From: Rhodanobacter thiooxydans
Lineage (GTDB): Bacteria > Pseudomonadota > Gammaproteobacteria > Xanthomonadales > Rhodanobacteraceae
Reading direction: 5' to 3'
Assembly: GCF_030291135.1 (NCBI RefSeq)
Contig: NZ_CP127409.1
Location: forward strand, 3,224,001 to 3,288,000
Length of the DNA: 64,000 nt
Shown: in pieces, positions 1 to 64,000 of the stretch
How the letters are laid out: every line of letters starts with the position of its first letter
Numbering within the stretch: the stretch's first letter is position 1
Program-made: the position numbers and the translations under genes
Notes under the pieces: generated by a model
Databases searched by the model: none
What the model was told of the DNA's origin: nothing
What the model saw: the letters and a program-made list of their open reading frames with translations, nothing else

Positions 1-537
1 ACGCAGCTGGCACAGGAGGCGATCAAGGCCGCGCAGCATTTCGGCAACACCACCGCCGCCGCCAACCGCTACGCGCAGTACATCATCCTGTCGCCGACCG
101 GCACGCACCCGGACGGGTTCAACACCTCCACCGGCAACTTCTGCGCCTGGCATGACTGGCAGGGCGACAACTACGGCATCACCTCGCCGGTCGGTGACGT
201 GGCCTTCACCAACATGCCGTACGTCTACGACATGGGCACCAGCTGCGGCGAGAACTTCGTCAACAGCGGCACCCAGGGCCTGGTGGACGGCTTCTCGATC
301 GTCAACGGCCACGAGTACGCCGAGACCGTGACCGACCAGAACCCGGCCGGTGGCTGGACCAACCACGTCAAGGGCTCACGCAGCAAGGGCCAGGAGAACG
401 GTGACGAGTGCGCCTGGATCAGCTCCGGCCAGGGCAAATCCCAGAACGTGGTGATGGGCAACGGCAGTTACGCCATGCAGAGCACCTGGTCGAACGACAC
501 CAACGAGTGCGACATCACGCACCCGATCGTGCTGTAA
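1..537 (+). CDS. C-terminal part of a secreted-type protein with an HEYAE motif (5' end outside window)
   Basis: The reading frame is open from the first base and ends at TAA 535-537, giving 178 residues with no start in view. The fragment is rich in Gly, Asn, Thr and Trp, has four cysteines and no membrane segment, which suits an exported, disulphide-bonded protein. At residues 104-108 it carries HEYAE, followed by a Gly/Trp-rich stretch (PAGGW). This resembles the HExxE/HExxH helix of some secreted metallopeptidase-like proteins, but the third ligand cannot be assigned. I do not recognise the family with certainty. A strong terminator follows, so this is the last gene of its transcript. It is convergent with the c-di-GMP gene downstream. 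Confidence 0.75.
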   Translation, partial: TQLAQEAIKAAQHFGNTTAAANRYAQYIILSPTGTHPDGFNTSTGNFCAWHDWQGDNYGITSPVGDVAFTNMPYVYDMGTSCGENFVNSGTQGLVDGFSIVNGHEYAETVTDQNPAGGWTNHVKGSRSKGQENGDECAWISSGQGKSQNVVMGNGSYAMQSTWSNDTNECDITHPIVL

Positions 538-597
538 CACGGCACCCGCCGCCTGCACCTGCAGGCGGCGCGACGGGTCCGTGCAAACGTGAAGACG

Positions 598-631
598 ATG
601 GCCCGATCGGCGACGATCGGGCCATTTTTTT
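598..631 (+). terminator. Rho-independent terminator of the first gene
   Basis: A perfect 12-bp stem (ATGGCCCGATCG at 598-609 and its complement at 614-625) closes a GCGA loop and runs straight into seven T residues at 625-631. It lies 60 bp after the stop codon. A second hairpin with an 11-bp arm (547-557 against 560-570) sits just upstream but has no T tract. Confidence 0.93.
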
Positions 632-683
632 GCTGGCAAGGCGCCGCTTCGCGTTCGACCGGGACGCGAGAAGCGCCGCCGGC

Positions 684-3320
684 TCAGTCGCGCTGGAACA
701 GCGCTGGCTCGGGCCGATGCAGGCTGAAACCCTGCACCCGGTTCACCCCCAACGCCGCCAGCGCCTGCACGGTTTCCGCGTCGGCCACCCATTCGGCGAC
801 CACTTCCAGGCCGAGTCGGTGGCCGATGTCGGTGACCGCCCTGACCATCAGGTGGCTGACCGGGTCGGTGAGCATGTCGCGCACGAAGCTGCCGTCGATC
901 TTGATGATGTCCAGCGGCAGGTTCTTCAGATAAGTGAACGAGGACATGCCGGCGCCGAAATCGTCCAGCGCGATCCGGCAACCCACCGCACGCAGCTGTT
1001 CCATGAAGCGCACCACCTGCGACAGGTTGCGCACCGCCACGGTCTCGGTGATCTCGAAGCACACCCGCGACGGCTCGACCCGGTAGCGGCGCAGCAGGCC
1101 AATGATCAAGCCAGCCAGCGCCTCGTCCTCGACGCTGGCACCGGACAGGTTGATCGCCACCATGCGCAGCGCGCCACCGGACGGATGCAGCCGGTCGAAG
1201 TTCGCCAGCGTGGTCTCGATCACCCAGCGGTCGACCACCGGCATCAGGCCATAGCGCTCGGCCGCGGGCATGAACACGCCGGGCGCCACCAGCTGGCCGG
1301 ATTCCTCGCGGAAACGCAGCAGCAGCTCGACATCGGGCTCGCCGCCGGCCGCCAGCGGCAGCGGCCAGATCTCCTGGTAGGTGAGCACCAGCCGATGCTC
1401 GTCGACCGCCCAGCGCAGGCGGTTCGCCCATTCCATCTCGCCATGCCGGCGCACCGTCTCGTCGTCGCGCTCGGAGAAGAAATGCACGCGATTTCGGCCG
1501 AGCTCCTTGGCCATGTAGCAGGCGGTGTCGGCCTGTGCCAGCAGGTCCTTCACCAGGATGCCGGGGCGGTCGATCATGACCCCGCCGATGCTGGCGCTGA
1601 TGGTGCAGCTGCGCTGTTCCCAGATGAAGATGTAACCGTCGATGCAGCGGCGCACGCGTTCGGCGATCCGCTCGGCCTCGTCGCGGTCGGCCACATTGGT
1701 CGCCAGTACGCCGAATTCGTCGCCGCCCAGCCGCGCCAGCACGTCGGTGCCGCCCAGCTGCTTGCGCATCACGATCGCCAGCTGGGCCAGCAGCTGGTCG
1801 CCGGCGAGGTGGCCGGAGGTGTCGTTGATCAGCTTGAACTGGTCCAGGTCGATGTACAGCAGCACGGCCGGCGGGGTGCCGGCGCCGGTGGCCGCCAGCG
1901 TGTCATGCAGGCGGCGCTCGAACTCGCGCCGGTTGTACAGCTCGGTCAGCGCGTCGTGGCTGGCCTGGTGGCTGAGCAGCTCGGTCAGCTGGCGCTGTTC
2001 GCTGATGTCGCTGGCCACCATCAGCAGCTTGTCGCGCCCGTTCAGCCGTATCCGCGAGATCGCCACGCTGGCCCAGAAGGCGCCGCCTTCGTCGTTGCGC
2101 AGCAGCGCATCGACCCGGCTGCAGCCGCGGGTATCGTCCTGCTGCAGCTGCGCGCGCAGCTCCGGGTCCTCGAACAGCTCGGGCAGTTGCCGCTCGGTCG
2201 CGTGCCGGCCGAGGCGGTCGCGTGAAGCCTGGTTCGCATAGGTGACCGCCCCGCCCGCGGCTTCCGCCAGCAGCACCAGCGCCGGCAGCAGTTCGTTCAA
2301 CGCGCGGAAACGCTCCTCGCTCTCGCGGTAGCGGCGGCTCATCCGCCAGCCCAACGCGAGCGCACGCTGGCGGGTGCTGGCGACGGAGTACGCCAGCAGT
2401 GCCAGCAGGATGCTCGCCACCACGCCGGCCAGCAGGGTCGCCCGGCCCCATCCGCCGGCACCCGCACCCGTGCGGTGCGGCAGCGGCTGCATCACGACAT
2501 TCCACACGCGTCCGCCGTAGGTCAGCTTGCTCTCGTAGCGGTAGCCGTCAGGCGGCACCAGCAGGCCGGGCGTCGAATCGAACAGCTGCAGCGCGTCCGG
2601 CCCGGTGATGTCGCTGACCCGCACGCTCAGGTGTCGCGTCAACTGGTCGGGCAACGCGTTGCCGATCAGATCGTCCAGCCGGAACGACACGGCGATCGAA
2701 CCGCGCACGCGCGCACGCCGCTCCTCGACGGTCCGCGGCGGCGGGCCCGGGCCGTAGATCGGCAGCCGCAAGGTGACACCTTCGCCCGTCATGCCGGCTT
2801 CGGCCAGCTGCGCCAGGTGGAACGGCGCGGACAGGGTCGCCAGGTCGTCGTCGCGCGAGGCAAGCAGGCCGGCAAGATTGCGCGGCTGCATGCCGACATC
2901 AAGCCCGACCACGCGCTCGTTGCCGGGCTCCGGCTCGACCCAGCGGGTCACGTAATGCTCGCCGTCCGGCCGCTGCTCGCGTTGTGCGTAGGCCAGTGCG
3001 AGCAGACCGGGAAATTGTTCGCGCGGACGCATGTTGGCGTAGAAGCCGGCGTATTCGCCAGCGTCCACCTCCTCCGACGAAAGGAACAGCGATTGCGCGG
3101 CGCGCAGCAGCGACTCGGCCGCATGCAGCCTGCCCTGCAGCGAGACGTAGGCCTTGCTGGCCATCTCGTTGCGGATCAGGGTGCGCTCGGCCTGCAGCCG
3201 CCGCATCTGCTGCTCATGCGCGGCCAGCGACAGCAAGAGCCCCAGCAGCAGGGCGAGCAGGCTCCACAGCCAGGCTGCCAGGTGCCACCGTGGGGGCTGC
3301 GGAATCGCGGGATCGACCAT
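684..3320 (-). CDS. Membrane c-di-GMP protein, CHASE-PAS-GGDEF-EAL
   Basis: A predicted 878-residue inner-membrane sensor that could make and/or degrade cyclic di-GMP. In order: TM helix (about 13-33), periplasmic CHASE-like sensor domain (about 65-255), second TM helix (near 300), PAS, GGDEF with an intact RLGGDEF core (GGDEF at 532-536), and a C-terminal EAL domain. The EAL signature reads VELLLR (Glu665), so Ala is replaced by Leu. The other catalytic elements (NLS, ETE, DDFG, KIDGSF, AEW, QGF) are present, so phosphodiesterase activity is plausible. I chose the ATG at 3320 because AGAGGA lies 8 bases upstream and the TM helix then follows directly; an ATG at 3422 would add 34 residues. 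The signal sensed is unknown. Confidence 0.93.
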   Translation of the reverse strand: MVDPAIPQPPRWHLAAWLWSLLALLLGLLLSLAAHEQQMRRLQAERTLIRNEMASKAYVSLQGRLHAAESLLRAAQSLFLSSEEVDAGEYAGFYANMRPREQFPGLLALAYAQREQRPDGEHYVTRWVEPEPGNERVVGLDVGMQPRNLAGLLASRDDDLATLSAPFHLAQLAEAGMTGEGVTLRLPIYGPGPPPRTVEERRARVRGSIAVSFRLDDLIGNALPDQLTRHLSVRVSDITGPDALQLFDSTPGLLVPPDGYRYESKLTYGGRVWNVVMQPLPHRTGAGAGGWGRATLLAGVVASILLALLAYSVASTRQRALALGWRMSRRYRESEERFRALNELLPALVLLAEAAGGAVTYANQASRDRLGRHATERQLPELFEDPELRAQLQQDDTRGCSRVDALLRNDEGGAFWASVAISRIRLNGRDKLLMVASDISEQRQLTELLSHQASHDALTELYNRREFERRLHDTLAATGAGTPPAVLLYIDLDQFKLINDTSGHLAGDQLLAQLAIVMRKQLGGTDVLARLGGDEFGVLATNVADRDEAERIAERVRRCIDGYIFIWEQRSCTISASIGGVMIDRPGILVKDLLAQADTACYMAKELGRNRVHFFSERDDETVRRHGEMEWANRLRWAVDEHRLVLTYQEIWPLPLAAGGEPDVELLLRFREESGQLVAPGVFMPAAERYGLMPVVDRWVIETTLANFDRLHPSGGALRMVAINLSGASVEDEALAGLIIGLLRRYRVEPSRVCFEITETVAVRNLSQVVRFMEQLRAVGCRIALDDFGAGMSSFTYLKNLPLDIIKIDGSFVRDMLTDPVSHLMVRAVTDIGHRLGLEVVAEWVADAETVQALAALGVNRVQGFSLHRPEPALFQRD

Positions 3321-3471
3321 GCCGCCGTCCTCTGCCGGTGCGGAAGGCGAATTGTCGGAATGCTGTTTTCCGGGCAAGGAGACCACCACGCGGTGCCGTT
3401 CCCGGCGATGGTACACAAGCACCGAACAATCTTGCGTGACGCAGCGCCTGCCGCCGACGTGCGGATCGGCC

Positions 3472-5979
3472 TCAGCGTCGCTCGCGCGGCTTCGCCCGGT
3501 GGGTCGGGGTGGCCGTCCACGGGTCGTCCGGCCACGGGTGGCGCGGGTAGCGTCCCTTCAGTTCCTTCTTCACTTCCGGGTAGGTGCGTTCCCAGAAACC
3601 CTTCAGGTCCTGGGTCACCTGAATCGGCCGGCCTGCCGGCGAGAGCAGGTGCAGGGTGACCGGGATGCGCCCGCCGCCGACGCGCGGCGTGTCGGCCAGG
3701 CCGAACAGCTCCTGCAGCTTCACCGCCAGCACCGGCGGCTCGCCTTCGGCGTATTCCAGCCGGCGGCTCTGTCCGCTCGGCACGCGCAGGCTTTCCGGAG
3801 CCTGCGCGTCGAGCAAGCGGCGCTGCTCGTGGTCGAACCGCGAGGCCAGTGCCTGCGACAGTTGCTCCGCGTCCAGCGCGTCGAAGCGGTGCTTGCCGTC
3901 GAGGTACGGCGCCAGCCAGTCCTCCAGCGAAGCGAGCAGCGCCGGCTCGGAAACATCCGGCAGGCCCAGCTCGGGCAGCCACGCGCGCAGTGCCTGCATG
4001 CGTGCGCGCAATCGCCGCGCATGCTCGCTCCACGGCAGCGCGTCGAGCCCCTTCGCGCGCACCGCGGCCAGCAGCGCGGGCAGCGCATCGGCAGGTTTCA
4101 CCGGCACGCTGCGCCGCTCCAGCACGATCGCGCCGAAACGGCGTTCGTCGAACGCCTCGGCGGCGGCGCGCTCGTCGTTCCAGCGCAGCGTGCGTTCGCG
4201 GGTGAAACGCTGCGGGAAGTCGCGTTCCAGCACCCGCGGATCGAGCGGCGCAGCGGCCAGGATCAGGCTGTCGCGCGCCTCGAAGCGCAGATCCAGCGCG
4301 ACCAGCCACGGCTCACCCAGCAGCGCGGTGTTCTCGTGCAGGCGCGCGCCGCGGCCGTTGGCCAGTGTGTAGCGCAGCGAATTGCTGTCGTCGCGATGCG
4401 CGATGCGGTCGGGGAACGCGTGCAGCAGCAGGTCGCCGACCGCATGGCTGTCGGGCACGCCGCTGGCCGCGGTGCGCACGTCCAGGCGCCGACGCCAGCC
4501 CTTGCTGGCCTGCTCGATCGCGGCCAGCGCGCCGCTGTCCGCCTCGCCGCGCGTGGACGAACCACGGCGGTCGCGCCAGGCGTGCAGCGCGGTCACGCGG
4601 GCGCGGAAATCGTCGCTGCGCGCCTGCGCGCCGCGCAGCGGCGAACGTGCCTCCATCAATGCCAGCAGGTCGGCCACTAGCGCGTGCAGCTCCGGCGACG
4701 CGCGCAGCGCGGCGGCGCCGAGCCGTGGCGTGGCGCCCAGTTCCAGCATGCGCCGGCCGAGCGCGGTGATGCGGCCATCGGCGTCCAGCGCGGCAAGGTT
4801 CATCAGCAGTTCGCGCGCCTGTGCCAGCGCGCCGGGTGGCGGCGGGTCCAGCCAGTGCAGTTCGTCGCTGCCCCAGGCGGCCAGCTCCAGCGCCAGCGCG
4901 GACAGTTCGGCTTGCATGATCTCGGCCGTGCGCGCCGGCTCCAGCCGCCGGCCCTGCGCCCACAGCCGGTACGCCGTGCCCTCGGCCACGCGGCCGGCGC
5001 GGCCGGCGCGCTGGTCGGCCGAGGCCTGCGAGATGGTCACGGTTTCCAGCCGGGTGAAGCCGGAATTCGGATCGAAGCGCGGCTCGCGCGCCAGCCCGCT
5101 GTCGATCACCGCGCGGATGCCCGGCAAGGTGACGCTGGATTCGGCCACATTGGTGGCCAGCACGATGCGTCTCGTACCGGGCTCGGCCGGCGCCAGCGCC
5201 GCCTGCTGCTCGGCCAGCGACAACTCGCCGTGCAGCGCGACCAGCTCGACGTCATCACGCGCCAGCGTCTGCGCCAGCACCGCCTGCGCCCGTGCGATCT
5301 CGCGCCGGCCGGGCAGGAAGGCCAGCACGTCACCGTCGTTTTCTTCCAGCGCCTGCCGCGCGACGCGGGCCAGCTGGTGCTCGACCGTTTCCTGCGTGCG
5401 CGCCGGCGGATAGTCGACGCGCACCGGGAAACTGCGGCCCGGGCTGCTGAGCCGCGGCGCGCCCAGCCAGGCCGCGATGCGCTCGCCGTCCAGCGTGGCC
5501 GACATCACGAGCAGGCGCAGCTGCGGTCGCAGCGTGGCCTGCACGTCCAGCGCCAGCGCGGCGCCGAGGTCGCCGGCGAGGTGGCGTTCGTGGAACTCGT
5601 CGAACACGACCGCGCCGATGCCGGCCAGCTCCGGATCGTGCTGGATCAGGCGGGTGAGGATGCCTTCGGTGACCACTTCGATGCGGGTCGCCGCGCTCAC
5701 TTTCGACTCGAAGCGGATGCGGTAGCCAACGGTCTGCCCGACCGCTTCGCCGAGCTGCTGCGCCATGAACTGCGCGGCGGCGCGCGCCGCGATCCGGCGC
5801 GGCTCCAGCATCACGATCTTCTGCCCGGCCAGCCATGGCGCATCGAGCAGGGCCAGCGGCACCTGGGTGGTCTTGCCGGCGCCCGGCGGCGCTTCCAGCA
5901 CCAGCCGCGGCTGCGCCGCCAGCGATGCGCGGATCTCGGGCAGCAGCGGAGTGATCGGGAACGAAGGCGGCGCATTCAT
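3472..5979 (-). CDS. hrpB: ATP-dependent helicase HrpB
   Basis: An 835-residue DEAH/RHA-type helicase, the usual length for HrpB. Walker A GAGKTT is at 33-38 and the Walker B/DExH motif DEFH at 127-130. Motif III (SATLDG) and motif VI (QRAGRAGR) follow. The C-terminal half has the HrpB-specific region that ends in a basic tail. Related proteins include E. coli HrpB and HrpA, the latter implicated in RNA processing and ribosome rescue; the substrate of HrpB itself is not well defined. The gene stands alone between the c-di-GMP gene (151 bp downstream) and the type II secretion operon, all on the minus strand. Confidence 0.95.
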   Translation of the reverse strand: MNAPPSFPITPLLPEIRASLAAQPRLVLEAPPGAGKTTQVPLALLDAPWLAGQKIVMLEPRRIAARAAAQFMAQQLGEAVGQTVGYRIRFESKVSAATRIEVVTEGILTRLIQHDPELAGIGAVVFDEFHERHLAGDLGAALALDVQATLRPQLRLLVMSATLDGERIAAWLGAPRLSSPGRSFPVRVDYPPARTQETVEHQLARVARQALEENDGDVLAFLPGRREIARAQAVLAQTLARDDVELVALHGELSLAEQQAALAPAEPGTRRIVLATNVAESSVTLPGIRAVIDSGLAREPRFDPNSGFTRLETVTISQASADQRAGRAGRVAEGTAYRLWAQGRRLEPARTAEIMQAELSALALELAAWGSDELHWLDPPPPGALAQARELLMNLAALDADGRITALGRRMLELGATPRLGAAALRASPELHALVADLLALMEARSPLRGAQARSDDFRARVTALHAWRDRRGSSTRGEADSGALAAIEQASKGWRRRLDVRTAASGVPDSHAVGDLLLHAFPDRIAHRDDSNSLRYTLANGRGARLHENTALLGEPWLVALDLRFEARDSLILAAAPLDPRVLERDFPQRFTRERTLRWNDERAAAEAFDERRFGAIVLERRSVPVKPADALPALLAAVRAKGLDALPWSEHARRLRARMQALRAWLPELGLPDVSEPALLASLEDWLAPYLDGKHRFDALDAEQLSQALASRFDHEQRRLLDAQAPESLRVPSGQSRRLEYAEGEPPVLAVKLQELFGLADTPRVGGGRIPVTLHLLSPAGRPIQVTQDLKGFWERTYPEVKKELKGRYPRHPWPDDPWTATPTHRAKPRERR

Positions 5980-6007
5980 CGCGCCGATGATAGCGGGCGC
6001 CGCCGCG

Positions 6008-6038
6008 CGGGCGCCCCGGCGACACGCCGGGGCGCCCG
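6008..6038. terminator. Hairpin between gspD and hrpB
   Basis: A perfect 14-bp GC stem (6008-6021 with 6025-6038, loop ACA) lies 5 bp after the gspD stop, in the 63-bp gap before hrpB. No T tract follows on either strand. It may be a weak terminator or an mRNA 3'-end stabiliser for the secretion operon. Confidence 0.55.
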
Positions 6039-6042
6039 TCTG

Positions 6043-8373
6043 CTACGGCTTGCTGCCGCTACCCGCGGGTGCGCGCAGCGGCGCCAGCGACTCGAACTTG
6101 CTCTGGTAGTCGTCGGTGATCTGCTTGGCGTCCGCGCCGCCGCGGATCACCCGCGGCGTGATCAGCACGATCAGCTCGGTACGGTTGCGGCTGCGGCTGG
6201 TGGTGCCGAACAGCCGGCCCAGCAGCGGCACGCGGTTGAGCCCGGGGATGCCGGTGTCGGTGTTGCCCTCGGCCTGTTCGATCAGGCCGCCCAGCAGCAC
6301 GGTCTGGCCGCTCTGCACGGCGACCTGGGTGGCCAGCTTGCGCTGCGAGATGGCCGGGTTGCCGTTGACCAGCGGCACCGACTTGTCGGCCTGGCTGACC
6401 TCCTGGCTGATGTTCATGTAGACCAGGCCGCCGGGATTGATCCGCGGCTGCACGTTGAGAATCACACCGGTGCTCAGGTAGCTGACCTGGCTGTAGCTGG
6501 TGGGGTTGCCCAGGCCGGTGTTCACGCTGGTCTGGTTGATCGGGATCTGGTTGCCGACCGCGATGCTGGCCACCTGGTTGTTCATCACCACCATCGACGG
6601 CGCCGACAGCGTCTTGGTGTTGCCGCTGGTCTCCATCGCGCGCACGGCGACCTGCAGGTCGCTGTTGAGGAAGGAGTAGAAGAACGGCTCGCCGCGGAAC
6701 GCGTTGCCACCCTGGCCCAGGCCGAGCTGGCGATGGCGGTACGGCTGGCCCGGCACGATGTTGCCGCTGCTGTCGGTGGTGCTGCCGGTCAGTCCTTCCA
6801 GGTACCACTGCACGCCGAACTGGAACTCGCCGGTGAGACTGACCTCGAGGATGCGCGTCTCGATCTGCACCTGCAGCGGCACGTTGTCGAGCTTGTTGAT
6901 CGCGCCCTTGATCTCCTCCCACTGCGACGGGCGCGCGCGCACCAGCAGCTGGTTGCTGCCGTCGACCGAGCTGATCCGCACGCTGCCGTCGCTGGAGCTG
7001 TACTGCTGTTCGCTGGCCGCGCTGTTGCCGCCGCCGGCCGGGTTGCCGCCAAAACCGAGGGCGCTGCTGCCGAAGCCGCCGCCGGCCGCGGCGCCACCCT
7101 CGCGACCACCGCCGCTGGCGCCGAAGCCGCTGCTGCCCATGCCGGCGTTGACCTGGCCGCCGCCGCGCGACGCGTCGGCGGAGTTGCCGAAGCTGCCGGC
7201 GGTGCTGCCCATGCTGGTCGCGCCAGCGTTGTCGGCGCTGCCCAGGGTGGCCCCGGTCAGGCCCGGCCCGACCTGGCCGCCGCTGTCGCCGCCACCGCTG
7301 CCGGCGCCGTTGGTGTAGATCTGCGCCAGATACCGCGCCAGGTCCGACGCCTTGATGTTGCGCACGTCGTAGACGAACAGCTGCGGCTCGTTGCCGCCGC
7401 CGCGGTCGATGCGGGCGATCCAGTCGCCGACTTCCTGCAGGTAGTCGCTCTGGGTGCTGATCACCACCAGCGCGTTGGTGCGCTCGATCGGGATGAAGCG
7501 CAGCATGCCGGCCAGCGGGGTGTTGCCGTGCTCGCCGAACATCGCGTCCAGCTTCGGCATCAGCTCGCCGACCTTGGCGTACTGCAGGTTGAACACGCCC
7601 ACCGACATGCCGCGCAGCCAGTCGACGTCGAAGGTGCGCACCATGCTCTGGTAGTTGGCCAGCTCCTGCGGCGTGCCGGACATCACCAGCAGGTTGCGCG
7701 CCGGGTCCACCAGCAAGGTGGCGTCCGGCCGCGCGAACGGCTTGATCAGCTTCTGCATCTCGGTGGCGGAGATGTAGTGCAGCGGGAACAGCCGCGCCTG
7801 CAGCCCGCCCGCCGGCGCGGCGGCGCCGAGGCTGGGCACCAGGTTGCCGGCCACCGCATCTTTCTGCGGCATCACCACGTAGCTGCCGGCGCGCAGCACC
7901 AGCGCGTTGCCGGTCCACGACAGCAGGGTCTCCAGGATCGGCAGCGCCTGGCTGGCATCGACCGGTTCGGAGGTGGCGAAGGAGATGTTGCCCTGCACGC
8001 CGGGCACGATCGTGTAGTTCTGCTTGAGCAGGTCGCCAAGGATCGCCTTGACCACCGCCTGCACCGGCTGGTTCTCGAAGTTGAAGGTGACCGCGCCGTT
8101 GCCGCCCGCCGCCGGCCGCGGCGTGGCCAGCGCACCGGGTCGGACGAACTGGCCGCTGCCGTGGCTCAGTTCGGTGGTCGCCGGCGCGGCGTGGCTGCTA
8201 CTGCCGGTATTCAACGGCAGCGGCGCCGGCACCGGATTCTGCGTGCCGGCCATAGCCTCACGCTGCAGCGCGCCGTCGTCGTGCGGTGGCGGCAGGCTGG
8301 CGCAGGCGGCCAGGCCCACCGCGAGGGCAAGCGTGGCGCTGCGCAGGACTTGCTGGATGAGCATGCGGGACAT
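6043..8373 (-). CDS. gspD: Type II secretion outer-membrane secretin GspD (XpsD)
   Basis: A 776-residue secretin that forms the outer-membrane channel of the type II secretion system. The N-terminus is a lipoprotein-type signal with lipobox LAAC (Cys24). N0-N3 domains follow, then the C-terminal secretin barrel ending near residue 750. A Gly/Ser/Ala-rich, low-complexity insert of about 100 residues (about 355-455) interrupts the N3 region, longer than the loop usual there. It is the last gene of the operon, 3 bp after gspC/N, as xpsD is in Xanthomonas. The predicted lipid anchor could replace a separate pilotin; this is inference. Confidence 0.95.
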   Translation of the reverse strand: MSRMLIQQVLRSATLALAVGLAACASLPPPHDDGALQREAMAGTQNPVPAPLPLNTGSSSHAAPATTELSHGSGQFVRPGALATPRPAAGGNGAVTFNFENQPVQAVVKAILGDLLKQNYTIVPGVQGNISFATSEPVDASQALPILETLLSWTGNALVLRAGSYVVMPQKDAVAGNLVPSLGAAAPAGGLQARLFPLHYISATEMQKLIKPFARPDATLLVDPARNLLVMSGTPQELANYQSMVRTFDVDWLRGMSVGVFNLQYAKVGELMPKLDAMFGEHGNTPLAGMLRFIPIERTNALVVISTQSDYLQEVGDWIARIDRGGGNEPQLFVYDVRNIKASDLARYLAQIYTNGAGSGGGDSGGQVGPGLTGATLGSADNAGATSMGSTAGSFGNSADASRGGGQVNAGMGSSGFGASGGGREGGAAAGGGFGSSALGFGGNPAGGGNSAASEQQYSSSDGSVRISSVDGSNQLLVRARPSQWEEIKGAINKLDNVPLQVQIETRILEVSLTGEFQFGVQWYLEGLTGSTTDSSGNIVPGQPYRHRQLGLGQGGNAFRGEPFFYSFLNSDLQVAVRAMETSGNTKTLSAPSMVVMNNQVASIAVGNQIPINQTSVNTGLGNPTSYSQVSYLSTGVILNVQPRINPGGLVYMNISQEVSQADKSVPLVNGNPAISQRKLATQVAVQSGQTVLLGGLIEQAEGNTDTGIPGLNRVPLLGRLFGTTSRSRNRTELIVLITPRVIRGGADAKQITDDYQSKFESLAPLRAPAGSGSKP

Positions 8374-8376
8374 GGA

Positions 8377-9096
8377 TCAATGTTCTCCTTCGTGGGTCGC
8401 CGCAGCACGGGCGGCCCGACGTTTCTGGATGCTTTTGCGCAGCCGCTCGGCGGCCGATTCGGGGGCAGGCGGCGGCGCGGCCGCCGGGGCGAGATGCATC
8501 GGCACGGCGCCGCCGCGGTTGCGGTCGACCGCCGCGGCCCCGGCGGCGTCCGGCGCGAGCCGCACTGCCGCGTCGCCGGCCGGCGGCTGGCCGCGCACGT
8601 CCGCCGCGCCACGCGGCTGATCGATCGGCGCGCCGGCCGGCAGCTTCAGTTCGGTGCGCCCGGCCGACGAATCGAACAGCGCCGAGCGCGGGCGCAGCTC
8701 GACCAGCCTCACGCTGCCGTCGGGCAGCGCCTCACCTTCACGCAGGCGCACCTGCTTGTCGCCGTTGCGGTCGTGCAGCAGCGCCATGCGCAGGCCGGGG
8801 GTGAGGATGATGCCGGTCAGCTCGAGGTCGCCCAGGTTGCCGCCGCCGGCGCGGGCGGTCGGCTTGCGGTCGGGGCTGAACAGCGGCCGCTGCCAGACCA
8901 GCGCGTATTGCTGCAGCGGCACCGGTTGCGGCAGGTCGGCTTGCCGGGCGGCCGGCGGCAGCGGCGCGGGCGGGCGCGGCGCATCCCAGCGCACGCCGCG
9001 GCCGATCCCGCCCAGCAGCAACAGCAGCACGGCGCCCAGCAGCACGGCGAGCAGGGCCAGTACCGGCGTCAGCTGGCGCTGGTTGGCGGCGTTCAT
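8377..9096 (-). CDS. gspC: Type II secretion inner-membrane protein, XpsN/GspC-like
   Basis: A 239-residue bitopic protein with one TM helix (about 12-30), a Pro/Ala-rich linker, an HR-like region containing RPLFSPDRKP (about 65-75) and a basic, Ala-rich C-terminal tail. In the type II system this component links the secretin GspD to the inner-membrane platform. No PDZ domain is evident, which fits XpsN rather than classical GspC. The start ATG at 9096 overlaps the gspM stop (ATGA), implying translational coupling. Its place between gspM and gspD matches xpsN. It could equally be named gspN in an Xps scheme. Confidence 0.88.
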   Translation of the reverse strand: MNAANQRQLTPVLALLAVLLGAVLLLLLGGIGRGVRWDAPRPPAPLPPAARQADLPQPVPLQQYALVWQRPLFSPDRKPTARAGGGNLGDLELTGIILTPGLRMALLHDRNGDKQVRLREGEALPDGSVRLVELRPRSALFDSSAGRTELKLPAGAPIDQPRGAADVRGQPPAGDAAVRLAPDAAGAAAVDRNRGGAVPMHLAPAAAPPPAPESAAERLRKSIQKRRAARAAATHEGEH

Positions 9097-9740
9097 GGCG
9101 TGGCTCCCGTGTCGTCGGCTGCGCGCTCGGCGGGCACGGCTGCCGCACGTGCCGGGCGTACGTAGCCGGACAGGCTGAACTGCACTTCCAGTGCCGCGGC
9201 GTTGTTCTGCTGCGCGACCACCGGGTTGCGGTAGATGCTGAGGTCGTCGACGAACAGGTACGGCGTGCCCTGCTCCAGCGCCTGCAGCACCGCCGCCAGC
9301 GGCTCCATGTCGCAGTTCAGGCTGATGCTCACCGCCGCCTTGCGGTACGGCTCGCCGGCCGAAGTGGATGGGTTTGGCAGCTGCATCTTCTGGGTTACCG
9401 CGCAGTGCTCGCCGCCGGCGTTGGCGGCGACCACGTCGATCACCCGCTGCATCAGGTCGCCCGCGGCGGTGTTCGGATCGTCGGCGGCGAGGAACGCACT
9501 GCTGGCGGCCTGGCCGGCGCCGAGCGCGGCGAGGCGCTGCTGCAGCGCCGGCTTCTCGGCGATCGCCGCGGCATAGCGGCTGTGCGTGTCGCGCAGGTCG
9601 GCCATCTCGCTGCGCACCTGTTGTAGCGGCACCACGAACCACCAGTGCAGCAGCAGCAGATAGGCTAGCCCCAGCGCCAGCAACAGCAGCAGGATGGCCA
9701 CGACGCGGCTGTCGCGCGGATTCATCGTGATGGTCTTCAC
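9093..9740 (-). CDS. gspM: Type II secretion platform protein GspM (XpsM)
   Basis: A 215-residue protein with a short cytoplasmic N-terminus, one TM helix (about 14-33) and a periplasmic ferredoxin-like domain, as in the XpsM/GspM_II family. It pairs with GspL in the assembly platform. The first codon is probably GTG at 9740, which overlaps the gspL stop as GTGA. An internal ATG at 9725 would shorten it by five residues. Its stop overlaps the gspC/N start. Confidence 0.9.
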   Translation of the reverse strand: MKTITMNPRDSRVVAILLLLLALGLAYLLLLHWWFVVPLQQVRSEMADLRDTHSRYAAAIAEKPALQQRLAALGAGQAASSAFLAADDPNTAAGDLMQRVIDVVAANAGGEHCAVTQKMQLPNPSTSAGEPYRKAAVSISLNCDMEPLAAVLQALEQGTPYLFVDDLSIYRNPVVAQQNNAAALEVQFSLSGYVRPARAAAVPAERAADDTGATP

Positions 9741-10909
9741 GGCGTGCCCTCGTCGGTCGCCGTCGGGGGCGCTGCCGGTTTCGGCTGGTTTATGTGCGCA
9801 ATCAGGTAGAAGCGTTCCTTGCCACTGGTGGGATCGGGCTGGATGCTGCCCTGGAAGCTGGCGCCGGTGACCAGCTTCGAATCCTTCAGGGCGTCGAGCA
9901 GCTTCACCGCCTGCTGGCTCTGCCCCTGCAGGCCGATCTGGCCGGTATTGTCGACGCTGAAGCGTTCCAGCCAGGCGCTGTCCGGCAGGCGCTCGGTGAC
10001 GTCCTGCAGCAGGCTGAGCTTGGCCACCGTGTCGTGCTTGCGCCGGGCCAGGAAACCGGCGGCGCCGGCGTTGTCCTGCAATTGCTGGCGCAGCTCGGCC
10101 ACCTGCTGCGCCTCACCGCGCATCGCCGCGACCTCGGCCTGCATCTGCGCCAGCGCCAGTTGCCGGTTGTGCAGCCACTCGCCCAACACAAGCACCAGCA
10201 GCAGCACGCAGGCCGCAGCCAGGATCAGGTTCAGCCGGCGGCGCGGATGCGCGTGATGTGGCACCTGTTCCGGCGGCAGCAGATTGACGCCGAGACGGCC
10301 GTCGCCCACGGCCAGGTCCACCGCGTCGACCGCGATGCCCTGCGCGCGCAGGCGTGCCAGCAACGGATCGAGCGTGTCGCGGGTAGCCACCACCAGCTCC
10401 GCGCTGAAGCGACCCGGCGGCGCGGGCGCGGCCAGCTCGCGCACGGCGTAGTACACCTGCGCCAGGGTGAACGGGGTCTGCCGGTCCATCTCGAAGCCGG
10501 CCACCTGCAGCAGGTTGTCGTGCGCCGCCAGCGGCAGCGCCAGCGTGCGCCGCAGCACCCGCGCCGGCGGCAGCAGCAGCGCCAGCCGCAGGTCCTCGCG
10601 ATCCACGCGCTTGAGCGCCGCGCTCAACGCGACCGGCGCCACGCGCACGCCATCGGCGGCCGTGTCGGCGCCGTCGTCCCAGCTCGCCAGCACTTCGGCG
10701 TGGCCGCTGCGGCGAACGCTCCACTGCGTACCCGTGTGCTGCAGCAGGTGCCAGTCCGCGCCGCTGCCGAACCAGCCGCGCCAGCGCGGCGGCAGCAGCT
10801 CGCGCAGCTGGCCACCCCACCAGCCGAGGAAACCCGGCAACGGCGAGGCACGCCAGCCACGGCGCATGCGCTCCACCCACGGCCGCAGCGACTGCGTTGC
10901 CGTACTCAT
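9737..10909 (-). CDS. gspL: Type II secretion platform protein GspL (XpsL)
   Basis: A 390-residue protein with a large cytoplasmic actin-like N-terminal part, a TM helix near residues 225-245 (hydrophobic LILAAACVLLLVLVL core) and a periplasmic domain of PilN/GspL type. GspL recruits the ATPase GspE to the inner membrane and binds GspM. The start at 10909 overlaps the gspK stop (ATGA), and the stop overlaps the gspM GTG start. The order K-L-M identifies it even though GspL sequences diverge strongly. Confidence 0.9.
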   Translation of the reverse strand: MSTATQSLRPWVERMRRGWRASPLPGFLGWWGGQLRELLPPRWRGWFGSGADWHLLQHTGTQWSVRRSGHAEVLASWDDGADTAADGVRVAPVALSAALKRVDREDLRLALLLPPARVLRRTLALPLAAHDNLLQVAGFEMDRQTPFTLAQVYYAVRELAAPAPPGRFSAELVVATRDTLDPLLARLRAQGIAVDAVDLAVGDGRLGVNLLPPEQVPHHAHPRRRLNLILAAACVLLLVLVLGEWLHNRQLALAQMQAEVAAMRGEAQQVAELRQQLQDNAGAAGFLARRKHDTVAKLSLLQDVTERLPDSAWLERFSVDNTGQIGLQGQSQQAVKLLDALKDSKLVTGASFQGSIQPDPTSGKERFYLIAHINQPKPAAPPTATDEGTP

Positions 10910-11775
10910 TCCGCCTCCCCCTCCTGCCAGCGCAGCACCATGTACGGTTGCGCCTGCCCCGCCTGCAGGCGCACCGTGGCGCGCAAAATTGCGCGCGTGC
11001 CGTCGGCCAGCGTAGCCTCCGAACGAATACTATGCGTGGTTCCGTTGTTGAGAACCAGCCGTGGGTCGGCCGCGTTGCGCTGCCGCACGGCCTGGATCTG
11101 GCTCAGTTGCTCCGGAGTCATCCCGGGAATCGCGGCCAGCGCCAGCGGCGGCGCGGTGTTCGGGTCCGGGCTGGTGGTGCCGGCCCAGATCGTCACCGCC
11201 GGCGCCATCTGCCGGTACAGCGCCGGCGTCATGCCCAGCACCATCTGCAGTTCCTCGATGCTGGCGAACGGGCCGCCGCGCGGGCCGTAGTCGCGGCCGC
11301 CCGCCTTGTAGATCGCGCGCTGGCTGGCAGCATCGCCTTCGAGCACGATCGGGTTGCGCCAGTCCAGCACGCGGCCGGTCAGCGCCTGCGCCTCGGCCGC
11401 CTTCAGCCCGGCCGCCTGGAACAGGCCGCGCAGCACCTCCGGTGAGGCGGCGTTGAGGTCGACCTTGCCACTCTCGTCGATCGCGCGCACGACGACCGTG
11501 GCCCGGTCGTAGCTGAACGCATACGGCCGGCCGTCGCCGGCCCAGTGCTGCTTCGGCCGCGGGTCCTGCAGGGCGTACAGCGCACGCATCAGGCCGGCCT
11601 CGGCGGCGTAGTGCGCCTGGGTCCGGGCGAACTGGTAGCGCGCCTGCAGGCCTTCGGTGCGCGCCAGCGCGGCGTAGCCGCCGAGCAGGATCGCCAGCAG
11701 CGTGCACGCCCACAGCACCAGCAGCAGGGCAACCCCGCGCTGGCTGGCCGGTGACCGCTGTGGCCGATACTTCAT
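10906..11775 (-). CDS. gspK: Type II secretion minor pseudopilin GspK (XpsK)
   Basis: A 289-residue protein with a prepilin-like leader ending in Gly14, then a hydrophobic helix (VALLLVLWACTLLAILL). It lacks the Glu at mature position 5, as is typical for GspK, the tip pseudopilin. The large C-terminal region contains a helix-hairpin-helix-like segment (VDLNAASPEVL). GspK caps the pseudopilus with GspI and GspJ. Both ends overlap neighbouring genes by 4 bp. Confidence 0.92.
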   Translation of the reverse strand: MKYRPQRSPASQRGVALLLVLWACTLLAILLGGYAALARTEGLQARYQFARTQAHYAAEAGLMRALYALQDPRPKQHWAGDGRPYAFSYDRATVVVRAIDESGKVDLNAASPEVLRGLFQAAGLKAAEAQALTGRVLDWRNPIVLEGDAASQRAIYKAGGRDYGPRGGPFASIEELQMVLGMTPALYRQMAPAVTIWAGTTSPDPNTAPPLALAAIPGMTPEQLSQIQAVRQRNAADPRLVLNNGTTHSIRSEATLADGTRAILRATVRLQAGQAQPYMVLRWQEGEAE

Positions 11776-12428
11776 CGGATGCTCCCGCCGCGCATGCGCA
11801 TGCGCGACAGCTCAGTCTGCGCCGGATTCGCGCGCAGCGGCACGTCCAGCTGCGGCCACGGCAGCGCGCCCGGCGCCTGCAGCTCGATCCGCACCAGCTG
11901 CGGCAGCAGGCGGCCGTCCGCCCATGCCGGCGACCACGGCAGCGCGGCGCCCTGCTGATCGACGCCGCGATAGGCGAAGCTGCCGGCCTTGATGTGGTCG
12001 AGCAGCACCTGCGGCTCGCCCAGTGGCTGCGGCGGCTGGCCGTCCGGTGGCAGCAGGGCCAGGCTCAGTTCCAGCCGCAGGCCGCCGTGGCCGTCGTCGA
12101 CCAGTTGCAGTTGCTGCAGCTGCGGGCCGAGCTTGCCGAGGTAGCCGGGCAGCGGCGCCACGTAACGCATCTCGCGCGCACTGCCTTCGAAATAGACCGG
12201 CTCGCCCTGCTCGGTGCGGCCGATCGGCTGCAGCATGCTCTGCGCCAGTTCGCGGCGCAGGAACTGCTGCGCCGAGCGCACCTGGTCGACCCGTTCGATC
12301 GCCGCGGTGCCCGAGCGCACGCTGTGGCTGGCGGTGCGGATGCCCGAGTACACGCCGACCAGCAGCAACGCCAGCAGCACCAGCGCGGCGAGCACTTCCA
12401 GCAGGGTGAAGCCGGCGACGCGCTTCAT
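11772..12428 (-). CDS. gspJ: Type II secretion minor pseudopilin GspJ (XpsJ)
   Basis: A 218-residue protein with a very short leader (MKRVAG) and the pseudopilin motif FTLLEVLAALVLLALLL, with Glu at mature position 5. It is a minor pseudopilin of the tip complex (H-I-J-K). The ATG at 12428 is chosen because it overlaps the gspI stop as ATGA and places the leader correctly; the frame remains open further upstream but that would bury the leader. Confidence 0.93.
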   Translation of the reverse strand: MKRVAGFTLLEVLAALVLLALLLVGVYSGIRTASHSVRSGTAAIERVDQVRSAQQFLRRELAQSMLQPIGRTEQGEPVYFEGSAREMRYVAPLPGYLGKLGPQLQQLQLVDDGHGGLRLELSLALLPPDGQPPQPLGEPQVLLDHIKAGSFAYRGVDQQGAALPWSPAWADGRLLPQLVRIELQAPGALPWPQLDVPLRANPAQTELSRMRMRGGSIR

Positions 12429-12847
12429 CGCGATGCCTGCGCGTTGCCGGTGGGTGCCGGCGTGCCCAGCCGCAGCGTGCGGAAGTGTGCCGTGCGCGGA
12501 TGCGCCGCCGCCCCCCACGACACGGTCAGGTCCAGCTGGTACAGCTGCAGCGTCGCACCGGGCACGGCCGGGCCGGCCGCATTCCACGGCGTCACGTCCA
12601 GCTGCCAGCGGTACTGCCGATCAAAGCGGCCGGAGCGGCTGCCCGGGGTGACCGGTTCGCCCACGAACGCGCTGTCGAGCAGGCTGCGCGCGTGCATCGC
12701 CGCCGCGCTGTGTTCGGCCGCGTTGTGGCTCAGGCTGATCGACGCACCGGCCACCTTCATCAGCGCGGTAAACGCGATCGCCAGCAGCATGATCGCGGCG
12801 ATCACTTCCAGCAGGCTGAAGCCGCGCTGGCGCCGCCCGGCGTTCAT
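12425..12847 (-). CDS. gspI: Type II secretion minor pseudopilin GspI (XpsI)
   Basis: A 140-residue protein with leader MNAGRRQRG and the pseudopilin helix FSLLEVIAAIMLLAIAF, with Glu5 present. GspI nucleates the tip complex with J and K. The start ATG at 12847 overlaps the gspH stop (ATGA), and the stop overlaps the gspJ start. Confidence 0.93.
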   Translation of the reverse strand: MNAGRRQRGFSLLEVIAAIMLLAIAFTALMKVAGASISLSHNAAEHSAAAMHARSLLDSAFVGEPVTPGSRSGRFDRQYRWQLDVTPWNAAGPAVPGATLQLYQLDLTVSWGAAAHPRTAHFRTLRLGTPAPTGNAQASR

Positions 12848-13302
12848 CGCTGCGCCACCGTGTCGACCACGCGCACCTCGCCGGTCAGCCAGGCCACGTT
12901 GACGTGCCACTCGCGCCGGCCGCTGGTGAGCGTGATGCGCCCACCGGTGGAGCTGCCGTCGGGGAAGAAGCGGATGCGGCCGGTGTGGTCGTTCGGCTGG
13001 TCTTCCTTCGCGCTGGTGATGCTCACGCGCAGGCCTTTCGGCAGGTGCACGCCCTGCCGTTTCGCGCCGTCGTAGCTGTTGGCGCGGGTGTCCACGTCGA
13101 AGTGCTGCTCCTGGCCGCGCACGATCGCCTGCGCGCGGGTCGCGCGCAGGGCACCGGCCAGCTCGCTGCTGGCCGCGCGCACGCGCGCGCTGGCCAGGCC
13201 CTGGCTCACCGAGACCGACACCGCCGCCGCGGCAATGCCGATCAGCAGGATCACCGCCAGCATTTCCAGCAGGGTGAAGCCGTGGGCGCGTGGGGCTCTC
13301 AC
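12844..13302 (-). CDS. gspH: Type II secretion minor pseudopilin GspH (XpsH)
   Basis: A 152-residue pseudopilin with leader MRAPRAHG and the helix FTLLEMLAVILLIGI (Glu5 present), followed by the GspH-type beta-rich domain with an IRFFPDGSSTGG segment. It sits between the major pseudopilin GspG and the tip subunits. The best start is GTG at 13302, four bases past the gspG TAG stop, with only a weak Shine-Dalgarno sequence, so expression probably relies on coupling. Confidence 0.92.
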   Translation of the reverse strand: MRAPRAHGFTLLEMLAVILLIGIAAAAVSVSVSQGLASARVRAASSELAGALRATRAQAIVRGQEQHFDVDTRANSYDGAKRQGVHLPKGLRVSITSAKEDQPNDHTGRIRFFPDGSSTGGRITLTSGRREWHVNVAWLTGEVRVVDTVAQR

Positions 13303-13306
13303 ATGC

Positions 13307-13732
13307 CTACTGCCAGTTGCCCACGTCCTTGCTGTAGCCGTCGCCGCCGGGCTTGCCGTCCTGGCCGTAGAAGATCAGGTCGAAACTGCCGTGCTGGCCC
13401 GGGTACTGGTAGCCGAACGCGTGGCCCCAGGGATCCTTCAGGTCGGATGCCTTCGCGTACGGGCCCTGCCAGTTCGGCGCGTTCGCCGGCTTCACCGCCA
13501 GCCCTTCCAGCTGTTGCGGCGGCGAACCGTTGTCCAGCGCGTAGTTCTCGATCTTCTGGCTCAAGGTCATCAGCTGCGCCTTGCCGGCGCCGTACTTGCC
13601 CTTGTCGACGTTCTTGCCGACCTGGGTCACCACCACCGCACCGATGATGCCGATCAGCACGATCACCGCGAGCATTTCGAGCAGGGTGAAGCCGGCGCTC
13701 GCACCGGGTCGTCGTGGTTGTCTTTGCTGCAT
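13307..13732 (-). CDS. gspG: Type II secretion major pseudopilin GspG (XpsG)
   Basis: A 141-residue major pseudopilin with a cleavable leader (MQQRQPRRPGASAG), the helix FTLLEMLAVIVLIGIIG, and the GspG C-terminal domain (DPWGHAFGYQYPG and the acidic GYSKD tail implicated in calcium binding). It polymerises into the pseudopilus that pushes substrates through GspD. The prepilin peptidase that processes it (PilD/GspO) is not in this window. ATG at 13732 lies 31 bp after gspF, the largest gap inside the operon, suggesting its own ribosome loading. Confidence 0.95.
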   Translation of the reverse strand: MQQRQPRRPGASAGFTLLEMLAVIVLIGIIGAVVVTQVGKNVDKGKYGAGKAQLMTLSQKIENYALDNGSPPQQLEGLAVKPANAPNWQGPYAKASDLKDPWGHAFGYQYPGQHGSFDLIFYGQDGKPGGDGYSKDVGNWQ

Positions 13733-13763
13733 GGGAATCGCCTCGAAGATGCGGGTGGAAGGT

Positions 13764-14981
13764 CTATTGGATATTGCTGGTCAGGCTGAGCAGCGGCAGC
13801 AGGATCGCGGCCATGATGATCGCCACCAGCACGGTCATCACGATGGTCAGCGCGGGCACCAGTGCGGCCAGCAGGCGATCGATCGCGCGTTTGGACTCAA
13901 GTTCGAAGGTGTCGGCGACTTTCAGCAGCATGGTGTCGAGCTGACCAGCTTCCTCGCCGACCTGCACCATCTGCATCGCCAGCCGCGGGAGCAGTTTCGA
14001 CTGACCCAGCGCCAGACTCAGGCCCGCGCCGCCCTTGACCTGTTCGTGCGCCGCGCTCAATGCCGCGTCCAGCGCGCGGTTGGCGGTGACCTGGCGCGCG
14101 ATGGCCAGCGCGCTGAGCAACGGTACGCCATTCTTCAGCAAGGTGCCCAGCGTGCGCGCGATGCGTGCGGTCTCCACCTTCAGCAGCAGCGGGCCGACCA
14201 CGCGCAGCCGCAGCAGTTTCGCGTGCCATGCCAGCCGCGCCGCCGGATCGCGCAAGCGCGTGCGCCACGCAAAGAAGCCGCCGCCGAGCAGCAGCAGGAT
14301 CAGCCACCACCACGACTGCAGCGCGTTGCCGAGCGCCAGCACCGCGGCGGTGATCCACGGCACCGGCACCTGCATGTCCTCGAAGATCGGCACGAACTGC
14401 GGCACCACGTAGGCCAGCAGCAGCACCAGCGAACCGAGCACGCCGACCAGCAGGAACGCCGGATAGATCAGCGCATTGACGATGCTGCCGCGCAGCTGCT
14501 GCGCGCGCTCCAGGTAGTCGGCCAGCCGGCGCAGCGTCTCTTCCAGCGAACCGCCCGCCTCGCCGGCGCGCACCAGGCTGACGTACAGCTTGGGGAACAC
14601 GCCATGCTCCTCGTCCAGCGCCGACGACAGGGTATTGCCGCCGCGCACGCGGTCGCGCACACGCTCGACCAGCTTCTTCGCGCTCTCGCCCTCGGGCAGC
14701 TCCAGCAGGATGCCGAGCGCGCGGTCCAGCGGCTGGCCGGCGCCCAGCAGGGTGGCCAGCTGGTGGGTGAACTGGGCCAGCTGGTCACCGCTGAACGGAC
14801 CGCGCTTGAACAGCGCGGCGAAGCCGCTGCCACCGCCGGCACCGTCGGCCGGCAGCGCTTCCAGCGGCGTGTGCCCCTGGTCCTGCAGGCGGCCGATCAC
14901 TTCCTCGACGCTGGCGGCTTCCATCTGCCCCTGCAGCGTCTCGCCGGCATCGTTGACCGCCTTGTAACGGAACTGCGCCAC
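13764..14981 (-). CDS. gspF: Type II secretion inner-membrane platform protein GspF (XpsF)
   Basis: A 405-residue polytopic protein with two repeated T2SSF cytoplasmic helical domains and TM helices near residues 170-195, 205-235 and 380-400. GspF is the core of the inner-membrane platform and contacts GspE and GspL. The start is GTG at 14981, one base after the gspE stop, so it is translationally linked to the ATPase gene. Confidence 0.95.
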   Translation of the reverse strand: MAQFRYKAVNDAGETLQGQMEAASVEEVIGRLQDQGHTPLEALPADGAGGGSGFAALFKRGPFSGDQLAQFTHQLATLLGAGQPLDRALGILLELPEGESAKKLVERVRDRVRGGNTLSSALDEEHGVFPKLYVSLVRAGEAGGSLEETLRRLADYLERAQQLRGSIVNALIYPAFLLVGVLGSLVLLLAYVVPQFVPIFEDMQVPVPWITAAVLALGNALQSWWWLILLLLGGGFFAWRTRLRDPAARLAWHAKLLRLRVVGPLLLKVETARIARTLGTLLKNGVPLLSALAIARQVTANRALDAALSAAHEQVKGGAGLSLALGQSKLLPRLAMQMVQVGEEAGQLDTMLLKVADTFELESKRAIDRLLAALVPALTIVMTVLVAIIMAAILLPLLSLTSNIQ

Positions 14982-14982
14982 C

Positions 14983-16716
14983 TCAGCCTTCCTGCGTCAC
15001 GCGCAGGACCTCTTCCAGCGTGGTGATGCCGGCCACGGCCTTGGCGATGCCGTCCTCGTACATGGTGCGCATGCCCTCGCTGCGCGCCTGCTTCTCGATG
15101 TCGCCCTCGTTCGCGCGCTGCATCACCAGCCGGCGCAGCGGGTCGCTCATGGTGAGGAACTCCATGATCGCGCGGCGGCCGCGGTAGCCGCTGGGGTTGG
15201 CCGCGCTGCTGCCCGGTTTCCACAGCCGGATCGGCCGCTCGTCGGTGTACTTGTGCAGCTCGAACTGCTCGATCACTTCGGGCAGTGCCTCGTACGCGAT
15301 CGCGGTTTCCGGATCGAGCCGGCGTACCAGCCGCTGCGCCAGGATGCCGTTGATGGTGGAGCCGAGCAGGTAGTCTTCCACGCCCATGTCGAGCAGGCGC
15401 GTGATGCCGCCGGCCGCCGAGTTGGTGTGCAGGGTGGACAGCACCAGGTGGCCGGTCAGCGCGGACTGGATCGCGATGCGGCAGGTCTCCAGGTCGCGCA
15501 TCTCGCCGATCATGATCACGTCCGGGTCCTGACGCATGATCGAGCGCAAGGCGCCGGAGAAATCCAGCCCGATCTGCGGCTTCACCTGGATCTGGTTGAT
15601 GCCTTCGAGCTGGTATTCGACCGGGTCCTCGACGGTGATGATCTTCACGTCGTTGGTGTTGATCTGCGACAGCGCGGTGTACAGCGTGGTGGTCTTGCCG
15701 GAACCGGTGGGGCCGGTCACCAGCAGGATGCCGTGCGGCTTTTCCAGCACGTCGACGAAGCGCTGCTGGAAGCTGTCGGTGAAGCCCAGCGAGGCGAAAT
15801 CGAACACCACCGATTCGCGGTCCAGGATGCGCATCACCACCGACTCGCCGAAGCTGGTCGGCACGGTCGAAACGCGCAGGTCCAGTTCCTTGCCCTGTAC
15901 GCGCAGCTGGATGCGTCCGTCCTGCGGCAGGCGGCGCTCGGCGATGTTGAGCCGCGCCATGATCTTCACGCGCGAGATCACCGCGGCGGTGGAGGACGAC
16001 GGTGGCGCTTCCACTTCATGCAGCACGCCGTCGATGCGGTAGCGCACCTTCAACCGGTTCTCGAACGGCTCGATGTGCACGTCCGACGCGCGCTGTTCGA
16101 CCGCGCGCTGCAGGATCAGGTTCACCAGCCGGATGACGGGAGCCTCGGACGCCAGGTCGCGCAGGTGCTCGACGTCGTCCTCCTCCGCGGCGCTGCCGTC
16201 GAGGTTCTCCACGATGGTACCCATCGCCGAGCGACCGCTGCCGTAATAACGTTCGATCAGCCCATCGATTTCCGAACGCAGGCCCACCCGCAACGCCACC
16301 GGCCGGCCGGCGGCCAATTCGACCGCCTGCAGCGGATACGGATCGGCCGGATCGGCCACCAACAGCGCCAGGCCGTGCACGTCATCCTGCACCGGCACCA
16401 CGTGCTGCTGTTTCAGGAAGCGCAGCGACAGCTCCAGCTCGGCCGGCGGCAGTTCCGGCGCATCGCGCGCGGCCAGCAACGGCACCTGCAGCAGCTCGGC
16501 CCAGGCCTCGGCCAGGTCACGCTCCGAGACCAGCCCGAGCCGCGCCATCAAGGTGGTCAGCGTGCCCTCGGCCGATTCCTCGTGCAGGCGGCGCGCACGG
16601 CCCAGGTCGCCGTCCTTCAGGCGTCCGCGCGCGACCAGCCAGGCGCAGACTTCCGCCTCGCGGTCATCCGCCACCTGAACCGACCCGCCGACCGCCGGCT
16701 CGATCACTGCCGACAT
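14983..16716 (-). CDS. gspE: Type II secretion ATPase GspE (XpsE)
   Basis: A 577-residue cytoplasmic hexameric ATPase that powers pseudopilus assembly. It has two N-terminal T2SSE_N-type domains, Walker A GPTGSGKTTT (Lys341), Asp and His boxes, and Walker B (VIMIGEMRD). The region near residues 470-515 lacks the four-cysteine metal-binding motif found in many GspE proteins; no cysteines occur there. I prefer ATG 16716 over an upstream ATG at 16776, because the extra 20 residues are Arg-rich and unlike XpsE N-termini. It is the first gene of the operon. Confidence 0.94.
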   Translation of the reverse strand: MSAVIEPAVGGSVQVADDREAEVCAWLVARGRLKDGDLGRARRLHEESAEGTLTTLMARLGLVSERDLAEAWAELLQVPLLAARDAPELPPAELELSLRFLKQQHVVPVQDDVHGLALLVADPADPYPLQAVELAAGRPVALRVGLRSEIDGLIERYYGSGRSAMGTIVENLDGSAAEEDDVEHLRDLASEAPVIRLVNLILQRAVEQRASDVHIEPFENRLKVRYRIDGVLHEVEAPPSSSTAAVISRVKIMARLNIAERRLPQDGRIQLRVQGKELDLRVSTVPTSFGESVVMRILDRESVVFDFASLGFTDSFQQRFVDVLEKPHGILLVTGPTGSGKTTTLYTALSQINTNDVKIITVEDPVEYQLEGINQIQVKPQIGLDFSGALRSIMRQDPDVIMIGEMRDLETCRIAIQSALTGHLVLSTLHTNSAAGGITRLLDMGVEDYLLGSTINGILAQRLVRRLDPETAIAYEALPEVIEQFELHKYTDERPIRLWKPGSSAANPSGYRGRRAIMEFLTMSDPLRRLVMQRANEGDIEKQARSEGMRTMYEDGIAKAVAGITTLEEVLRVTQEG

Positions 16717-17018
16717 CCTCCACCCCGCTCGATAACCGCGAAAAGCCGTCGACGCTCCCCTGCGGCGAAACGGCACGCACCATAGTTAGCACATCCGGCT
16801 GGCAGCAGGTGAATGCCGCTACGCCAGCCACCACGCCGGCACAAACATCCATTGTGGGGCATGCGCCCATAGCGTGGGACATCCGCAGCCTAGGAAAATT
16901 TCCTGTGCCGCCGCCGGCGTGACGCGGGTCGCAGGCTCGCGACGCGCCCGCCGCCGGTCGCGCGTTTGCGTCGCTGCCGGGGTCTGGGACAATGCCGCTT
17001 TCGATGACCGGCCGCACC
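16717..17018. promoter_or_regulatory. Divergent intergenic region between the xps operon and tatD
   Basis: About 300 bp with no gene. On the plus strand TTGCGT (16966-16971), 16 bp, then GACAAT (16988-16993) forms a plausible sigma70 promoter for tatD. The leftward promoter of the secretion operon must also lie here, but I see no convincing -35/-10 pair for it. The xps start is preceded by GGGGTGGAGG directly abutting the ATG, an unusually short spacing for its ribosome site. Confidence 0.45.
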
Positions 17019-17816
17019 ATGCCACTGCTCGATATCGGCGCCAACCTCACCCACGAGTCGTTCCACCCCGACCTCGACGCCGTGCTGCAGCGCGCGCAGG
17101 CCCACGGCGTAATGCGGATGGTGGTGACCGGCGCCTCGCGCGAGGGCAGCGAACACGCGCTGGCGCTGGCCAAGGCGCACCCCGGCACGCTGTTCGCCAC
17201 CGCCGGCGTACATCCGCACCACGCGCTCGACTATGACGACGCCACCGATGCGGTGTTGCGCGAACTGGCGCTGCAACCGCAGGTACGCGCGGTCGGCGAA
17301 ACCGGGCTGGACTACAACCGCAACTATTCGCCGCGCGAGGTGCAGCTGCGGGTGTTCGAACGCCAGCTGCAGATCGCGGCCGACCTGCAGATGCCCCTGT
17401 TCCTGCACCAGCGCGATGCACACGCGGATTTCGTCGCCCTGCTCCGGCGCTACCGCGACCGGGTGCCTGGCGCGGCGGTGCACTGCTTCACCGACACCGG
17501 CGAGGCGCTGCGCGACTACCTGGCGCTGGACTGCCACATCGGCATCACCGGCTGGATCTGCGACGAACGCCGCGGCACCCACCTGCGCGAACTGGTGCGC
17601 ACGATTCCGGCCAACCGACTGATGCTGGAGACCGACGCACCCTACCTGCTGCCACGCACGGTGCGGCCGCCGCCCAGCCACCGGCGCAACGAGCCGATGT
17701 ACCTGAAGCACATCTGCGAGGAAGTCGCCCGCGACCGCGGCGAGAGCGCGGAAGTCACCGCGGCGAACAGCACCGCCACGGCGGAGGCGTTCTTCGGCCT
17801 GGTCGAAGCGGCCTGA
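17019..17816 (+). CDS. tatD: TatD-family 3'-5' exonuclease/DNase
   Basis: A 265-residue metal-dependent TIM-barrel hydrolase that closely follows E. coli TatD: GANLTHESF at the N-terminus, GVHPHH, GETGLDYNRN, a HxRDAH-type motif, HCFTDT, WICDERRG and ETDAPYLLPR. TatD removes nucleotides from 3' ends and contributes to oxidative DNA damage repair and apoptosis-like DNA degradation. The ATG at 17019 is chosen because the protein then begins MPLLDIGANL like the family; two upstream ATGs (16992, 17004) overlap or hug the likely -10 element. It converges on the next gene with only 3 bp between stops. Confidence 0.93.
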   Translation: MPLLDIGANLTHESFHPDLDAVLQRAQAHGVMRMVVTGASREGSEHALALAKAHPGTLFATAGVHPHHALDYDDATDAVLRELALQPQVRAVGETGLDYNRNYSPREVQLRVFERQLQIAADLQMPLFLHQRDAHADFVALLRRYRDRVPGAAVHCFTDTGEALRDYLALDCHIGITGWICDERRGTHLRELVRTIPANRLMLETDAPYLLPRTVRPPPSHRRNEPMYLKHICEEVARDRGESAEVTAANSTATAEAFFGLVEAA

Positions 17817-17819
17817 GCG

Positions 17820-18566
17820 TCACGCCACCCGCCCCACCTGCACGAAGAACGGCCAGCGCACCGCGCGCACCCGTTCGGGCTCGCCCCAGGCCGCAGCCAG
17901 CTCGGGGGCGGCCGCCTGCACCGCATCGTGGCCGGTGCGCTGCCGATGCCGCTGCGCCGCCGACCACGAGCGCAGGTAGGTGAGGAATTGAGCGAGGTTC
18001 CAGTCGGCACGCATCATGAAGCTGGGTGCATCAACGCGCTCGAACGGAAACGGCAGACTGGCGTATCCGGCATCCACCAAGGCGCGCTCGGGCGGCCAGT
18101 CTGGGGCCAGCGTATCGGCGTAGAGCCGCCGTTCGACCGCGTCGACGGCGCGGCTCACGCTGCAGTTGCCATAGGCCGAGATCGCCACCAGCGCGCCGCG
18201 CTTAGCCACGCGGCGCAGCTCGGCATGGAAGGCGGCGAGGTCGAACCAGTGCAGCGCCTGCGACACGCCGACCAGGCTGACGCTGCCGGCGGCGAGGCTG
18301 CTGCGTTCGGCCGGCTCGGTGCGGTAATCGATGCGCGGATGCGGCGTGGCCTGTGCGATCTGCGTGGCGCTGGGATCGGTGGCGACCAACCGCTCGAAAT
18401 GCGCGGCCAGGCCCAGGCTGGCCTGGCCGTTGCCGCAGCCGGCATCCCAGGCCAGCGCGAGGTCGGGCGCCTGCGCCGCCAGCCAGTCGAACCAGTCGGC
18501 GGGCGGCAGCGGGCGGGCATCGCGGTACAGCGCGGCGTGGCCGGAGAAGTGGTCCTTGAAGTCCAT
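17820..18566 (-). CDS. Class I SAM-dependent methyltransferase
   Basis: A 248-residue soluble protein of the UbiE/COG2226-like class. Motif I is DAGCGNGQ (about residues 38-45), followed by an acidic beta-2 end (VATDPSATQ) and the GVSQALHWFDLAAF motif seen in generic cytosolic methyltransferases acting on small molecules. The substrate cannot be told from sequence. ATG 18566 has GGAAAT six bases upstream; ATG 18572 is an alternative two codons longer. A -10-like GATAAT lies about 25 bp upstream on the same strand. Confidence 0.85.
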   Translation of the reverse strand: MDFKDHFSGHAALYRDARPLPPADWFDWLAAQAPDLALAWDAGCGNGQASLGLAAHFERLVATDPSATQIAQATPHPRIDYRTEPAERSSLAAGSVSLVGVSQALHWFDLAAFHAELRRVAKRGALVAISAYGNCSVSRAVDAVERRLYADTLAPDWPPERALVDAGYASLPFPFERVDAPSFMMRADWNLAQFLTYLRSWSAAQRHRQRTGHDAVQAAAPELAAAWGEPERVRAVRWPFFVQVGRVA

Positions 18567-18599
18567 GCGCATTTCCGGTGGCAGGGAATGCGTATTATC

Positions 18600-18800
18600 G
18601 CGCCCGCAACTGCGGATTCGGTCGAAGTGATCACCCACCCCGGTGGAGACTGAACGTGCTGCGGGTTGCGACCCATGCGGTCTTGGTGGTTTTGTGTTGC
18701 CTTCGGACCACCTGATCACCAAGTTGTCCCGGTCCGCTTTCGACCCGTTGCAGCCGGTGGCGGGCGTCCGCTTTCGGAAAGTTTTACGATCCATGGTCAG
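18600..18800. other. Structured intergenic region of unknown function
   Basis: The 286 bp between the methyltransferase start and the serine hydrolase stop hold no convincing gene. The region is GT-rich and foldable: a CCACC/GGTGG hairpin near 18640, a GGGT-TGCG-ACCC hairpin at 18663-18674, and two competing pairings where CTTGGTG (about 18682-18688) can pair with CACCAAG (18717-18723) or GGTGGT with ACCACC. TATTAT (18593-18598) could be a -10 for a rightward transcript, and its complement could serve the methyltransferase. It may be a leader RNA or a small RNA; no known riboswitch consensus was recognised. Confidence 0.3.
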
Positions 18801-18852
18801 TCCACGCGTAGGCGCAGCTCGACAGCAGGACCCGAACCAAACCCAGAGGTTC

Positions 18853-19974
18853 TCAGCCTTTCACGGATCCGTGGCGCTGGTGCAGGAAATTGGCCACCGG
18901 GTAGCAGTCCGGCGGATTGCTGTTGCTCAGCACGATGATGGTTTCGCCGGTGTGCAGGTAGGTGCGTACGTCGACGCAGATACCCGCGGCGCTGCCTCCA
19001 TGGCCCCAGCGGAAGTCGCTGGCAGGCACGCCAGGGCCGTAGCCGGTGGCGAAGAAGCCGAGGCCCATGAATTCGCGATACGTGCGGGTGGCTTCGGCGA
19101 ACAGCGCGTGCGGGATGAGCTTGCCCGCCTGCAGCGCCTGCACGAAACGGTACATGTCGCGTGCCGTCGACACCTCGCCGCCAGCTGGGAATCCGCGCGC
19201 GGGCAGCGTCTCGCAGTTGGACACACGTTTGCCGTTTACCGTCGCGTAACCAACTGCGAGGTCCCGTGCGTGCGTGGTGCAGTCCACGAAGCCCGTACGC
19301 GTCATGCCTGCGGGTTGGAATATGTGCCTGCGCACGTAGCTCTCGTAGTCTTCGCCCGAGAGCACCTCGACCATGCGCCCGAGCACGACGTAGCCGAAAT
19401 TGTCGTAGACCAGCTTCGTGCCCGGCTCGAATGCCGGTGGACGCCGGTCGTCCAATGCCAGCATCTCGGCGACGCTGTGCACGCGCGCGCGGTTGGCGGC
19501 GTTCTCCACCCCAAACAGATCGACATCACCGGCGCCCGAGGTGTGCGTAAGCAATTCGCGCACGGTGACGGTGTCAGCGAAGCGCCGGTTCGGGTAGTCC
19601 TTCAGCACGTCGCTTACGTGGGTGTCGAGTGAGATCCGCCCCGCCGCGATCTGCTGAAGGATCGCTACACTGGTGAACATCTTGCCGGCCGAGGCGAGAT
19701 TGAAACGCATGTCCACGGTTGCCGGATCGTTTCCCTCGGCGTCCCGTTTTCCATAGGCTTTCTCGAATACCACGCCGTCGTCACGAGCGACCAGCACGAC
19801 GCCCGAGAATCGCTTCACCTCGGCCAGTCCGAGTGCGAAACCATCGAGTCGCGCCAACTCCAACGCATAGGCGTTCGATCGGTCGGCGTTGAACGCTCTG
19901 CTTGTCGGCGTCGCGACAATGGTCAGGCCCAGGATTGCCCCCGCGAGGACGATACATCTCAGACCAAATGGCAT
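18853..19974 (-). CDS. Exported serine hydrolase of the class C beta-lactamase/penicillin-binding fold
   Basis: A 373-residue protein with a signal peptide (hydrophobic core about 7-20, cleavage near SRA-F). The catalytic S-x-x-K is SAGK (Ser95-Lys98), the Tyr-x-Asn is YDN (190-192), and the third motif is HGG (325-327) in place of KTG. This pattern is typical of esterases and D-amino-acid or peptide hydrolases in the beta-lactamase superfamily rather than true antibiotic resistance enzymes. The start at 19974 has a perfect AGGAGG six bases upstream. The gene appears monocistronic. Confidence 0.9.
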   Translation of the reverse strand: MPFGLRCIVLAGAILGLTIVATPTSRAFNADRSNAYALELARLDGFALGLAEVKRFSGVVLVARDDGVVFEKAYGKRDAEGNDPATVDMRFNLASAGKMFTSVAILQQIAAGRISLDTHVSDVLKDYPNRRFADTVTVRELLTHTSGAGDVDLFGVENAANRARVHSVAEMLALDDRRPPAFEPGTKLVYDNFGYVVLGRMVEVLSGEDYESYVRRHIFQPAGMTRTGFVDCTTHARDLAVGYATVNGKRVSNCETLPARGFPAGGEVSTARDMYRFVQALQAGKLIPHALFAEATRTYREFMGLGFFATGYGPGVPASDFRWGHGGSAAGICVDVRTYLHTGETIIVLSNSNPPDCYPVANFLHQRHGSVKG

Positions 19975-20062
19975 GGTTTCCTCCTGCAGCTGGGTGGTGC
20001 CCGCTCAGCCAAGCATAGCCGCGAGCGTATTTCGAGCGTAGACGTCGAACGGCAGCTCGTGG

Positions 20063-20126
20063 CCGATAGCGGACTTTGCCGACTTCCGCATGCGGAAGCA
20101 CCCGTGGCGTGTTCGCGTGCTATCGG
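20063..20126. repeat. Nested palindromes between rluE and the serine hydrolase gene
   Basis: CCGATAGC (20063-20070) pairs with GCTATCGG (20119-20126), and the 14-bp perfect palindrome TTCCGCATGCGGAA (20084-20097) lies between them. The 183-bp gap holds no gene. The structure could act as a terminator for rluE or as a binding site; no T tract follows. Confidence 0.45.
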
Positions 20127-20157
20127 AACAACGGCTGGCCGCCACCGGAATCCACAT

Positions 20158-20691
20158 TCAGCCGAGCACCCGCGTTTCACCGGGCGCCAGGCCATCCAGC
20201 GCATGCTCGCCGATGCGCACGCGGATCAGGCGCAGGGTCGGGAAGCCGACCGCCGCAGTCATCCGGCGCACCTGGCGGTTGCGGCCTTCGCGCAGGGTCA
20301 GCGTGAGCCAGCTGGTCGGGATGGACTGGCGGAAGCGCACCGGCGGATCGCGCGGCCACAGCCAGTCCGGTTCGACGGCGAAGGCGGCTTCGGCCGGCAG
20401 GGTCGGGCCGTCGTTCAGCACCACGCCGCGGCGCAAGGCTTGCAGCGCGACCTCGTCAATGACGCCCTCGACTTGCGCGAGGTAGGTTTTGGCCTGCTTG
20501 TGGCGCGGGTCGGTGAGCCGGTGCGCCAGGCGGCCGTCGTCGGTCAGCAGCAGCAGGCCTTCGCTGTCCTGGTCCAGCCGTCCAGCCGCATAGACGTCTT
20601 TCTGCCTGACGAAATCCGCCAGCGTGGCGCGGCCGCGGTCATCGGTGAACTGGCACAGCACGCCGTACGGCTTGTTCAACGCGATCAGCAT
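20158..20691 (-). CDS. rluE: 23S rRNA pseudouridine synthase, RluE family
   Basis: A 177-residue RsuA/RluE-type pseudouridine synthase without the N-terminal S4 domain. The catalytic motif [14 protein letters not shown] (Asp40), the [10 protein letters not shown] strand and the [12 protein letters not shown] motif are all intact. RluE modifies position 2457 of 23S rRNA in E. coli; the length and lack of S4 fit RluE better than RsuA or RluB. It is 13 bp downstream of the exported methyltransferase gene, so the two are likely co-transcribed. Confidence 0.9.
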
Positions 20692-20704
20692 GGCGCGCTT
20701 CGAC

Positions 20705-21646
20705 TCAGGGAGTCGAGGCCGCTGCCGGCACCACGGGCTTGACGAAGCGCAGGGTCATCCGGTCGGATTCGCCGATCGTCTGGTACTTCGCCTTGTCCTG
20801 CTCGCCCAGCGCGAGCGTGGGCGGCAGCGTCCACACACCCTTCGGGTAATCCTTCGTGTCCTTCGGGTTCGCGTTGATATCGCTGCTTTCGTCCAGCGTG
20901 AAACCCGCCTCGGTGGCGAGTTTCACCACGTAGCTGGTGGGCAGGTAGCCGCTGCGCTTCACCGCTTCCAGCGAGGCGCCGTCGTCGGCGCGGTGGTCGA
21001 CCACGCCGAGCACGCCACCGGGCTTGAGCACGGCGAAGAACGCCTTGAACATCGCCGGCGCGGTGTCAGCCATCACCCAGTTGTGCACGTTGCGGAAAGT
21101 CAGCACCAGGTCGGCCGAAGCCGGCGCACCGAATACCGGTACCTTCGGATCGAACGGCACGATGCGGGCGTTGCCGTAGTGCGCTGCGTCGGCCGCGAAT
21201 TTCCTGCGCAGCGCGCTGTCGTCATCGCGTGCCTCGCTGTCGGCGGCAGGCGCCTTCTCCGCCGCGATGTAGTGGCCGTTGTCATGCAGCAGCGGCGCCA
21301 GGATCTCGGCATACCAGCCGCCGCCGGGAGTGATCTCGATCACCGTGAGGTCTGGCCGCACGCCGAAGAACTGCAAGGTGGCCTTGGGGTGGCGGTACGC
21401 GTCGCGGGCGCGATTGGCCGGCGAACGCCAGCTGCCGGCCAGCACGCTGTCCAGCTGCGAGGCGGTGAAGTCGCTGGCACTGGTCGGCGGCACCAGCTCG
21501 TCCGCCGGCTGGTCCGGCTCAGCCGAGGCGGCCCGCGACGTCTGCGCGACAGCCATCGTGGGCAGGCCCAGGCAAGCGGCCAGCAGCAGCAGCGCGACCC
21601 GGCGCGCCGTACCCATCCTTGCCACTCGTATCCCGCGGTTCATCAT
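20705..21646 (-). CDS. Methyltransferase-fold protein with an export signal
   Basis: A 313-residue protein that begins with a clear Sec-type signal ([18 protein letters not shown] core, cleavage near AVA-Q, about residue 35). The mature part is a class I methyltransferase-like Rossmann fold: [17 protein letters not shown] as motif I and LTFRNVHNW further on. This family is widespread in Proteobacteria with a signal peptide, and its substrate is not established to my knowledge. SAM is not known to be plentiful in the periplasm, so the biochemical role is uncertain. Starts at 21646, 21643 or 21616 are possible; GGGAG precedes the first two. Confidence 0.85.
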
Positions 21647-21719
21647 TGACTCCCTGGCGCGTTGGCCGTCCGGATTTGATGCAATATCACGAAAATCATG
21701 TGCAGACTGGGTAGATGGC

Positions 21720-22382
21720 TCAGAACGGCCGCGGGCACACCGATTGCAGGCCGTCGATGTGTTCGTGCAGGTCCGGCGCGATGCCCTGCCACATCGGGTC
21801 GAGGATGAAGTCGATGCCTTCGTAGCGGGCCAGCTTCGCGGCCGGGATGAAATCGGCGTCGCCGGCGACCAGGATGATCTGGTCGACCAGCTTCTTGTAG
21901 GTCAGCGCGGCGATGTCGATGCCGATCTTCATGTCGACCTGGGTCTGCCGCATGTCCGGCTCGAAGTGCTCGTCGCTCAGGTCGTCCCAGTGCAGGCTGC
22001 CCTCGCGCAGCTGCTGGTAGGCGCTGCGCTTCAACTGCCATTCGCCGCGTTCGGCCAGCCGGCCCAGCCGCAGCGCCATCTTGCGCTGCCGGCGCAGCTG
22101 GTCGTGCAGCTCGCGGCGGAAGGCGGCGGCACCGGTGCGGCCGAAGTCGATGCTGCTGCCACTGATCGGCTTGACGAAGTTCTTTTCCAGCGGCGGACAG
22201 TCGTAGAAGTAGATGCGGTACAGCTGCTCGCGCGGGCGGTCGAGCGCCTTCAGGTGTTCCAGCGCCATGCTGAATACGGTCTTCGCCACCGCGCGCGCGT
22301 CGCCGGCGTCGCGCTCGCCGTAGACCTTGCGGTAACGGGCAAGAAAAAAGGCGCCGTCGACGAGGATGGCGGTGCGGTTCAT
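21720..22382 (-). CDS. NYN-domain (PIN-like) predicted RNase
   Basis: A 220-residue protein of the NYN/DUF88 (LabA-like) group. The expected acidic residues are visible: Asp9 in LVDGAFF, Asp residues in the VDMKIGIDIAAL segment, and Asp175/Asp177 in GDADF. NYN domains share the PIN/FLAP nuclease fold and are thought to act in RNA processing. ATG 22382 gives the canonical N-terminus. It lies 87 bp downstream of frmA and 73 bp upstream of the exported methyltransferase on the same strand; no functional link is evident. Confidence 0.86.
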   Translation of the reverse strand: MNRTAILVDGAFFLARYRKVYGERDAGDARAVAKTVFSMALEHLKALDRPREQLYRIYFYDCPPLEKNFVKPISGSSIDFGRTGAAAFRRELHDQLRRQRKMALRLGRLAERGEWQLKRSAYQQLREGSLHWDDLSDEHFEPDMRQTQVDMKIGIDIAALTYKKLVDQIILVAGDADFIPAAKLARYEGIDFILDPMWQGIAPDLHEHIDGLQSVCPRPF

Positions 22383-22469
22383 GGAGCGACCTTGTGCGTG
22401 GCGTGTGCGAACATGAAAACGAGGCACGCCGCCGGCAGGATGGGGCCGGCAGCGTGCGCGCATTCTACG

Positions 22470-24570
<2,101 letters not shown>

Positions 24571-24651
24571 CTTGAATTCCTCTCAAGTCTGGCTTGCGAA
24601 TATATCGCTTTTTGGCAGCCTGCCGCGCGCGTACCTTGAGCACTCCCCAAG
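24571..24651. promoter_or_regulatory. Two LysR-type operator candidates in the divergent region
   Basis: CTTGA-N7-TCAAG (24571-24587) contains a T-N11-A core and abuts the regulator's start codon. A second 17-bp element, CTTG-N9-CAAG (24635-24651), lies 48 bp further towards the small gene. Between them is an AT-rich stretch (AATATATCG) unlike the surrounding GC-rich DNA, likely the promoter. Matching half-site sequence and span suggest binding by the same LysR protein. Confidence 0.55.
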
Positions 24652-24679
24652 CCCAAGGCTTCCCCAGGAGGCTTCCCCC

Positions 24680-24874
24680 ATGCACTCGCTCTGGAAAGAC
24701 ATGTTGTTCCTGCACGGTCATCTGCTGCACAAGGACGACCTAGACTGGCGCCCGGAGCCGGAGCCCACGCCGGGCCCGGCCAGCAGCACCGGCACCCGCA
24801 ACGTCGCCAGGACCGCACGCCGCGCGCTGGCGTGCTGCGCCAGCGTGTGGCCGCGGATCATGAGCCCGCGTTGA
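24680..24874 (+). CDS. Small protein (64 residues), divergent from LysR gene
   Basis: The ATG at 24680 has a strong CAGGAGG about 8 bases upstream, and the frame stops at TGA 24872. The product starts MHSLWKDMLFLHGHLLHKDD, then a Pro/Glu linker and a basic C-terminal half (TARRALACC). There is no signal peptide or clear membrane helix. Small proteins starting in this way are, to my recollection, found beside GcvA-like regulators in related bacteria, but I cannot name a function. It lies about 105 bp upstream of the aldo/keto reductase, so the two may form one transcription unit controlled by the LysR protein. Confidence 0.65.
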   Translation: MHSLWKDMLFLHGHLLHKDDLDWRPEPEPTPGPASSTGTRNVARTARRALACCASVWPRIMSPR

Positions 24875-24979
24875 GCGCCGCCCGAGACTTGAATGCCGCC
24901 GATATGCAGCCACTTGGATGAGGGCGCGCGTGCTCACGCCGCGCGCCGATTCCCCGCTCGCTGCCTCCGGAGGCACCCC

Positions 24980-25924
24980 ATGCAGAAACGTCCGCTCGGC
25001 CACTCGCCGCTCGCCATCGCCCCGCTCGCCTTCGGCGGCAACGTGTTCGGCTGGAGCGTGGACGAGAAGCGCTCGTTCGAGCTGCTCGATGCGTTCGTCG
25101 ACGCCGGCGGCAACCTGATCGACACCGCGGACGTCTATTCGGCCTGGGTGCCGGGCAACCGCGGCGGCGAGTCGGAAACCATCCTCGGCAAGTGGCTGAA
25201 GCGCAGCGGCAAGCGCGAGCAGGTGGTGATCTCGACCAAGGTCGCCAAGTGGGCCGAGCAGCCGGGCCTGTCGCCGGTCAACATCCAGCAGGCAGTGGAT
25301 GGCTCGCTCAAGCGCCTGCAGGTCGACTGCATCGACCTGTACCAGGCGCATGAAGACGACGCCAGCGTGCCGATGGAGGAAACCCTGGGCGCCTTCGCCC
25401 GGCTGATCGAGGCCGGCAAGGTGCGCGTGATCGGCGCCTCCAACTTCGACGCGGCGCGCTTCGCCGACGCGCTGGCCATGTCGAAACAGCACGGTCTGCC
25501 GCGCTACGAAAGCCTGCAGCCGGAATACAACCTGGTCAGCCGCGCCGGCTACGAGCAGGAGCTGGAACCGCTGATCCGCCGCGAGCACATCGGCGTGATC
25601 AGCTACTACGCGCTGGCCAGCGGGTTCTTGAGCGGCAAGTACCGCAGCGCGGCCGACCTGGCGAAGAGTGCCGCACGCGGCGGCGCGGTGAAGAAATTCC
25701 TGAACCCGCACGGCCTGCAGGTACTGGCCGCACTGGACGCGGTGGCCGCTACGCATCGCGCCACCCCGGCCCAGGTCGCGCTGGCCTGGCTGATCGCCCG
25801 CCCCGGCCTCACCGCGCCGATCGTCAGCGCCACCAGCGTGGAACAGCTGCACGAGCTGCTCGGCGCCACGTCATTGCAGCTGAACGACAACGAGATCGCG
25901 CAACTGGACTTGGCCAGCGCCTGA
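24980..25924 (+). CDS. Aldo/keto reductase
   Basis: A 314-residue NADPH-dependent oxidoreductase with a TIM-barrel fold. The catalytic tetrad is visible: Asp in IDTADVY with its Tyr, Lys in STKVAKW, and His in YQAHEDD. The family's GASNF and cofactor motif (ALAWLIARPG, then IVSATSVEQ) are present. It resembles the YajO/AKR11-13 group that reduces aldehydes and sugar-derived carbonyls; the true substrate is unknown. ATG 24980 has GGAGG seven bases upstream; longer in-frame starts would add an Arg-rich, non-family stretch. Confidence 0.92.
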   Translation: MQKRPLGHSPLAIAPLAFGGNVFGWSVDEKRSFELLDAFVDAGGNLIDTADVYSAWVPGNRGGESETILGKWLKRSGKREQVVISTKVAKWAEQPGLSPVNIQQAVDGSLKRLQVDCIDLYQAHEDDASVPMEETLGAFARLIEAGKVRVIGASNFDAARFADALAMSKQHGLPRYESLQPEYNLVSRAGYEQELEPLIRREHIGVISYYALASGFLSGKYRSAADLAKSAARGGAVKKFLNPHGLQVLAALDAVAATHRATPAQVALAWLIARPGLTAPIVSATSVEQLHELLGATSLQLNDNEIAQLDLASA

Positions 25925-25930
25925 CCGTTT

Positions 25931-26004
25931 GTAGGGCGGGCGCTGCCCGCCGGCTTTTGCTGCACATGACACCGTGACGAAGAGCGGCGGGCGCTGCCCG
26001 CCCT
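25931..26004. repeat. Inverted pair of GTAG-type REP-like palindromes
   Basis: GTAG is followed by the palindrome GGCGGGC-GCT-GCCCGCC (25935-25951); a second copy of the same 17-bp palindrome occurs at 25986-26002, flanked by CTGC on its right. The two units are inverted relative to each other, and the whole lies in the 92-bp gap between two convergent genes. This layout is typical of REP/BIME elements, such as the GTAG-headed elements known from Stenotrophomonas. It may also serve as a bidirectional terminator. Confidence 0.7.
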
Positions 26005-26016
26005 GCGAAAGGCCGT

Positions 26017-27039
26017 TCACTCCGGCGCGTCGACCTGGTAACCCTCGGCCTGCAGCGTGGCCAGATAACCATCCGGCTTCAACAGCTCGTCCATCGGCAG
26101 CAGCGCGAAAGTCTGCGCATTGGCTGCCAGCGCCTTGCGCGCGGCAGCCAGCCATACGGCGCGCTGCTTCGCCGGCACGTCATCGAGGCCGAGCGTCTGC
26201 GCAAAACCGGCGCCGGTGATGGCCGCCACGCAGGCATCGCGGCGATCGCTGTCGGGCAATTCGCGCAGCGCCTGCAGGTCACCGGTGGCCCAGGCGTTGG
26301 CGCGCGCAGTCATCGCCGGCAGGTCGTGCTCGACGCTGTCCAGGGTGCGGATGAAACAGGTGACGTCGCGCGGCGCGGCCTGCTTGAACGCCTTGATCGC
26401 CGCGCGCGGATGCTCGATCAGCACGTGGTAGTCGGTCGACAGCTCGGGTACGCCGTGGCGTTTGGCCAGTGCGTCGATATTCGCCTTGATCCCGCCGGAA
26501 CGGCTCAGGCCGTTCGCCCTCAGCGCCTTCTTGTACAGCTCCTGCGACGCGAACAGCGGCCGCCAACGCTCGATGCCGCTCTCGTCGCCGAGGTATTTCT
26601 GCTTCAGCACCTGCCAGCGCGCATACACCGGCGGCGGCAGTACCTGCTGCAGGGTTTCGCCATCCGCGTTCTTGCGCGCGCCATAAGCCGATGGCAGCAG
26701 GAACAGCTTGCCGAGGAAACCGACGTCGGCCTTCAGCTGCACCGAAGGCGCCAGCAGCACCTGCTGCGAGGCGCCAATCACCTCATCCACCTCGCGCGAT
26801 TGCCATTGCATGTCGCGCGGCAGCGGCGACAGCGTGCCGAGTACCCACATCACGTGCCCGCCCTTGCTCACCTTCCACAAGCCGGGACCGGGCTGCACAC
26901 CGCTGACCACCACGACCGGAAGATCGGCGACGGCGGCGGTCGACGCAGCGGCCGGCGCAACCGGACTGGCCGCCGACTGTGCGAAGGCAGGCGACAACCC
27001 TGCCAGGGCGAGCACGAAAACAAGATGCAGCAAACGCAT
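26017..27039 (-). CDS. Exported TraB/GumN-family protein
   Basis: A 340-residue protein with a signal peptide (MRLLHLVFVLALAGL, cleavage near AFA-Q). The mature part starts with the family's typical LWKVSKGGHVMWVLGTLSPLP stretch and keeps the spaced charged residues of the TraB/GumN (PF01963) fold, related to Tiki proteases. The function in bacteria is unclear; Xanthomonas GumN sits at the gum locus but is not essential for xanthan. ATG 27039 has AGAGGAG about 9 bases upstream. It stands alone between a REP-like pair and a strong terminator. Confidence 0.85.
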   Translation of the reverse strand: MRLLHLVFVLALAGLSPAFAQSAASPVAPAAASTAAVADLPVVVVSGVQPGPGLWKVSKGGHVMWVLGTLSPLPRDMQWQSREVDEVIGASQQVLLAPSVQLKADVGFLGKLFLLPSAYGARKNADGETLQQVLPPPVYARWQVLKQKYLGDESGIERWRPLFASQELYKKALRANGLSRSGGIKANIDALAKRHGVPELSTDYHVLIEHPRAAIKAFKQAAPRDVTCFIRTLDSVEHDLPAMTARANAWATGDLQALRELPDSDRRDACVAAITGAGFAQTLGLDDVPAKQRAVWLAAARKALAANAQTFALLPMDELLKPDGYLATLQAEGYQVDAPE

Positions 27040-27106
27040 GCCGAGCGACTCCTCTTCAACAGTCGCCATTGTGGCAGGCCGATCCTGAGCCGCAGGTGGC
27101 CGCATG

Positions 27107-27142
27107 AACGAAACGGGGCGCCTCGCGGCGCCCCGTTTCGTT
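27107..27142 (-). terminator. Rho-independent terminator of icd
   Basis: A perfect 16-bp stem (27107-27122 with 27127-27142, loop TCGC) lies 23 bp past the icd stop. The 3' arm on the minus strand ends in GTTTCGTT, giving a U-rich end. It also separates icd from the TraB/GumN gene. Confidence 0.88.
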
Positions 27143-27165
27143 TCAAGCGCGCATGCTTCGGCGCA

Positions 27166-29412
<2,247 letters not shown>

Positions 29413-29568
29413 CTACTGCGTGGCCGGGAGGGGCCGCCGTGTTGCCGGATAGCGACGGCAGTCTGATGCAAGCCTCCCATTGTCGCGTTTTCGCCGGGGT
29501 GGGGAAAGCGCGACGCGGCCGTTGCCGGCAACCTGCGGTGACGTGTCGTGGTTCACGCGGGACAAACG

Positions 29569-29599
29569 ACGGGGGCGCGGCATGGCCGCGCCCCCGTTT
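29569..29599 (-). terminator. Strong GC hairpin downstream of the gene relic
   Basis: A perfect 13-bp stem (ACGGGGGCGCGGC at 29569-29581 with its complement 29585-29597, loop ATG). On the minus strand it is followed by CGTTTGTC. It lies just past the C-terminal relic at 29621-29773 and was probably that gene's terminator. Confidence 0.65.
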
Positions 29600-29620
29600 C
29601 GCCCCACCCTGGGGTGGCGA

Positions 29621-29773
29621 CTGCTTCACCGGGAAGTCCTTGCTGGCGCCCTGGGCGCCATCCAGAGGAATGTCGACCTTGTAGTTGCCGGCCGGGAAAC
29701 CAGCCGGCTTGCTGATCATGAACGCGGTGGTCTCCGGCACCGTCGCATCGAGCGTCTTGCTGTCTTCGTGCAC
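29621..29773 (-). pseudogene. C-terminal relic of a lost gene
   Basis: On the minus strand a 51-codon segment encodes HEDSKTLDATVPE, then FMISKPAGFPAGNYKVDI and ASKDFPVKQ. This looks like the Ig-like or beta-sandwich C-terminus of an exported or surface protein (the SKPxGxPxGxYKV type). A stop (TAA) lies three codons upstream of the first GTG, there is no ribosome site, and the frame runs on past the natural end without a stop. A terminator follows. I read it as the remnant of a deleted or rearranged gene; the parent family is not identified. Confidence 0.5.
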
Positions 29774-30049
29774 GGTCGATTACACCCCGCCCTGCACATT
29801 GGAAAATCTGCCTTGCCGGTTTCATTGCCCATTGCATGCAACTCCGTCCGGAAGGAGAGGCCCAAGTGATAGCCACCTCACGGTTGATCGGTTGCGAGCT
29901 TGGTGGCAGGGCATTCAGCTGCGGCGCGGCTCTTGCGCCCGCTGATCCACATTCAAGCCACACCGTCACGCTGAACCGGCAGCGACCTGACGGACACCGT
30001 CATGATCCCGCCCCGGATGGCTCGGCAAGCCGCAATGAGCAGCGGCGCA
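29774..30049. other. Gene-free stretch between the relic and the efflux operon
   Basis: About 275 bp with no frame that has a start, ribosome site and sensible composition. It contains nothing I can name. In the efflux operon's direction this is where an outer-membrane channel gene would be expected, and none is present. Confidence 0.5.
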
Positions 30050-33000
30050 TTACGCCCCTGCCAACTGCCGCCGCCGCGCGGCCTTGCGCTGCTGTCGCCG
30101 CGCCCACCACGCCCTGCGCCGCTCGGCAAGGCACGAGAAGATCACGTACAGCGCCGGGGTGCTGAGCAGGGTGAGGCTTTGCGAAATGAGCAGGCCGCCG
30201 ATCAGGGCGATACCGAGCGGGCGGCGCAGTTCGCTGCCTTCGCCCAGGCCGATCGCGATCGGCAGCGCGGCGAGGATGGCGACCATGGTGGTCATCATGA
30301 TCGGGCGGAAGCGCACGATGCACGCCTCGCGGGCGGCTTCCAGCGGGCTCTTGCCGTGTTCGCGTTCGGCGACCAGGGCGAAGTCGATCATCATGATCGC
30401 GTTTTTCTTGACGATGCCGATCAACAGCACCAGCGCGATCTGCGCCACCACCGACAGTTCGGTGCCGGTGATCCACAGCGCCAGCAATGCGCCCACGCCG
30501 GCGGCCGGCAGGGTGGATAGGATGGTGATCGGGTGGATCAGGTTCTCGTACAGCATGCCGAGCACGATGTAGACGGTGAGCACGGCGGCCAGGATCAGCC
30601 AGCCCATGCCGCTCTGCGATTGCTGGAAGCGGCGGAAGTCGTTGCCCATCTGCACCTTGATGTCGCCGGGCATGCGCATGTTCTGCACGGTGGTCTGGAT
30701 CACCGTCATCGCCTCACCCATGCTCACGCCGGGGGCGAGGTTGAAGCTCAGGTCCATGGTGGTGAACTGGTTTTCGTGGGTGATCTGCGACGGTGCCAGT
30801 CCCGGCTGCTGCCGCGCGAACGCGGTGATCGGGATCATCCGGCCGCTACTGGAGCGCACGTAGATGCGGTTGAGCGCTTCCGGTGTGGCGGTTTGTTCGG
30901 GTAGTGCGTTGACCACAACCTGGTACTGGTTGATGTCCGAGTAGATGGTGGACACCTGGCGCTGGCCGAACGCGTCGTACAACGCGCCGTCGATGCTGCC
31001 GATCGACACGCCGAGCCGCGCGGCCTTGTCGCGGTCGATCACGATGTTCTGGCGCAGGCCGGCCTCGTCGACGTCGGTGCCGACATCGCGCAGTTTCGGG
31101 TTCTTCTTCAGCTCGGCCTGCAGTTTCGGCAGCCACTCCTGCAGGCTGGCCAGGTCGTTGCCCTGCAGCGAGACCTGGTATTGCGCGCCCTGGCTGGTGC
31201 CGCCACCGCCGCCACTGGGCAGGTCCTGCACCGGGCGCAGGCGCAGATTGAGGTCGGGATAATTCGCCGCCTTTGCGCTGAGCCGCGCAAGCACCGCGAA
31301 GGTGTCGTCCGTGCGGCCGTCGGCACGGGTCTTCAGGTCGATGTTGAACGAGCCGCTGGTGCCCTGCCGGCTGCTGCCCAGGCGCGAGCCCACGGTGGCG
31401 ACGTCGGGGTCGGCCATCAGCATCGCGGTGAGCCGCTCCAGCCGCTGCCGGCTTTCGGCAAACGACACGGTGGCGCTGGAACTGGCGCGGCCCCAGATCA
31501 GGCCGGTGTCCTGCGCCGGGAACAGGCCGGCCTTGACCACGCCGAACAGGTAGAAGGTGGCCACGATCAGCACCAGCGGGGTCAGCGAGAATGCCAGCGC
31601 ATGGCGCAGCGAGAAGTTCAGCGCGCGGGTGTACACGCGCAGCATGCCGGCGTGGAAGCCGTCCAGCGCGCGGGCGAGCCGCGACGGTGGCGCCTGCTCC
31701 TTCGCGGCATGGCCGCTGAGGAAGCGCCCGCACAGCGCCGGCGTCAAGGTCAGCGAGACCAGCGCGGAGACCACGATCGCCGCCACCAGGGTCACCGCGA
31801 ACTCGTGCATGAACATGCCGGTGATGCCGCCGGCGAACAGCAGCGGGATGAACACGGCGATCAGCGAGGCGGTGATCGAGACGATGGTGAAGCCGATCTC
31901 CCTCGCGCCGGCGAGCGTCGCCTCCATCCGCGTCATGCCGGCATCCATGTGGCGGATGATGTTCTCGATCACCACGATCGCGTCGTCCACCACGAAGCCG
32001 ATCGCGATCACCAGCGCCAGCAGGGTGAGGTTGTTCAGCGTGTAGCCGAGGATGTACATCACCACGAACGCGCCGGCCAGCGACAGCGGCACCGCCACCG
32101 CGGCGATCAGCGTGGGTGCGAGACGGCGCAGGAACAGCGCCATCACCAGGATCACCATCGCCAGCGAAATCAGCAGCGTGGCCTGCACCTCGTGCAGCGA
32201 CGCGCGGATGGTCGGCGTGCCGTCGAAGAACGGAGTCAGCGCGGTGCCCGGCGGCAGGTAACCACGCAGCGTGGGCAGCTGGTCCCTGACCAGGTCGACG
32301 GTGGCGATGACGTTCGCGTCGGCCTTCTTGTAGACGTACATCAGCACGGCCGGCTTGCCGTGGAACCAGGCCGCCTGGTAGGCGTCCTGCTGGCCGGCGT
32401 AGACCTTGGCCACGTCGGCCAGCCGCACCGGCGTGCCGTTGTGGCTGGCGACCACCAGCTGGGCGAAATCCTCCGCGCTGTGCAGCTGGGTGGTGGCGCT
32501 GACCGCCATGGTGCTGGTGCCGTTGGACAGGAAGCCCTCCGGCGAGGTCACGTTGGCCGCGCTCAGCGCGTTGCGCAGCTGGTCCGGCGACAGACCCATC
32601 GCGTTCAGCGCACGCAGGTTCACGTCGACGCGGATCGCCGGCGTAGCCGCGCCGGCGATCTCCACCGACGACACGCCGGGCAACTGGCGCAACCGCTGCG
32701 CAAGCAAGGTGTCGGACAGGTTGTACAGGTCGGCCGCCGATTGCGTGGCCGAAGTCAGCGCCAGCGCGATGATCGGATCGTCGTTCGGGTTCGCCTTCTG
32801 GTAGCTGGGCGCGCCGTTGAGGCCGTTGGGCAGGTCCGGCGCGGCCGAGTTGATCGCCGCCTGCACGTCGCGCGCGGCGGAATCCAGATCGGTGCCATTG
32901 CGGAACATCATGAAGACGAAGGTGCGGCCCTCGGAACTGGACGAGCGCATCGTCTCGATCCCGGGCACCTGGCCCAGGTGGCGTTCCAGCGGTGCGGCCA

Positions 33001-33187
33001 CGGTGGACGCCATCGTGCTGGCATCCGCGCCGGCCTGGCTGGCCTGCACGAAGATCGCCGGGAACTGCATGTTCGGCAGCGCCGCCACGCCGAGCAGGAA
33101 GTAACAGATCATGCCGGCCACGAACAGGCCCATCGCCAGCAGCGAGGTGCCGATCGGGCGGCGGATGAAGGTGCCGGAGATGTTCAT
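30050..33187 (-). CDS. mdtC: RND efflux pump permease, MdtC/MuxC-like
   Basis: A 1045-residue HAE1-type RND transporter with 12 TM helices and two large periplasmic loops. The N-terminus is FIRRPIGTSLLAMGLF. The proton-relay motif GFVVDDAIVVIENI is in TM4, with the aspartates near residues 401-402. The operon carries two RND permeases in tandem with one adaptor, as in MdtABC and MuxABC, where the two permeases form a hetero-trimer. Typical substrates are novobiocin, bile salts and similar amphiphiles. It is the last gene, 159 bp after the other permease. Confidence 0.93.
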   Translation of the reverse strand: MNISGTFIRRPIGTSLLAMGLFVAGMICYFLLGVAALPNMQFPAIFVQASQAGADASTMASTVAAPLERHLGQVPGIETMRSSSSEGRTFVFMMFRNGTDLDSAARDVQAAINSAAPDLPNGLNGAPSYQKANPNDDPIIALALTSATQSAADLYNLSDTLLAQRLRQLPGVSSVEIAGAATPAIRVDVNLRALNAMGLSPDQLRNALSAANVTSPEGFLSNGTSTMAVSATTQLHSAEDFAQLVVASHNGTPVRLADVAKVYAGQQDAYQAAWFHGKPAVLMYVYKKADANVIATVDLVRDQLPTLRGYLPPGTALTPFFDGTPTIRASLHEVQATLLISLAMVILVMALFLRRLAPTLIAAVAVPLSLAGAFVVMYILGYTLNNLTLLALVIAIGFVVDDAIVVIENIIRHMDAGMTRMEATLAGAREIGFTIVSITASLIAVFIPLLFAGGITGMFMHEFAVTLVAAIVVSALVSLTLTPALCGRFLSGHAAKEQAPPSRLARALDGFHAGMLRVYTRALNFSLRHALAFSLTPLVLIVATFYLFGVVKAGLFPAQDTGLIWGRASSSATVSFAESRQRLERLTAMLMADPDVATVGSRLGSSRQGTSGSFNIDLKTRADGRTDDTFAVLARLSAKAANYPDLNLRLRPVQDLPSGGGGGTSQGAQYQVSLQGNDLASLQEWLPKLQAELKKNPKLRDVGTDVDEAGLRQNIVIDRDKAARLGVSIGSIDGALYDAFGQRQVSTIYSDINQYQVVVNALPEQTATPEALNRIYVRSSSGRMIPITAFARQQPGLAPSQITHENQFTTMDLSFNLAPGVSMGEAMTVIQTTVQNMRMPGDIKVQMGNDFRRFQQSQSGMGWLILAAVLTVYIVLGMLYENLIHPITILSTLPAAGVGALLALWITGTELSVVAQIALVLLIGIVKKNAIMMIDFALVAEREHGKSPLEAAREACIVRFRPIMMTTMVAILAALPIAIGLGEGSELRRPLGIALIGGLLISQSLTLLSTPALYVIFSCLAERRRAWWARRQQRKAARRRQLAGA

Positions 33188-33302
33188 GGATTCAACGGTG
33201 GCAAGGGCGGACGAAGGTGCAAGGGCGGATCATCCCACCCTCAACGTCCAGGCCGCGAAAAGGTTGATCGGTGCGGCTTCGCGAAAAGCGACCCCACCCC
33301 AA

Positions 33303-33326
33303 CCCTCCCCTGCGAGCAGGGGAGGG
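33303..33326. repeat. CCCTCCCCTGC palindrome, copy 1
   Basis: CCCTCCCCTGC (33303-33313), loop GA, then the exact complement (33316-33326), in the 159-bp gap between the two pump genes. The same 11-bp arms recur at 39081-39105, so this is a dispersed palindromic repeat. Within the operon it could stabilise or attenuate the message. Confidence 0.7.
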
Positions 33327-33346
33327 CGCTGGGCACTGCGGCGGAA

Positions 33347-36300
33347 TCACGCCGCGCGGCTGGCCTGGGTGTGGGCCAGCGCGCGCCGCTCGCGACGTTC
33401 GGCCAGCCAGTCGGAGAAACGCTCCATGTACAGGTAGATCACCGGCGTGGTGTACAGCGTGACCAGCTGCGACAGCAGCAGGCCGCCCACGATCGACACG
33501 CCCAGTGGCCGGCGCAGTTCCGCACCGATGCCGTTGCCCAATGCCAGCGGCAATGCGCCGAGCATCGCCGCGGCGGTGGTCATCATGATCGGACGGAAGC
33601 GCAGCAGGCAGGCGCGGCGGATCGCGTCGCGCGCGTTGAGGCCGGTGCGGCGTGCCTCGATCGCGAAGTCGATCATCATGATCGCGTTCTTCTTCACGAT
33701 GCCGATCAGCAACACGATGCCGACGATGCCGTCCACCGACAGGCTCATGCCGCACAGGATCAGCGCGAGCAGGGCACCGACGCCGGCCGGCGGCAGCGTG
33801 GAGATGATCGTCAGCGGGTGGATGTAGCTCTCGTACAGCACGCCCAGCACAATGTAGATCACCACGATCGCAGCCAGCAGCAACAGCACTTCATCACCCA
33901 GCGAGGAGGTGAACTCGGCGGCCTTGCCGACGAACTCGCCGCGCACCTGCGGCGGGAAGTTCAGCTGCTGCTCGACCCCGTGGATCGCCGCCACCGCGTC
34001 GGACAGCGAGTAGCCCGGCGCCACGTTGAACGCCAGCGTCACCGCCGGCAGCTGCTGCTGGTGGCTGACCACCAGCGGCGCGCTGGTGACCTGCGCATTG
34101 ACCAGCGAGGACAGCGGGATGGTGCCGCCGCCGCCGATCTGGAAGCCGACGTTGCCGGCGTTGCCGATGCCCGACGGGGTCGCCGAATTGCTCGACTTCA
34201 GCTGGCCGAAGCTGGTCGCGTTGCTGCCGGTGAGCGCGCCGTTGCCGTTGCCGCGTACGGTGAGCTTGGTCAGCAGGTCGTCGCTGGTGCGGAACTCCGG
34301 CGCCACCTCCAGCACCACGCGGTACTGGTTCAGCTGGGTGAAGATGGTGGAAATCTGGCGCTGGCCGAACGCGTCGTACAAGGTGTCGTCGATGCTCTGC
34401 ACCGGCACGCCAAGGCGGCTGGCCTTCTCGCGGTCGATGGTCAGCTTCAGCGCATTGCCGTTGTCGGCCAGGTTGTTGTCGACGTCGGCCAGCTCCGGCC
34501 GCTGGCGCATCGCCTGGGTCATCTGGCTGGCGTAGCCGGCCAGCTCGGCCGAGTTCACGTCGGACAGCGAGTACTGGTATTCGGTGGCGGCGACGCGGCT
34601 GTCCAGGGTCACGTCCTGCACCGGCTTCAGGTACAGCGCCACGCCGGGGATGTTCGCCACCGCGTGCTGCAGCCGCGGCAGCAGTGTGTCCAGGCCGGCG
34701 CGGTCGCCGCGGTCCTTCAGCACGATCGAGAGCTGGCCCTGGTTGAGCGTCGGGTTGATCGTGCCGGCGCCGATGAAGGCGGCCACGCCGGCCACCGCAG
34801 GATCCTTGCGCAACGCCTCGGCGACCGCCTTGGTGCGGTCTTCCATCTGCGGGAAGGCGATGTTGTCGTCGGCCTGCACCACGCCGGTGATCAGACCGGT
34901 GTCCTGCTCGGGCAGCAGTCCCTTGGGGATCACGATGTACAGGAACACGGTGAGCACCACCGCGGCGCCGGCCACCAGCATGGTCAGGCGCTGGTGATCG
35001 AGTACCCAGTCCAGCGAGTTCTCGTAGATGGCGACGGTACGCGACCACACCGTGCGCTTGCCAGCCGCGGCGTGGCGCTCGTGCGCGTCATCGCCCTCCG
35101 GTAGCTGGTCGGGCTTGAGCAGGTAGGCGCACATCATCGGCGTCAGCGTCAGCGACACCAGCATCGAGATGGTCACCGCGATCGTCAGCACCCAGGCGAA
35201 CTCGTGGAACAGCCGGCCGGTGACGCCGGGCATCAGCAGCAGCGGCAGGAACACCGCCACCAGCGACACAGTCAGCGACAGCACGGTGAAGCCGATCTCC
35301 TTCGCGCCGACCTCGGCCGCCTCCTTGCCGTCCCTGCCCTGCTCGATGTAGCGCACGATGTTCTCGATCATCACGATCGCATCGTCCACCACGAAGCCGG
35401 TGGCCACGGTCAGCGCCATCAAGGACAGGTTGTCCAGCGACATGCCGGTGAACGCCATCACGCCGAACGTGCCCATCAGCGACAGCGGCACCGCCACCGA
35501 CGGGATGATGGTGGCCCACAGCCGGCGCAGGAACACGAAGATCACGCCGATCACCAGGAACACGGTGAGGATCAGGGTGAACTCGACGTCGTGCACCGAG
35601 GCGCGGATGGTCACCGTGCGGTCGGCGAACACGTCCAGGTGCACGTCGGCCGGCAGCGCGCTGCGCAGTTCCGGCAGCACGCGGCGGATCTGCTCCACCG
35701 TCTGCACGATGTTCGCACCGGGCTGGCGGCGCACATCCAGCAGCACCGCCGGCTGGCCGTTGGCCCACGCGGCGAGCTGGTCGTTCTCCACGCCGTCGAC
35801 CACGTTCGCCACGTCGGACAGCCGCACCGGCGAGTTGTTCTTGTAGCTGATGATGGTGTTCTTGTACTCGGCCGCGTCGCTCAGCTGGTCGTTGGTACCG
35901 ATCGAGTAGCTTTGCGTCTTGCCGTTCAGCGTGCCCTTGGGCGCGTTGACGTTGGCCTGGGTCAGCGCGCTGCGCACGTCCTCCATGGTGAGGCCGAGGT
36001 TGGACAGCTGCGCCGGGTTCACCTGCACGCGCACCGCGGGGCGCACGTTGCCGGCGATCGAGACCAGGCCCACGCCCTGCACCTGCGACAGCTTCTGCGC
36101 GATGATCGAGTCGGCCAGGTCGTTCACCTCGCGCAGCTGGCGGCTGTCGGAGGTGAGCTTCAAGGTAAGGATCGGCGCATCGGCCGGGTTGACCCGGTTG
36201 TACACCGGCGGATACGGCAGGTTGCCCGGCAGAGTGCCCTTGGCCTGGTTGATCGCCGCCTGCACGTCCTGCGCGGCGATGTCGACGTCACGGTCCATCG

Positions 36301-36586
36301 AGAACTGCAGGATGATCGTGGACAGCCCGGCGGAGGAATCCGAGCTCATCATGGTGAGCCCGGAGATCTGCCCCAGGTTGCGCTCCAGCGGGGTGGTGAT
36401 CAGCGCCGCCATGGTGTTGGCGCTGGCGCCCGGGTACTGCGTGCTGACCACCAGGCTGGGCGCCTCGATTTCCGGCAGGGCGGACACCGGCAGCTGGCGG
36501 TAGCCGAGGATGCCGAGCAGCAGCACCGCCACCATCAACAGCGAGGTGGCGATCGGCCGGCGAATGAAGAGGGTCGAGAATCCCAT
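33347..36586 (-). CDS. mdtB: RND efflux pump permease, MdtB/MuxB-like
   Basis: A 1079-residue HAE1-type RND permease. It starts MGFSTLFIRRPIATSLLMVA and carries GFVVDDAIVMIENI in TM4 (Asp near 401-402). Compared with AcrB it has an Asn/Gly-rich insert in the second periplasmic loop (around residues 770-820, NGNGALTGSNATSFG). It is the partner of the downstream permease in an MdtBC-type pump. The gene begins 103 bp after the adaptor gene stop. Confidence 0.93.
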   Translation of the reverse strand: MGFSTLFIRRPIATSLLMVAVLLLGILGYRQLPVSALPEIEAPSLVVSTQYPGASANTMAALITTPLERNLGQISGLTMMSSDSSAGLSTIILQFSMDRDVDIAAQDVQAAINQAKGTLPGNLPYPPVYNRVNPADAPILTLKLTSDSRQLREVNDLADSIIAQKLSQVQGVGLVSIAGNVRPAVRVQVNPAQLSNLGLTMEDVRSALTQANVNAPKGTLNGKTQSYSIGTNDQLSDAAEYKNTIISYKNNSPVRLSDVANVVDGVENDQLAAWANGQPAVLLDVRRQPGANIVQTVEQIRRVLPELRSALPADVHLDVFADRTVTIRASVHDVEFTLILTVFLVIGVIFVFLRRLWATIIPSVAVPLSLMGTFGVMAFTGMSLDNLSLMALTVATGFVVDDAIVMIENIVRYIEQGRDGKEAAEVGAKEIGFTVLSLTVSLVAVFLPLLLMPGVTGRLFHEFAWVLTIAVTISMLVSLTLTPMMCAYLLKPDQLPEGDDAHERHAAAGKRTVWSRTVAIYENSLDWVLDHQRLTMLVAGAAVVLTVFLYIVIPKGLLPEQDTGLITGVVQADDNIAFPQMEDRTKAVAEALRKDPAVAGVAAFIGAGTINPTLNQGQLSIVLKDRGDRAGLDTLLPRLQHAVANIPGVALYLKPVQDVTLDSRVAATEYQYSLSDVNSAELAGYASQMTQAMRQRPELADVDNNLADNGNALKLTIDREKASRLGVPVQSIDDTLYDAFGQRQISTIFTQLNQYRVVLEVAPEFRTSDDLLTKLTVRGNGNGALTGSNATSFGQLKSSNSATPSGIGNAGNVGFQIGGGGTIPLSSLVNAQVTSAPLVVSHQQQLPAVTLAFNVAPGYSLSDAVAAIHGVEQQLNFPPQVRGEFVGKAAEFTSSLGDEVLLLLAAIVVIYIVLGVLYESYIHPLTIISTLPPAGVGALLALILCGMSLSVDGIVGIVLLIGIVKKNAIMMIDFAIEARRTGLNARDAIRRACLLRFRPIMMTTAAAMLGALPLALGNGIGAELRRPLGVSIVGGLLLSQLVTLYTTPVIYLYMERFSDWLAERRERRALAHTQASRAA

Positions 36587-36689
36587 GGCTATCCGTAAGG
36601 TGTAGGTGCGGGTTCAGCCGCGATCATGGCCGGGACACGGCCGGGTTCACACGACTGCAGTGGCGTTGCACTGGTCGGCACGCGGCCGC

Positions 36690-37931
36690 TCAGCCGCGAC
36701 GGCGACCGCCACCCTTGCTGTTCTGCTTGGCTTTCTCCAGTTCGGCCGCGGTCGGCGCCGCCGGCACTTCGCCCGGCTTCAGCGCGTTGACCTTGCTGCC
36801 CGGCTTCAGCCGGAACTGGCCCTCGGTGACCACCCGGTCGCCGGCCTTGAGCCCGCTGCCGATCATCACGTGGCTGTCGCCCACTTCGCCGGCCACCGCC
36901 ACCGCCTGCATCTTCACCGTGCTGTCGGCCTGCACCTGGTAGACGTAGTCGCCGTCCGGCCCGCGCTGCACCGCCTGCGCCGGGATCACCAGGCCGCCAT
37001 CGACGGTATTCACCAGCAGCCGCACGTTGACGAACTGGCCCGGCCACAACTCGTTGTTCGCGTTCGGGAACTCCGACTTCAGGCGGAACGTGCCGGTGCT
37101 GGTGTCGATCTGGTTGTCGACCACCTTGAGCACGCCACCGCTGGCGATCGGGTGCGCATCGGTGCGGTCCAGCGCGGTCACCTGCAGCGCCGCGCCATCC
37201 TTCGCGGCGGCACCCCGCACCATGTCGAGGTTCTGCTCGGGCAGGGTGAACATCACGTTGATCGGGTGCAGCTGGGTCAGCGTGACGATCGCGCTGGCGG
37301 TGGTGACCACGTTGCCGGGATCGACCGCGCGGATGCCGGCGAGGCCGTCGATCGGCGACAGCACGCGGGTGTAGTTCAGCTGCACCTGGCTGTCGCGCAC
37401 GCTGGCCGCGTCGGCGGCCACCGCGGCCTCGTACTGGGCGGCGGTGTTGTGCAGGGTGTCCAGGTCCTGCTTGGAGATGTAGCCCTTGGCGGCCAGGTCC
37501 TGGCTGCGCAGCAGGTTGCTTTTCGCGGTGGCCAGCAGCGCCTGGTCCTGGCGCTGGCGCGCCACGGCCTGGTCGTAGGCGGCCTGGTAGGTGCGCGGGT
37601 CGATCTGCGCCAGCAGCTGGCCCTTCTTCACCGGCTGGCCCTCGGTGAACTCCAGGCTGAGCAACTGGCCGCCCACCTGCGGGTTCACGGTGACCGTGTT
37701 GAGCGCCTGCACCGTGCCCAGCGCGGTCAGGTAGACCGGCACGTTCTGCTTGACCACCGGCACCACGGTGACCGGCACCGGCGGCGTCTCGTCCTTGCCG
37801 TCCTTGCCCTTGGCGGCCGCCTGCGTCGACGCGGAACCGGCCGGGACCGGCTTGTGCAGCAGGCGAAAGCCCACCGCCGCCACCACGATCACCGCAACGA
37901 CGATCAACGCGATCTTCCAAAAACGCGACAT
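36690..37931 (-). CDS. mdtA: RND efflux periplasmic adaptor, MdtA/MuxA-like
   Basis: A 413-residue membrane fusion protein with an N-terminal TM anchor (about 6-22) and no lipobox, a biotinyl-lipoyl-like domain (TVNPQVGGQLLSLEF), an alpha-helical hairpin (about 130-190) and beta-barrel/MP domains, ending in a basic GGGRRRG tail. It bridges the two permeases to an outer-membrane channel. ATG 37931 has AGGAG seven bases upstream. It is the first gene of the pump operon; the required TolC-like channel must be encoded elsewhere. Confidence 0.93.
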   Translation of the reverse strand: MSRFWKIALIVVAVIVVAAVGFRLLHKPVPAGSASTQAAAKGKDGKDETPPVPVTVVPVVKQNVPVYLTALGTVQALNTVTVNPQVGGQLLSLEFTEGQPVKKGQLLAQIDPRTYQAAYDQAVARQRQDQALLATAKSNLLRSQDLAAKGYISKQDLDTLHNTAAQYEAAVAADAASVRDSQVQLNYTRVLSPIDGLAGIRAVDPGNVVTTASAIVTLTQLHPINVMFTLPEQNLDMVRGAAAKDGAALQVTALDRTDAHPIASGGVLKVVDNQIDTSTGTFRLKSEFPNANNELWPGQFVNVRLLVNTVDGGLVIPAQAVQRGPDGDYVYQVQADSTVKMQAVAVAGEVGDSHVMIGSGLKAGDRVVTEGQFRLKPGSKVNALKPGEVPAAPTAAELEKAKQNSKGGGRRRG

Positions 37932-38183
37932 GTAAAACTCCTGGACTGGACGGTGTGACCCACCGGCGCACGACTGTGCAGCATGCATTGGCGAAACGAC
38001 AGGTGCGAGCCAGGCCCTGCCGGCGCGCATTCCTCGTGGTGAAAGCATAGGGGCAGTTCAACGAATTTGGACAATGCCGGTTGACATGGGTGCGGCATGA
38101 CCGATGGCAGGGGCGACGCCCGCCGCACGGCCATCCGCAGACGCCTGGCGACCTGCCGCGGCGGGTCGTCACGAAGGGAGGCC

Positions 38184-38212
38184 TGAAACTTGTCGCGCGC
38201 TTCGTTTATAAT
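38184..38212 (+). promoter_or_regulatory. Promoter with consensus -10 upstream of cytochrome c gene
   Basis: A perfect TATAAT (38207-38212) lies 17 bp after TGAAAC (38184-38189), a poor -35. TTGTCG at 38190-38195 is too close to serve. Transcription would begin near 38219, leaving a leader of about 180 bases before the GTG start at 38400. A consensus -10 stands out in DNA this GC-rich. The rest of the 38.0-38.18 kb gap holds nothing evident. Confidence 0.6.
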
Positions 38213-38220
38213 CGGAGACT

Positions 38221-38329
38221 GCTTGCCTGTCCGACCCCGATCCCGGGCCGGACGACAAGCGTGACCCACGCCGTGCACTCACTCACGGCAAGCCGCACCG
38301 GGGCGCAGCCATCGTACCGGTGCGACGGC
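38221..38329 (+). other. Structured 5' leader of the cytochrome c gene
   Basis: Directly after the predicted start point three hairpins follow. GCTTG (38221-38225) plus GTCCG (38229-38233) pair with CGGAC (38249-38253) plus CAAGC (38256-38260). GCCGTG (38270-38275) pairs with CACGGC (38284-38289). GCACCGG (38295-38301) pairs with CCGGTGC (38317-38323), extended by GCC/GGC. No T tract follows, so it is not a simple attenuator. It could be a regulatory leader or a small RNA. Confidence 0.4.
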
Positions 38330-38399
38330 AATAGACTATTCAGGCAGGTCGGGGCCGCCATCGTGGCGTGCCGCCCTGCCCTCTGACAGGAGTACGTGC

Positions 38400-38933
38400 G
38401 TGAGCGGTTCCATGAGCAAGTCCGACCAGAGCGTCTTGCGCCAGTTTTCGATCATGATCGGCGGCCTGGCCGTGCTGACCGTGGTGCTGATCTTCGCGGC
38501 GCTGGCGATCCACGACCACGAGCCGAAGGAAACCAATCCGGACCAGCCGGCCCAGGTTGCCGCGCGGATCGCCCCTGCCGGCGCCGTGTATGCCGGCAAC
38601 ACCGGCCGCGCCGCCATGCAGGCCGCCGCGGATGCCGCCGCCAAGGCGGCCGCCTCGCAGGTCGCCTACGGCGGCACCACCGACGGCAAGGCGATCTACG
38701 ACCACCTGTGCACCAGCTGCCACGCCTCCGGCGTCGCCGGCGCGCCAAAGACCGGCGACAAGGGCATGTGGGGCCCGCGCCTGGCGCAGGGCATCGACAC
38801 CCTGGTCAAGCACGCAATCGAGGGCTACCACGGCCCGGACGGCAACTTCATGCCGCCCAAGGGCGGCAACCCGGCGCTCACCGACGAACAGGTGACGAAC
38901 GCCGTGCACTGGCTGACCGATCAGGCGAAGTAA
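38400..38933 (+). CDS. Membrane-anchored cytochrome c (c5-like)
   Basis: A 177-residue protein with one N-terminal TM anchor (about 17-36), an Ala-rich periplasmic linker and a single cytochrome c domain: haem motif CTSCH at 104-108 and likely axial Met151 in FMPPKGG. It probably shuttles electrons towards a terminal oxidase or a peroxidase. The start is GTG 38400, with AGGAG seven bases upstream; ATG 38412 would lose that spacing. It is preceded by a consensus -10 and a long structured leader, and followed by its own terminator. Confidence 0.92.
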   Translation: MSGSMSKSDQSVLRQFSIMIGGLAVLTVVLIFAALAIHDHEPKETNPDQPAQVAARIAPAGAVYAGNTGRAAMQAAADAAAKAAASQVAYGGTTDGKAIYDHLCTSCHASGVAGAPKTGDKGMWGPRLAQGIDTLVKHAIEGYHGPDGNFMPPKGGNPALTDEQVTNAVHWLTDQAK

Positions 38934-38959
38934 ATCGCCTGATCCAACAAGCTTTCTTC

Positions 38960-38984
38960 AAACGCCGCCTTCGGGCGGCGTTTT
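38960..38984 (+). terminator. Rho-independent terminator of the cytochrome c gene
   Basis: A 10-bp stem (AAACGCCGCC at 38960-38969 with GGCGGCGTTT at 38974-38983) around a stable TTCG loop ends in TTTT, 27 bp after the stop codon. Confidence 0.92.
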
Positions 38985-38990
38985 CGTTGG

Positions 38991-39105
38991 CCCCTGCCCC
39001 TGCAACGCAGGGGGAGGTTGGCGACCGAAGGGAGTCCTTCAGGTGAGGGGGTTACACGTTACAGGGAAGATCAAAAGCAACCCTCCCCTGCTGTGCAGGG
39101 GAGGG
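38991..39105. repeat. Palindromic repeat cluster with CCCTCCCCTGC copy 2
   Basis: CCCTCCCCTGC (39081-39091), loop TGT, and its exact complement (39095-39105) repeat the element at 33303-33326. A related CCCCTGC/GCAGGGG palindrome lies about 38991-39014, and the text between them (GGCGACCGAAGGGAGTCC) is typical of intergenic repeat remnants. The stretch separates two convergent genes. Confidence 0.6.
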
Positions 39106-39114
39106 AGCAAAGTC

Positions 39115-39708
39115 TCACCCCAAGTGCATGCCGATCCACTCCCGCGCAAAACTTTGCAGTTCCGGGAAGAACGCCTCGAAGCGCCCCTGCAATTCCACCT
39201 CCCGCTCCTGCAGCACCGGCAACGCCGAGGCCAGCGGATTGGCGCGGCTCAGGCGTTGCCCGATGCCGCCCAGCGCTTCGCCCAGCACGACGTCGTCGGT
39301 GTAAGCGGCCGGCAGGCCGTGCGCCTCCATGTAGCCGCGGAAACGCCGCAACGCCGGCGGCAGCAGCGCATCCTGCCGCCACAGCAGCGCGCGCAGGGCG
39401 AGCGAATACTCTTGCAGCGGCTGCACGCTCCATTGCGGGAAATCCCGCGCCAGGCAGCGGTCGAACCACATGTCCAGCAGGATCCCGGCATAGCGTCGAT
39501 ACGGCGCGGGCAGCAGCGCCCTGGCCGTCAGCACCTCGGGATGGGCGTCGGTGTAGACGTCGATCGCCCGGTGCAGGCGGATACCGGCGATCACCCGCGG
39601 CGGCAGCCGCGCAGCGTCCGGTTGGCCGTGCACGAAGTCGCCCAGCATCCCGCCGAGCTGCAAGGCCTCGTCGTCGCCTGCCAGCAGCGCATGCGCCAGA
39701 TGGTTCAT
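39115..39708 (-). CDS. acpH: ACP phosphodiesterase (AcpH)
   Basis: A 197-residue protein of the AcpH/DUF479 family, which removes the 4'-phosphopantetheine group from acyl carrier protein. The N-terminus MNHLAHALLA, the GMLGDFVHG motif and the IRLHRAIDVYTDAHPE metal-binding segment are intact. Length is normal (E. coli AcpH is 193). ATG 39708 is divergent from the alpha/beta hydrolase gene with only 30 bp between the starts. Confidence 0.92.
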   Translation of the reverse strand: MNHLAHALLAGDDEALQLGGMLGDFVHGQPDAARLPPRVIAGIRLHRAIDVYTDAHPEVLTARALLPAPYRRYAGILLDMWFDRCLARDFPQWSVQPLQEYSLALRALLWRQDALLPPALRRFRGYMEAHGLPAAYTDDVVLGEALGGIGQRLSRANPLASALPVLQEREVELQGRFEAFFPELQSFAREWIGMHLG

Positions 39709-39738
39709 CCGGACCGCCCGGCGGTTATCATCACGTGC

Positions 39739-40428
39739 ATGACGCCCACCGAGCTCCCCGCCGCGCCTGCCGGCTTTCCGGATGTCGCCGCCAGTTTCAT
39801 GCTCGACGGCCCCGCCGGCAAGCTCGAAACCATCAGTGACGTCGCCGAAGCGGCCTGCGCGCGCTGCGGCGTGGCGGTGATCTGCCATCCGCTGACGATC
39901 GAGGGCGGCAGCATGCACAACAAGGTGGTGACAATGGCCGAGCGGGCGCTGCGCGAATCCGGCCTGGATACGGTGCGTTTCAATTTCCGCGGCGCCGGCA
40001 ATTCGCAGGGCGACTACGACCAGGGCCACGGCGAAGGCGACGACCTCGCCACCGTGGTCGCCTGGGCGCGCCGCATGCGCCCGCACGACGCGTTGTGGCT
40101 GGCCGGCTTCTCGTTCGGCAGCTACGTGAGCATCGCCAACGCAGTGCGCCTGCGCGCCGATGCGTTGATCAGCATCGCACCGCCGGTCGGACGCTGGCCG
40201 TTCGACGCGGTCGCGCTGCCGCGCTGCCCGTGGCTGATCGTGCAGGGCGAGGCCGACGAGATCGTCGAGCCGCAGGCGGTGTTCGACTGGGTCGAGACAC
40301 TGGAGCCCCGGCCCGAGCTGGTGCGCATGCCCGAGACCAGCCACTTCTTCCACCGCCGGCTGATGGACCTGCGCGGCGCGATCAAGCATGCGGTGCATGG
40401 CTGGTTGCCGCCGAAGCGGCATGCCTGA
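39739..40428 (+). CDS. Alpha/beta hydrolase (COG2945-like)
   Basis: A 229-residue cytoplasmic hydrolase. It shows the oxyanion segment HPLTIEGGSMHNKVV, RFNFRGAGNSQG, a nucleophile elbow GFSFGSY, an acidic residue in QGEADEIV, and the His in PETSHFFHRRL. This is the YqiA/COG2945 type of small alpha/beta hydrolase with unknown substrate. It is followed after 38 bp by zapE on the same strand, so co-transcription is likely. Confidence 0.9.
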   Translation: MTPTELPAAPAGFPDVAASFMLDGPAGKLETISDVAEAACARCGVAVICHPLTIEGGSMHNKVVTMAERALRESGLDTVRFNFRGAGNSQGDYDQGHGEGDDLATVVAWARRMRPHDALWLAGFSFGSYVSIANAVRLRADALISIAPPVGRWPFDAVALPRCPWLIVQGEADEIVEPQAVFDWVETLEPRPELVRMPETSHFFHRRLMDLRGAIKHAVHGWLPPKRHA

Positions 40429-40466
40429 CGCGCGCCGACCATCCCCTGCCAAGACCTGTCCGTTCC

Positions 40467-41585
40467 ATGAGTGAACTCCCCTCGCTGGCGCCCACTGCGC
40501 GCTATCTCGAAGGCGTCGCCGCGCACCGCTGGGAGTCCGACCCGACCCAGCTGGCGCTGCTGCCGGAATTCGACCGCATGCACGCCGCGCTGTGCGCCGA
40601 ACCGGCCAGCGGCAACGGCCTGCTCGGCCGGCTGAAATCCCTGCTCGGCAACGACCCGCCCGAAGCGGTGCCGGGGCTGTACCTGTGGGGTACGGTCGGT
40701 CGCGGCAAGACCTTCCTGATGGATCTGTTCGCCGCCAGCTTGCCGCACGGCGTGGTGCTGCGCCGGCACTTCCACCGTTTCATGGGCGAGGTGCACGAGC
40801 ACCTGCGCACGCTGGGTGAGCGGCAGAACCCGCTGACCGAGGTCGCCGCCGACCTCGCCGCGCGCTGCCGCGTGCTGTGCCTGGACGAGTTCCTGGTCAA
40901 CGACATCGGCGACGCGATGATCCTGTCGGGCCTGCTCGACGCACTGTTCGCGCGCGGCGTGAGCCTGGTCACCACCTCCAACACCGCGCCGGCGAACCTG
41001 TACCAGGGCGGCCTGCAGCGCGTGCGTTTCCTGCCCGCGATCGCGCTGATCGAACGGCACTGCCACGTGGTCGAGATGGCCTCCGCGCACGACTGGCGCC
41101 TGCGCGCGCTGACCCGGGCTTCGGTCTATCTCACCCCGCCCGGCGCCGAGGCGCACCGCGCGCTGGAGCGCATCTTCGCCAGCCAGGCCCGCGGCGCCGT
41201 GCAGGAAAACGGCAACCTGCACGTCAACGGCCGCGACATTCCGTTCGTCAGGCGCGACGACGACATCGTCTGGTTCGAGTTCGCCGCGCTGTGCGAAGGC
41301 CCGCGCGCAGTGGCCGACTACATCGCACTGGCCAAGGCCGGGCCGACCGTGATCGTCGCCAACGTGCCGCAATTCACCGTCTACAGCGAGGACGCGGCGA
41401 AGCGCTTCGTGCAATTGGTGGACGAGTTCTACGACCGCCACGTCAAGCTGGTGCTGTCTGCCGCCGCGCCGATCACCGAGCTGTACGACGGCGAACGCCT
41501 GCGCGCCGAATTCGGCCGCACCGAGTCGCGCCTGATCGAGATGCAGAGCGAGGAATACCTGGCACTGGAGCACCGGCCCGAGTGA
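40467..41585 (+). CDS. zapE: Cell-division ATPase ZapE (AFG1 family)
   Basis: A 372-residue AFG1-like ATPase. Walker A is GTVGRGKT (about 75-82) and Walker B VLCLDEF. The FHRFMGEVH, TSNTAPANLY and GLQRVRFLPAI motifs are characteristic. ZapE interacts with the FtsZ ring in E. coli and supports division under heat or low-oxygen stress. The start ATG 40467 gives the family N-terminus (MSELPSLAPTARY). Confidence 0.94.
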   Translation: MSELPSLAPTARYLEGVAAHRWESDPTQLALLPEFDRMHAALCAEPASGNGLLGRLKSLLGNDPPEAVPGLYLWGTVGRGKTFLMDLFAASLPHGVVLRRHFHRFMGEVHEHLRTLGERQNPLTEVAADLAARCRVLCLDEFLVNDIGDAMILSGLLDALFARGVSLVTTSNTAPANLYQGGLQRVRFLPAIALIERHCHVVEMASAHDWRLRALTRASVYLTPPGAEAHRALERIFASQARGAVQENGNLHVNGRDIPFVRRDDDIVWFEFAALCEGPRAVADYIALAKAGPTVIVANVPQFTVYSEDAAKRFVQLVDEFYDRHVKLVLSAAAPITELYDGERLRAEFGRTESRLIEMQSEEYLALEHRPE

Positions 41586-41669
41586 TCCGCCGCCGGCGCA
41601 TTGCTCCCCCGCCATCGCCGCAGTAGCCTGCAACCGCTGACAGCACGCTGTCGCGCACGGGAGGGGACG

Positions 41670-43490
41670 ATGAAGATGACGCAGGGATCGCTCGCGGATT
41701 TCCACGCGGGCGCCGGCATCGCGCGGCCAGCCGGCGACGCCGCGGACGAAGCGCATGCCCTGCCCGGTTTCGACGCCGTGTCGCGGCTGGCGGCCACCAC
41801 GCTGGGCACGCCGCTGGTGGCGCTGCTGCTGGCCGACGGCAGTGCATTCTGGTACACGCCGCCCGGCCACAGCGACCCGATCCGGCTGGACGGCATGCTG
41901 CTGGCCGCCTGCCGGCAGGCCACCCGCCGCGGCGTCGCCGAGGTGGTGCCCGACGCGCGCAGCGACGCGCGTTTCCTGCCGGCCGACGCCGACCCGGCGC
42001 ACGCCGCCATCGGCTTCTTCGCCTGCGAGCCGGTGTTCGCTCTGGACGGCCAGTTGCTGGGCGGGCTGTTTGCCGTGGACCGGCGCCCGCATCCCCCGCT
42101 CCACGCCGGCGAACGCAGCGCGCTGCGCGACGCCGCCTCGCTGGCCGGTACTGGCGCCGCGCTGCGCCACTACCTCGACCGCACCGACCCGGCGACCGGG
42201 CTGCCGCACCGCAATGCGTTCTTCGCCGACCTGCACGCGCACCTGCCCGGCGCGGACGATACCGCCTGGCTGCTCGCCGTCGAGGTGGCCCCGGTGGCGC
42301 GCTTCAACGCCTTCGTGCGGGCCATGGGACACAGCTACGCCGACGCGCTGATGCACGCGGTGGCGGCGCGGGTGCAGGCGTGGATGACGCCTGGCATGCA
42401 GCTCTACCAGGTCGGCACGGCGCGCCTGGCGCTCCTGCCGGCGCACCCGTACGACGAGCTGCTGCCCGCGCGCCTGGACGAATTCGTGGCCTTGCTGCGC
42501 GAGCCGATCGACTGCCTCGGCGTGCCGCTCACCCTGCAGCCCGGCGTGGGCCTGCTCAAGGTCGAGGCGCACGAACTGCGCGGCGGCGACCCGCTGCGGC
42601 GCGTGATGAACGCCGCCCACGTCGCGCAGGACAGCGTGCGCGGCTGGGCCGTGTACGACCGCGCGCAGGACGAACGGCAGCGGCAGGATTTCTTCCTGGT
42701 CACCGAGCTGGCCGCCGCGCTGTCCGAACGCACCGAGCTGGAACTGCACTACCAGCCGCGCGTGCAGCTGGCCAGCGGCCGCTGCGTGGCGCTGGAAGCG
42801 CTGGCGCGCTGGCGCCACCCCACCCTGGGCGCGGTACCGCCCGGCGTGTTCGTGCCGCTGGCCGAGCAGGCCGGGCTGATGCGTTCGCTGACCGACTGGG
42901 TGCTCGACCACGGCCTGGCGCAACTGGCCGCGTGGTTGCGCGACGGGCTCGACGTGCAGCTGTCGCTGAACGTGTCCAGCGCCGACCTCGACGCCACGCT
43001 GGAGACGCGCCTGACCGCCGCGGCGCTTCGGCACGCGGTGCCGCTGACGCGACTGGAACTGGAGTTCACCGAAAGCACGGCCATGCGCCACAGCGACGCC
43101 AACCGCTGCCACCTGGCCGCGCTGCGCGAGGCCGGCGTAGGCATCGCCATCGACGATTTCGGCATCGGCTACAGCAACCTCGACGCGCTGCGCCAGATGC
43201 CGGCCAGCTGCGTGAAGATCGACAAGTCACTGGTATGTGGGCTCGACACCAGCCGGCACGACGCGGCGGTGGTGCGTTCGATGGTGGCGCTGGCCCACGA
43301 ACTGGGTTTCCGCGTGGTGATGGAAGGGGTGGAAACCGCGCACGTGCTGGAGGCCGTGCGCGACATGGCCTGCGACGAAGTGCAGGGCTTCCACATCGCC
43401 CACCCGCTGCCGGCGGCGGACGTGGCCGGCTGGCTGCGTCGGCATGCATCTGCCACGCCGGCGCAGCCGGCGGATCGCCCGCACGACTGA
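41670..43490 (+). CDS. GAF - degenerate GGDEF - EAL phosphodiesterase
   Basis: A 606-residue soluble protein with an N-terminal GAF-like sensor (about 30-175), a GGDEF-fold domain whose active site is lost (around residues 248-258 the text is VGTARLALL instead of GGDEF), and a complete EAL domain: EAL at 376-378, LNVSS, EFTEST, DDFGIGYSN, KIDKSL, MEGVE and VQGF. It is predicted to degrade c-di-GMP, with the inactive GGDEF perhaps acting as a GTP-sensing allosteric module as in some composite proteins. ATG 41670 has GAGGGG upstream; an earlier ATG at 41601 would add a non-conserved stretch. Confidence 0.92.
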   Translation: MKMTQGSLADFHAGAGIARPAGDAADEAHALPGFDAVSRLAATTLGTPLVALLLADGSAFWYTPPGHSDPIRLDGMLLAACRQATRRGVAEVVPDARSDARFLPADADPAHAAIGFFACEPVFALDGQLLGGLFAVDRRPHPPLHAGERSALRDAASLAGTGAALRHYLDRTDPATGLPHRNAFFADLHAHLPGADDTAWLLAVEVAPVARFNAFVRAMGHSYADALMHAVAARVQAWMTPGMQLYQVGTARLALLPAHPYDELLPARLDEFVALLREPIDCLGVPLTLQPGVGLLKVEAHELRGGDPLRRVMNAAHVAQDSVRGWAVYDRAQDERQRQDFFLVTELAAALSERTELELHYQPRVQLASGRCVALEALARWRHPTLGAVPPGVFVPLAEQAGLMRSLTDWVLDHGLAQLAAWLRDGLDVQLSLNVSSADLDATLETRLTAAALRHAVPLTRLELEFTESTAMRHSDANRCHLAALREAGVGIAIDDFGIGYSNLDALRQMPASCVKIDKSLVCGLDTSRHDAAVVRSMVALAHELGFRVVMEGVETAHVLEAVRDMACDEVQGFHIAHPLPAADVAGWLRRHASATPAQPADRPHD

Positions 43491-43584
43491 AGCGCCGCGG
43501 CCCCGCCCGCATCACACGGCGATCGTGCCGGGCCGGCGTGGTGGTGGCGAGTTACCATCGGCTTTCCCCGCCCCGGAGACGCCC

Positions 43585-44889
43585 ATGTACCGTACCGCCC
43601 TCGCCCTGGCACTGGCCGCTGCCACCATCGCACCGTTGCACGCCGCCGACGCCTCCGCCGCGCAGGCGTTGGCGCAGCAGGCCCTGCCGCAGGCCATCGC
43701 ATGGCGGCACGACATCCACCAGCATCCCGAACTGGGCAATCGTGAGGTACGCACCTCGGCGCTGGTCGCGCGGGAACTGAAGCGGCTGGGGCTGGAGGTG
43801 CACACCGGCATCGCGCACACCGGCGTGGTCGGCCTGCTGAAGGGCGACCTGCCCGGGCCGCGGCTGGCGCTCCGCGCCGACATGGATGCGCTGCCGGTGA
43901 CCGAGGAAGTGAACCTGCCGTTCGCCTCGAAGGCGAAGGGCGAGTACCGCGGCAAGACCGTCGGGGTGATGCATGCCTGCGGCCACGACGCGCATACCGC
44001 CATGCTGCTGGGCATGGCGCAGGCGCTGGCCGGGATGAAGAAGCAGTTGCACGGCTCGGTGCTGTTCGTGTTCCAGCCGGCCGAGGAAGGCGCGCCGGCG
44101 GGTGAGGAAGGCGGCGCTGCGCTGATGCTGAAGGAGGGCCTGTTCCGGCAGTTCAAGCCGGACGCGATGTTCGGCATGCACGTGGTCAGCGCGCTCAACG
44201 TGGGCACGGTAGCGGTGCGGCCAGGGCCGACGATGGCCGGCTCGGACTGGTTCCGCATGGTGGTGCACGGCCGCCAGACCCACGGCGCGATGCCGTGGAA
44301 CGGGGTCGACCCGATCGTCACCGCCGCCGAGATCATCAGCACCGCGCAGACCATCGTCAGCCGCAAGCTGGACATCGGCACGCTGCCGGCGGTGCTCAGC
44401 TTCGGCATCGTCGAGGGCGGCTCGCGCTACAACATCGTGCCGGACAAGGTGGAGCTGCAAGGCACCCTGCGCACGTTCGACGCCGGCATGCGCCAGCAGG
44501 CGATCGACAACCTGAAAAGCATCGCCGAACACGTCGCCGCGGCGAACGGCGCCACCGTGGAGGAACAGATCCCGGTCGGCGACAGCACCCCGGTGCTGGT
44601 CAACGACCCCGCGCTGGCCGCAAGGGTGAAAGCCAGCATCGCCACCGCGATCGGCGCCGGGCACGTGATCGAGGCGAAGCCGTGGATGGCCTCGGAGGAC
44701 TTCGCCTACTTCGCGCAGGAAGTGCCGAGCGTGTATTTCTTCGTCGGCGCCACGCCAGCCGGCCAGGACGCCTCGAAAGCGCCGGCCAACCACTCGCCGA
44801 AATTCTTCCTCGACGAGGGCGCGCTGAAGATCGGCATGGCCTCGATGCTGCAGGCCAGCCTGGATTACCTCGGCACGCCCAGGTCCTGA
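43585..44889 (+). CDS. Exported M20 family amidohydrolase
   Basis: A 434-residue metallopeptidase/amidohydrolase of the M20D (hippurate or indole-acetyl-amino-acid hydrolase) group with a Sec signal (MYRTALALALAAATIAPLHA). Metal ligands are visible in HACGHDAHT and QPAEEG, with the acidic ADMDALPV motif, and the dimerisation domain contains HGAMPWNGVDP. It hydrolyses amide bonds of N-acyl amino acids or peptides, in this case probably in the periplasm. GGAG lies seven bases before ATG 43585. Confidence 0.93.
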   Translation: MYRTALALALAAATIAPLHAADASAAQALAQQALPQAIAWRHDIHQHPELGNREVRTSALVARELKRLGLEVHTGIAHTGVVGLLKGDLPGPRLALRADMDALPVTEEVNLPFASKAKGEYRGKTVGVMHACGHDAHTAMLLGMAQALAGMKKQLHGSVLFVFQPAEEGAPAGEEGGAALMLKEGLFRQFKPDAMFGMHVVSALNVGTVAVRPGPTMAGSDWFRMVVHGRQTHGAMPWNGVDPIVTAAEIISTAQTIVSRKLDIGTLPAVLSFGIVEGGSRYNIVPDKVELQGTLRTFDAGMRQQAIDNLKSIAEHVAAANGATVEEQIPVGDSTPVLVNDPALAARVKASIATAIGAGHVIEAKPWMASEDFAYFAQEVPSVYFFVGATPAGQDASKAPANHSPKFFLDEGALKIGMASMLQASLDYLGTPRS

Positions 44890-44919
44890 CGGCGGCAGCC
44901 CGGGGATGCGAAGGCGCCG

Positions 44920-45471
44920 CTACGCCGCGGTCGTGCCGGACTGCTGCATCCGCTGGAAGCGGCGATGGTGGACCAGCAGGCCGCTGAAGTAGGCAATGTA
45001 GTAGCCGACCAGCAGGCCGATCACCAGCATGGTCAGCGGGCTGGCGGCGTAAGCCATCGGCGGCATCGCGCCGGGCGCGGCCGGCACCTGCTGCATCTGC
45101 GGCCACGCCACCAGCATCCGCCAGGCCAGCCGGCCCAGCAGCAGCGCGGTCAGCAGCGCGCCGATCCACGGGTTCGGCACGTAGCAGTCGCCCTTGACCG
45201 GATCGACCTCGAAGCGGGTCAGGCGCAGCCCGAGCAGGCCCAACGCAGCGCCGAGCAGCACGCCGCCGGCGAGGCCCTCGGCCAGCGCAATGTGGTGGAG
45301 CCCGCCGAGCGCGAGCACACCGCCGAGGACCGCGAACATCACGATGCGGAAGATCATCCGCTTGCGCCGGATCGGCTGGCGGCCGAACTGCCGGCTCACC
45401 CGCCGCCACACCATCCAGGCCAGCAGCGGCAGCATCACGAGATATTGGGTCAGGTGGGCGGGCATGGGCAT
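44920..45471 (-). CDS. Membrane protein, CcdC/DUF1453-like
   Basis: A 183-residue protein with five likely TM segments (about 8-20, 43-60, 66-82, 103-120 and 145-165) and a basic cytoplasmic loop (RRKRMIFR). The pattern resembles the CcdC/DUF1453 membrane family, whose function is unknown; this match is from memory of the family's hydrophobic pattern, not a search. Starts at 45471 or 45465 are both possible. It lies downstream of gpmA on the same strand. Confidence 0.7.
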   Translation of the reverse strand: MPMPAHLTQYLVMLPLLAWMVWRRVSRQFGRQPIRRKRMIFRIVMFAVLGGVLALGGLHHIALAEGLAGGVLLGAALGLLGLRLTRFEVDPVKGDCYVPNPWIGALLTALLLGRLAWRMLVAWPQMQQVPAAPGAMPPMAYAASPLTMLVIGLLVGYYIAYFSGLLVHHRRFQRMQQSGTTAA

Positions 45472-45565
45472 CTCACCGGGTGGATGGTGCCCAGCATAGT
45501 CGGCCGCGAAATGGCTGACGACTGACGTTTGTCACCCTTCGCCCGTGCGGCAGCAGCGCGGCGTG

Positions 45566-46309
45566 CTACTTCGCCTTGCCCTGGTTCGCCACCGCGGCCA
45601 TCTTCGCCGCGATCGCGTCGGCATCGCCGAGGTAGTAATGGCGCAGCGGCTTCAGTTCGTCGTCGAACTCGTACACCAGCGGCACGCCGTTGGGGATGTT
45701 CAGCTCCACGATCGCTTCGTCGGAAATGCCGTCCAGGTACTTCACCAGCGCGCGCAGCGAATTGCCGTGCGCGGCGACCAGCACGCGCTGGCCGGAGCGG
45801 ATCGCCGGCGCCAGCACTTCGTGCCAGTACGGCAGCACCCGGGCCACGGTGTCCTTCAGGCATTCGGTGTCAGGGATGTCCTTCGAGTCGAGCGCCGCGT
45901 AGCGCGGGTCGTGCACCGACTCGTTGGCGGCACGCTCCAGCGGCGGCGGCGGGATGTCGTAGCTGCGCCGCCAGACCTTCACCTGGTCCTCGCCGTACTT
46001 CGCCGCGGTCTCGGCCTTGTTCAGGCCGGTGAGGCCGCCGTAGTGGCGCTCGTTGAGGCGCCAGTCGGTGAGCACCGGGATCCACATCAGGTCCATCGCG
46101 TCCTGCACGCCCCACAGCGTGCGCACCGCGCGCTTGAGCACCGAGGTGTGCGCCACGTCGAACGTGTAACCGCCCTCGCGCAGCAGGCGACCGGCCTCGC
46201 ACGCCTCGGCCATGCCCTGTTCGGTGAGGTCGACGTCGGCCCAGCCGCTGAAACGGTTGTCGAGGTTCCACTGCGATTGGCCGTGGCGGATCAGGACGAG
46301 CTTGTGCAT
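45566..46309 (-). CDS. gpmA: 2,3-bisphosphoglycerate-dependent phosphoglycerate mutase
   Basis: A 247-residue glycolytic enzyme that interconverts 3- and 2-phosphoglycerate. The catalytic His9 is in IRHGQSQWN, the second His in [14 protein letters not shown], and the conserved [11 protein letters not shown] and [12 protein letters not shown]-type motifs are intact. ATG 46309 starts [10 protein letters not shown] like the family; a TTG four codons upstream is unlikely. Confidence 0.96.
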
Positions 46310-46463
46310 GGGAGCGCCCAACAGTGATGAGTAAACCGGGAATGGTGCAGTCCGGCCCCGGCAGCGTCAAATGCGGCCCCTGCCACAGGTCATGCCCAAC
46401 CCTTGGCCCGGTGGCTGCATCCTAGTGCTTACACACATCCACTGAAGACTCAAGGAGACTGCC

Positions 46464-47135
46464 ATGCGTCGATTCCCGACGATCCTCATCCTGGCCGCGC
46501 TGGCGCTGGGCCTGGGCTTGCCGCCGCTGGCCAGTGCGCGTGACAACGACATCAGCAAAGTCAACGGTTCGGTGCAGGTCGAAGCCGGCCAACAGGTCGG
46601 CGACGTCAGCACGGTCAACGGTGCAGTGCACATCGCCGGCGGCGCCAGCGTGCACGAGGCCAGCACCGTCAACGGCGAGGTCGAGCTGGGCGACAAGGCG
46701 CAGGCGACCGAACTGGGCACGGTCAACGGCGCGATCAGCCTGGGCCGCGCCAGCCGGGTCAGCGGCAAGGTGAACGCGGTCAACGGCAGCATCCACCTGG
46801 CCCCGGGCGCCGAGATCGGCGGCCGGGTCGAGAACGTCAACGGCGCCATCGTGCTGGACGACGCCCACGTCGCCGGCGGCATCGGTACGGTGAGCGGCGA
46901 CGTCACGGTGGGCGCCAACTCGCGCGTCGAGGGCGGCATCCTGGTCGACAAGCCGAACAACGGCTGGTTCCACTGGGGCAGCGAGCGCAAGCCGACCATC
47001 GTGATCGGCCCGCACGCCGTGGTGCAGGGCACGCTGGAGTTCCGCCGCGAGGTGGTACTGAAGGTCAGCGACAGCGCGCAGATCGGCCCGGTCAAGGGCG
47101 CCACGCCGGAGAAGTTCAGTGGCGCCACGCCGTAA
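46464..47135 (+). CDS. Exported protein with VNG repeats (beta-solenoid-like)
   Basis: A 223-residue protein with a Sec signal (cleavage near ASA-R, about residue 25). The mature part is built from repeats of about 18-21 residues, each containing S/TVNG or NVNG (for example KVNGSVQVEAGQQVGDVS, then STVNGAVHIAGG, STVNGEVELG, GTVNGAISLG, AVNGSIHLAPG, NVNGAIVLDD). Regular hydrophobic strands with a turn suggest a right-handed beta-solenoid of the bactofilin/DUF4097-like type. It probably forms a cell-surface or periplasmic scaffold. A good AAGGAG lies six bases upstream of ATG 46464. It is divergent from gpmA. Confidence 0.8.
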   Translation: MRRFPTILILAALALGLGLPPLASARDNDISKVNGSVQVEAGQQVGDVSTVNGAVHIAGGASVHEASTVNGEVELGDKAQATELGTVNGAISLGRASRVSGKVNAVNGSIHLAPGAEIGGRVENVNGAIVLDDAHVAGGIGTVSGDVTVGANSRVEGGILVDKPNNGWFHWGSERKPTIVIGPHAVVQGTLEFRREVVLKVSDSAQIGPVKGATPEKFSGATP

Positions 47136-47144
47136 AGCCGGTGC

Positions 47145-48077
<933 letters not shown>

Positions 48078-48146
48078 TTAGCAAGCTGCCGACACCCGCT
48101 CCTGCGGCGCCACGCCGCGCCGGGCTGAGCCAGATCAGCTGGCAGT

Positions 48147-48851
48147 TCAGCTGATCCGCGCCACCATCCGCCGATGCCCGATCAGCTGCGCCCAGCGCAG
48201 GCCCAGGTCGATCCACATCAGGTAACTGGCCTCGAGCAGCAACAGGCCGAGGTAGCGGCCCTGCCGCGGCAACGCCGGCTCGGCGGCGACCGGGGTACCG
48301 TCGAAACCGAGCCGACGCGCCAGCAGCAGGCAGCGCGCCAGGTGATAGCGGCTGGTCACCAGCGCCACCGGCGGCAGCCCGGCATCGCCGGCCTCGGTCA
48401 GCAGCAGGCGGCGCGCGTGGCGCAGGTTCTCCAGCGAGTCGACCGACTCCTGTTCCAGCTCCACCTGCACCTCGCCGGGCAGTCCGTGCAACCGCAGCCA
48501 GGCATGGCCGGCAGCGGCTTCGCTGCACTGGCCGCCGCTGCAGCCGCCGAGCAGCAGCAGGTGGCCGGTCTGTCGCTGTTCGGCCAGTGTCAGTGCACGG
48601 CGCAGGCGCTGCTGGTAGTCGTGCTCGGGCGCATCGCGCACGAGCCGGCGGCCGAACACCAGCGTCACCATCCGCCGCGGCGGCGCCAGCGGGCTGCGCA
48701 GGGCGATGCGGCAGACGTGGATCAGGTAACCCAGCCAGACCAGGCCCGCACTGAGCACCAGCGCCAGCATGGTCACCAGCGCGGCTTGCTGCACGTCGCG
48801 GTCACGCAGGTAGCGCCAGGGGTTGCGTGGTGGAGACGGATTCGGCAACAC
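48147..48851 (-). CDS. YdcF/DUF218-like membrane protein
   Basis: A protein of about 234 residues with an N-terminal TM helix (LVTMLALVLSAGLVWLGYLI) followed by a DUF218 domain: VFGRRLVRD, LLLLGGCSGGQCSEA and VTSRYHLARCLLLA. YdcF-like proteins are linked to envelope or SAM-binding roles, but no precise function is established. The start is uncertain: GTG 48851 is chosen because earlier codons would overlap the divergent ketosynthase gene and are Arg/Ala-rich. Its location next to the pigment cluster may be incidental. Confidence 0.75.
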   Translation of the reverse strand: MLPNPSPPRNPWRYLRDRDVQQAALVTMLALVLSAGLVWLGYLIHVCRIALRSPLAPPRRMVTLVFGRRLVRDAPEHDYQQRLRRALTLAEQRQTGHLLLLGGCSGGQCSEAAAGHAWLRLHGLPGEVQVELEQESVDSLENLRHARRLLLTEAGDAGLPPVALVTSRYHLARCLLLARRLGFDGTPVAAEPALPRQGRYLGLLLLEASYLMWIDLGLRWAQLIGHRRMVARIS

Positions 48852-48973
48852 GGGGAAGTGCGGAGCGGGGATGCGCCAGCATAGCCGCAGCGCGCTGCCC
48901 GCGCCCGTTCGGTGGCTGAACGCCCGCCCCGCGCAGGCTAGGCATCCGCGGGGGTGCCGGCTACGCTTTCCTG

Positions 48974-50179
48974 ATGCCTTCCCCGATGCCACCCCTCGCG
49001 ATCACCGCGTACACCGCCACGTCCGCCATGGGCAGCGGCCTCGCCGCACAGCGCGACGCGCTCGAACACGCCCGCAGTGGCCTGCGCCCGAACGACATCA
49101 GCAGCGCGCCGCTGGCGTGCTGGATCGGCCGCGTCGATGGCGTGGAGGACACCGCCCTGCCCGCCGCGCTCGCCGCCTGGGATTGCCGCAACAACCGGCT
49201 GGCCTGGCTGGGCCTGAACCAGGACGGCTTCCTCGAACGCGCTCGCGCTGCGCGCACGCGCTACGGTGCCACCCGCGTGGCGCTGCTGCTGGGCACCTCC
49301 ACCGCCAGCATCGGCGCCACCGAGGAAGCCTATCGCCGGCTCGATGCCGACGGCGGCTTCGCCGATGACATGCTGCGCCCGGCGATCCACGCGCCGCACT
49401 CGCTGGTCGCCTTCGTCGCCGCCGCGCTGGCGCTGGAAGGGCCGTGCCTGACCATCTCCACCGCCTGCTCGTCCAGCGCCAAGGTGTTCGCCAGCGCCGA
49501 GCGGATGATCCGGCTCGGCCTGGTCGATGCGGCGGTGGTCGGCGGCGTGGACACTTTGTGCGACAGCGTGCTGTTCGGCTTCAACGCGCTGGAGCTGGTG
49601 TCGCCCGAACCGTGCCGCCCGTTCGACGCCGCGCGCAACGGCATCTCGATCGGCGAGGCCGCCGGCTTCGCCCTGCTGGAGCGCGCCGACATGGCGCCCG
49701 ACGCGCCACGGCTGCTCGGCTACGGCGAGGCCAGCGACGCGCACCACATGTCCACCCCGCATCCAGACGGCCTCGGCGCCGAGCTGGCGTTGAACGACGC
49801 GCTGGCGCGCGCCGGTCTCGACGCCGCCCGCGTCGACTACATCAACCTGCACGGCACCGCCAGCCAGAAGAACGACGAGGTCGAGGCGGCGCTGGTCGGC
49901 CGCGTCTTTCCGGCCCGCACGCGGGCCAGCTCGACCAAGGGCTACACCGGCCACACGCTGGGCGCGGCCGGCATCGTCGAGGCGACCATCGCGCTGCAGG
50001 CGATCGAACACGGCCTGGTGCCCGGCAACCTCGGCGGCGACACGCCCGATCCGATCTGCGGCGCGCACTTCGCCTGGCGCAACGAACGCCGGCGCGTCGA
50101 CGTGGCGCTCAGCAACTCGTTCGGCTTCGGCGGCAACAACGCCTGCCTGGCGTTCGCCCGCGCGGGATTCGCCGCATGA
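48974..50179 (+). CDS. Beta-ketoacyl-ACP synthase of the aryl-polyene/xanthomonadin cluster
   Basis: A 401-residue ketosynthase (FabB/ApeO-like) with the full catalytic triad: Cys165 in STACSSS, His293 in HGTASQKND and His327 in GHTLGAAG. It condenses malonyl units onto the growing polyene chain on the ACP. The downstream gene is its chain-length-factor partner, overlapping by ATGA. Starts at 48974 or 48986 are possible and neither has a strong ribosome site. It is transcribed opposite to the rest of the cluster. Confidence 0.93.
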   Translation: MPSPMPPLAITAYTATSAMGSGLAAQRDALEHARSGLRPNDISSAPLACWIGRVDGVEDTALPAALAAWDCRNNRLAWLGLNQDGFLERARAARTRYGATRVALLLGTSTASIGATEEAYRRLDADGGFADDMLRPAIHAPHSLVAFVAAALALEGPCLTISTACSSSAKVFASAERMIRLGLVDAAVVGGVDTLCDSVLFGFNALELVSPEPCRPFDAARNGISIGEAAGFALLERADMAPDAPRLLGYGEASDAHHMSTPHPDGLGAELALNDALARAGLDAARVDYINLHGTASQKNDEVEAALVGRVFPARTRASSTKGYTGHTLGAAGIVEATIALQAIEHGLVPGNLGGDTPDPICGAHFAWRNERRRVDVALSNSFGFGGNNACLAFARAGFAA

Positions 50180-50973
50180 GCGCACTGCGCGTCCACGTCG
50201 AGGGCGTCGGCCTGTGGTCGCCGCTGCTGGCCGACTTCGCCGCGCTGCGAAGCCTGCTTGCCGGCACCACGCCGGGGCCGCCGGCAACGCGGCCCGCCGC
50301 CGCCACACTGCCGCCGAACGAGCGCCGCCGCGCGCCGGAAAGCGTGCTGCTGGCGATCGAGGCGGCTGGCCAGGCGTTGGCGATGAGCGGCCGCGACGCC
50401 GCCACGCTGGCCTGCGTGTTCGCCTCCGCGCACGGCGACCAGGCGATCACCGACTACATGTGCGCCACCCTGGCGCAGGCGCCGACCGAGCTGTCGCCAA
50501 CCCGCTTCCACAATTCGGTGCACAACGCCGCGGTCGGCTACTGGACCATCGCCACCGGCTGCCATGCGCCGTCCATCGCGGTCTGCGCCCAGCGTGAGAG
50601 CTTCGGTGCCGGCCTGCTGGAGGCGGCCGGCCAGGTGCTGGCCGAACAGCGCCCGGTGCTGCTGGTGTGCAGCGACACCGCCGGCAGTGGCCCGCTGGAC
50701 GAAGTCACCGGCTGCCGCCAGCCCTTCGGCTGCGCGCTGGTGCTGGCGCCGCAGGCCGGCGCCGCCACGCTGGCCCGGCTCGACCTCGACCTGCAGCCGC
50801 GCGCGGCGACCGACGCGCCGCTGCCCGAGCCACTGGCCGGCTGGCGCGCGGGCAACCCGTCGGCGTCGAGCCTGCCGTTGCTGGCCCTGCTCGCCACCGG
50901 CCGTGGCGGCCACTGCCAACTGGCCGCCGCCGCTACACTGGCGCTGCACATCGACATGGAGTCCGTCGCTTGA
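50176..50973 (+). CDS. Chain-length factor, ketosynthase-like
   Basis: A 265-residue protein of the small ketoacyl-synthase-like family (PF13723) that pairs with a full ketosynthase in aryl-polyene clusters. It resembles half a ketosynthase (FASAHGDQAITDYMCATL, RFHNSVHNAAVGYW) and has no STACSS-type nucleophile, so it should not condense by itself. ATG 50176 overlaps the ketosynthase stop (ATGA), and its stop overlaps the glycosyltransferase TTG start, so the three are translationally coupled. Confidence 0.9.
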   Translation: MSALRVHVEGVGLWSPLLADFAALRSLLAGTTPGPPATRPAAATLPPNERRRAPESVLLAIEAAGQALAMSGRDAATLACVFASAHGDQAITDYMCATLAQAPTELSPTRFHNSVHNAAVGYWTIATGCHAPSIAVCAQRESFGAGLLEAAGQVLAEQRPVLLVCSDTAGSGPLDEVTGCRQPFGCALVLAPQAGAATLARLDLDLQPRAATDAPLPEPLAGWRAGNPSASSLPLLALLATGRGGHCQLAAAATLALHIDMESVA

Positions 50974-51725
50974 ACATCCCCGCTGCACGCTGGTGCGTGC
51001 TGATTCCCTGCCTCAACGAGGAAGCCGCGATCCGGTCCGTGCTCGAATCCGTGCTGGCGCTGGGCGCGCCGGTGATCGTGATCGACGACGGCTCGGACGA
51101 CCGCACGCCCGAGATCGTCGCCGCCCTGCCGGTGACCCTGCTGCGCCACGACACGCGCCGCGGCAAGGGCGAGGCATTGCGCCACGGCTTTCGCGAAGCG
51201 CTGCGGCAGGGCTACGACGCGGTGCTGACCATGGACGGCGACGGCCAGCACCTGGCCGCCGACATCCCGCACATCGTGGCCGCCGCGCAACGCTACCCGG
51301 GGCACATCGTGATCGGCGCGCGCCTGCTCGACCGCGAGCAGCAGCCGAAGGGCCGCCGCCGCGCCAACGCGGTGGCCGACTGGGGCATCTCGTGGGCCTG
51401 CGCACAGCCGGTGGCCGACACCCAGAGCGGGCAGCGCTGGTACCCGCGCGCGGCGCTGGCACTGGTCGACCTGCCGGCGGAGAACTTCGTGTTCGAGGCG
51501 GCGATCCTGATCGCCGCCTCGCGCGAGAAGCAGCTCGGCGTGGTCTCGGTGCCGATCGCCTCGCGCTATCACGGTGCGTTCCGTCCCAGTCACCTCAAGC
51601 CGGTGCGCGACGTCACCCGCATCACCACCTACACCATCGGCCGGGTAGTCCATTACGGCCACGTGATCCGCAGCTATCGTCGCTCGCGCGGCGTGCCGCT
51701 CGTGGTCGACGGGCCCGCCGGCTGA
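50970..51725 (+). CDS. Family 2 glycosyltransferase
   Basis: A 251-residue GT2 enzyme. It opens with a polyprenyl-GT-like WCVLIPCLNEEAAI, VIDDGSDD and MDGDGQH (metal-binding DxD). In aryl-polyene loci such enzymes may attach the sugar or head group to the polyene lipid; the acceptor here is unproven. The only sensible start is TTG at 50970, which shares a TTGA with the previous stop and has GGAG eight bases upstream. A hairpin spans its stop codon. Confidence 0.85.
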   Translation: MNIPAARWCVLIPCLNEEAAIRSVLESVLALGAPVIVIDDGSDDRTPEIVAALPVTLLRHDTRRGKGEALRHGFREALRQGYDAVLTMDGDGQHLAADIPHIVAAAQRYPGHIVIGARLLDREQQPKGRRRANAVADWGISWACAQPVADTQSGQRWYPRAALALVDLPAENFVFEAAILIAASREKQLGVVSVPIASRYHGAFRPSHLKPVRDVTRITTYTIGRVVHYGHVIRSYRRSRGVPLVVDGPAG

Positions 51726-51736
51726 TCCGGCGGGCC
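51712..51736 (+). terminator. Hairpin whose loop contains the glycosyltransferase stop codon
   Basis: GGCCCGCCGG (51712-51721), loop CTGAT holding the TGA at 51723-51725, and CCGGCGGGCC (51727-51736) form a perfect 10-bp stem between two convergent genes. No T tract follows. It may be a compact bidirectional terminator. Confidence 0.55.
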
Positions 51737-51742
51737 GAACGA

Positions 51743-52273
51743 TTACTCCAGGTCGCCGAGCATGCTGTCCTTGCCGGGCTGGGCCAGCCAGCCGGCAATG
51801 TCTTCACCGAGCGCCCTGACGGTGCGCCCGAGCACCGAGCAGTTGCCCTTGAAGCCGCCGAACGCGCCGCCCATCGAATTGCGCCGCCCGATGAAATTGC
51901 CCACCTCGGCGCCGTCTTGGTAGAGCCGGCCCTTCACCGTGGTGTGGGTATGGTGGCCGATGAACGCGTTGCCGTCGGCCACCGAGTCGGTGATCTCCAC
52001 TACCAGCGCGCGGCCCGTCGAACCGGCGCTGGCCTGCGCCACCTGCGTCACCGTCACGCCCTTCTCCTGCCCGTACTTCTTGATGAAGCCGGACAGCTTC
52101 TCACCGAGCTGGCACTCACGCTTGACCGCACCGGCGATCACCGCATCCTGCGCGAAAGGAACCACCGCCGGCACGCTCACCGCGGCTGGCATCGCCGCGT
52201 TGTTGTCGGCGGCATGGGCAACGGAAAACACGCCGCACAACAAAGCGGCGGAAACAAGAACAGTCTTGCGCAT
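51743..52273 (-). CDS. Exported protein of unknown function
   Basis: A 176-residue protein with a Sec signal (MRKTVLVSAALLCGVFSVAHA, then D) and a mature domain of about 150 residues with a GHHTHTTVKGRLY strand, two cysteines (EC and NC) and GRTVRALGEDIAGWL near the end, which suggests a DUF4410-like lipid- or polymer-associated protein. I do not recognise it with confidence. GGAGG lies eight bases before ATG 52273. It sits inside the pigment cluster, on the strand of the export genes, 62 bp after fabG. Confidence 0.8.
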   Translation of the reverse strand: MRKTVLVSAALLCGVFSVAHAADNNAAMPAAVSVPAVVPFAQDAVIAGAVKRECQLGEKLSGFIKKYGQEKGVTVTQVAQASAGSTGRALVVEITDSVADGNAFIGHHTHTTVKGRLYQDGAEVGNFIGRRNSMGGAFGGFKGNCSVLGRTVRALGEDIAGWLAQPGKDSMLGDLE

Positions 52274-52335
52274 CGAACATCCTCCATGATGGAGCCCCCT
52301 GGCTCCGTCCGCGCAGTATGCCGGCTCGCCGCCGC

Positions 52336-53073
52336 TCAGCCCATGCCGCCGTTGACGCCGATTAGCTGGCCGTTGATGTAGCCGGCCGCGTCCGAGCACA
52401 GGAAGGCGACCAGCGCGGCGACTTCCTCCGGCTTGCCGGCGCGCTGCGCGGGCACCAGTTCGCGGATGCGTTCGGGTGGGAAGGCCGCCTCGGCCATGCG
52501 CCCTTCGATCACGCCGGGCGCGACCACGTTGACGGTGACGCCGCGCGAGGCCATCTCGCGTGCCAGCGACTTGCTGGCGCCCACCAGCGCGGCCTTCGCC
52601 GCCGCGTAGTTGGTCTGGCCGCGGTTGCCCAGCTGCGCCGCCGCCGAGCCGATCGAGACGATGCGGCCGAAGCGCGCGCGTGCCATCGGCAGCAGCAGCG
52701 GCTGGGTGACGTGAAAGAAGCCGTGCAGCGAGACGTCGATCACCCGGCGCCACTGCGCGTCGCTCATGCCGGCCATCGGCGCGTCGTCGTGGATGCCGGC
52801 GTTGTTGACCAGCGCGTGGATCGGCCCTTCGCTTAGCAGCACGTCGAGCGCCGCGCGGGTCACCTCCGCGTCGGTGACGTTGAAGGCGACCGCCTGCGCG
52901 CGGCCGCCGCCGGCGACGATCGCCGCCGCGGCTTCCTCCGCCCGGGTCAGGCTGTGGTGGCCGTGCACGATCACCTGCCAGCCGGCCGCGGCGAGCGCGT
53001 GGCAGATCGCGCCGCCGAGTTCGCCGCTGCCGCCGGTGACCAGGGCGCGACGTGAGGTGGGAATCGAGGACAT
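52336..53073 (-). CDS. FabG-like 3-ketoacyl-ACP reductase of the polyene cluster
   Basis: A 245-residue short-chain dehydrogenase/reductase. Catalytic Ser, Tyr and Lys are in GSAAAQLGNRGQTNYAAAKAAL, with NNAG intact. The nucleotide motif reads TGGSGELG, so the central Gly of TGxxxGxG is Glu. It should reduce the 3-keto intermediate on ACP with NADPH. In aryl-polyene loci this is the ApeQ role. It follows the dehydratase gene by 16 bp. Confidence 0.92.
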   Translation of the reverse strand: MSSIPTSRRALVTGGSGELGGAICHALAAAGWQVIVHGHHSLTRAEEAAAAIVAGGGRAQAVAFNVTDAEVTRAALDVLLSEGPIHALVNNAGIHDDAPMAGMSDAQWRRVIDVSLHGFFHVTQPLLLPMARARFGRIVSIGSAAAQLGNRGQTNYAAAKAALVGASKSLAREMASRGVTVNVVAPGVIEGRMAEAAFPPERIRELVPAQRAGKPEEVAALVAFLCSDAAGYINGQLIGVNGGMG

Positions 53074-53089
53074 GACGGGCGCCTCAGGC

Positions 53090-53518
53090 TTAGGGATGGA
53101 TCACCGCCGCCCGCCCGCTGGCAAGCAGGCGGCCACGATGTTCGACGCGGAACGCGTATTGTGCGCCACCCGCGGCGGCGTAGAGACATTCGGCATGGAC
53201 GTCCAGATGGCCATCGAGCCGATCGACATATTCTTCGTGCAACTGCACCTCGCGCAGGCTGACCAGCCGACCGGGGCGTGCTCCGACGCTGCCATGCGCG
53301 CGCGCCAGCAGCGCACCGTGCACCGCCATCGCCTGCGCGCCGTATTCGGCCAGGTGCACCGCGTGCAGGCCGTGTTCGCCGCGCAGCGGGTTGTCCGCGC
53401 GCGCGTGACTGGCGCTGGTGGCGTGGATCGTGCGCTCGTCCCAGGCCAGCACTGCATCGAGCAGGCACATCGTGCCCGCGTGCGGGATCAGCTGCGCCCA
53501 GTCAGTCTTGTCGAGCAT
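53090..53518 (-). CDS. 3-hydroxyacyl-ACP dehydratase (ApeP-like hotdog)
   Basis: A 142-residue hotdog-fold protein that starts WAQLIPHAGTMCLLDAV, the PHxGxMxLLD signature of ApeP/FabA-like dehydratases. It dehydrates the 3-hydroxy intermediate to the trans-enoyl ACP that builds the conjugated polyene. ATG 53518 overlaps the end of the MMPL gene by 17 bp. Confidence 0.9.
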   Translation of the reverse strand: MLDKTDWAQLIPHAGTMCLLDAVLAWDERTIHATSASHARADNPLRGEHGLHAVHLAEYGAQAMAVHGALLARAHGSVGARPGRLVSLREVQLHEEYVDRLDGHLDVHAECLYAAAGGAQYAFRVEHRGRLLASGRAAVIHP

Positions 53519-55820
53519 GCGGCGCCATCAGGATCGACAGGCAGAAGTGGAAGGCCACGCCCAGGCTCACGGTGAGCCCGATCGCGCGCAGCACCGGGAT
53601 CGTCGCCCACGCCAGCATGCCGAACACCAGCAGCGCGGACAGCACGCAGACGATCGTGGCGTGCAGCGTGCGCCGCTGCTCGGCCGCGTCGCCGGTGTCG
53701 CGCTCAAAGAACAGCGCGTAGTGCAGGCCCAGTCCGCCGGCGAGGATCAGCGCGACCAGGTGGAACAGCGAGATCTCGACGCCAGCCACGCGCTCCACCG
53801 CCAGCACCAGGAAGGTGGCCAGGGTCATCGGCGCCAGCACGTGCCACGCGCGGCGCAGGCTGCGCAGCGCCAGTGCGATGGTCAGCACCAGCAGCACCGC
53901 GGCCGCCGCGAGCGCCTGCAGGATGCGCGTGCGGTAGTCGACCACCAGCGATTCGGAGGCGGCCTTCAGGTCGAGCAGGCGCACCGCGCCATACGTGCCT
54001 GCGCCCAGCGCCTGCAGCGCGGCCACGTCGTGCACGCCGCTGACCGTGCCCAGGCCCAGCCAGTGGCCATCGCGCTCGACCAGCATCGCGGCGAGGCGCT
54101 GGCCCAGCGGCGTCTGTGCGTAGCGTGCGGGCGTCAGCGGCGGCAAGCCGCGCGCGGTTTGCACATCGTCGACGAACGGCTGGAACAGGTCGGCGCGGAA
54201 CGGCAGGCCCTGCGACGCCTCGTCCAGCGCGTGCTGCAGCGTGGCGCGGTCGGGCAGCTTCGCCTGCCGTTCGCGCTGCACGGCCACGCTGGGCAGATAG
54301 CGCGACGGCAGCTCCAGCGCATCGGCAGCATGCCGCGCCAGCAGCGCATCGACCCGCGGCTGCAGCGTTTCCGACAGCGCCAGCACGCCCTGTGCGCTCG
54401 ACGCCTGCAGCACCAGCAGGTAGCGCACGTCGGGCGCGCCCAGCGCCTCGCGCAGGCGCGCGTCGTGCTGCAGCAGGTCCGGCGGCAGCGGGGTCAGCGC
54501 AGCGAGGTTGTCCTGCCAGAACGGGCCGCGGGCCAGCGCCAGCATCGCCACGATCGCCGCGGCGACCACGACGGGAATCCAGCGCGGCCGCGGCAGGCGA
54601 TCGACGAAGGTGCGCGCCTGCAACAGCCAGCGCATGTCGGCCACGTCGCGCACGCGCCGCGGCAGCAGATGCGGCAGCAGATAGCGCGTGCTGAAGCCGG
54701 CCACCAGCAGGCCGACGATGGTGAACACCGCCAGCTGCTTCAACCCGTTCACGCCGGACGCGTAGAACGCCAGGTAGGCGATGCAGGCCGAGGCGATCGC
54801 GGTCAGCAGCAGCGGCCACAGCGCACGCACGCTGGCCACCGCGTCCTCGCCGGCGCGGCGATGGCTGAGCACGCGGATCGGGTACTCCTGCGCCACCCCG
54901 AGCAGGGTGAAGCCGAACGCCAGGGTGATCCCGTGCACTTCAGGAAACGCGAGCGTCAGCGCGGCGATGCCGGCCAGCGCGGCGCTGGCGATCGGCAGCG
55001 CCGACAGCAGCAGCGAACCGAAGCTGCGGTACGCCAGCAGCAGCAGCGCGATGAAACCGACGGTGGAGATGCGCCCGATCCAGTCGGCCTGGTGCCGCGT
55101 CTGCGCCGCGGCCACCACGCTGAAGTAACCTGGCCCGCTCAGTTCGAGCATCGCGCCGGCGCTGGCCGGCAGCGCGGCGAACGCGTGACGGATGCCGTCG
55201 ATCGCCTGCTGTTGCGCGCCGGGGTCGAAACCGGCGGCGACCGTCTGCACCAGCAGCAGCGCCTCGCCCTGCGGCGAGAACCACACGCCCTCGCGCAGCT
55301 CCGGCGACTTCGCCGGCGCCCAGCGTTCGGCCAGCTTCAGCACCTCCAGCGTGGGGTCGCGCGGCAGCAGTCCCTTGAGCAGGCTGGCGGCGGGCGAAGA
55401 CAGGTCGTCCAGCCGCTGCTGCAGCTGGTCGGCGAGGTACGCCTCGTCCAGTGGTTGCTTATCCAGCGTGGGCGACAGCAGGTAACGGTAGGGCAGCAAG
55501 CTGGCGTCCAGCGCACCGAGATCAAAGTTGCCGTTGAGCACCTGGCTGTAGCGCGGGTCCTTTTTCAGCGCGGCGGCGAGGCCCTGGCTCAGCGCGGCCA
55601 GCCGTTCATCGGACTGGCCATGGATGGAAAGCAGCAGCAAGCGCGAACCCGGCCCTTCGCCGACCTGCTCCATCAGCAGGCGCTGGTCCGGCGTGGTCGG
55701 CGCGGGCATGAAGCTGCGCAGGTCGGTGCTGACGCGCAGCCGCTGGCTGACCATCCAGCCCAGCCCGGCCAGCGCCAGCAGCCAGAGCACCAGCAGCGTC
55801 GCGCGGGCGCCGACGCGCAT
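53502..55820 (-). CDS. MMPL/RND-family exporter of the polyene cluster
   Basis: A 772-residue RND-type membrane protein (PF03176-like) with two halves, each with one TM helix, a large periplasmic loop and a bundle of five TM helices (about 12 in all). The motifs GFTLLGVAQEYPIRVLSHRR in the first half and GGLGLHYALFFER in the second match the exporter of aryl-polyene/xanthomonadin loci, which is thought to move the pigment lipid to the outer membrane. I chose ATG 55820, two bases after the LolA-like stop; a GTG at 55841 is also in frame. Confidence 0.92.
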   Translation of the reverse strand: MRVGARATLLVLWLLALAGLGWMVSQRLRVSTDLRSFMPAPTTPDQRLLMEQVGEGPGSRLLLLSIHGQSDERLAALSQGLAAALKKDPRYSQVLNGNFDLGALDASLLPYRYLLSPTLDKQPLDEAYLADQLQQRLDDLSSPAASLLKGLLPRDPTLEVLKLAERWAPAKSPELREGVWFSPQGEALLLVQTVAAGFDPGAQQQAIDGIRHAFAALPASAGAMLELSGPGYFSVVAAAQTRHQADWIGRISTVGFIALLLLAYRSFGSLLLSALPIASAALAGIAALTLAFPEVHGITLAFGFTLLGVAQEYPIRVLSHRRAGEDAVASVRALWPLLLTAIASACIAYLAFYASGVNGLKQLAVFTIVGLLVAGFSTRYLLPHLLPRRVRDVADMRWLLQARTFVDRLPRPRWIPVVVAAAIVAMLALARGPFWQDNLAALTPLPPDLLQHDARLREALGAPDVRYLLVLQASSAQGVLALSETLQPRVDALLARHAADALELPSRYLPSVAVQRERQAKLPDRATLQHALDEASQGLPFRADLFQPFVDDVQTARGLPPLTPARYAQTPLGQRLAAMLVERDGHWLGLGTVSGVHDVAALQALGAGTYGAVRLLDLKAASESLVVDYRTRILQALAAAAVLLVLTIALALRSLRRAWHVLAPMTLATFLVLAVERVAGVEISLFHLVALILAGGLGLHYALFFERDTGDAAEQRRTLHATIVCVLSALLVFGMLAWATIPVLRAIGLTVSLGVAFHFCLSILMAPHARQD

Positions 55821-55822
55821 GC

Positions 55823-56482
55823 TCAAGGTGCGCCCTGGCACAGCGCCTCAAGCGTCTCGCGGGTGGGTGCGGCCGGCATCTGCGCGGCCAGCGGGCCGAG
55901 CAGGTCGACGGCGAGGTCGCCGTCGGCTTCCTGCAGGTGCATGCAGCGCGAGGCCTTCGCATAGCCGTCGATGCGGATGCTGGCCACGGTCTTCGCCACG
56001 CGGGCATCGCGCGGCACCAGGGTCAGCGTCCACGCGCCGTCGGCGTCGCCGCGCTGGTGGATCTCGAACGCCTGCTGCAGGCGCGCCGCGTCGCCGCTGA
56101 GCAACGCCACGAAGCTGTCCAGCAGCACCTGAAGCTGCGGCGCACGCTTCAGCGAGAAGTGCCGCGCGCTGCGGCCGTCGCGCTGCTGGGTCACTTCGCC
56201 GTCGGCGATGGTGGCAGTTTCCTGTTGCGGATGTTCGACGCGCCGCTGCAGCCGATCGCCGCCCAGCCACGACAATTGGCCGGAAACCACCAGCGGCCGG
56301 TCGAGCACCTGCAGGAAGCGCGCCTCGGCGAATGCGGTATGCGCCGGTGCCGGCTGGCCCAGCGCAGCCACCAGGGTCGATGCCGATGTCGCCGGGGCCG
56401 CTTCAGACGCCGACGTGCTCGCCCACGGCAACAGGCTCAGCAGCAGGCTCGGCAGCCACAGGCGCGTCTTGCCAGAAATCAT
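55823..56482 (-). CDS. LolA-like outer-membrane carrier of the polyene cluster
   Basis: A 219-residue periplasmic protein with a signal peptide (KTRLWLPSLLLSLLPWAST) and a LolA-related fold (RFLQVLDRPLVVSGQLSW, RVEHPQQE). It resembles the LolA-type chaperones found with aryl-polyene exporters and may carry the pigment across the periplasm. ATG 56482 gives the signal peptide but overlaps the acyltransferase gene by 80 bp in another frame, so the real overlap is unusually long; no good ribosome site is seen. Confidence 0.85.
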   Translation of the reverse strand: MISGKTRLWLPSLLLSLLPWASTSASEAAPATSASTLVAALGQPAPAHTAFAEARFLQVLDRPLVVSGQLSWLGGDRLQRRVEHPQQETATIADGEVTQQRDGRSARHFSLKRAPQLQVLLDSFVALLSGDAARLQQAFEIHQRGDADGAWTLTLVPRDARVAKTVASIRIDGYAKASRCMHLQEADGDLAVDLLGPLAAQMPAAPTRETLEALCQGAP

Positions 56483-57365
56483 AGAAATTGAACCAGTTGT
56501 AGGGAGCGACCTGGACGTAGTGTTCCAGCCGTTGCGCGTAGCGGGCAATCAACGCATCCAGCGCCGGACCGCGGTGCTGCCGCGGGATCTGCACCTGGTC
56601 GCTGAACGGCTCGAAGACCAGCTTGTAGCGGTTGCCGCCCAGGTACAGGCCGAAGCACAGTACCACCGGCACCTGCAGCGTATGCGCCAGCAGCCACGGG
56701 CTGATCGGGAACGGCGCCGGCGAGCCGAGGAAGCCGGTGCGCCGCAGCACCTCATGGCCACGGCCGCGATCGGCCAGCATCGCCACCAGCGCGCCGTCAC
56801 GGCAGCCCTCGGCCATCGCCAGTGCGATGGTGGTGCCGTCCTGCGCCGCGTCGATCACGCAGGCGCCGACGTCCGGCGCCAACGCTTCGAGCAGCTCGGT
56901 CATCGCCGGCGTCTTCTGCTTGTCCAGCACCACCCGCAGCGGCATCTGCGGCCGGCGCGCACCGATCGCCCGCAACGCCTCGAAGCTGCCCTGGTGCGAA
57001 CCGAACAGCAACACGCCGCGACCCTGCGCGATGCGCTCGTCCAGCAGGTCCAGGCCTTCGGTCTCGATCCGGAACGGCTTTTCGCCGTGCGCGAGCAGGA
57101 AGATCCGGTCCAGGATCGTCGCAGCGAAGCAGTGGATGTGCTTCAGCACCTGCCACGCCGTGGCCGGCCGGCCGAATACGCGCTGCAGGTACTGCCGCGA
57201 GGCCCGTCGCTCCGGCGCCCGGCGCAGGAAGAAGTACAGCGTGATCGGGTACAGGCACAGCCGGCCCAGGCGGCGCCCGCCGTGCAGTGCAATCGTGCGG
57301 ATCAGCCACAGCGCGAAGCGGCCGCCGCCTTCGGGCCGGCTCTGCCAGTGTCCATGCGTGCTCAT
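56403..57365 (-). CDS. LpxL/HtrB-like acyltransferase of the polyene cluster
   Basis: A 320-residue inner-membrane protein of the lysophospholipid/lipid A acyltransferase family, with HX4E as GSHQGSFE (about 122-129) and a membrane-proximal N-terminal helix. In aryl-polyene clusters it probably transfers the aryl-polyene acyl chain from ACP to a lipid acceptor. The start ATG 57365 overlaps the previous stop as ATGA. The Glu/Ala/Val-rich C-terminus lies under the LolA-like gene's start. Confidence 0.9.
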   Translation of the reverse strand: MSTHGHWQSRPEGGGRFALWLIRTIALHGGRRLGRLCLYPITLYFFLRRAPERRASRQYLQRVFGRPATAWQVLKHIHCFAATILDRIFLLAHGEKPFRIETEGLDLLDERIAQGRGVLLFGSHQGSFEALRAIGARRPQMPLRVVLDKQKTPAMTELLEALAPDVGACVIDAAQDGTTIALAMAEGCRDGALVAMLADRGRGHEVLRRTGFLGSPAPFPISPWLLAHTLQVPVVLCFGLYLGGNRYKLVFEPFSDQVQIPRQHRGPALDALIARYAQRLEHYVQVAPYNWFNFYDFWQDAPVAAEPAAEPVAVGEHVGV

Positions 57366-57661
57366 GTCGCTCCCTCGACCAGGCCGCGTGCCAGCAGCAT
57401 GCCGTCACGCCGGATCTCGAAACGGATGCGCGATCCGTCCGTCGCCGTCAGATGCAGCTGCGCCGTCTCGTCCGGCAGCAGCGGTGCCGCGAATTTCGCT
57501 TCCAGCACGCGGCCCAGTCGCTGGCCGCGCCAGCTGCGCAGGGCCAGCGCCACCTGCTCCAGCAGCAGCACCCCCGGCACCAGCGGCGCGCCGGGAAAGT
57601 GGCCGGGCAAGGCGGGATGCTCCGCGCCGACGCGCAGCGTCTGTTCGAAGCCGGTGCTCAT
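57362..57661 (-). CDS. Second hotdog dehydratase/thioesterase (ApeI-like)
   Basis: A 99-residue hotdog protein with PALPGHFPGAPLVPGVLLLE, the FabZ/ApeI signature with His in GHFPG. With the ApeP-like enzyme it makes the pair of dehydratases seen in aryl-polyene loci. The start ATG 57661 overlaps the COG4648 stop (ATGA), and the stop overlaps the acyltransferase start. Confidence 0.88.
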   Translation of the reverse strand: MSTGFEQTLRVGAEHPALPGHFPGAPLVPGVLLLEQVALALRSWRGQRLGRVLEAKFAAPLLPDETAQLHLTATDGSRIRFEIRRDGMLLARGLVEGAT

Positions 57662-58377
57662 GGCGCCGCCACACGCTTGCCGCGCAGCAATTGCGGCCAG
57701 TGCAACGCCAGCTGCAGCAGCATGTCGTGCAGGCCGGGATGCGGCAGATGACGCAGCCGCCAGCGGCGACAGGCGTATTCCAGCAGGAACGCCGCGCCCA
57801 GCAGCAGGTAACCACCCAGGTGCAACCACGTCGCGGCCCAGCGCTCGGGTACCGACAGCGGCGAGGCCATGCCGGCGCGCGCCAGCAACCCGCTGTGATC
57901 GGCGCACAGCAGCAGCACGGCCAGCAGCAGCGCCTGGCCGCCCAGCAGCAGCGTCCAGAACCAGGTGACCTGGCGCGCATAGGCAGCCACGCCCGGCTGG
58001 CGCAGGCGCTCGGGACCCTCGATGGCAGCGATGAAGCGCTCCACCAGGGGTTCGGCCGTGGCCAGCGTGCGGCCGAACCACACTGCCAGCAGCGCATGGA
58101 TGAGCACCGGCACCGCCTCCAGCAGCAACTCGGCAAAGCCGAAGCGCCAGCTCAGCAACAGGCCAGCCAGCACGCCCGACCACAGCAGCCACGCCGCCGT
58201 GCGGCGCGCCAGCAGCTGCGGCAGCAGCAGCACGGTCAGCAGCAGGGCCAGTGCCAGCAGCGCGAAAAACTGCTGCCCGGTCACCGCGCCGGCGATCGCC
58301 AGCAGCGGATAGGCCGGCAGCAACAACAGGCCGTAGCGCCGCGTGCTGTGGTCGGGTGAAAGTGAAGAGGATGTCAT
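57658..58377 (-). CDS. Polytopic membrane protein COG4648
   Basis: A 239-residue protein with about six TM segments (YGLLLLPAYPLLAIAG, FFALLALALLLTVLLL, AAWLLWSGVLAGLLLS, LLEAVPVLIHALLAVW, FWTLLLGGQALLLAVLL and the later WLHLGGYLLLGAAFLLEY). COG4648 proteins occur almost only in aryl-polyene-type clusters, and their role is unknown. ATG 58377 is 103 bp downstream of the ACP gene. Confidence 0.88.
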   Translation of the reverse strand: MTSSSLSPDHSTRRYGLLLLPAYPLLAIAGAVTGQQFFALLALALLLTVLLLPQLLARRTAAWLLWSGVLAGLLLSWRFGFAELLLEAVPVLIHALLAVWFGRTLATAEPLVERFIAAIEGPERLRQPGVAAYARQVTWFWTLLLGGQALLLAVLLLCADHSGLLARAGMASPLSVPERWAATWLHLGGYLLLGAAFLLEYACRRWRLRHLPHPGLHDMLLQLALHWPQLLRGKRVAAP

Positions 58378-58480
58378 GCCGGGTTCCGCGTCGGCTCCGC
58401 CGGAACGTCGAGCCTGCCACGGGCGCTGGAACGCAGCATGAAGAAAGCGTGGTGAACGCAACCGGGACGCACCGCTGGCG

Positions 58481-58750
58481 TCAGCTGGCGCGGTTCTGCT
58501 CGACATGCGCGGACAGCGTGCGCAGGCAGGTGAAGATCTGCCGGTTGTCCGGGTTGTCCGAGCGCAGCTGGAAGCCGTAGCGTTTGGACACGGCCAGCGC
58601 GATTTCCAGTGCGTCGATCGAATCCAGCCCCAGCTCGCCGCCGAACAGCGGTGCATCGGGGTCGATCTGTTCCGGGGTCACGCTCTCCAGATTCAGGCAT
58701 GCCACGATCAGGGTGGCCAATTCGTGCTGCGCCGCTGTCTGTTCCGCCAT
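58481..58750 (-). CDS. Acyl carrier protein of the polyene cluster
   Basis: An 89-residue ACP. The phosphopantetheine-attachment Ser44 is in LGLDSIDALE, and the helical, acidic composition is typical. It would carry the starter and the growing polyene. It is the first gene of the leftward set. It is the only ACP gene here, whereas many aryl-polyene clusters have two. Confidence 0.93.
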   Translation of the reverse strand: MAEQTAAQHELATLIVACLNLESVTPEQIDPDAPLFGGELGLDSIDALEIALAVSKRYGFQLRSDNPDNRQIFTCLRTLSAHVEQNRAS

Positions 58751-58842
58751 GCTCGGTTCCGTACTCTGGATTCATTGCCTCCCCCCGGTGGCAGTGGGCG
58801 CGGAGTGTAACATAGCGCCCTTGTCGTTCCCGGTTGTACGCC

Positions 58843-59835
58843 ATGATGCAGGGATGTGAAAACCCCCAGATCGACCTGCAGCCGCGTCGCGCGCCGCAGG
58901 TGTCCTACCGCGTCGGCGAGGCCGCCGCGCTGCTGGCCGAACCAGGCACGCTGGCATTGTTCGGCTTCGGCGCCGGCACTCCGGCCAGCACCGACCCGCG
59001 CTGCCTGCAGGTGGCGCTGGAGGCGTTCGATGCGCCCGCTCCGCTGGAGCTGTGGCAAGTCGATGCGCCGGTGAGCTGCGGCCGCGACGGCGCACTGCGC
59101 TGGTCGGCCGGCGGCGGCTGGCTGTTCGTGGCGATCGAGCTGGACGAACGCGAACACGGCGGCCCGACCGCCGCCGCCCGGCTGGCCTACGAGCAGCTGC
59201 ACCGCTTCGTCGCCACGCGCGAGGCGCAACACGTGCTGCGGGTCTGGAATTACCTCGGCGCGATCAACCACGGCGACGGCGACGCCGAGCGCTACAAACA
59301 CTTCTGCGACGGCCGCGCCGCCGGCATGGGCGATTTCTTCGCCGAAGGCTTCCCCGCCGCCACCGCAATCGGCCACCACGGCGACGAACACCGCCTGCAG
59401 GTCTACCTGCTGGCCAGCGACCAGCCCGGCCTGCGGGTGGAAAACCCGCGCCAGGTCAGCGCCTGGTGCTACCCGCGCCAGTACGGCCGCACCCCGCCCA
59501 GCTTCGCCCGCGCGATGAGCCTGCCGGCGCAGGACGTGCTGGCGATCTCCGGCACCGCCGCGGTGGTCGGCCACGCCTCGGCGCACGAGGACGACCTCGA
59601 CGCCCAGCTGGAAGAAACCCTGGTCAACCTCGAGGCGCTGCTGGCCAGCGCCGGCATGGCCGCCGGCTTCGACACCCGCTCGCCGCTGAAGGCCTACGTG
59701 CGCCATGCGGCGGACGCCGCGCGCGTGCGCGACTTCCTGCAGCAGCGCCTGCCCGGCGTGCCGGTGCTGCTGCTGCACGGCGACATCTGCCGCCGCGAAC
59801 TGCTGGTGGAAATCGACGGCTGGCGTTACGCCTGA
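58843..59835 (+). CDS. xanB2: XanB2-type chorismatase (3-/4-hydroxybenzoate synthase)
   Basis: A 330-residue protein of the FkbO/Hyg5/XanB2 chorismatase family (pteridine-dependent-oxygenase-like). Family stretches are AQHVLRVWNYLGAINHGDGD, ERYKHFCDGRAAGM, VSAWCYPRQYGRTPPSFARA and the C-terminal LLHGDICRRELLVEIDG. In Xanthomonas, XanB2 makes 3-hydroxybenzoate for xanthomonadin and 4-hydroxybenzoate for ubiquinone. ATG 58843 (or 58846) is preferred; a TTG at 58834 is in frame. Divergent from the ACP gene, 92 bp apart, it fits the polyene cluster as the starter-supply gene. Confidence 0.92.
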   Translation: MMQGCENPQIDLQPRRAPQVSYRVGEAAALLAEPGTLALFGFGAGTPASTDPRCLQVALEAFDAPAPLELWQVDAPVSCGRDGALRWSAGGGWLFVAIELDEREHGGPTAAARLAYEQLHRFVATREAQHVLRVWNYLGAINHGDGDAERYKHFCDGRAAGMGDFFAEGFPAATAIGHHGDEHRLQVYLLASDQPGLRVENPRQVSAWCYPRQYGRTPPSFARAMSLPAQDVLAISGTAAVVGHASAHEDDLDAQLEETLVNLEALLASAGMAAGFDTRSPLKAYVRHAADAARVRDFLQQRLPGVPVLLLHGDICRRELLVEIDGWRYA

Positions 59836-59850
59836 GGCGAGAGCCGGGCG

Positions 59851-59915
59851 GTGAGACGAGGAGTGGGAAACAAGGGCAAGCACGCCTGCGACTCGTTCCC
59901 CGCTCCGTCACTCAC
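59851..59915. terminator. Imperfect inverted repeat between xanB2 and glmU
   Basis: GTGAG (59851-59855) and CTCAC (59911-59915) bracket a longer imperfect pairing (ACGAGGAGTGGGAAACAAG with the complement of the 59890-59908 stretch) that overlaps the glmU stop. It sits between two convergent genes and probably ends both transcripts. Confidence 0.4.
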
Positions 59916-61282
59916 TGCTGCTTTACCGGCCGCTTCCAGCCCTCGAACGTCTGCTGCTTGCCGCGCGCCACGGTGAGCTCGCCGGCCGGGGCGTCGCGGG
60001 TGATCACCGAGCCGGCGCCGATGGTGGCTTGCGCGCCGATCGTCACCGGGGCGACCAGCGCGCTGTTGGAGCCGATGAAGGCGCCGTCGTCGATGCGCGT
60101 GAGATGCTTGTTCACACCGTCGTAGTTGCAGGTGATGGTGCCGGCACCGATGTTGACGCCGCGGCCCACCACGGTGTCGCCGAGATAAGTGAGGTGGTTG
60201 GCCTTGCTGCCTTCGCCGAGATGCGCCTTCTTGGTTTCCACGAAGTTGCCCACGTGCACGCCGGCGTCGAGCTCGGTGCCAGGGCGCAGCCGCGCGAACG
60301 GGCCGATCGTGCAGGGGCCATGGGTGACCACGCCGTCGAGGTCGCAGTGCGTCAGCACCACCGTGCCGGCGGCCAGCTGCACGTCCTTCAACCGGGTGAA
60401 CGCGCCGATGCGCACGTCGTCGCCGAGCGTCACGCGGCCTTCCAGGATCACGTCGACGTCCAGCTCGACATCGTGCCCCGCCTCGACCGTGCCGCGCACG
60501 TCGATGCGCAGGGGATCGGCCAGCCGCACGCCGTCCCGCATCAGCGCACGTGCCGCACGCTGGCGGTACTCGGCCTCCAGCCCGGCGAGCTGCAGCGCAT
60601 CGTTCGCGCCCGAAGCCTCCACCGGATCGGCGCACTCCACGCTGAGCGCGGGGCGCTTTTCCTCACTCGCCATCGCGAAGATGTCGGTGAGGTAGTACTC
60701 GCCCTGCGCGTTGTCACAGTCGAGTCCGGCGATCCAGACGCGCAGCGCGGCCGCAGACGCCACGAGGATGCCGGTGTTGACCAGGTTGACGGCACGCTGC
60801 TCCTCGTCGGCGTCCTTCTCCTCGATCACCTCCCGCACATGGCCGTTGCCGTCGCACAGCACGCGGCCGTAGCCACGCGGATCGGCCAGGCGCATGGTGA
60901 GCAGGCTGAAGCCTCCCTCCGCCGACGCCAGTTGTTGCAGGGTGTCGACCCGGGTCAGCGGCACGTCGCCGTACAGCACCAGCACGCGTGCGCTGTCGGG
61001 GATCTCGCCCAGCGCCTGCCCCACCGCATGGCCGGTGCCCAGCCGCTCGGCCTGCAGCACCCAGCACAGATCGGTCTGGCCGGCGAACGCGGCCCGTACC
61101 TGGTCGCCGCCGTGGCCATAGACGACATGGATGGCCGCCGGCTGCAGCGCCCGCGCGGTGTCGACCACGTGCGCCAGCAGCGGTCGCCCGGCCAGTGGCA
61201 TCAGCACTTTCGGGCGACTCGATTTCATCCGCGTGCCGGCGCCGGCGGCGAGGATGACGACGTGGAGCGGAGTCTGGTTCAT
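59912..61282 (-). CDS. glmU: GlmU bifunctional GlcNAc-1-P uridyltransferase/acetyltransferase
   Basis: A 456-residue bifunctional enzyme that makes UDP-N-acetylglucosamine for peptidoglycan and LPS. The N-terminal pyrophosphorylase domain has [12 protein letters not shown], and the C-terminal left-handed beta-helix hexapeptide repeats (from about 230) end in the acetyltransferase site ([17 protein letters not shown]). The length is normal. It is transcribed downstream of the small lipoprotein gene (75-bp gap). Confidence 0.97.
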
Positions 61283-61357
61283 GGAATAAGGCCTTGACGC
61301 GTCCTGATCGAAAAAGCATAGCAGCCAGCCCGGCCCGGACGATGGCGGCCAGGGGGC

Positions 61358-61900
61358 TCAGCGCGGAGCTGCCGCGGCCGATACCGCGGGCTTGCCGGCG
61401 TGGCATTCGAAGCGGAACACATAGGCCAGGCTGAACGGTTTCGTCCCGCTGTCGACCACGTGGCTGTTGCCGTCGGCATCGGCAGCCCAGCGGTTGATCG
61501 TCAGCGGACTGAACTGCCACTGCAGCGCGGCCACGCGCACGGCATCGATGAAGGCCTGCCGGCCCGCATCGGCCTGCGCCTCGTCCGTCACGCGTACTTC
61601 GCCGACCTTGCCCTGCCCATCGACGATCAGCAGCGCCGGCACCTCCTGCGGCGGCGGACAGCTCGCCAGTTGGCCGGGCGGATACACCGGCACCACGCGC
61701 CGAAACGGCGTGGCGCCGCTGGACACTTCGCCCAGCGCCAGCGGATAGCGCACCGTGCCGGGTGACACCACCATCCGCCATGACGCATCGCCGGTGGCCG
61801 GCGGCGCTGGCGGGTGACGTGGCGTGGCGCAACCGGCCAGCAGCAGCAACAGCACGCAGCTGCCATGGCGGAAAGTGAACATCGATCCTGTCATCAACAT
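61358..61900 (-). CDS. Small lipoprotein with TonB-C-like domain
   Basis: A protein of about 180 residues with a lipoprotein signal (LLLLLAGC lipobox) and a mature domain resembling a TonB C-terminal fold: VVPVYPPGQLASCP, LLIVDGQGKVGEVRVTD and ALQWQFSPLT. Such single-domain lipoproteins are common in Xanthomonadales with unknown roles. Starts at 61900, 61894 or 61882 are all possible; GGGAAG lies six bases before 61894. Confidence 0.75.
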   Translation of the reverse strand: MLMTGSMFTFRHGSCVLLLLLAGCATPRHPPAPPATGDASWRMVVSPGTVRYPLALGEVSSGATPFRRVVPVYPPGQLASCPPPQEVPALLIVDGQGKVGEVRVTDEAQADAGRQAFIDAVRVAALQWQFSPLTINRWAADADGNSHVVDSGTKPFSLAYVFRFECHAGKPAVSAAAAPR

Positions 61901-61939
61901 CTTCCCTGTGCTGCCCAGACCGCATCGTGCCGATGCAGA

Positions 61940-61967
61940 AACGCCGGCACAAGGCCGGCGTTCTTTT
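61940..61967 (-). terminator. Terminator of the atp operon (possibly bidirectional)
   Basis: AACGCCGGC (61940-61948), loop ACAAG, GCCGGCGTT (61954-61962). On the plus strand it is followed by CTTTT (61963-61967), on the minus strand by TCTGC. It lies between the atpC stop and the lipoprotein gene and probably ends the ATP synthase transcript. Confidence 0.75.
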
Positions 61968-62009
61968 CCGCGATATTCATCGAAGCGACCGCTTCATCCT
62001 TGAGTGCGG

Positions 62010-62113
62010 CATGGACGGCTGCCTTTTGATCTCACTCTGCACTCATGGATGAGTGCACGAACTTCACTTCCATGGATGGCCGCCGTTTGATCTCCGCGAT
62101 CAGGGATGATCGC
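62010..62113. repeat. Two-copy direct repeat, each copy followed by a palindrome
   Basis: The 24-bp stretch at 62010-62033 recurs at 62071-62094 with three mismatches (CATGGAYGGCYGCC, then KTTTGATCTC). Each copy is followed by a hairpin: GCACTCAT-GG-ATGAGTGC (62039-62056) after the first and GCGATCA-GGGA-TGATCGC (62096-62113) after the second. The period is 61 bp. It looks like a dispersed intergenic repeat inserted after atpC. Confidence 0.7.
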
Positions 62114-62119
62114 AAAAGC

Positions 62120-62545
62120 CTAGTGCTTGAGACTCTTGCGCAGCCGCTCCAGCGCCTGCAGCTGGGTGATCGCCTCGGCCAGCTTGGCCTGCGCCTCGGC
62201 GATTTCCATCGCGTCGGTGCGGTTGGCCAGCGCGTCCTCGGCTTCCTTCTTGGCGCGCTGCGCGGAGGCCTCGTCCAGATCGGCGGCGCGGGCGGCGGTG
62301 TCGGCCAGCACGGTGACCACCTGCGGCTGCACTTCCAGCATGCCACCGGAAATCCAGAACTGCTGGCGCTCGCCACCGGCCAGCAGCACGTCGACGTGGC
62401 CCGGCTTGAGGCGGGTGATCAGCGGCGCGTGGCGCGGCGTGATGCCGAGTTCGCCGATCTCGCCGGTGGCGATGACCATCGTCGCGTCGCCGGAGAAGAT
62501 CTCGGCTTCGGCACTGACGATGTCGACGCGAATGGTGTGGGTCAT
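62120..62545 (-). CDS. atpC: ATP synthase F1 epsilon subunit
   Basis: A 141-residue epsilon subunit. The beta-sandwich N-terminal domain ([29 protein letters not shown]) and the two-helix C-terminal domain ([20 protein letters not shown]) are complete. It couples F1 to the rotor and inhibits ATP hydrolysis. It lies 56 bp downstream of atpD, the standard order. Confidence 0.97.
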
Positions 62546-62601
62546 GGCTCAGATTCCAGATACTTGAAGGCGGCGGGCGGACGCGCGGTCCGCCCGGTGG
62601 A

Positions 62602-64000
<1,399 letters not shown>

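Follow-up and report, generated by a model that had tools for sequence, protein, structure and literature searches.

A xanthomonadin-type aryl polyene locus in Rhodanobacter thiooxydans and its probable starter ligase at a second, unlinked locus

How an aryl polyene chain could be started is the question raised by a stretch of 64,000 nucleotides of Rhodanobacter thiooxydans (contig NZ_CP127409.1, positions 3,224,001 to 3,288,000; hereafter the window), in which a pigment cluster was seen with neither a starter ligase nor a second acyl carrier protein (ACP) between hemF and glmU. The original prediction offered another loading route, a ligase encoded elsewhere or the loss of pigment production. 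It is now very probable that an aryl polyene pathway of the xanthomonadin type has its main locus in the window and its starter ligase gene at another locus, unlinked to the first. The main locus looks like an ordinary yellow-pigment cluster, with the seemingly missing ligase elsewhere on the chromosome. What was observed is the gene content, the open frames, the kept motifs, a close co-occurrence of ligase and ketosynthase (KS), and two loci that are both conserved among the sampled family members.

Gene content of the cluster

Open reading frames and profile evidence place a KS, a half-length chain length factor (CLF) and a GT2 glycosyltransferase between hemF and glmU. They face an arm consisting of FabG, two dehydratase-like proteins (DH1 and DH2), an MMPL exporter, a LolA-like carrier, an LpxL-like acyltransferase, a COG4648-like protein and a single ACP, and XanB2 lies at the cluster's edge (Table 1). 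Each gene named in the original prediction was recovered as an open reading frame at or near the position assigned to it, and searches of the genome with PF00501 and PF00550 agreed that neither a ligase nor a second ACP lies between hemF and glmU. The DUF218 protein and a 176-aa ORF had not been listed before; counterparts of the latter occur in the genomes G273 (89%) and G012 (50%).

Table 1. Features of the cluster, in window positions
Feature	Position	Strand	Remarks
DUF218 (PF02698) protein	48147..48992	-	KS neighbour in many relatives; real start probably within range
Ketosynthase, ORF17/ApeO type	48974..50179	+	PF00109/PF02801; C165 in TACSSS; closest solved structure 6qsp_A
Half-length chain length factor, ORF16/ApeC type	50176..50973	+	PF13723 (an N-terminal-domain family); closest solved structure 6qsp_B
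GT2 glycosyltransferase	50970..51725	+	PF00535; start probably TTG at 50970, which overlaps the CLF stop
176-aa ORF	51743..52273	-	Signal-like start (by eye); no Pfam match
FabG-type ketoreductase	52336..53073	-	PF13561
Dehydratase-like DH1	53090..53518	-	Homologues in like places; H13 invariant, 12 rows
MMPL/RND exporter	53502..55841	-	PF03176
LolA-like carrier	55823..56482	-	LolA_3 PF19574; start chosen by us
LpxL-like acyltransferase	56403..57365	-	PF03279
Dehydratase-like DH2, FabA/FabZ-like	57362..57661	-	Profile matches below cut-off; H21 invariant, 12 rows
COG4648-like protein	57658..58377	-	Label from the original prediction; no Pfam match
Acyl carrier protein	58481..58750	-	PF00550, NF006617; attachment serine S44 (GLDSIDALE)
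XanB2-type chorismatase	58834..59835	+	PF21168; TTG start, or ATG at 58843

The ACP scored 133 bits against NF006617 (cut-off 70). XanB2, whose closest solved structures are 5ag3/5a3k, lies above the PF21168 cut-off and under the curated TIGR04444 cut-off (183 vs 325 bits). The ketoreductase FabG is clear by profile and both small dehydratases are weak: Pfam yielded nothing for DH1 at E<=0.001, all matches of DH2 fell below cut-off, and their assignment is drawn from homologues in like positions together with the invariant histidines H13 and H21. The 14-row CLF alignment holds no invariant glutamine; a glutamine has been reported as essential in Lysobacter.

Of the features that mark a xanthomonadin-type pathway, the window has a KS with a half-length CLF, one dedicated ACP, a XanB2-type chorismatase (judged by PF21168) and LolA/MMPL transport with an LpxL-like acyltransferase; a starter ligase of the XanA2/ApeH type was found in the genome, outside the window. 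The two ACPs and linked ligase of an E. coli-type aryl polyene cluster were not detected in the window with PF00501 and PF00550. No halogenase ORF, as brominated xanthomonadin would call for, lies between hemF and glmU, which leaves room for a product other than xanthomonadin proper; the closest match in the genome to the halogenase-like protein of G240 is at 30% (C1:392117).

From sequence we infer every enzymatic step, and likewise that pigment is made. XanB2 would convert chorismate to 3-hydroxybenzoate, which the ligase at C1:234127-235491 would adenylate and load onto the single ACP. Chain extension from malonyl units would fall to KS and CLF, and the placing of the double bonds to FabG and the two dehydratases. 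GT2 and the LpxL-like acyltransferase may join the chain to a lipid, and the MMPL and LolA-like proteins may carry it to the outer membrane.

A dead or dying cluster that makes no pigment is improbable. Gene loss is known in the family, as at the G060 locus, where KS, CLF, MMPL, LolA, FabG and the COG4648-like gene were not detected, and in G080, G202, G253, G271 and G281, which are without both dehydratases. Here, however, the ligase and the genes of the cluster have open frames, with 82-95% identity to the G273 orthologues, and KS C165, the serine S44 of the ACP and the histidines of the dehydratases are all retained.

A candidate starter ligase after topA and tsaC

The option of a ligase encoded elsewhere is supported by an AMP ligase lying 468 kb off in the same single-contig genome. 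A search of the whole genome with PF00501 returned six places, none of them in the window and one within a 454-aa ORF directly after topA and tsaC (C1:234127-235491). This ORF was the sole match in the genome for this protein at E<=1e-15 (5 of 18 candidates scored), and T150 S151 G152 .. T154 G155, G289, E292 and G442 K443 are invariant in 15 aligned orthologues. Its orthology to the XanA2/ApeH type is taken from the ligase that adjoins XanB2 in Xanthomonas-type loci rather than from the XanA2 and ApeH sequences themselves. As the ligase profile, run against solved structures, led to general adenylating enzymes among the matches listed (60 of 83), no substrate was deduced from it. UbiC (PF04345) gave no match in the genome.

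Of 74 genomes of the family that carry the ligase, 72 have the order topA-tsaC-ligase on one strand. From 562 related loci in named genomes, the best 80 include 57 in which tsaC precedes the ligase, and every locus in these 80 that is titled with a Rhodanobacteraceae genus belongs to the 57. The ligase tree sets family f1 apart from f2. The ligase adjoins XanB2 in Xanthomonas sp. F10, and Xcc4015 and Xcc4014 are adjacent too, going by their numbers in the part of PMC3949708 used here. A ligase next to topA was seen in a single genome of a further family as well (f3, L081). The ligase appears to have moved behind topA-tsaC long ago; that position is not reported in the titles or abstract openings of the literature searched.

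Across 299 genomes of the order, 141 carry both ligase and KS, three the ligase only (G060, G127 and G212), none the KS only and 155 neither, counts that are inflated by relatedness and depend on cut-offs (ligase E<1e-60, KS E<1e-100) fixed after the lists were seen. A looser cut raises the KS-only class to three, with KS homologues of 45-49% at about 1e-71 in G096, G136 and G165, which are without the ligase. XanB2 was not detected in G236 and G261, which have KS and ligase; G060 has ligase and XanB2 and is without KS-CLF.

These counts bear on the idea that the starter is loaded by another AMP-forming enzyme or carrier and that the topA-linked ligase has a different role. Five further AMP-binding places in the genome would leave room for it, as would the low substrate specificity in vitro of ArcT of Azoarcus (in the part of PMC3949708 used here), but it is most unlikely: the ligase is missing in 0 of the 141 genomes with KS above the cut, and its orthologues in other families lie beside XanB2 or within the operon. 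With frames open and ligase motifs kept, support was found neither for another loading route nor for lost pigment production.

A main locus with an unlinked ligase means that a reading of the cluster only can falsely suggest a missing step, the ligase adjoining topA-tsaC in the sampled Rhodanobacteraceae. If this is true, a transfer of the cluster to another host, be it out of Rhodanobacter, Dyella or Luteibacter, would require adding the topA-tsaC-linked ligase.

Comparison with known systems and relatives

The Xanthomonas-type clusters (G101, loci L047/L048; Xanthomonas sp. F10, L186, where the comparison reaches as far as DH1) have XanB2, ACP, the COG4648-like protein, DH2, the LpxL-like acyltransferase, LolA, MMPL, DH1 and FabG in the same order as the window. 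They differ in that the ligase adjoins XanB2, whereas it is unlinked here. Within its cluster G101 also has a PF04820 halogenase-like gene and an acyltransferase-like ORF (by eye), neither of which is present at the window locus.

By description rather than by sequence, the cluster resembles ORF1-17 of Lysobacter enzymogenes, for which pigment was shown and where the part of PMC3691225 used here lists one ACP, a KS with half-length CLF, two dehydratases and no ligase, but also a regulator and more exporters. Two of these ORFs are given there as of unknown function, and ORF10 first matched acyl-CoA synthetases and was then read as LolA-like.

As far as the cited part of PMC3949708 goes, the arcuflavin arc loci of Azoarcus sp. 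BH72 share with the pathway described here two unlinked loci (both required for pigment there), one ACP, a XanB2-type protein (ArcB) and a ligase (ArcT); they are split at a different place, and the polyene is bound to a dialkylresorcinol. The E. coli ApeEc cluster matches in core steps and transport genes but has 18 genes in one orientation, a linked ligase (ApeH), two ACPs and 4-HBA attributed to UbiC (cited part of PMC8253772).

The layout had been regarded as unusual. Yet in 30 of the 41 genomes of the family that were mapped, a single block between hemF and glmU holds the KS arm, the ACP and XanB2, and the KS-CLF-GT2 arm, thought odd in its orientation, converges on ACP...FabG in the Xanthomonas-like G101 as well. 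Relatives thus share the layout; as to pigment in them, printed accounts describe yellow Luteibacter colonies with predicted clusters.

One carrier protein is usual for xanthomonadin-type clusters: a single ACP is found in G101 and described for Xanthomonas (PMC8253772) and Lysobacter (PMC3691225) in the parts used here. A genome search with PF00550 gave three places, one in the window; the ACP at C1:2337291 adjoins a FabF-type ketosynthase but is very improbable as a second ACP of the pathway, given the single ACP of such clusters and its remaining neighbours (FemAB/GNAT-like, arginase-like below cut-off, DegT aminotransferase), with no polyene genes among them.

Exporter loss in relatives

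A second, distant exporter (called at E<=1e-20) was present in 21 of 21 relatives without the exporter of the cluster vs 8 of 53 others (Fisher 2.8e-12); a tree-aware treatment needed about four changes, and the association was not significant by independent pairs (median p 0.25). A parallel link to reductase loss failed, since no FabG was detected at the loci of G100, G214 and G242, genomes without the second exporter. Tentatively, loss of exporter and carrier from the XanB2-linked cluster of Rhodanobacteraceae, in some genomes along with both dehydratases, may be confined to genomes that have a second, distantly related exporter, usually one inside another cluster of aryl-polyene type, as though parts were shared between the two pathways; the window genome would then represent the unshared, full state.

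Gene content of the cluster

The genes standing between hemF and glmU are listed in the table. Most gene names were backed by Pfam and NCBIfam; neither DH1 nor the COG4648-like protein had a Pfam match, and those of the dehydratase-like DH2 were weak only. Among solved structures, the ketosynthase (KS) and the half-length chain length factor (CLF) each have their best relative in one chain of 6qsp (ApeO-ApeC), and the chorismatase XanB2 has its best in 5ag3 (XanB2). The original prediction reported that a XanA2/ApeH-type AMP ligase (the starter ligase) and a second ACP are missing between hemF and glmU, and this observation was right: the stretch contains neither.

Genes of the cluster and its flanks in the window
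Feature	Position	Strand	Remark
hemF	47145-48047	-	flank
DUF218 gene		-	after hemF
KS, CLF, GT2		+	next to the DUF218 gene
176-aa ORF		-	between GT2 and FabG
FabG, DH1, MMPL, LolA-like, LpxL-like acyltransferase, DH2, COG4648-like protein, ACP		-	in this order
XanB2		+	last before glmU
glmU	59912-61282	-	flank

Between GT2 and FabG, sampled genome G240 carries a PF04820 halogenase-like gene (fetched locus L056:6755-8377), and similar-looking ORFs were seen by eye at this position in loci L091, L094, L101 and L103. In the window (51725-52336), as in genome G273, this place is taken by the 176-aa ORF.

The starter ligase and its locus

The suggestion that the ligase is encoded elsewhere was borne out. 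The genome is a single contig of 3,516,421 bases in which the PF00501 (AMP-binding) profile matched at six places, one of them a 454-aa protein at C1:234127-235491. Its gene starts approximately 130 bases past tsaC, which itself follows topA, and lies 468 kb from XanB2, measured round the circle. The protein is 58-59% identical to ligases adjoining XanB2 in three genomes of family f2 (L047, L070, L075), and the ligase motifs are kept in 15 aligned orthologues, the other 14 of which are 41-79% identical to it. The main reading, very probably correct on sequence comparison, is of a xanthomonadin-type aryl polyene locus whose starter ligase is unlinked, in a layout common to the sampled family. 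The finding is ordinary; its modest lesson on split pathways is that reading the cluster alone can wrongly point to a missing step. Elsewhere in this genome, PF01648 (phosphopantetheinyl transferase) had a single match, in a 222-aa frame (L107, G000:C1:11470-11778), and a third ACP was located at L011:6023-10777 beside FabF-type KS, FemAB/GNAT-like, arginase-like and DegT aminotransferase genes.

Among the 74 ligase-bearing genomes of family f1, taken as Rhodanobacteraceae, 72 have topA, tsaC and the ligase gene following one another on a single strand, with 18-240 bases between tsaC and ligase; in G259 tsaC is reduced to a 20-residue tail match between topA and the ligase, and no tsaC turned up in G227. 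Ligase and XanB2 were both present in 72 genomes of the family, on different contigs in 22 and on the same contig in 50, where they were never within 10 kb (least distance 13.7 kb, median 37 kb). Among the best 80 of 562 related loci from named genomes, tsaC precedes the ligase in 57; the other 23 are by title Stenotrophomonas, Lysobacter, Pseudoxanthomonas, Luteimonas, Xanthomonas or Lysobacteraceae, and XanB2 falls inside the fetched stretch in eight of these. Single genomes of families f10, f8 and f11 carry the ligase inside the cluster, close to the ACP (L084, L085, L086), and one f3 genome has it straight after topA (L081). By this comparison the Rhodanobacteraceae site looks derived, through a move that may predate the family. 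In a 34-row ligase tree f1 stood apart from f2; the placing of the f3 and f4 rows is unsure, as is that of several long branches. Two tandem ligase copies near XanB2 were noted in three Pseudoxanthomonas loci (L160, L174, L184).

Co-occurrence of ligase, KS and XanB2

The searches spanned 299 genomes of the order, and the cut-offs (E<1e-60 for the ligase, E<1e-100 for KS) were chosen after the gaps in the lists were seen. At these cut-offs, 141 genomes had both ligase and KS, three the ligase only (G060; G127, where a piece of KS lies at the edge of a contig; and G212, an assembly that is 60% complete), none the KS only and 155 neither. Three genomes (G096, G136, G165) contain KS homologues of 45-49% identity (approximately 1e-71) without a ligase above the cut-off, and confidence in the unlinked-ligase reading was lowered slightly because of them. 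All 12 other sampled genomes of genus g1, taken as Rhodanobacter, carry ligase, XanB2 and KS. XanB2 is more widespread (246 of 299), as expected if this type of enzyme also supplies ubiquinone synthesis, as stated in PMC3949708. A UbiC profile search gave no match in this genome and, among 14 control genomes, matched in E. coli only. KS and ligase are kept in G236 (L062, L063) and G261 (L105), where no XanB2 was found at E<=1e-15.

Layout of the cluster in relatives

Mapping of the cluster region with tblastn took in 41 Rhodanobacteraceae genomes, that of the window included, out of the 74 that bear the ligase. KS, CLF, GT2, ACP and XanB2 form one hemF-glmU block in 30 of the 41, which does not support the first idea that the layout is unusual. 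Of the 11 exceptions, two have a split cluster (G297, G271), in G080 the KS arm stands beyond hemF on the far side, G060 is without KS and CLF, and G236 and G261 are without XanB2; for G012, G067, G145, G159 and G248, one flank or some part of the region falls outside the stretch or contig. The full set of 12 cluster genes was found in 11 of 41, including all five mapped Rhodanobacter genomes with unbroken contigs (the window's, G273, G164, G125 and, with inserts, G240); a gene not detected in this mapping may be diverged.

The orientation also recurs in G101: as in the window, KS-CLF-GT2 converge on ACP...FabG, and ACP queries gave one significant place in the 32 kb of this locus. In the 34-row tree the ligases of G101 and Xanthomonas sp. 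F10 come out nearly identical. PMC8253772 describes Xanthomonas clusters as lacking a second ACP, and PMC3691225 lists one ACP, no ligase and two ORFs of unknown function for a pigment-making cluster. For yellow Luteibacter species, PMC11165876 and PMC9965599 give a xanthomonadin-like cluster by prediction and not by chemistry.

A second exporter in relatives

Loss of the exporter (MMPL) from the XanB2-linked cluster was seen only where a second exporter is present. The cluster MMPL orthologue was not found in 21 of 74 genomes, and all 21 have a second MMPL elsewhere (27-33% identity), compared with 8 of 53 others; left out of this count were G031, with a second MMPL and without KS and ligase, and G090, with neither. 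The exporter state needs approximately four changes on the tree, and an independent-pairs test of exporter loss against the second exporter gave a median p of 0.25. LolA is also absent in all 16 mapped exporter-less genomes, and both dehydratases in five of them (G080, G202, G253, G271, G281); DH1 was not found elsewhere at E<=1e-5 in the last four, and G080 has a 37% match to it elsewhere. Loss of the reductase FabG was rejected as tracking the second exporter, as FabG was not detected in G100, G214 and G242, all without one.

The second exporter site was fetched in ten genomes, eight of them among the 21 exporter-less. At eight of the ten sites (L190-L194, L196-L198) the second MMPL lies among GT2, two KS, PlsC-like acyltransferase, thioesterase and ACP genes, with a further ACP in seven of these eight, and few such genes surround it at L189 and L195. 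Six of the eight exporter-less genomes fetched have this fuller second cluster, which is of aryl-polyene type. Two aryl polyene regions per genome were previously predicted in Luteibacter and Rhodanobacter species (PMC11165876, PMC11596576).
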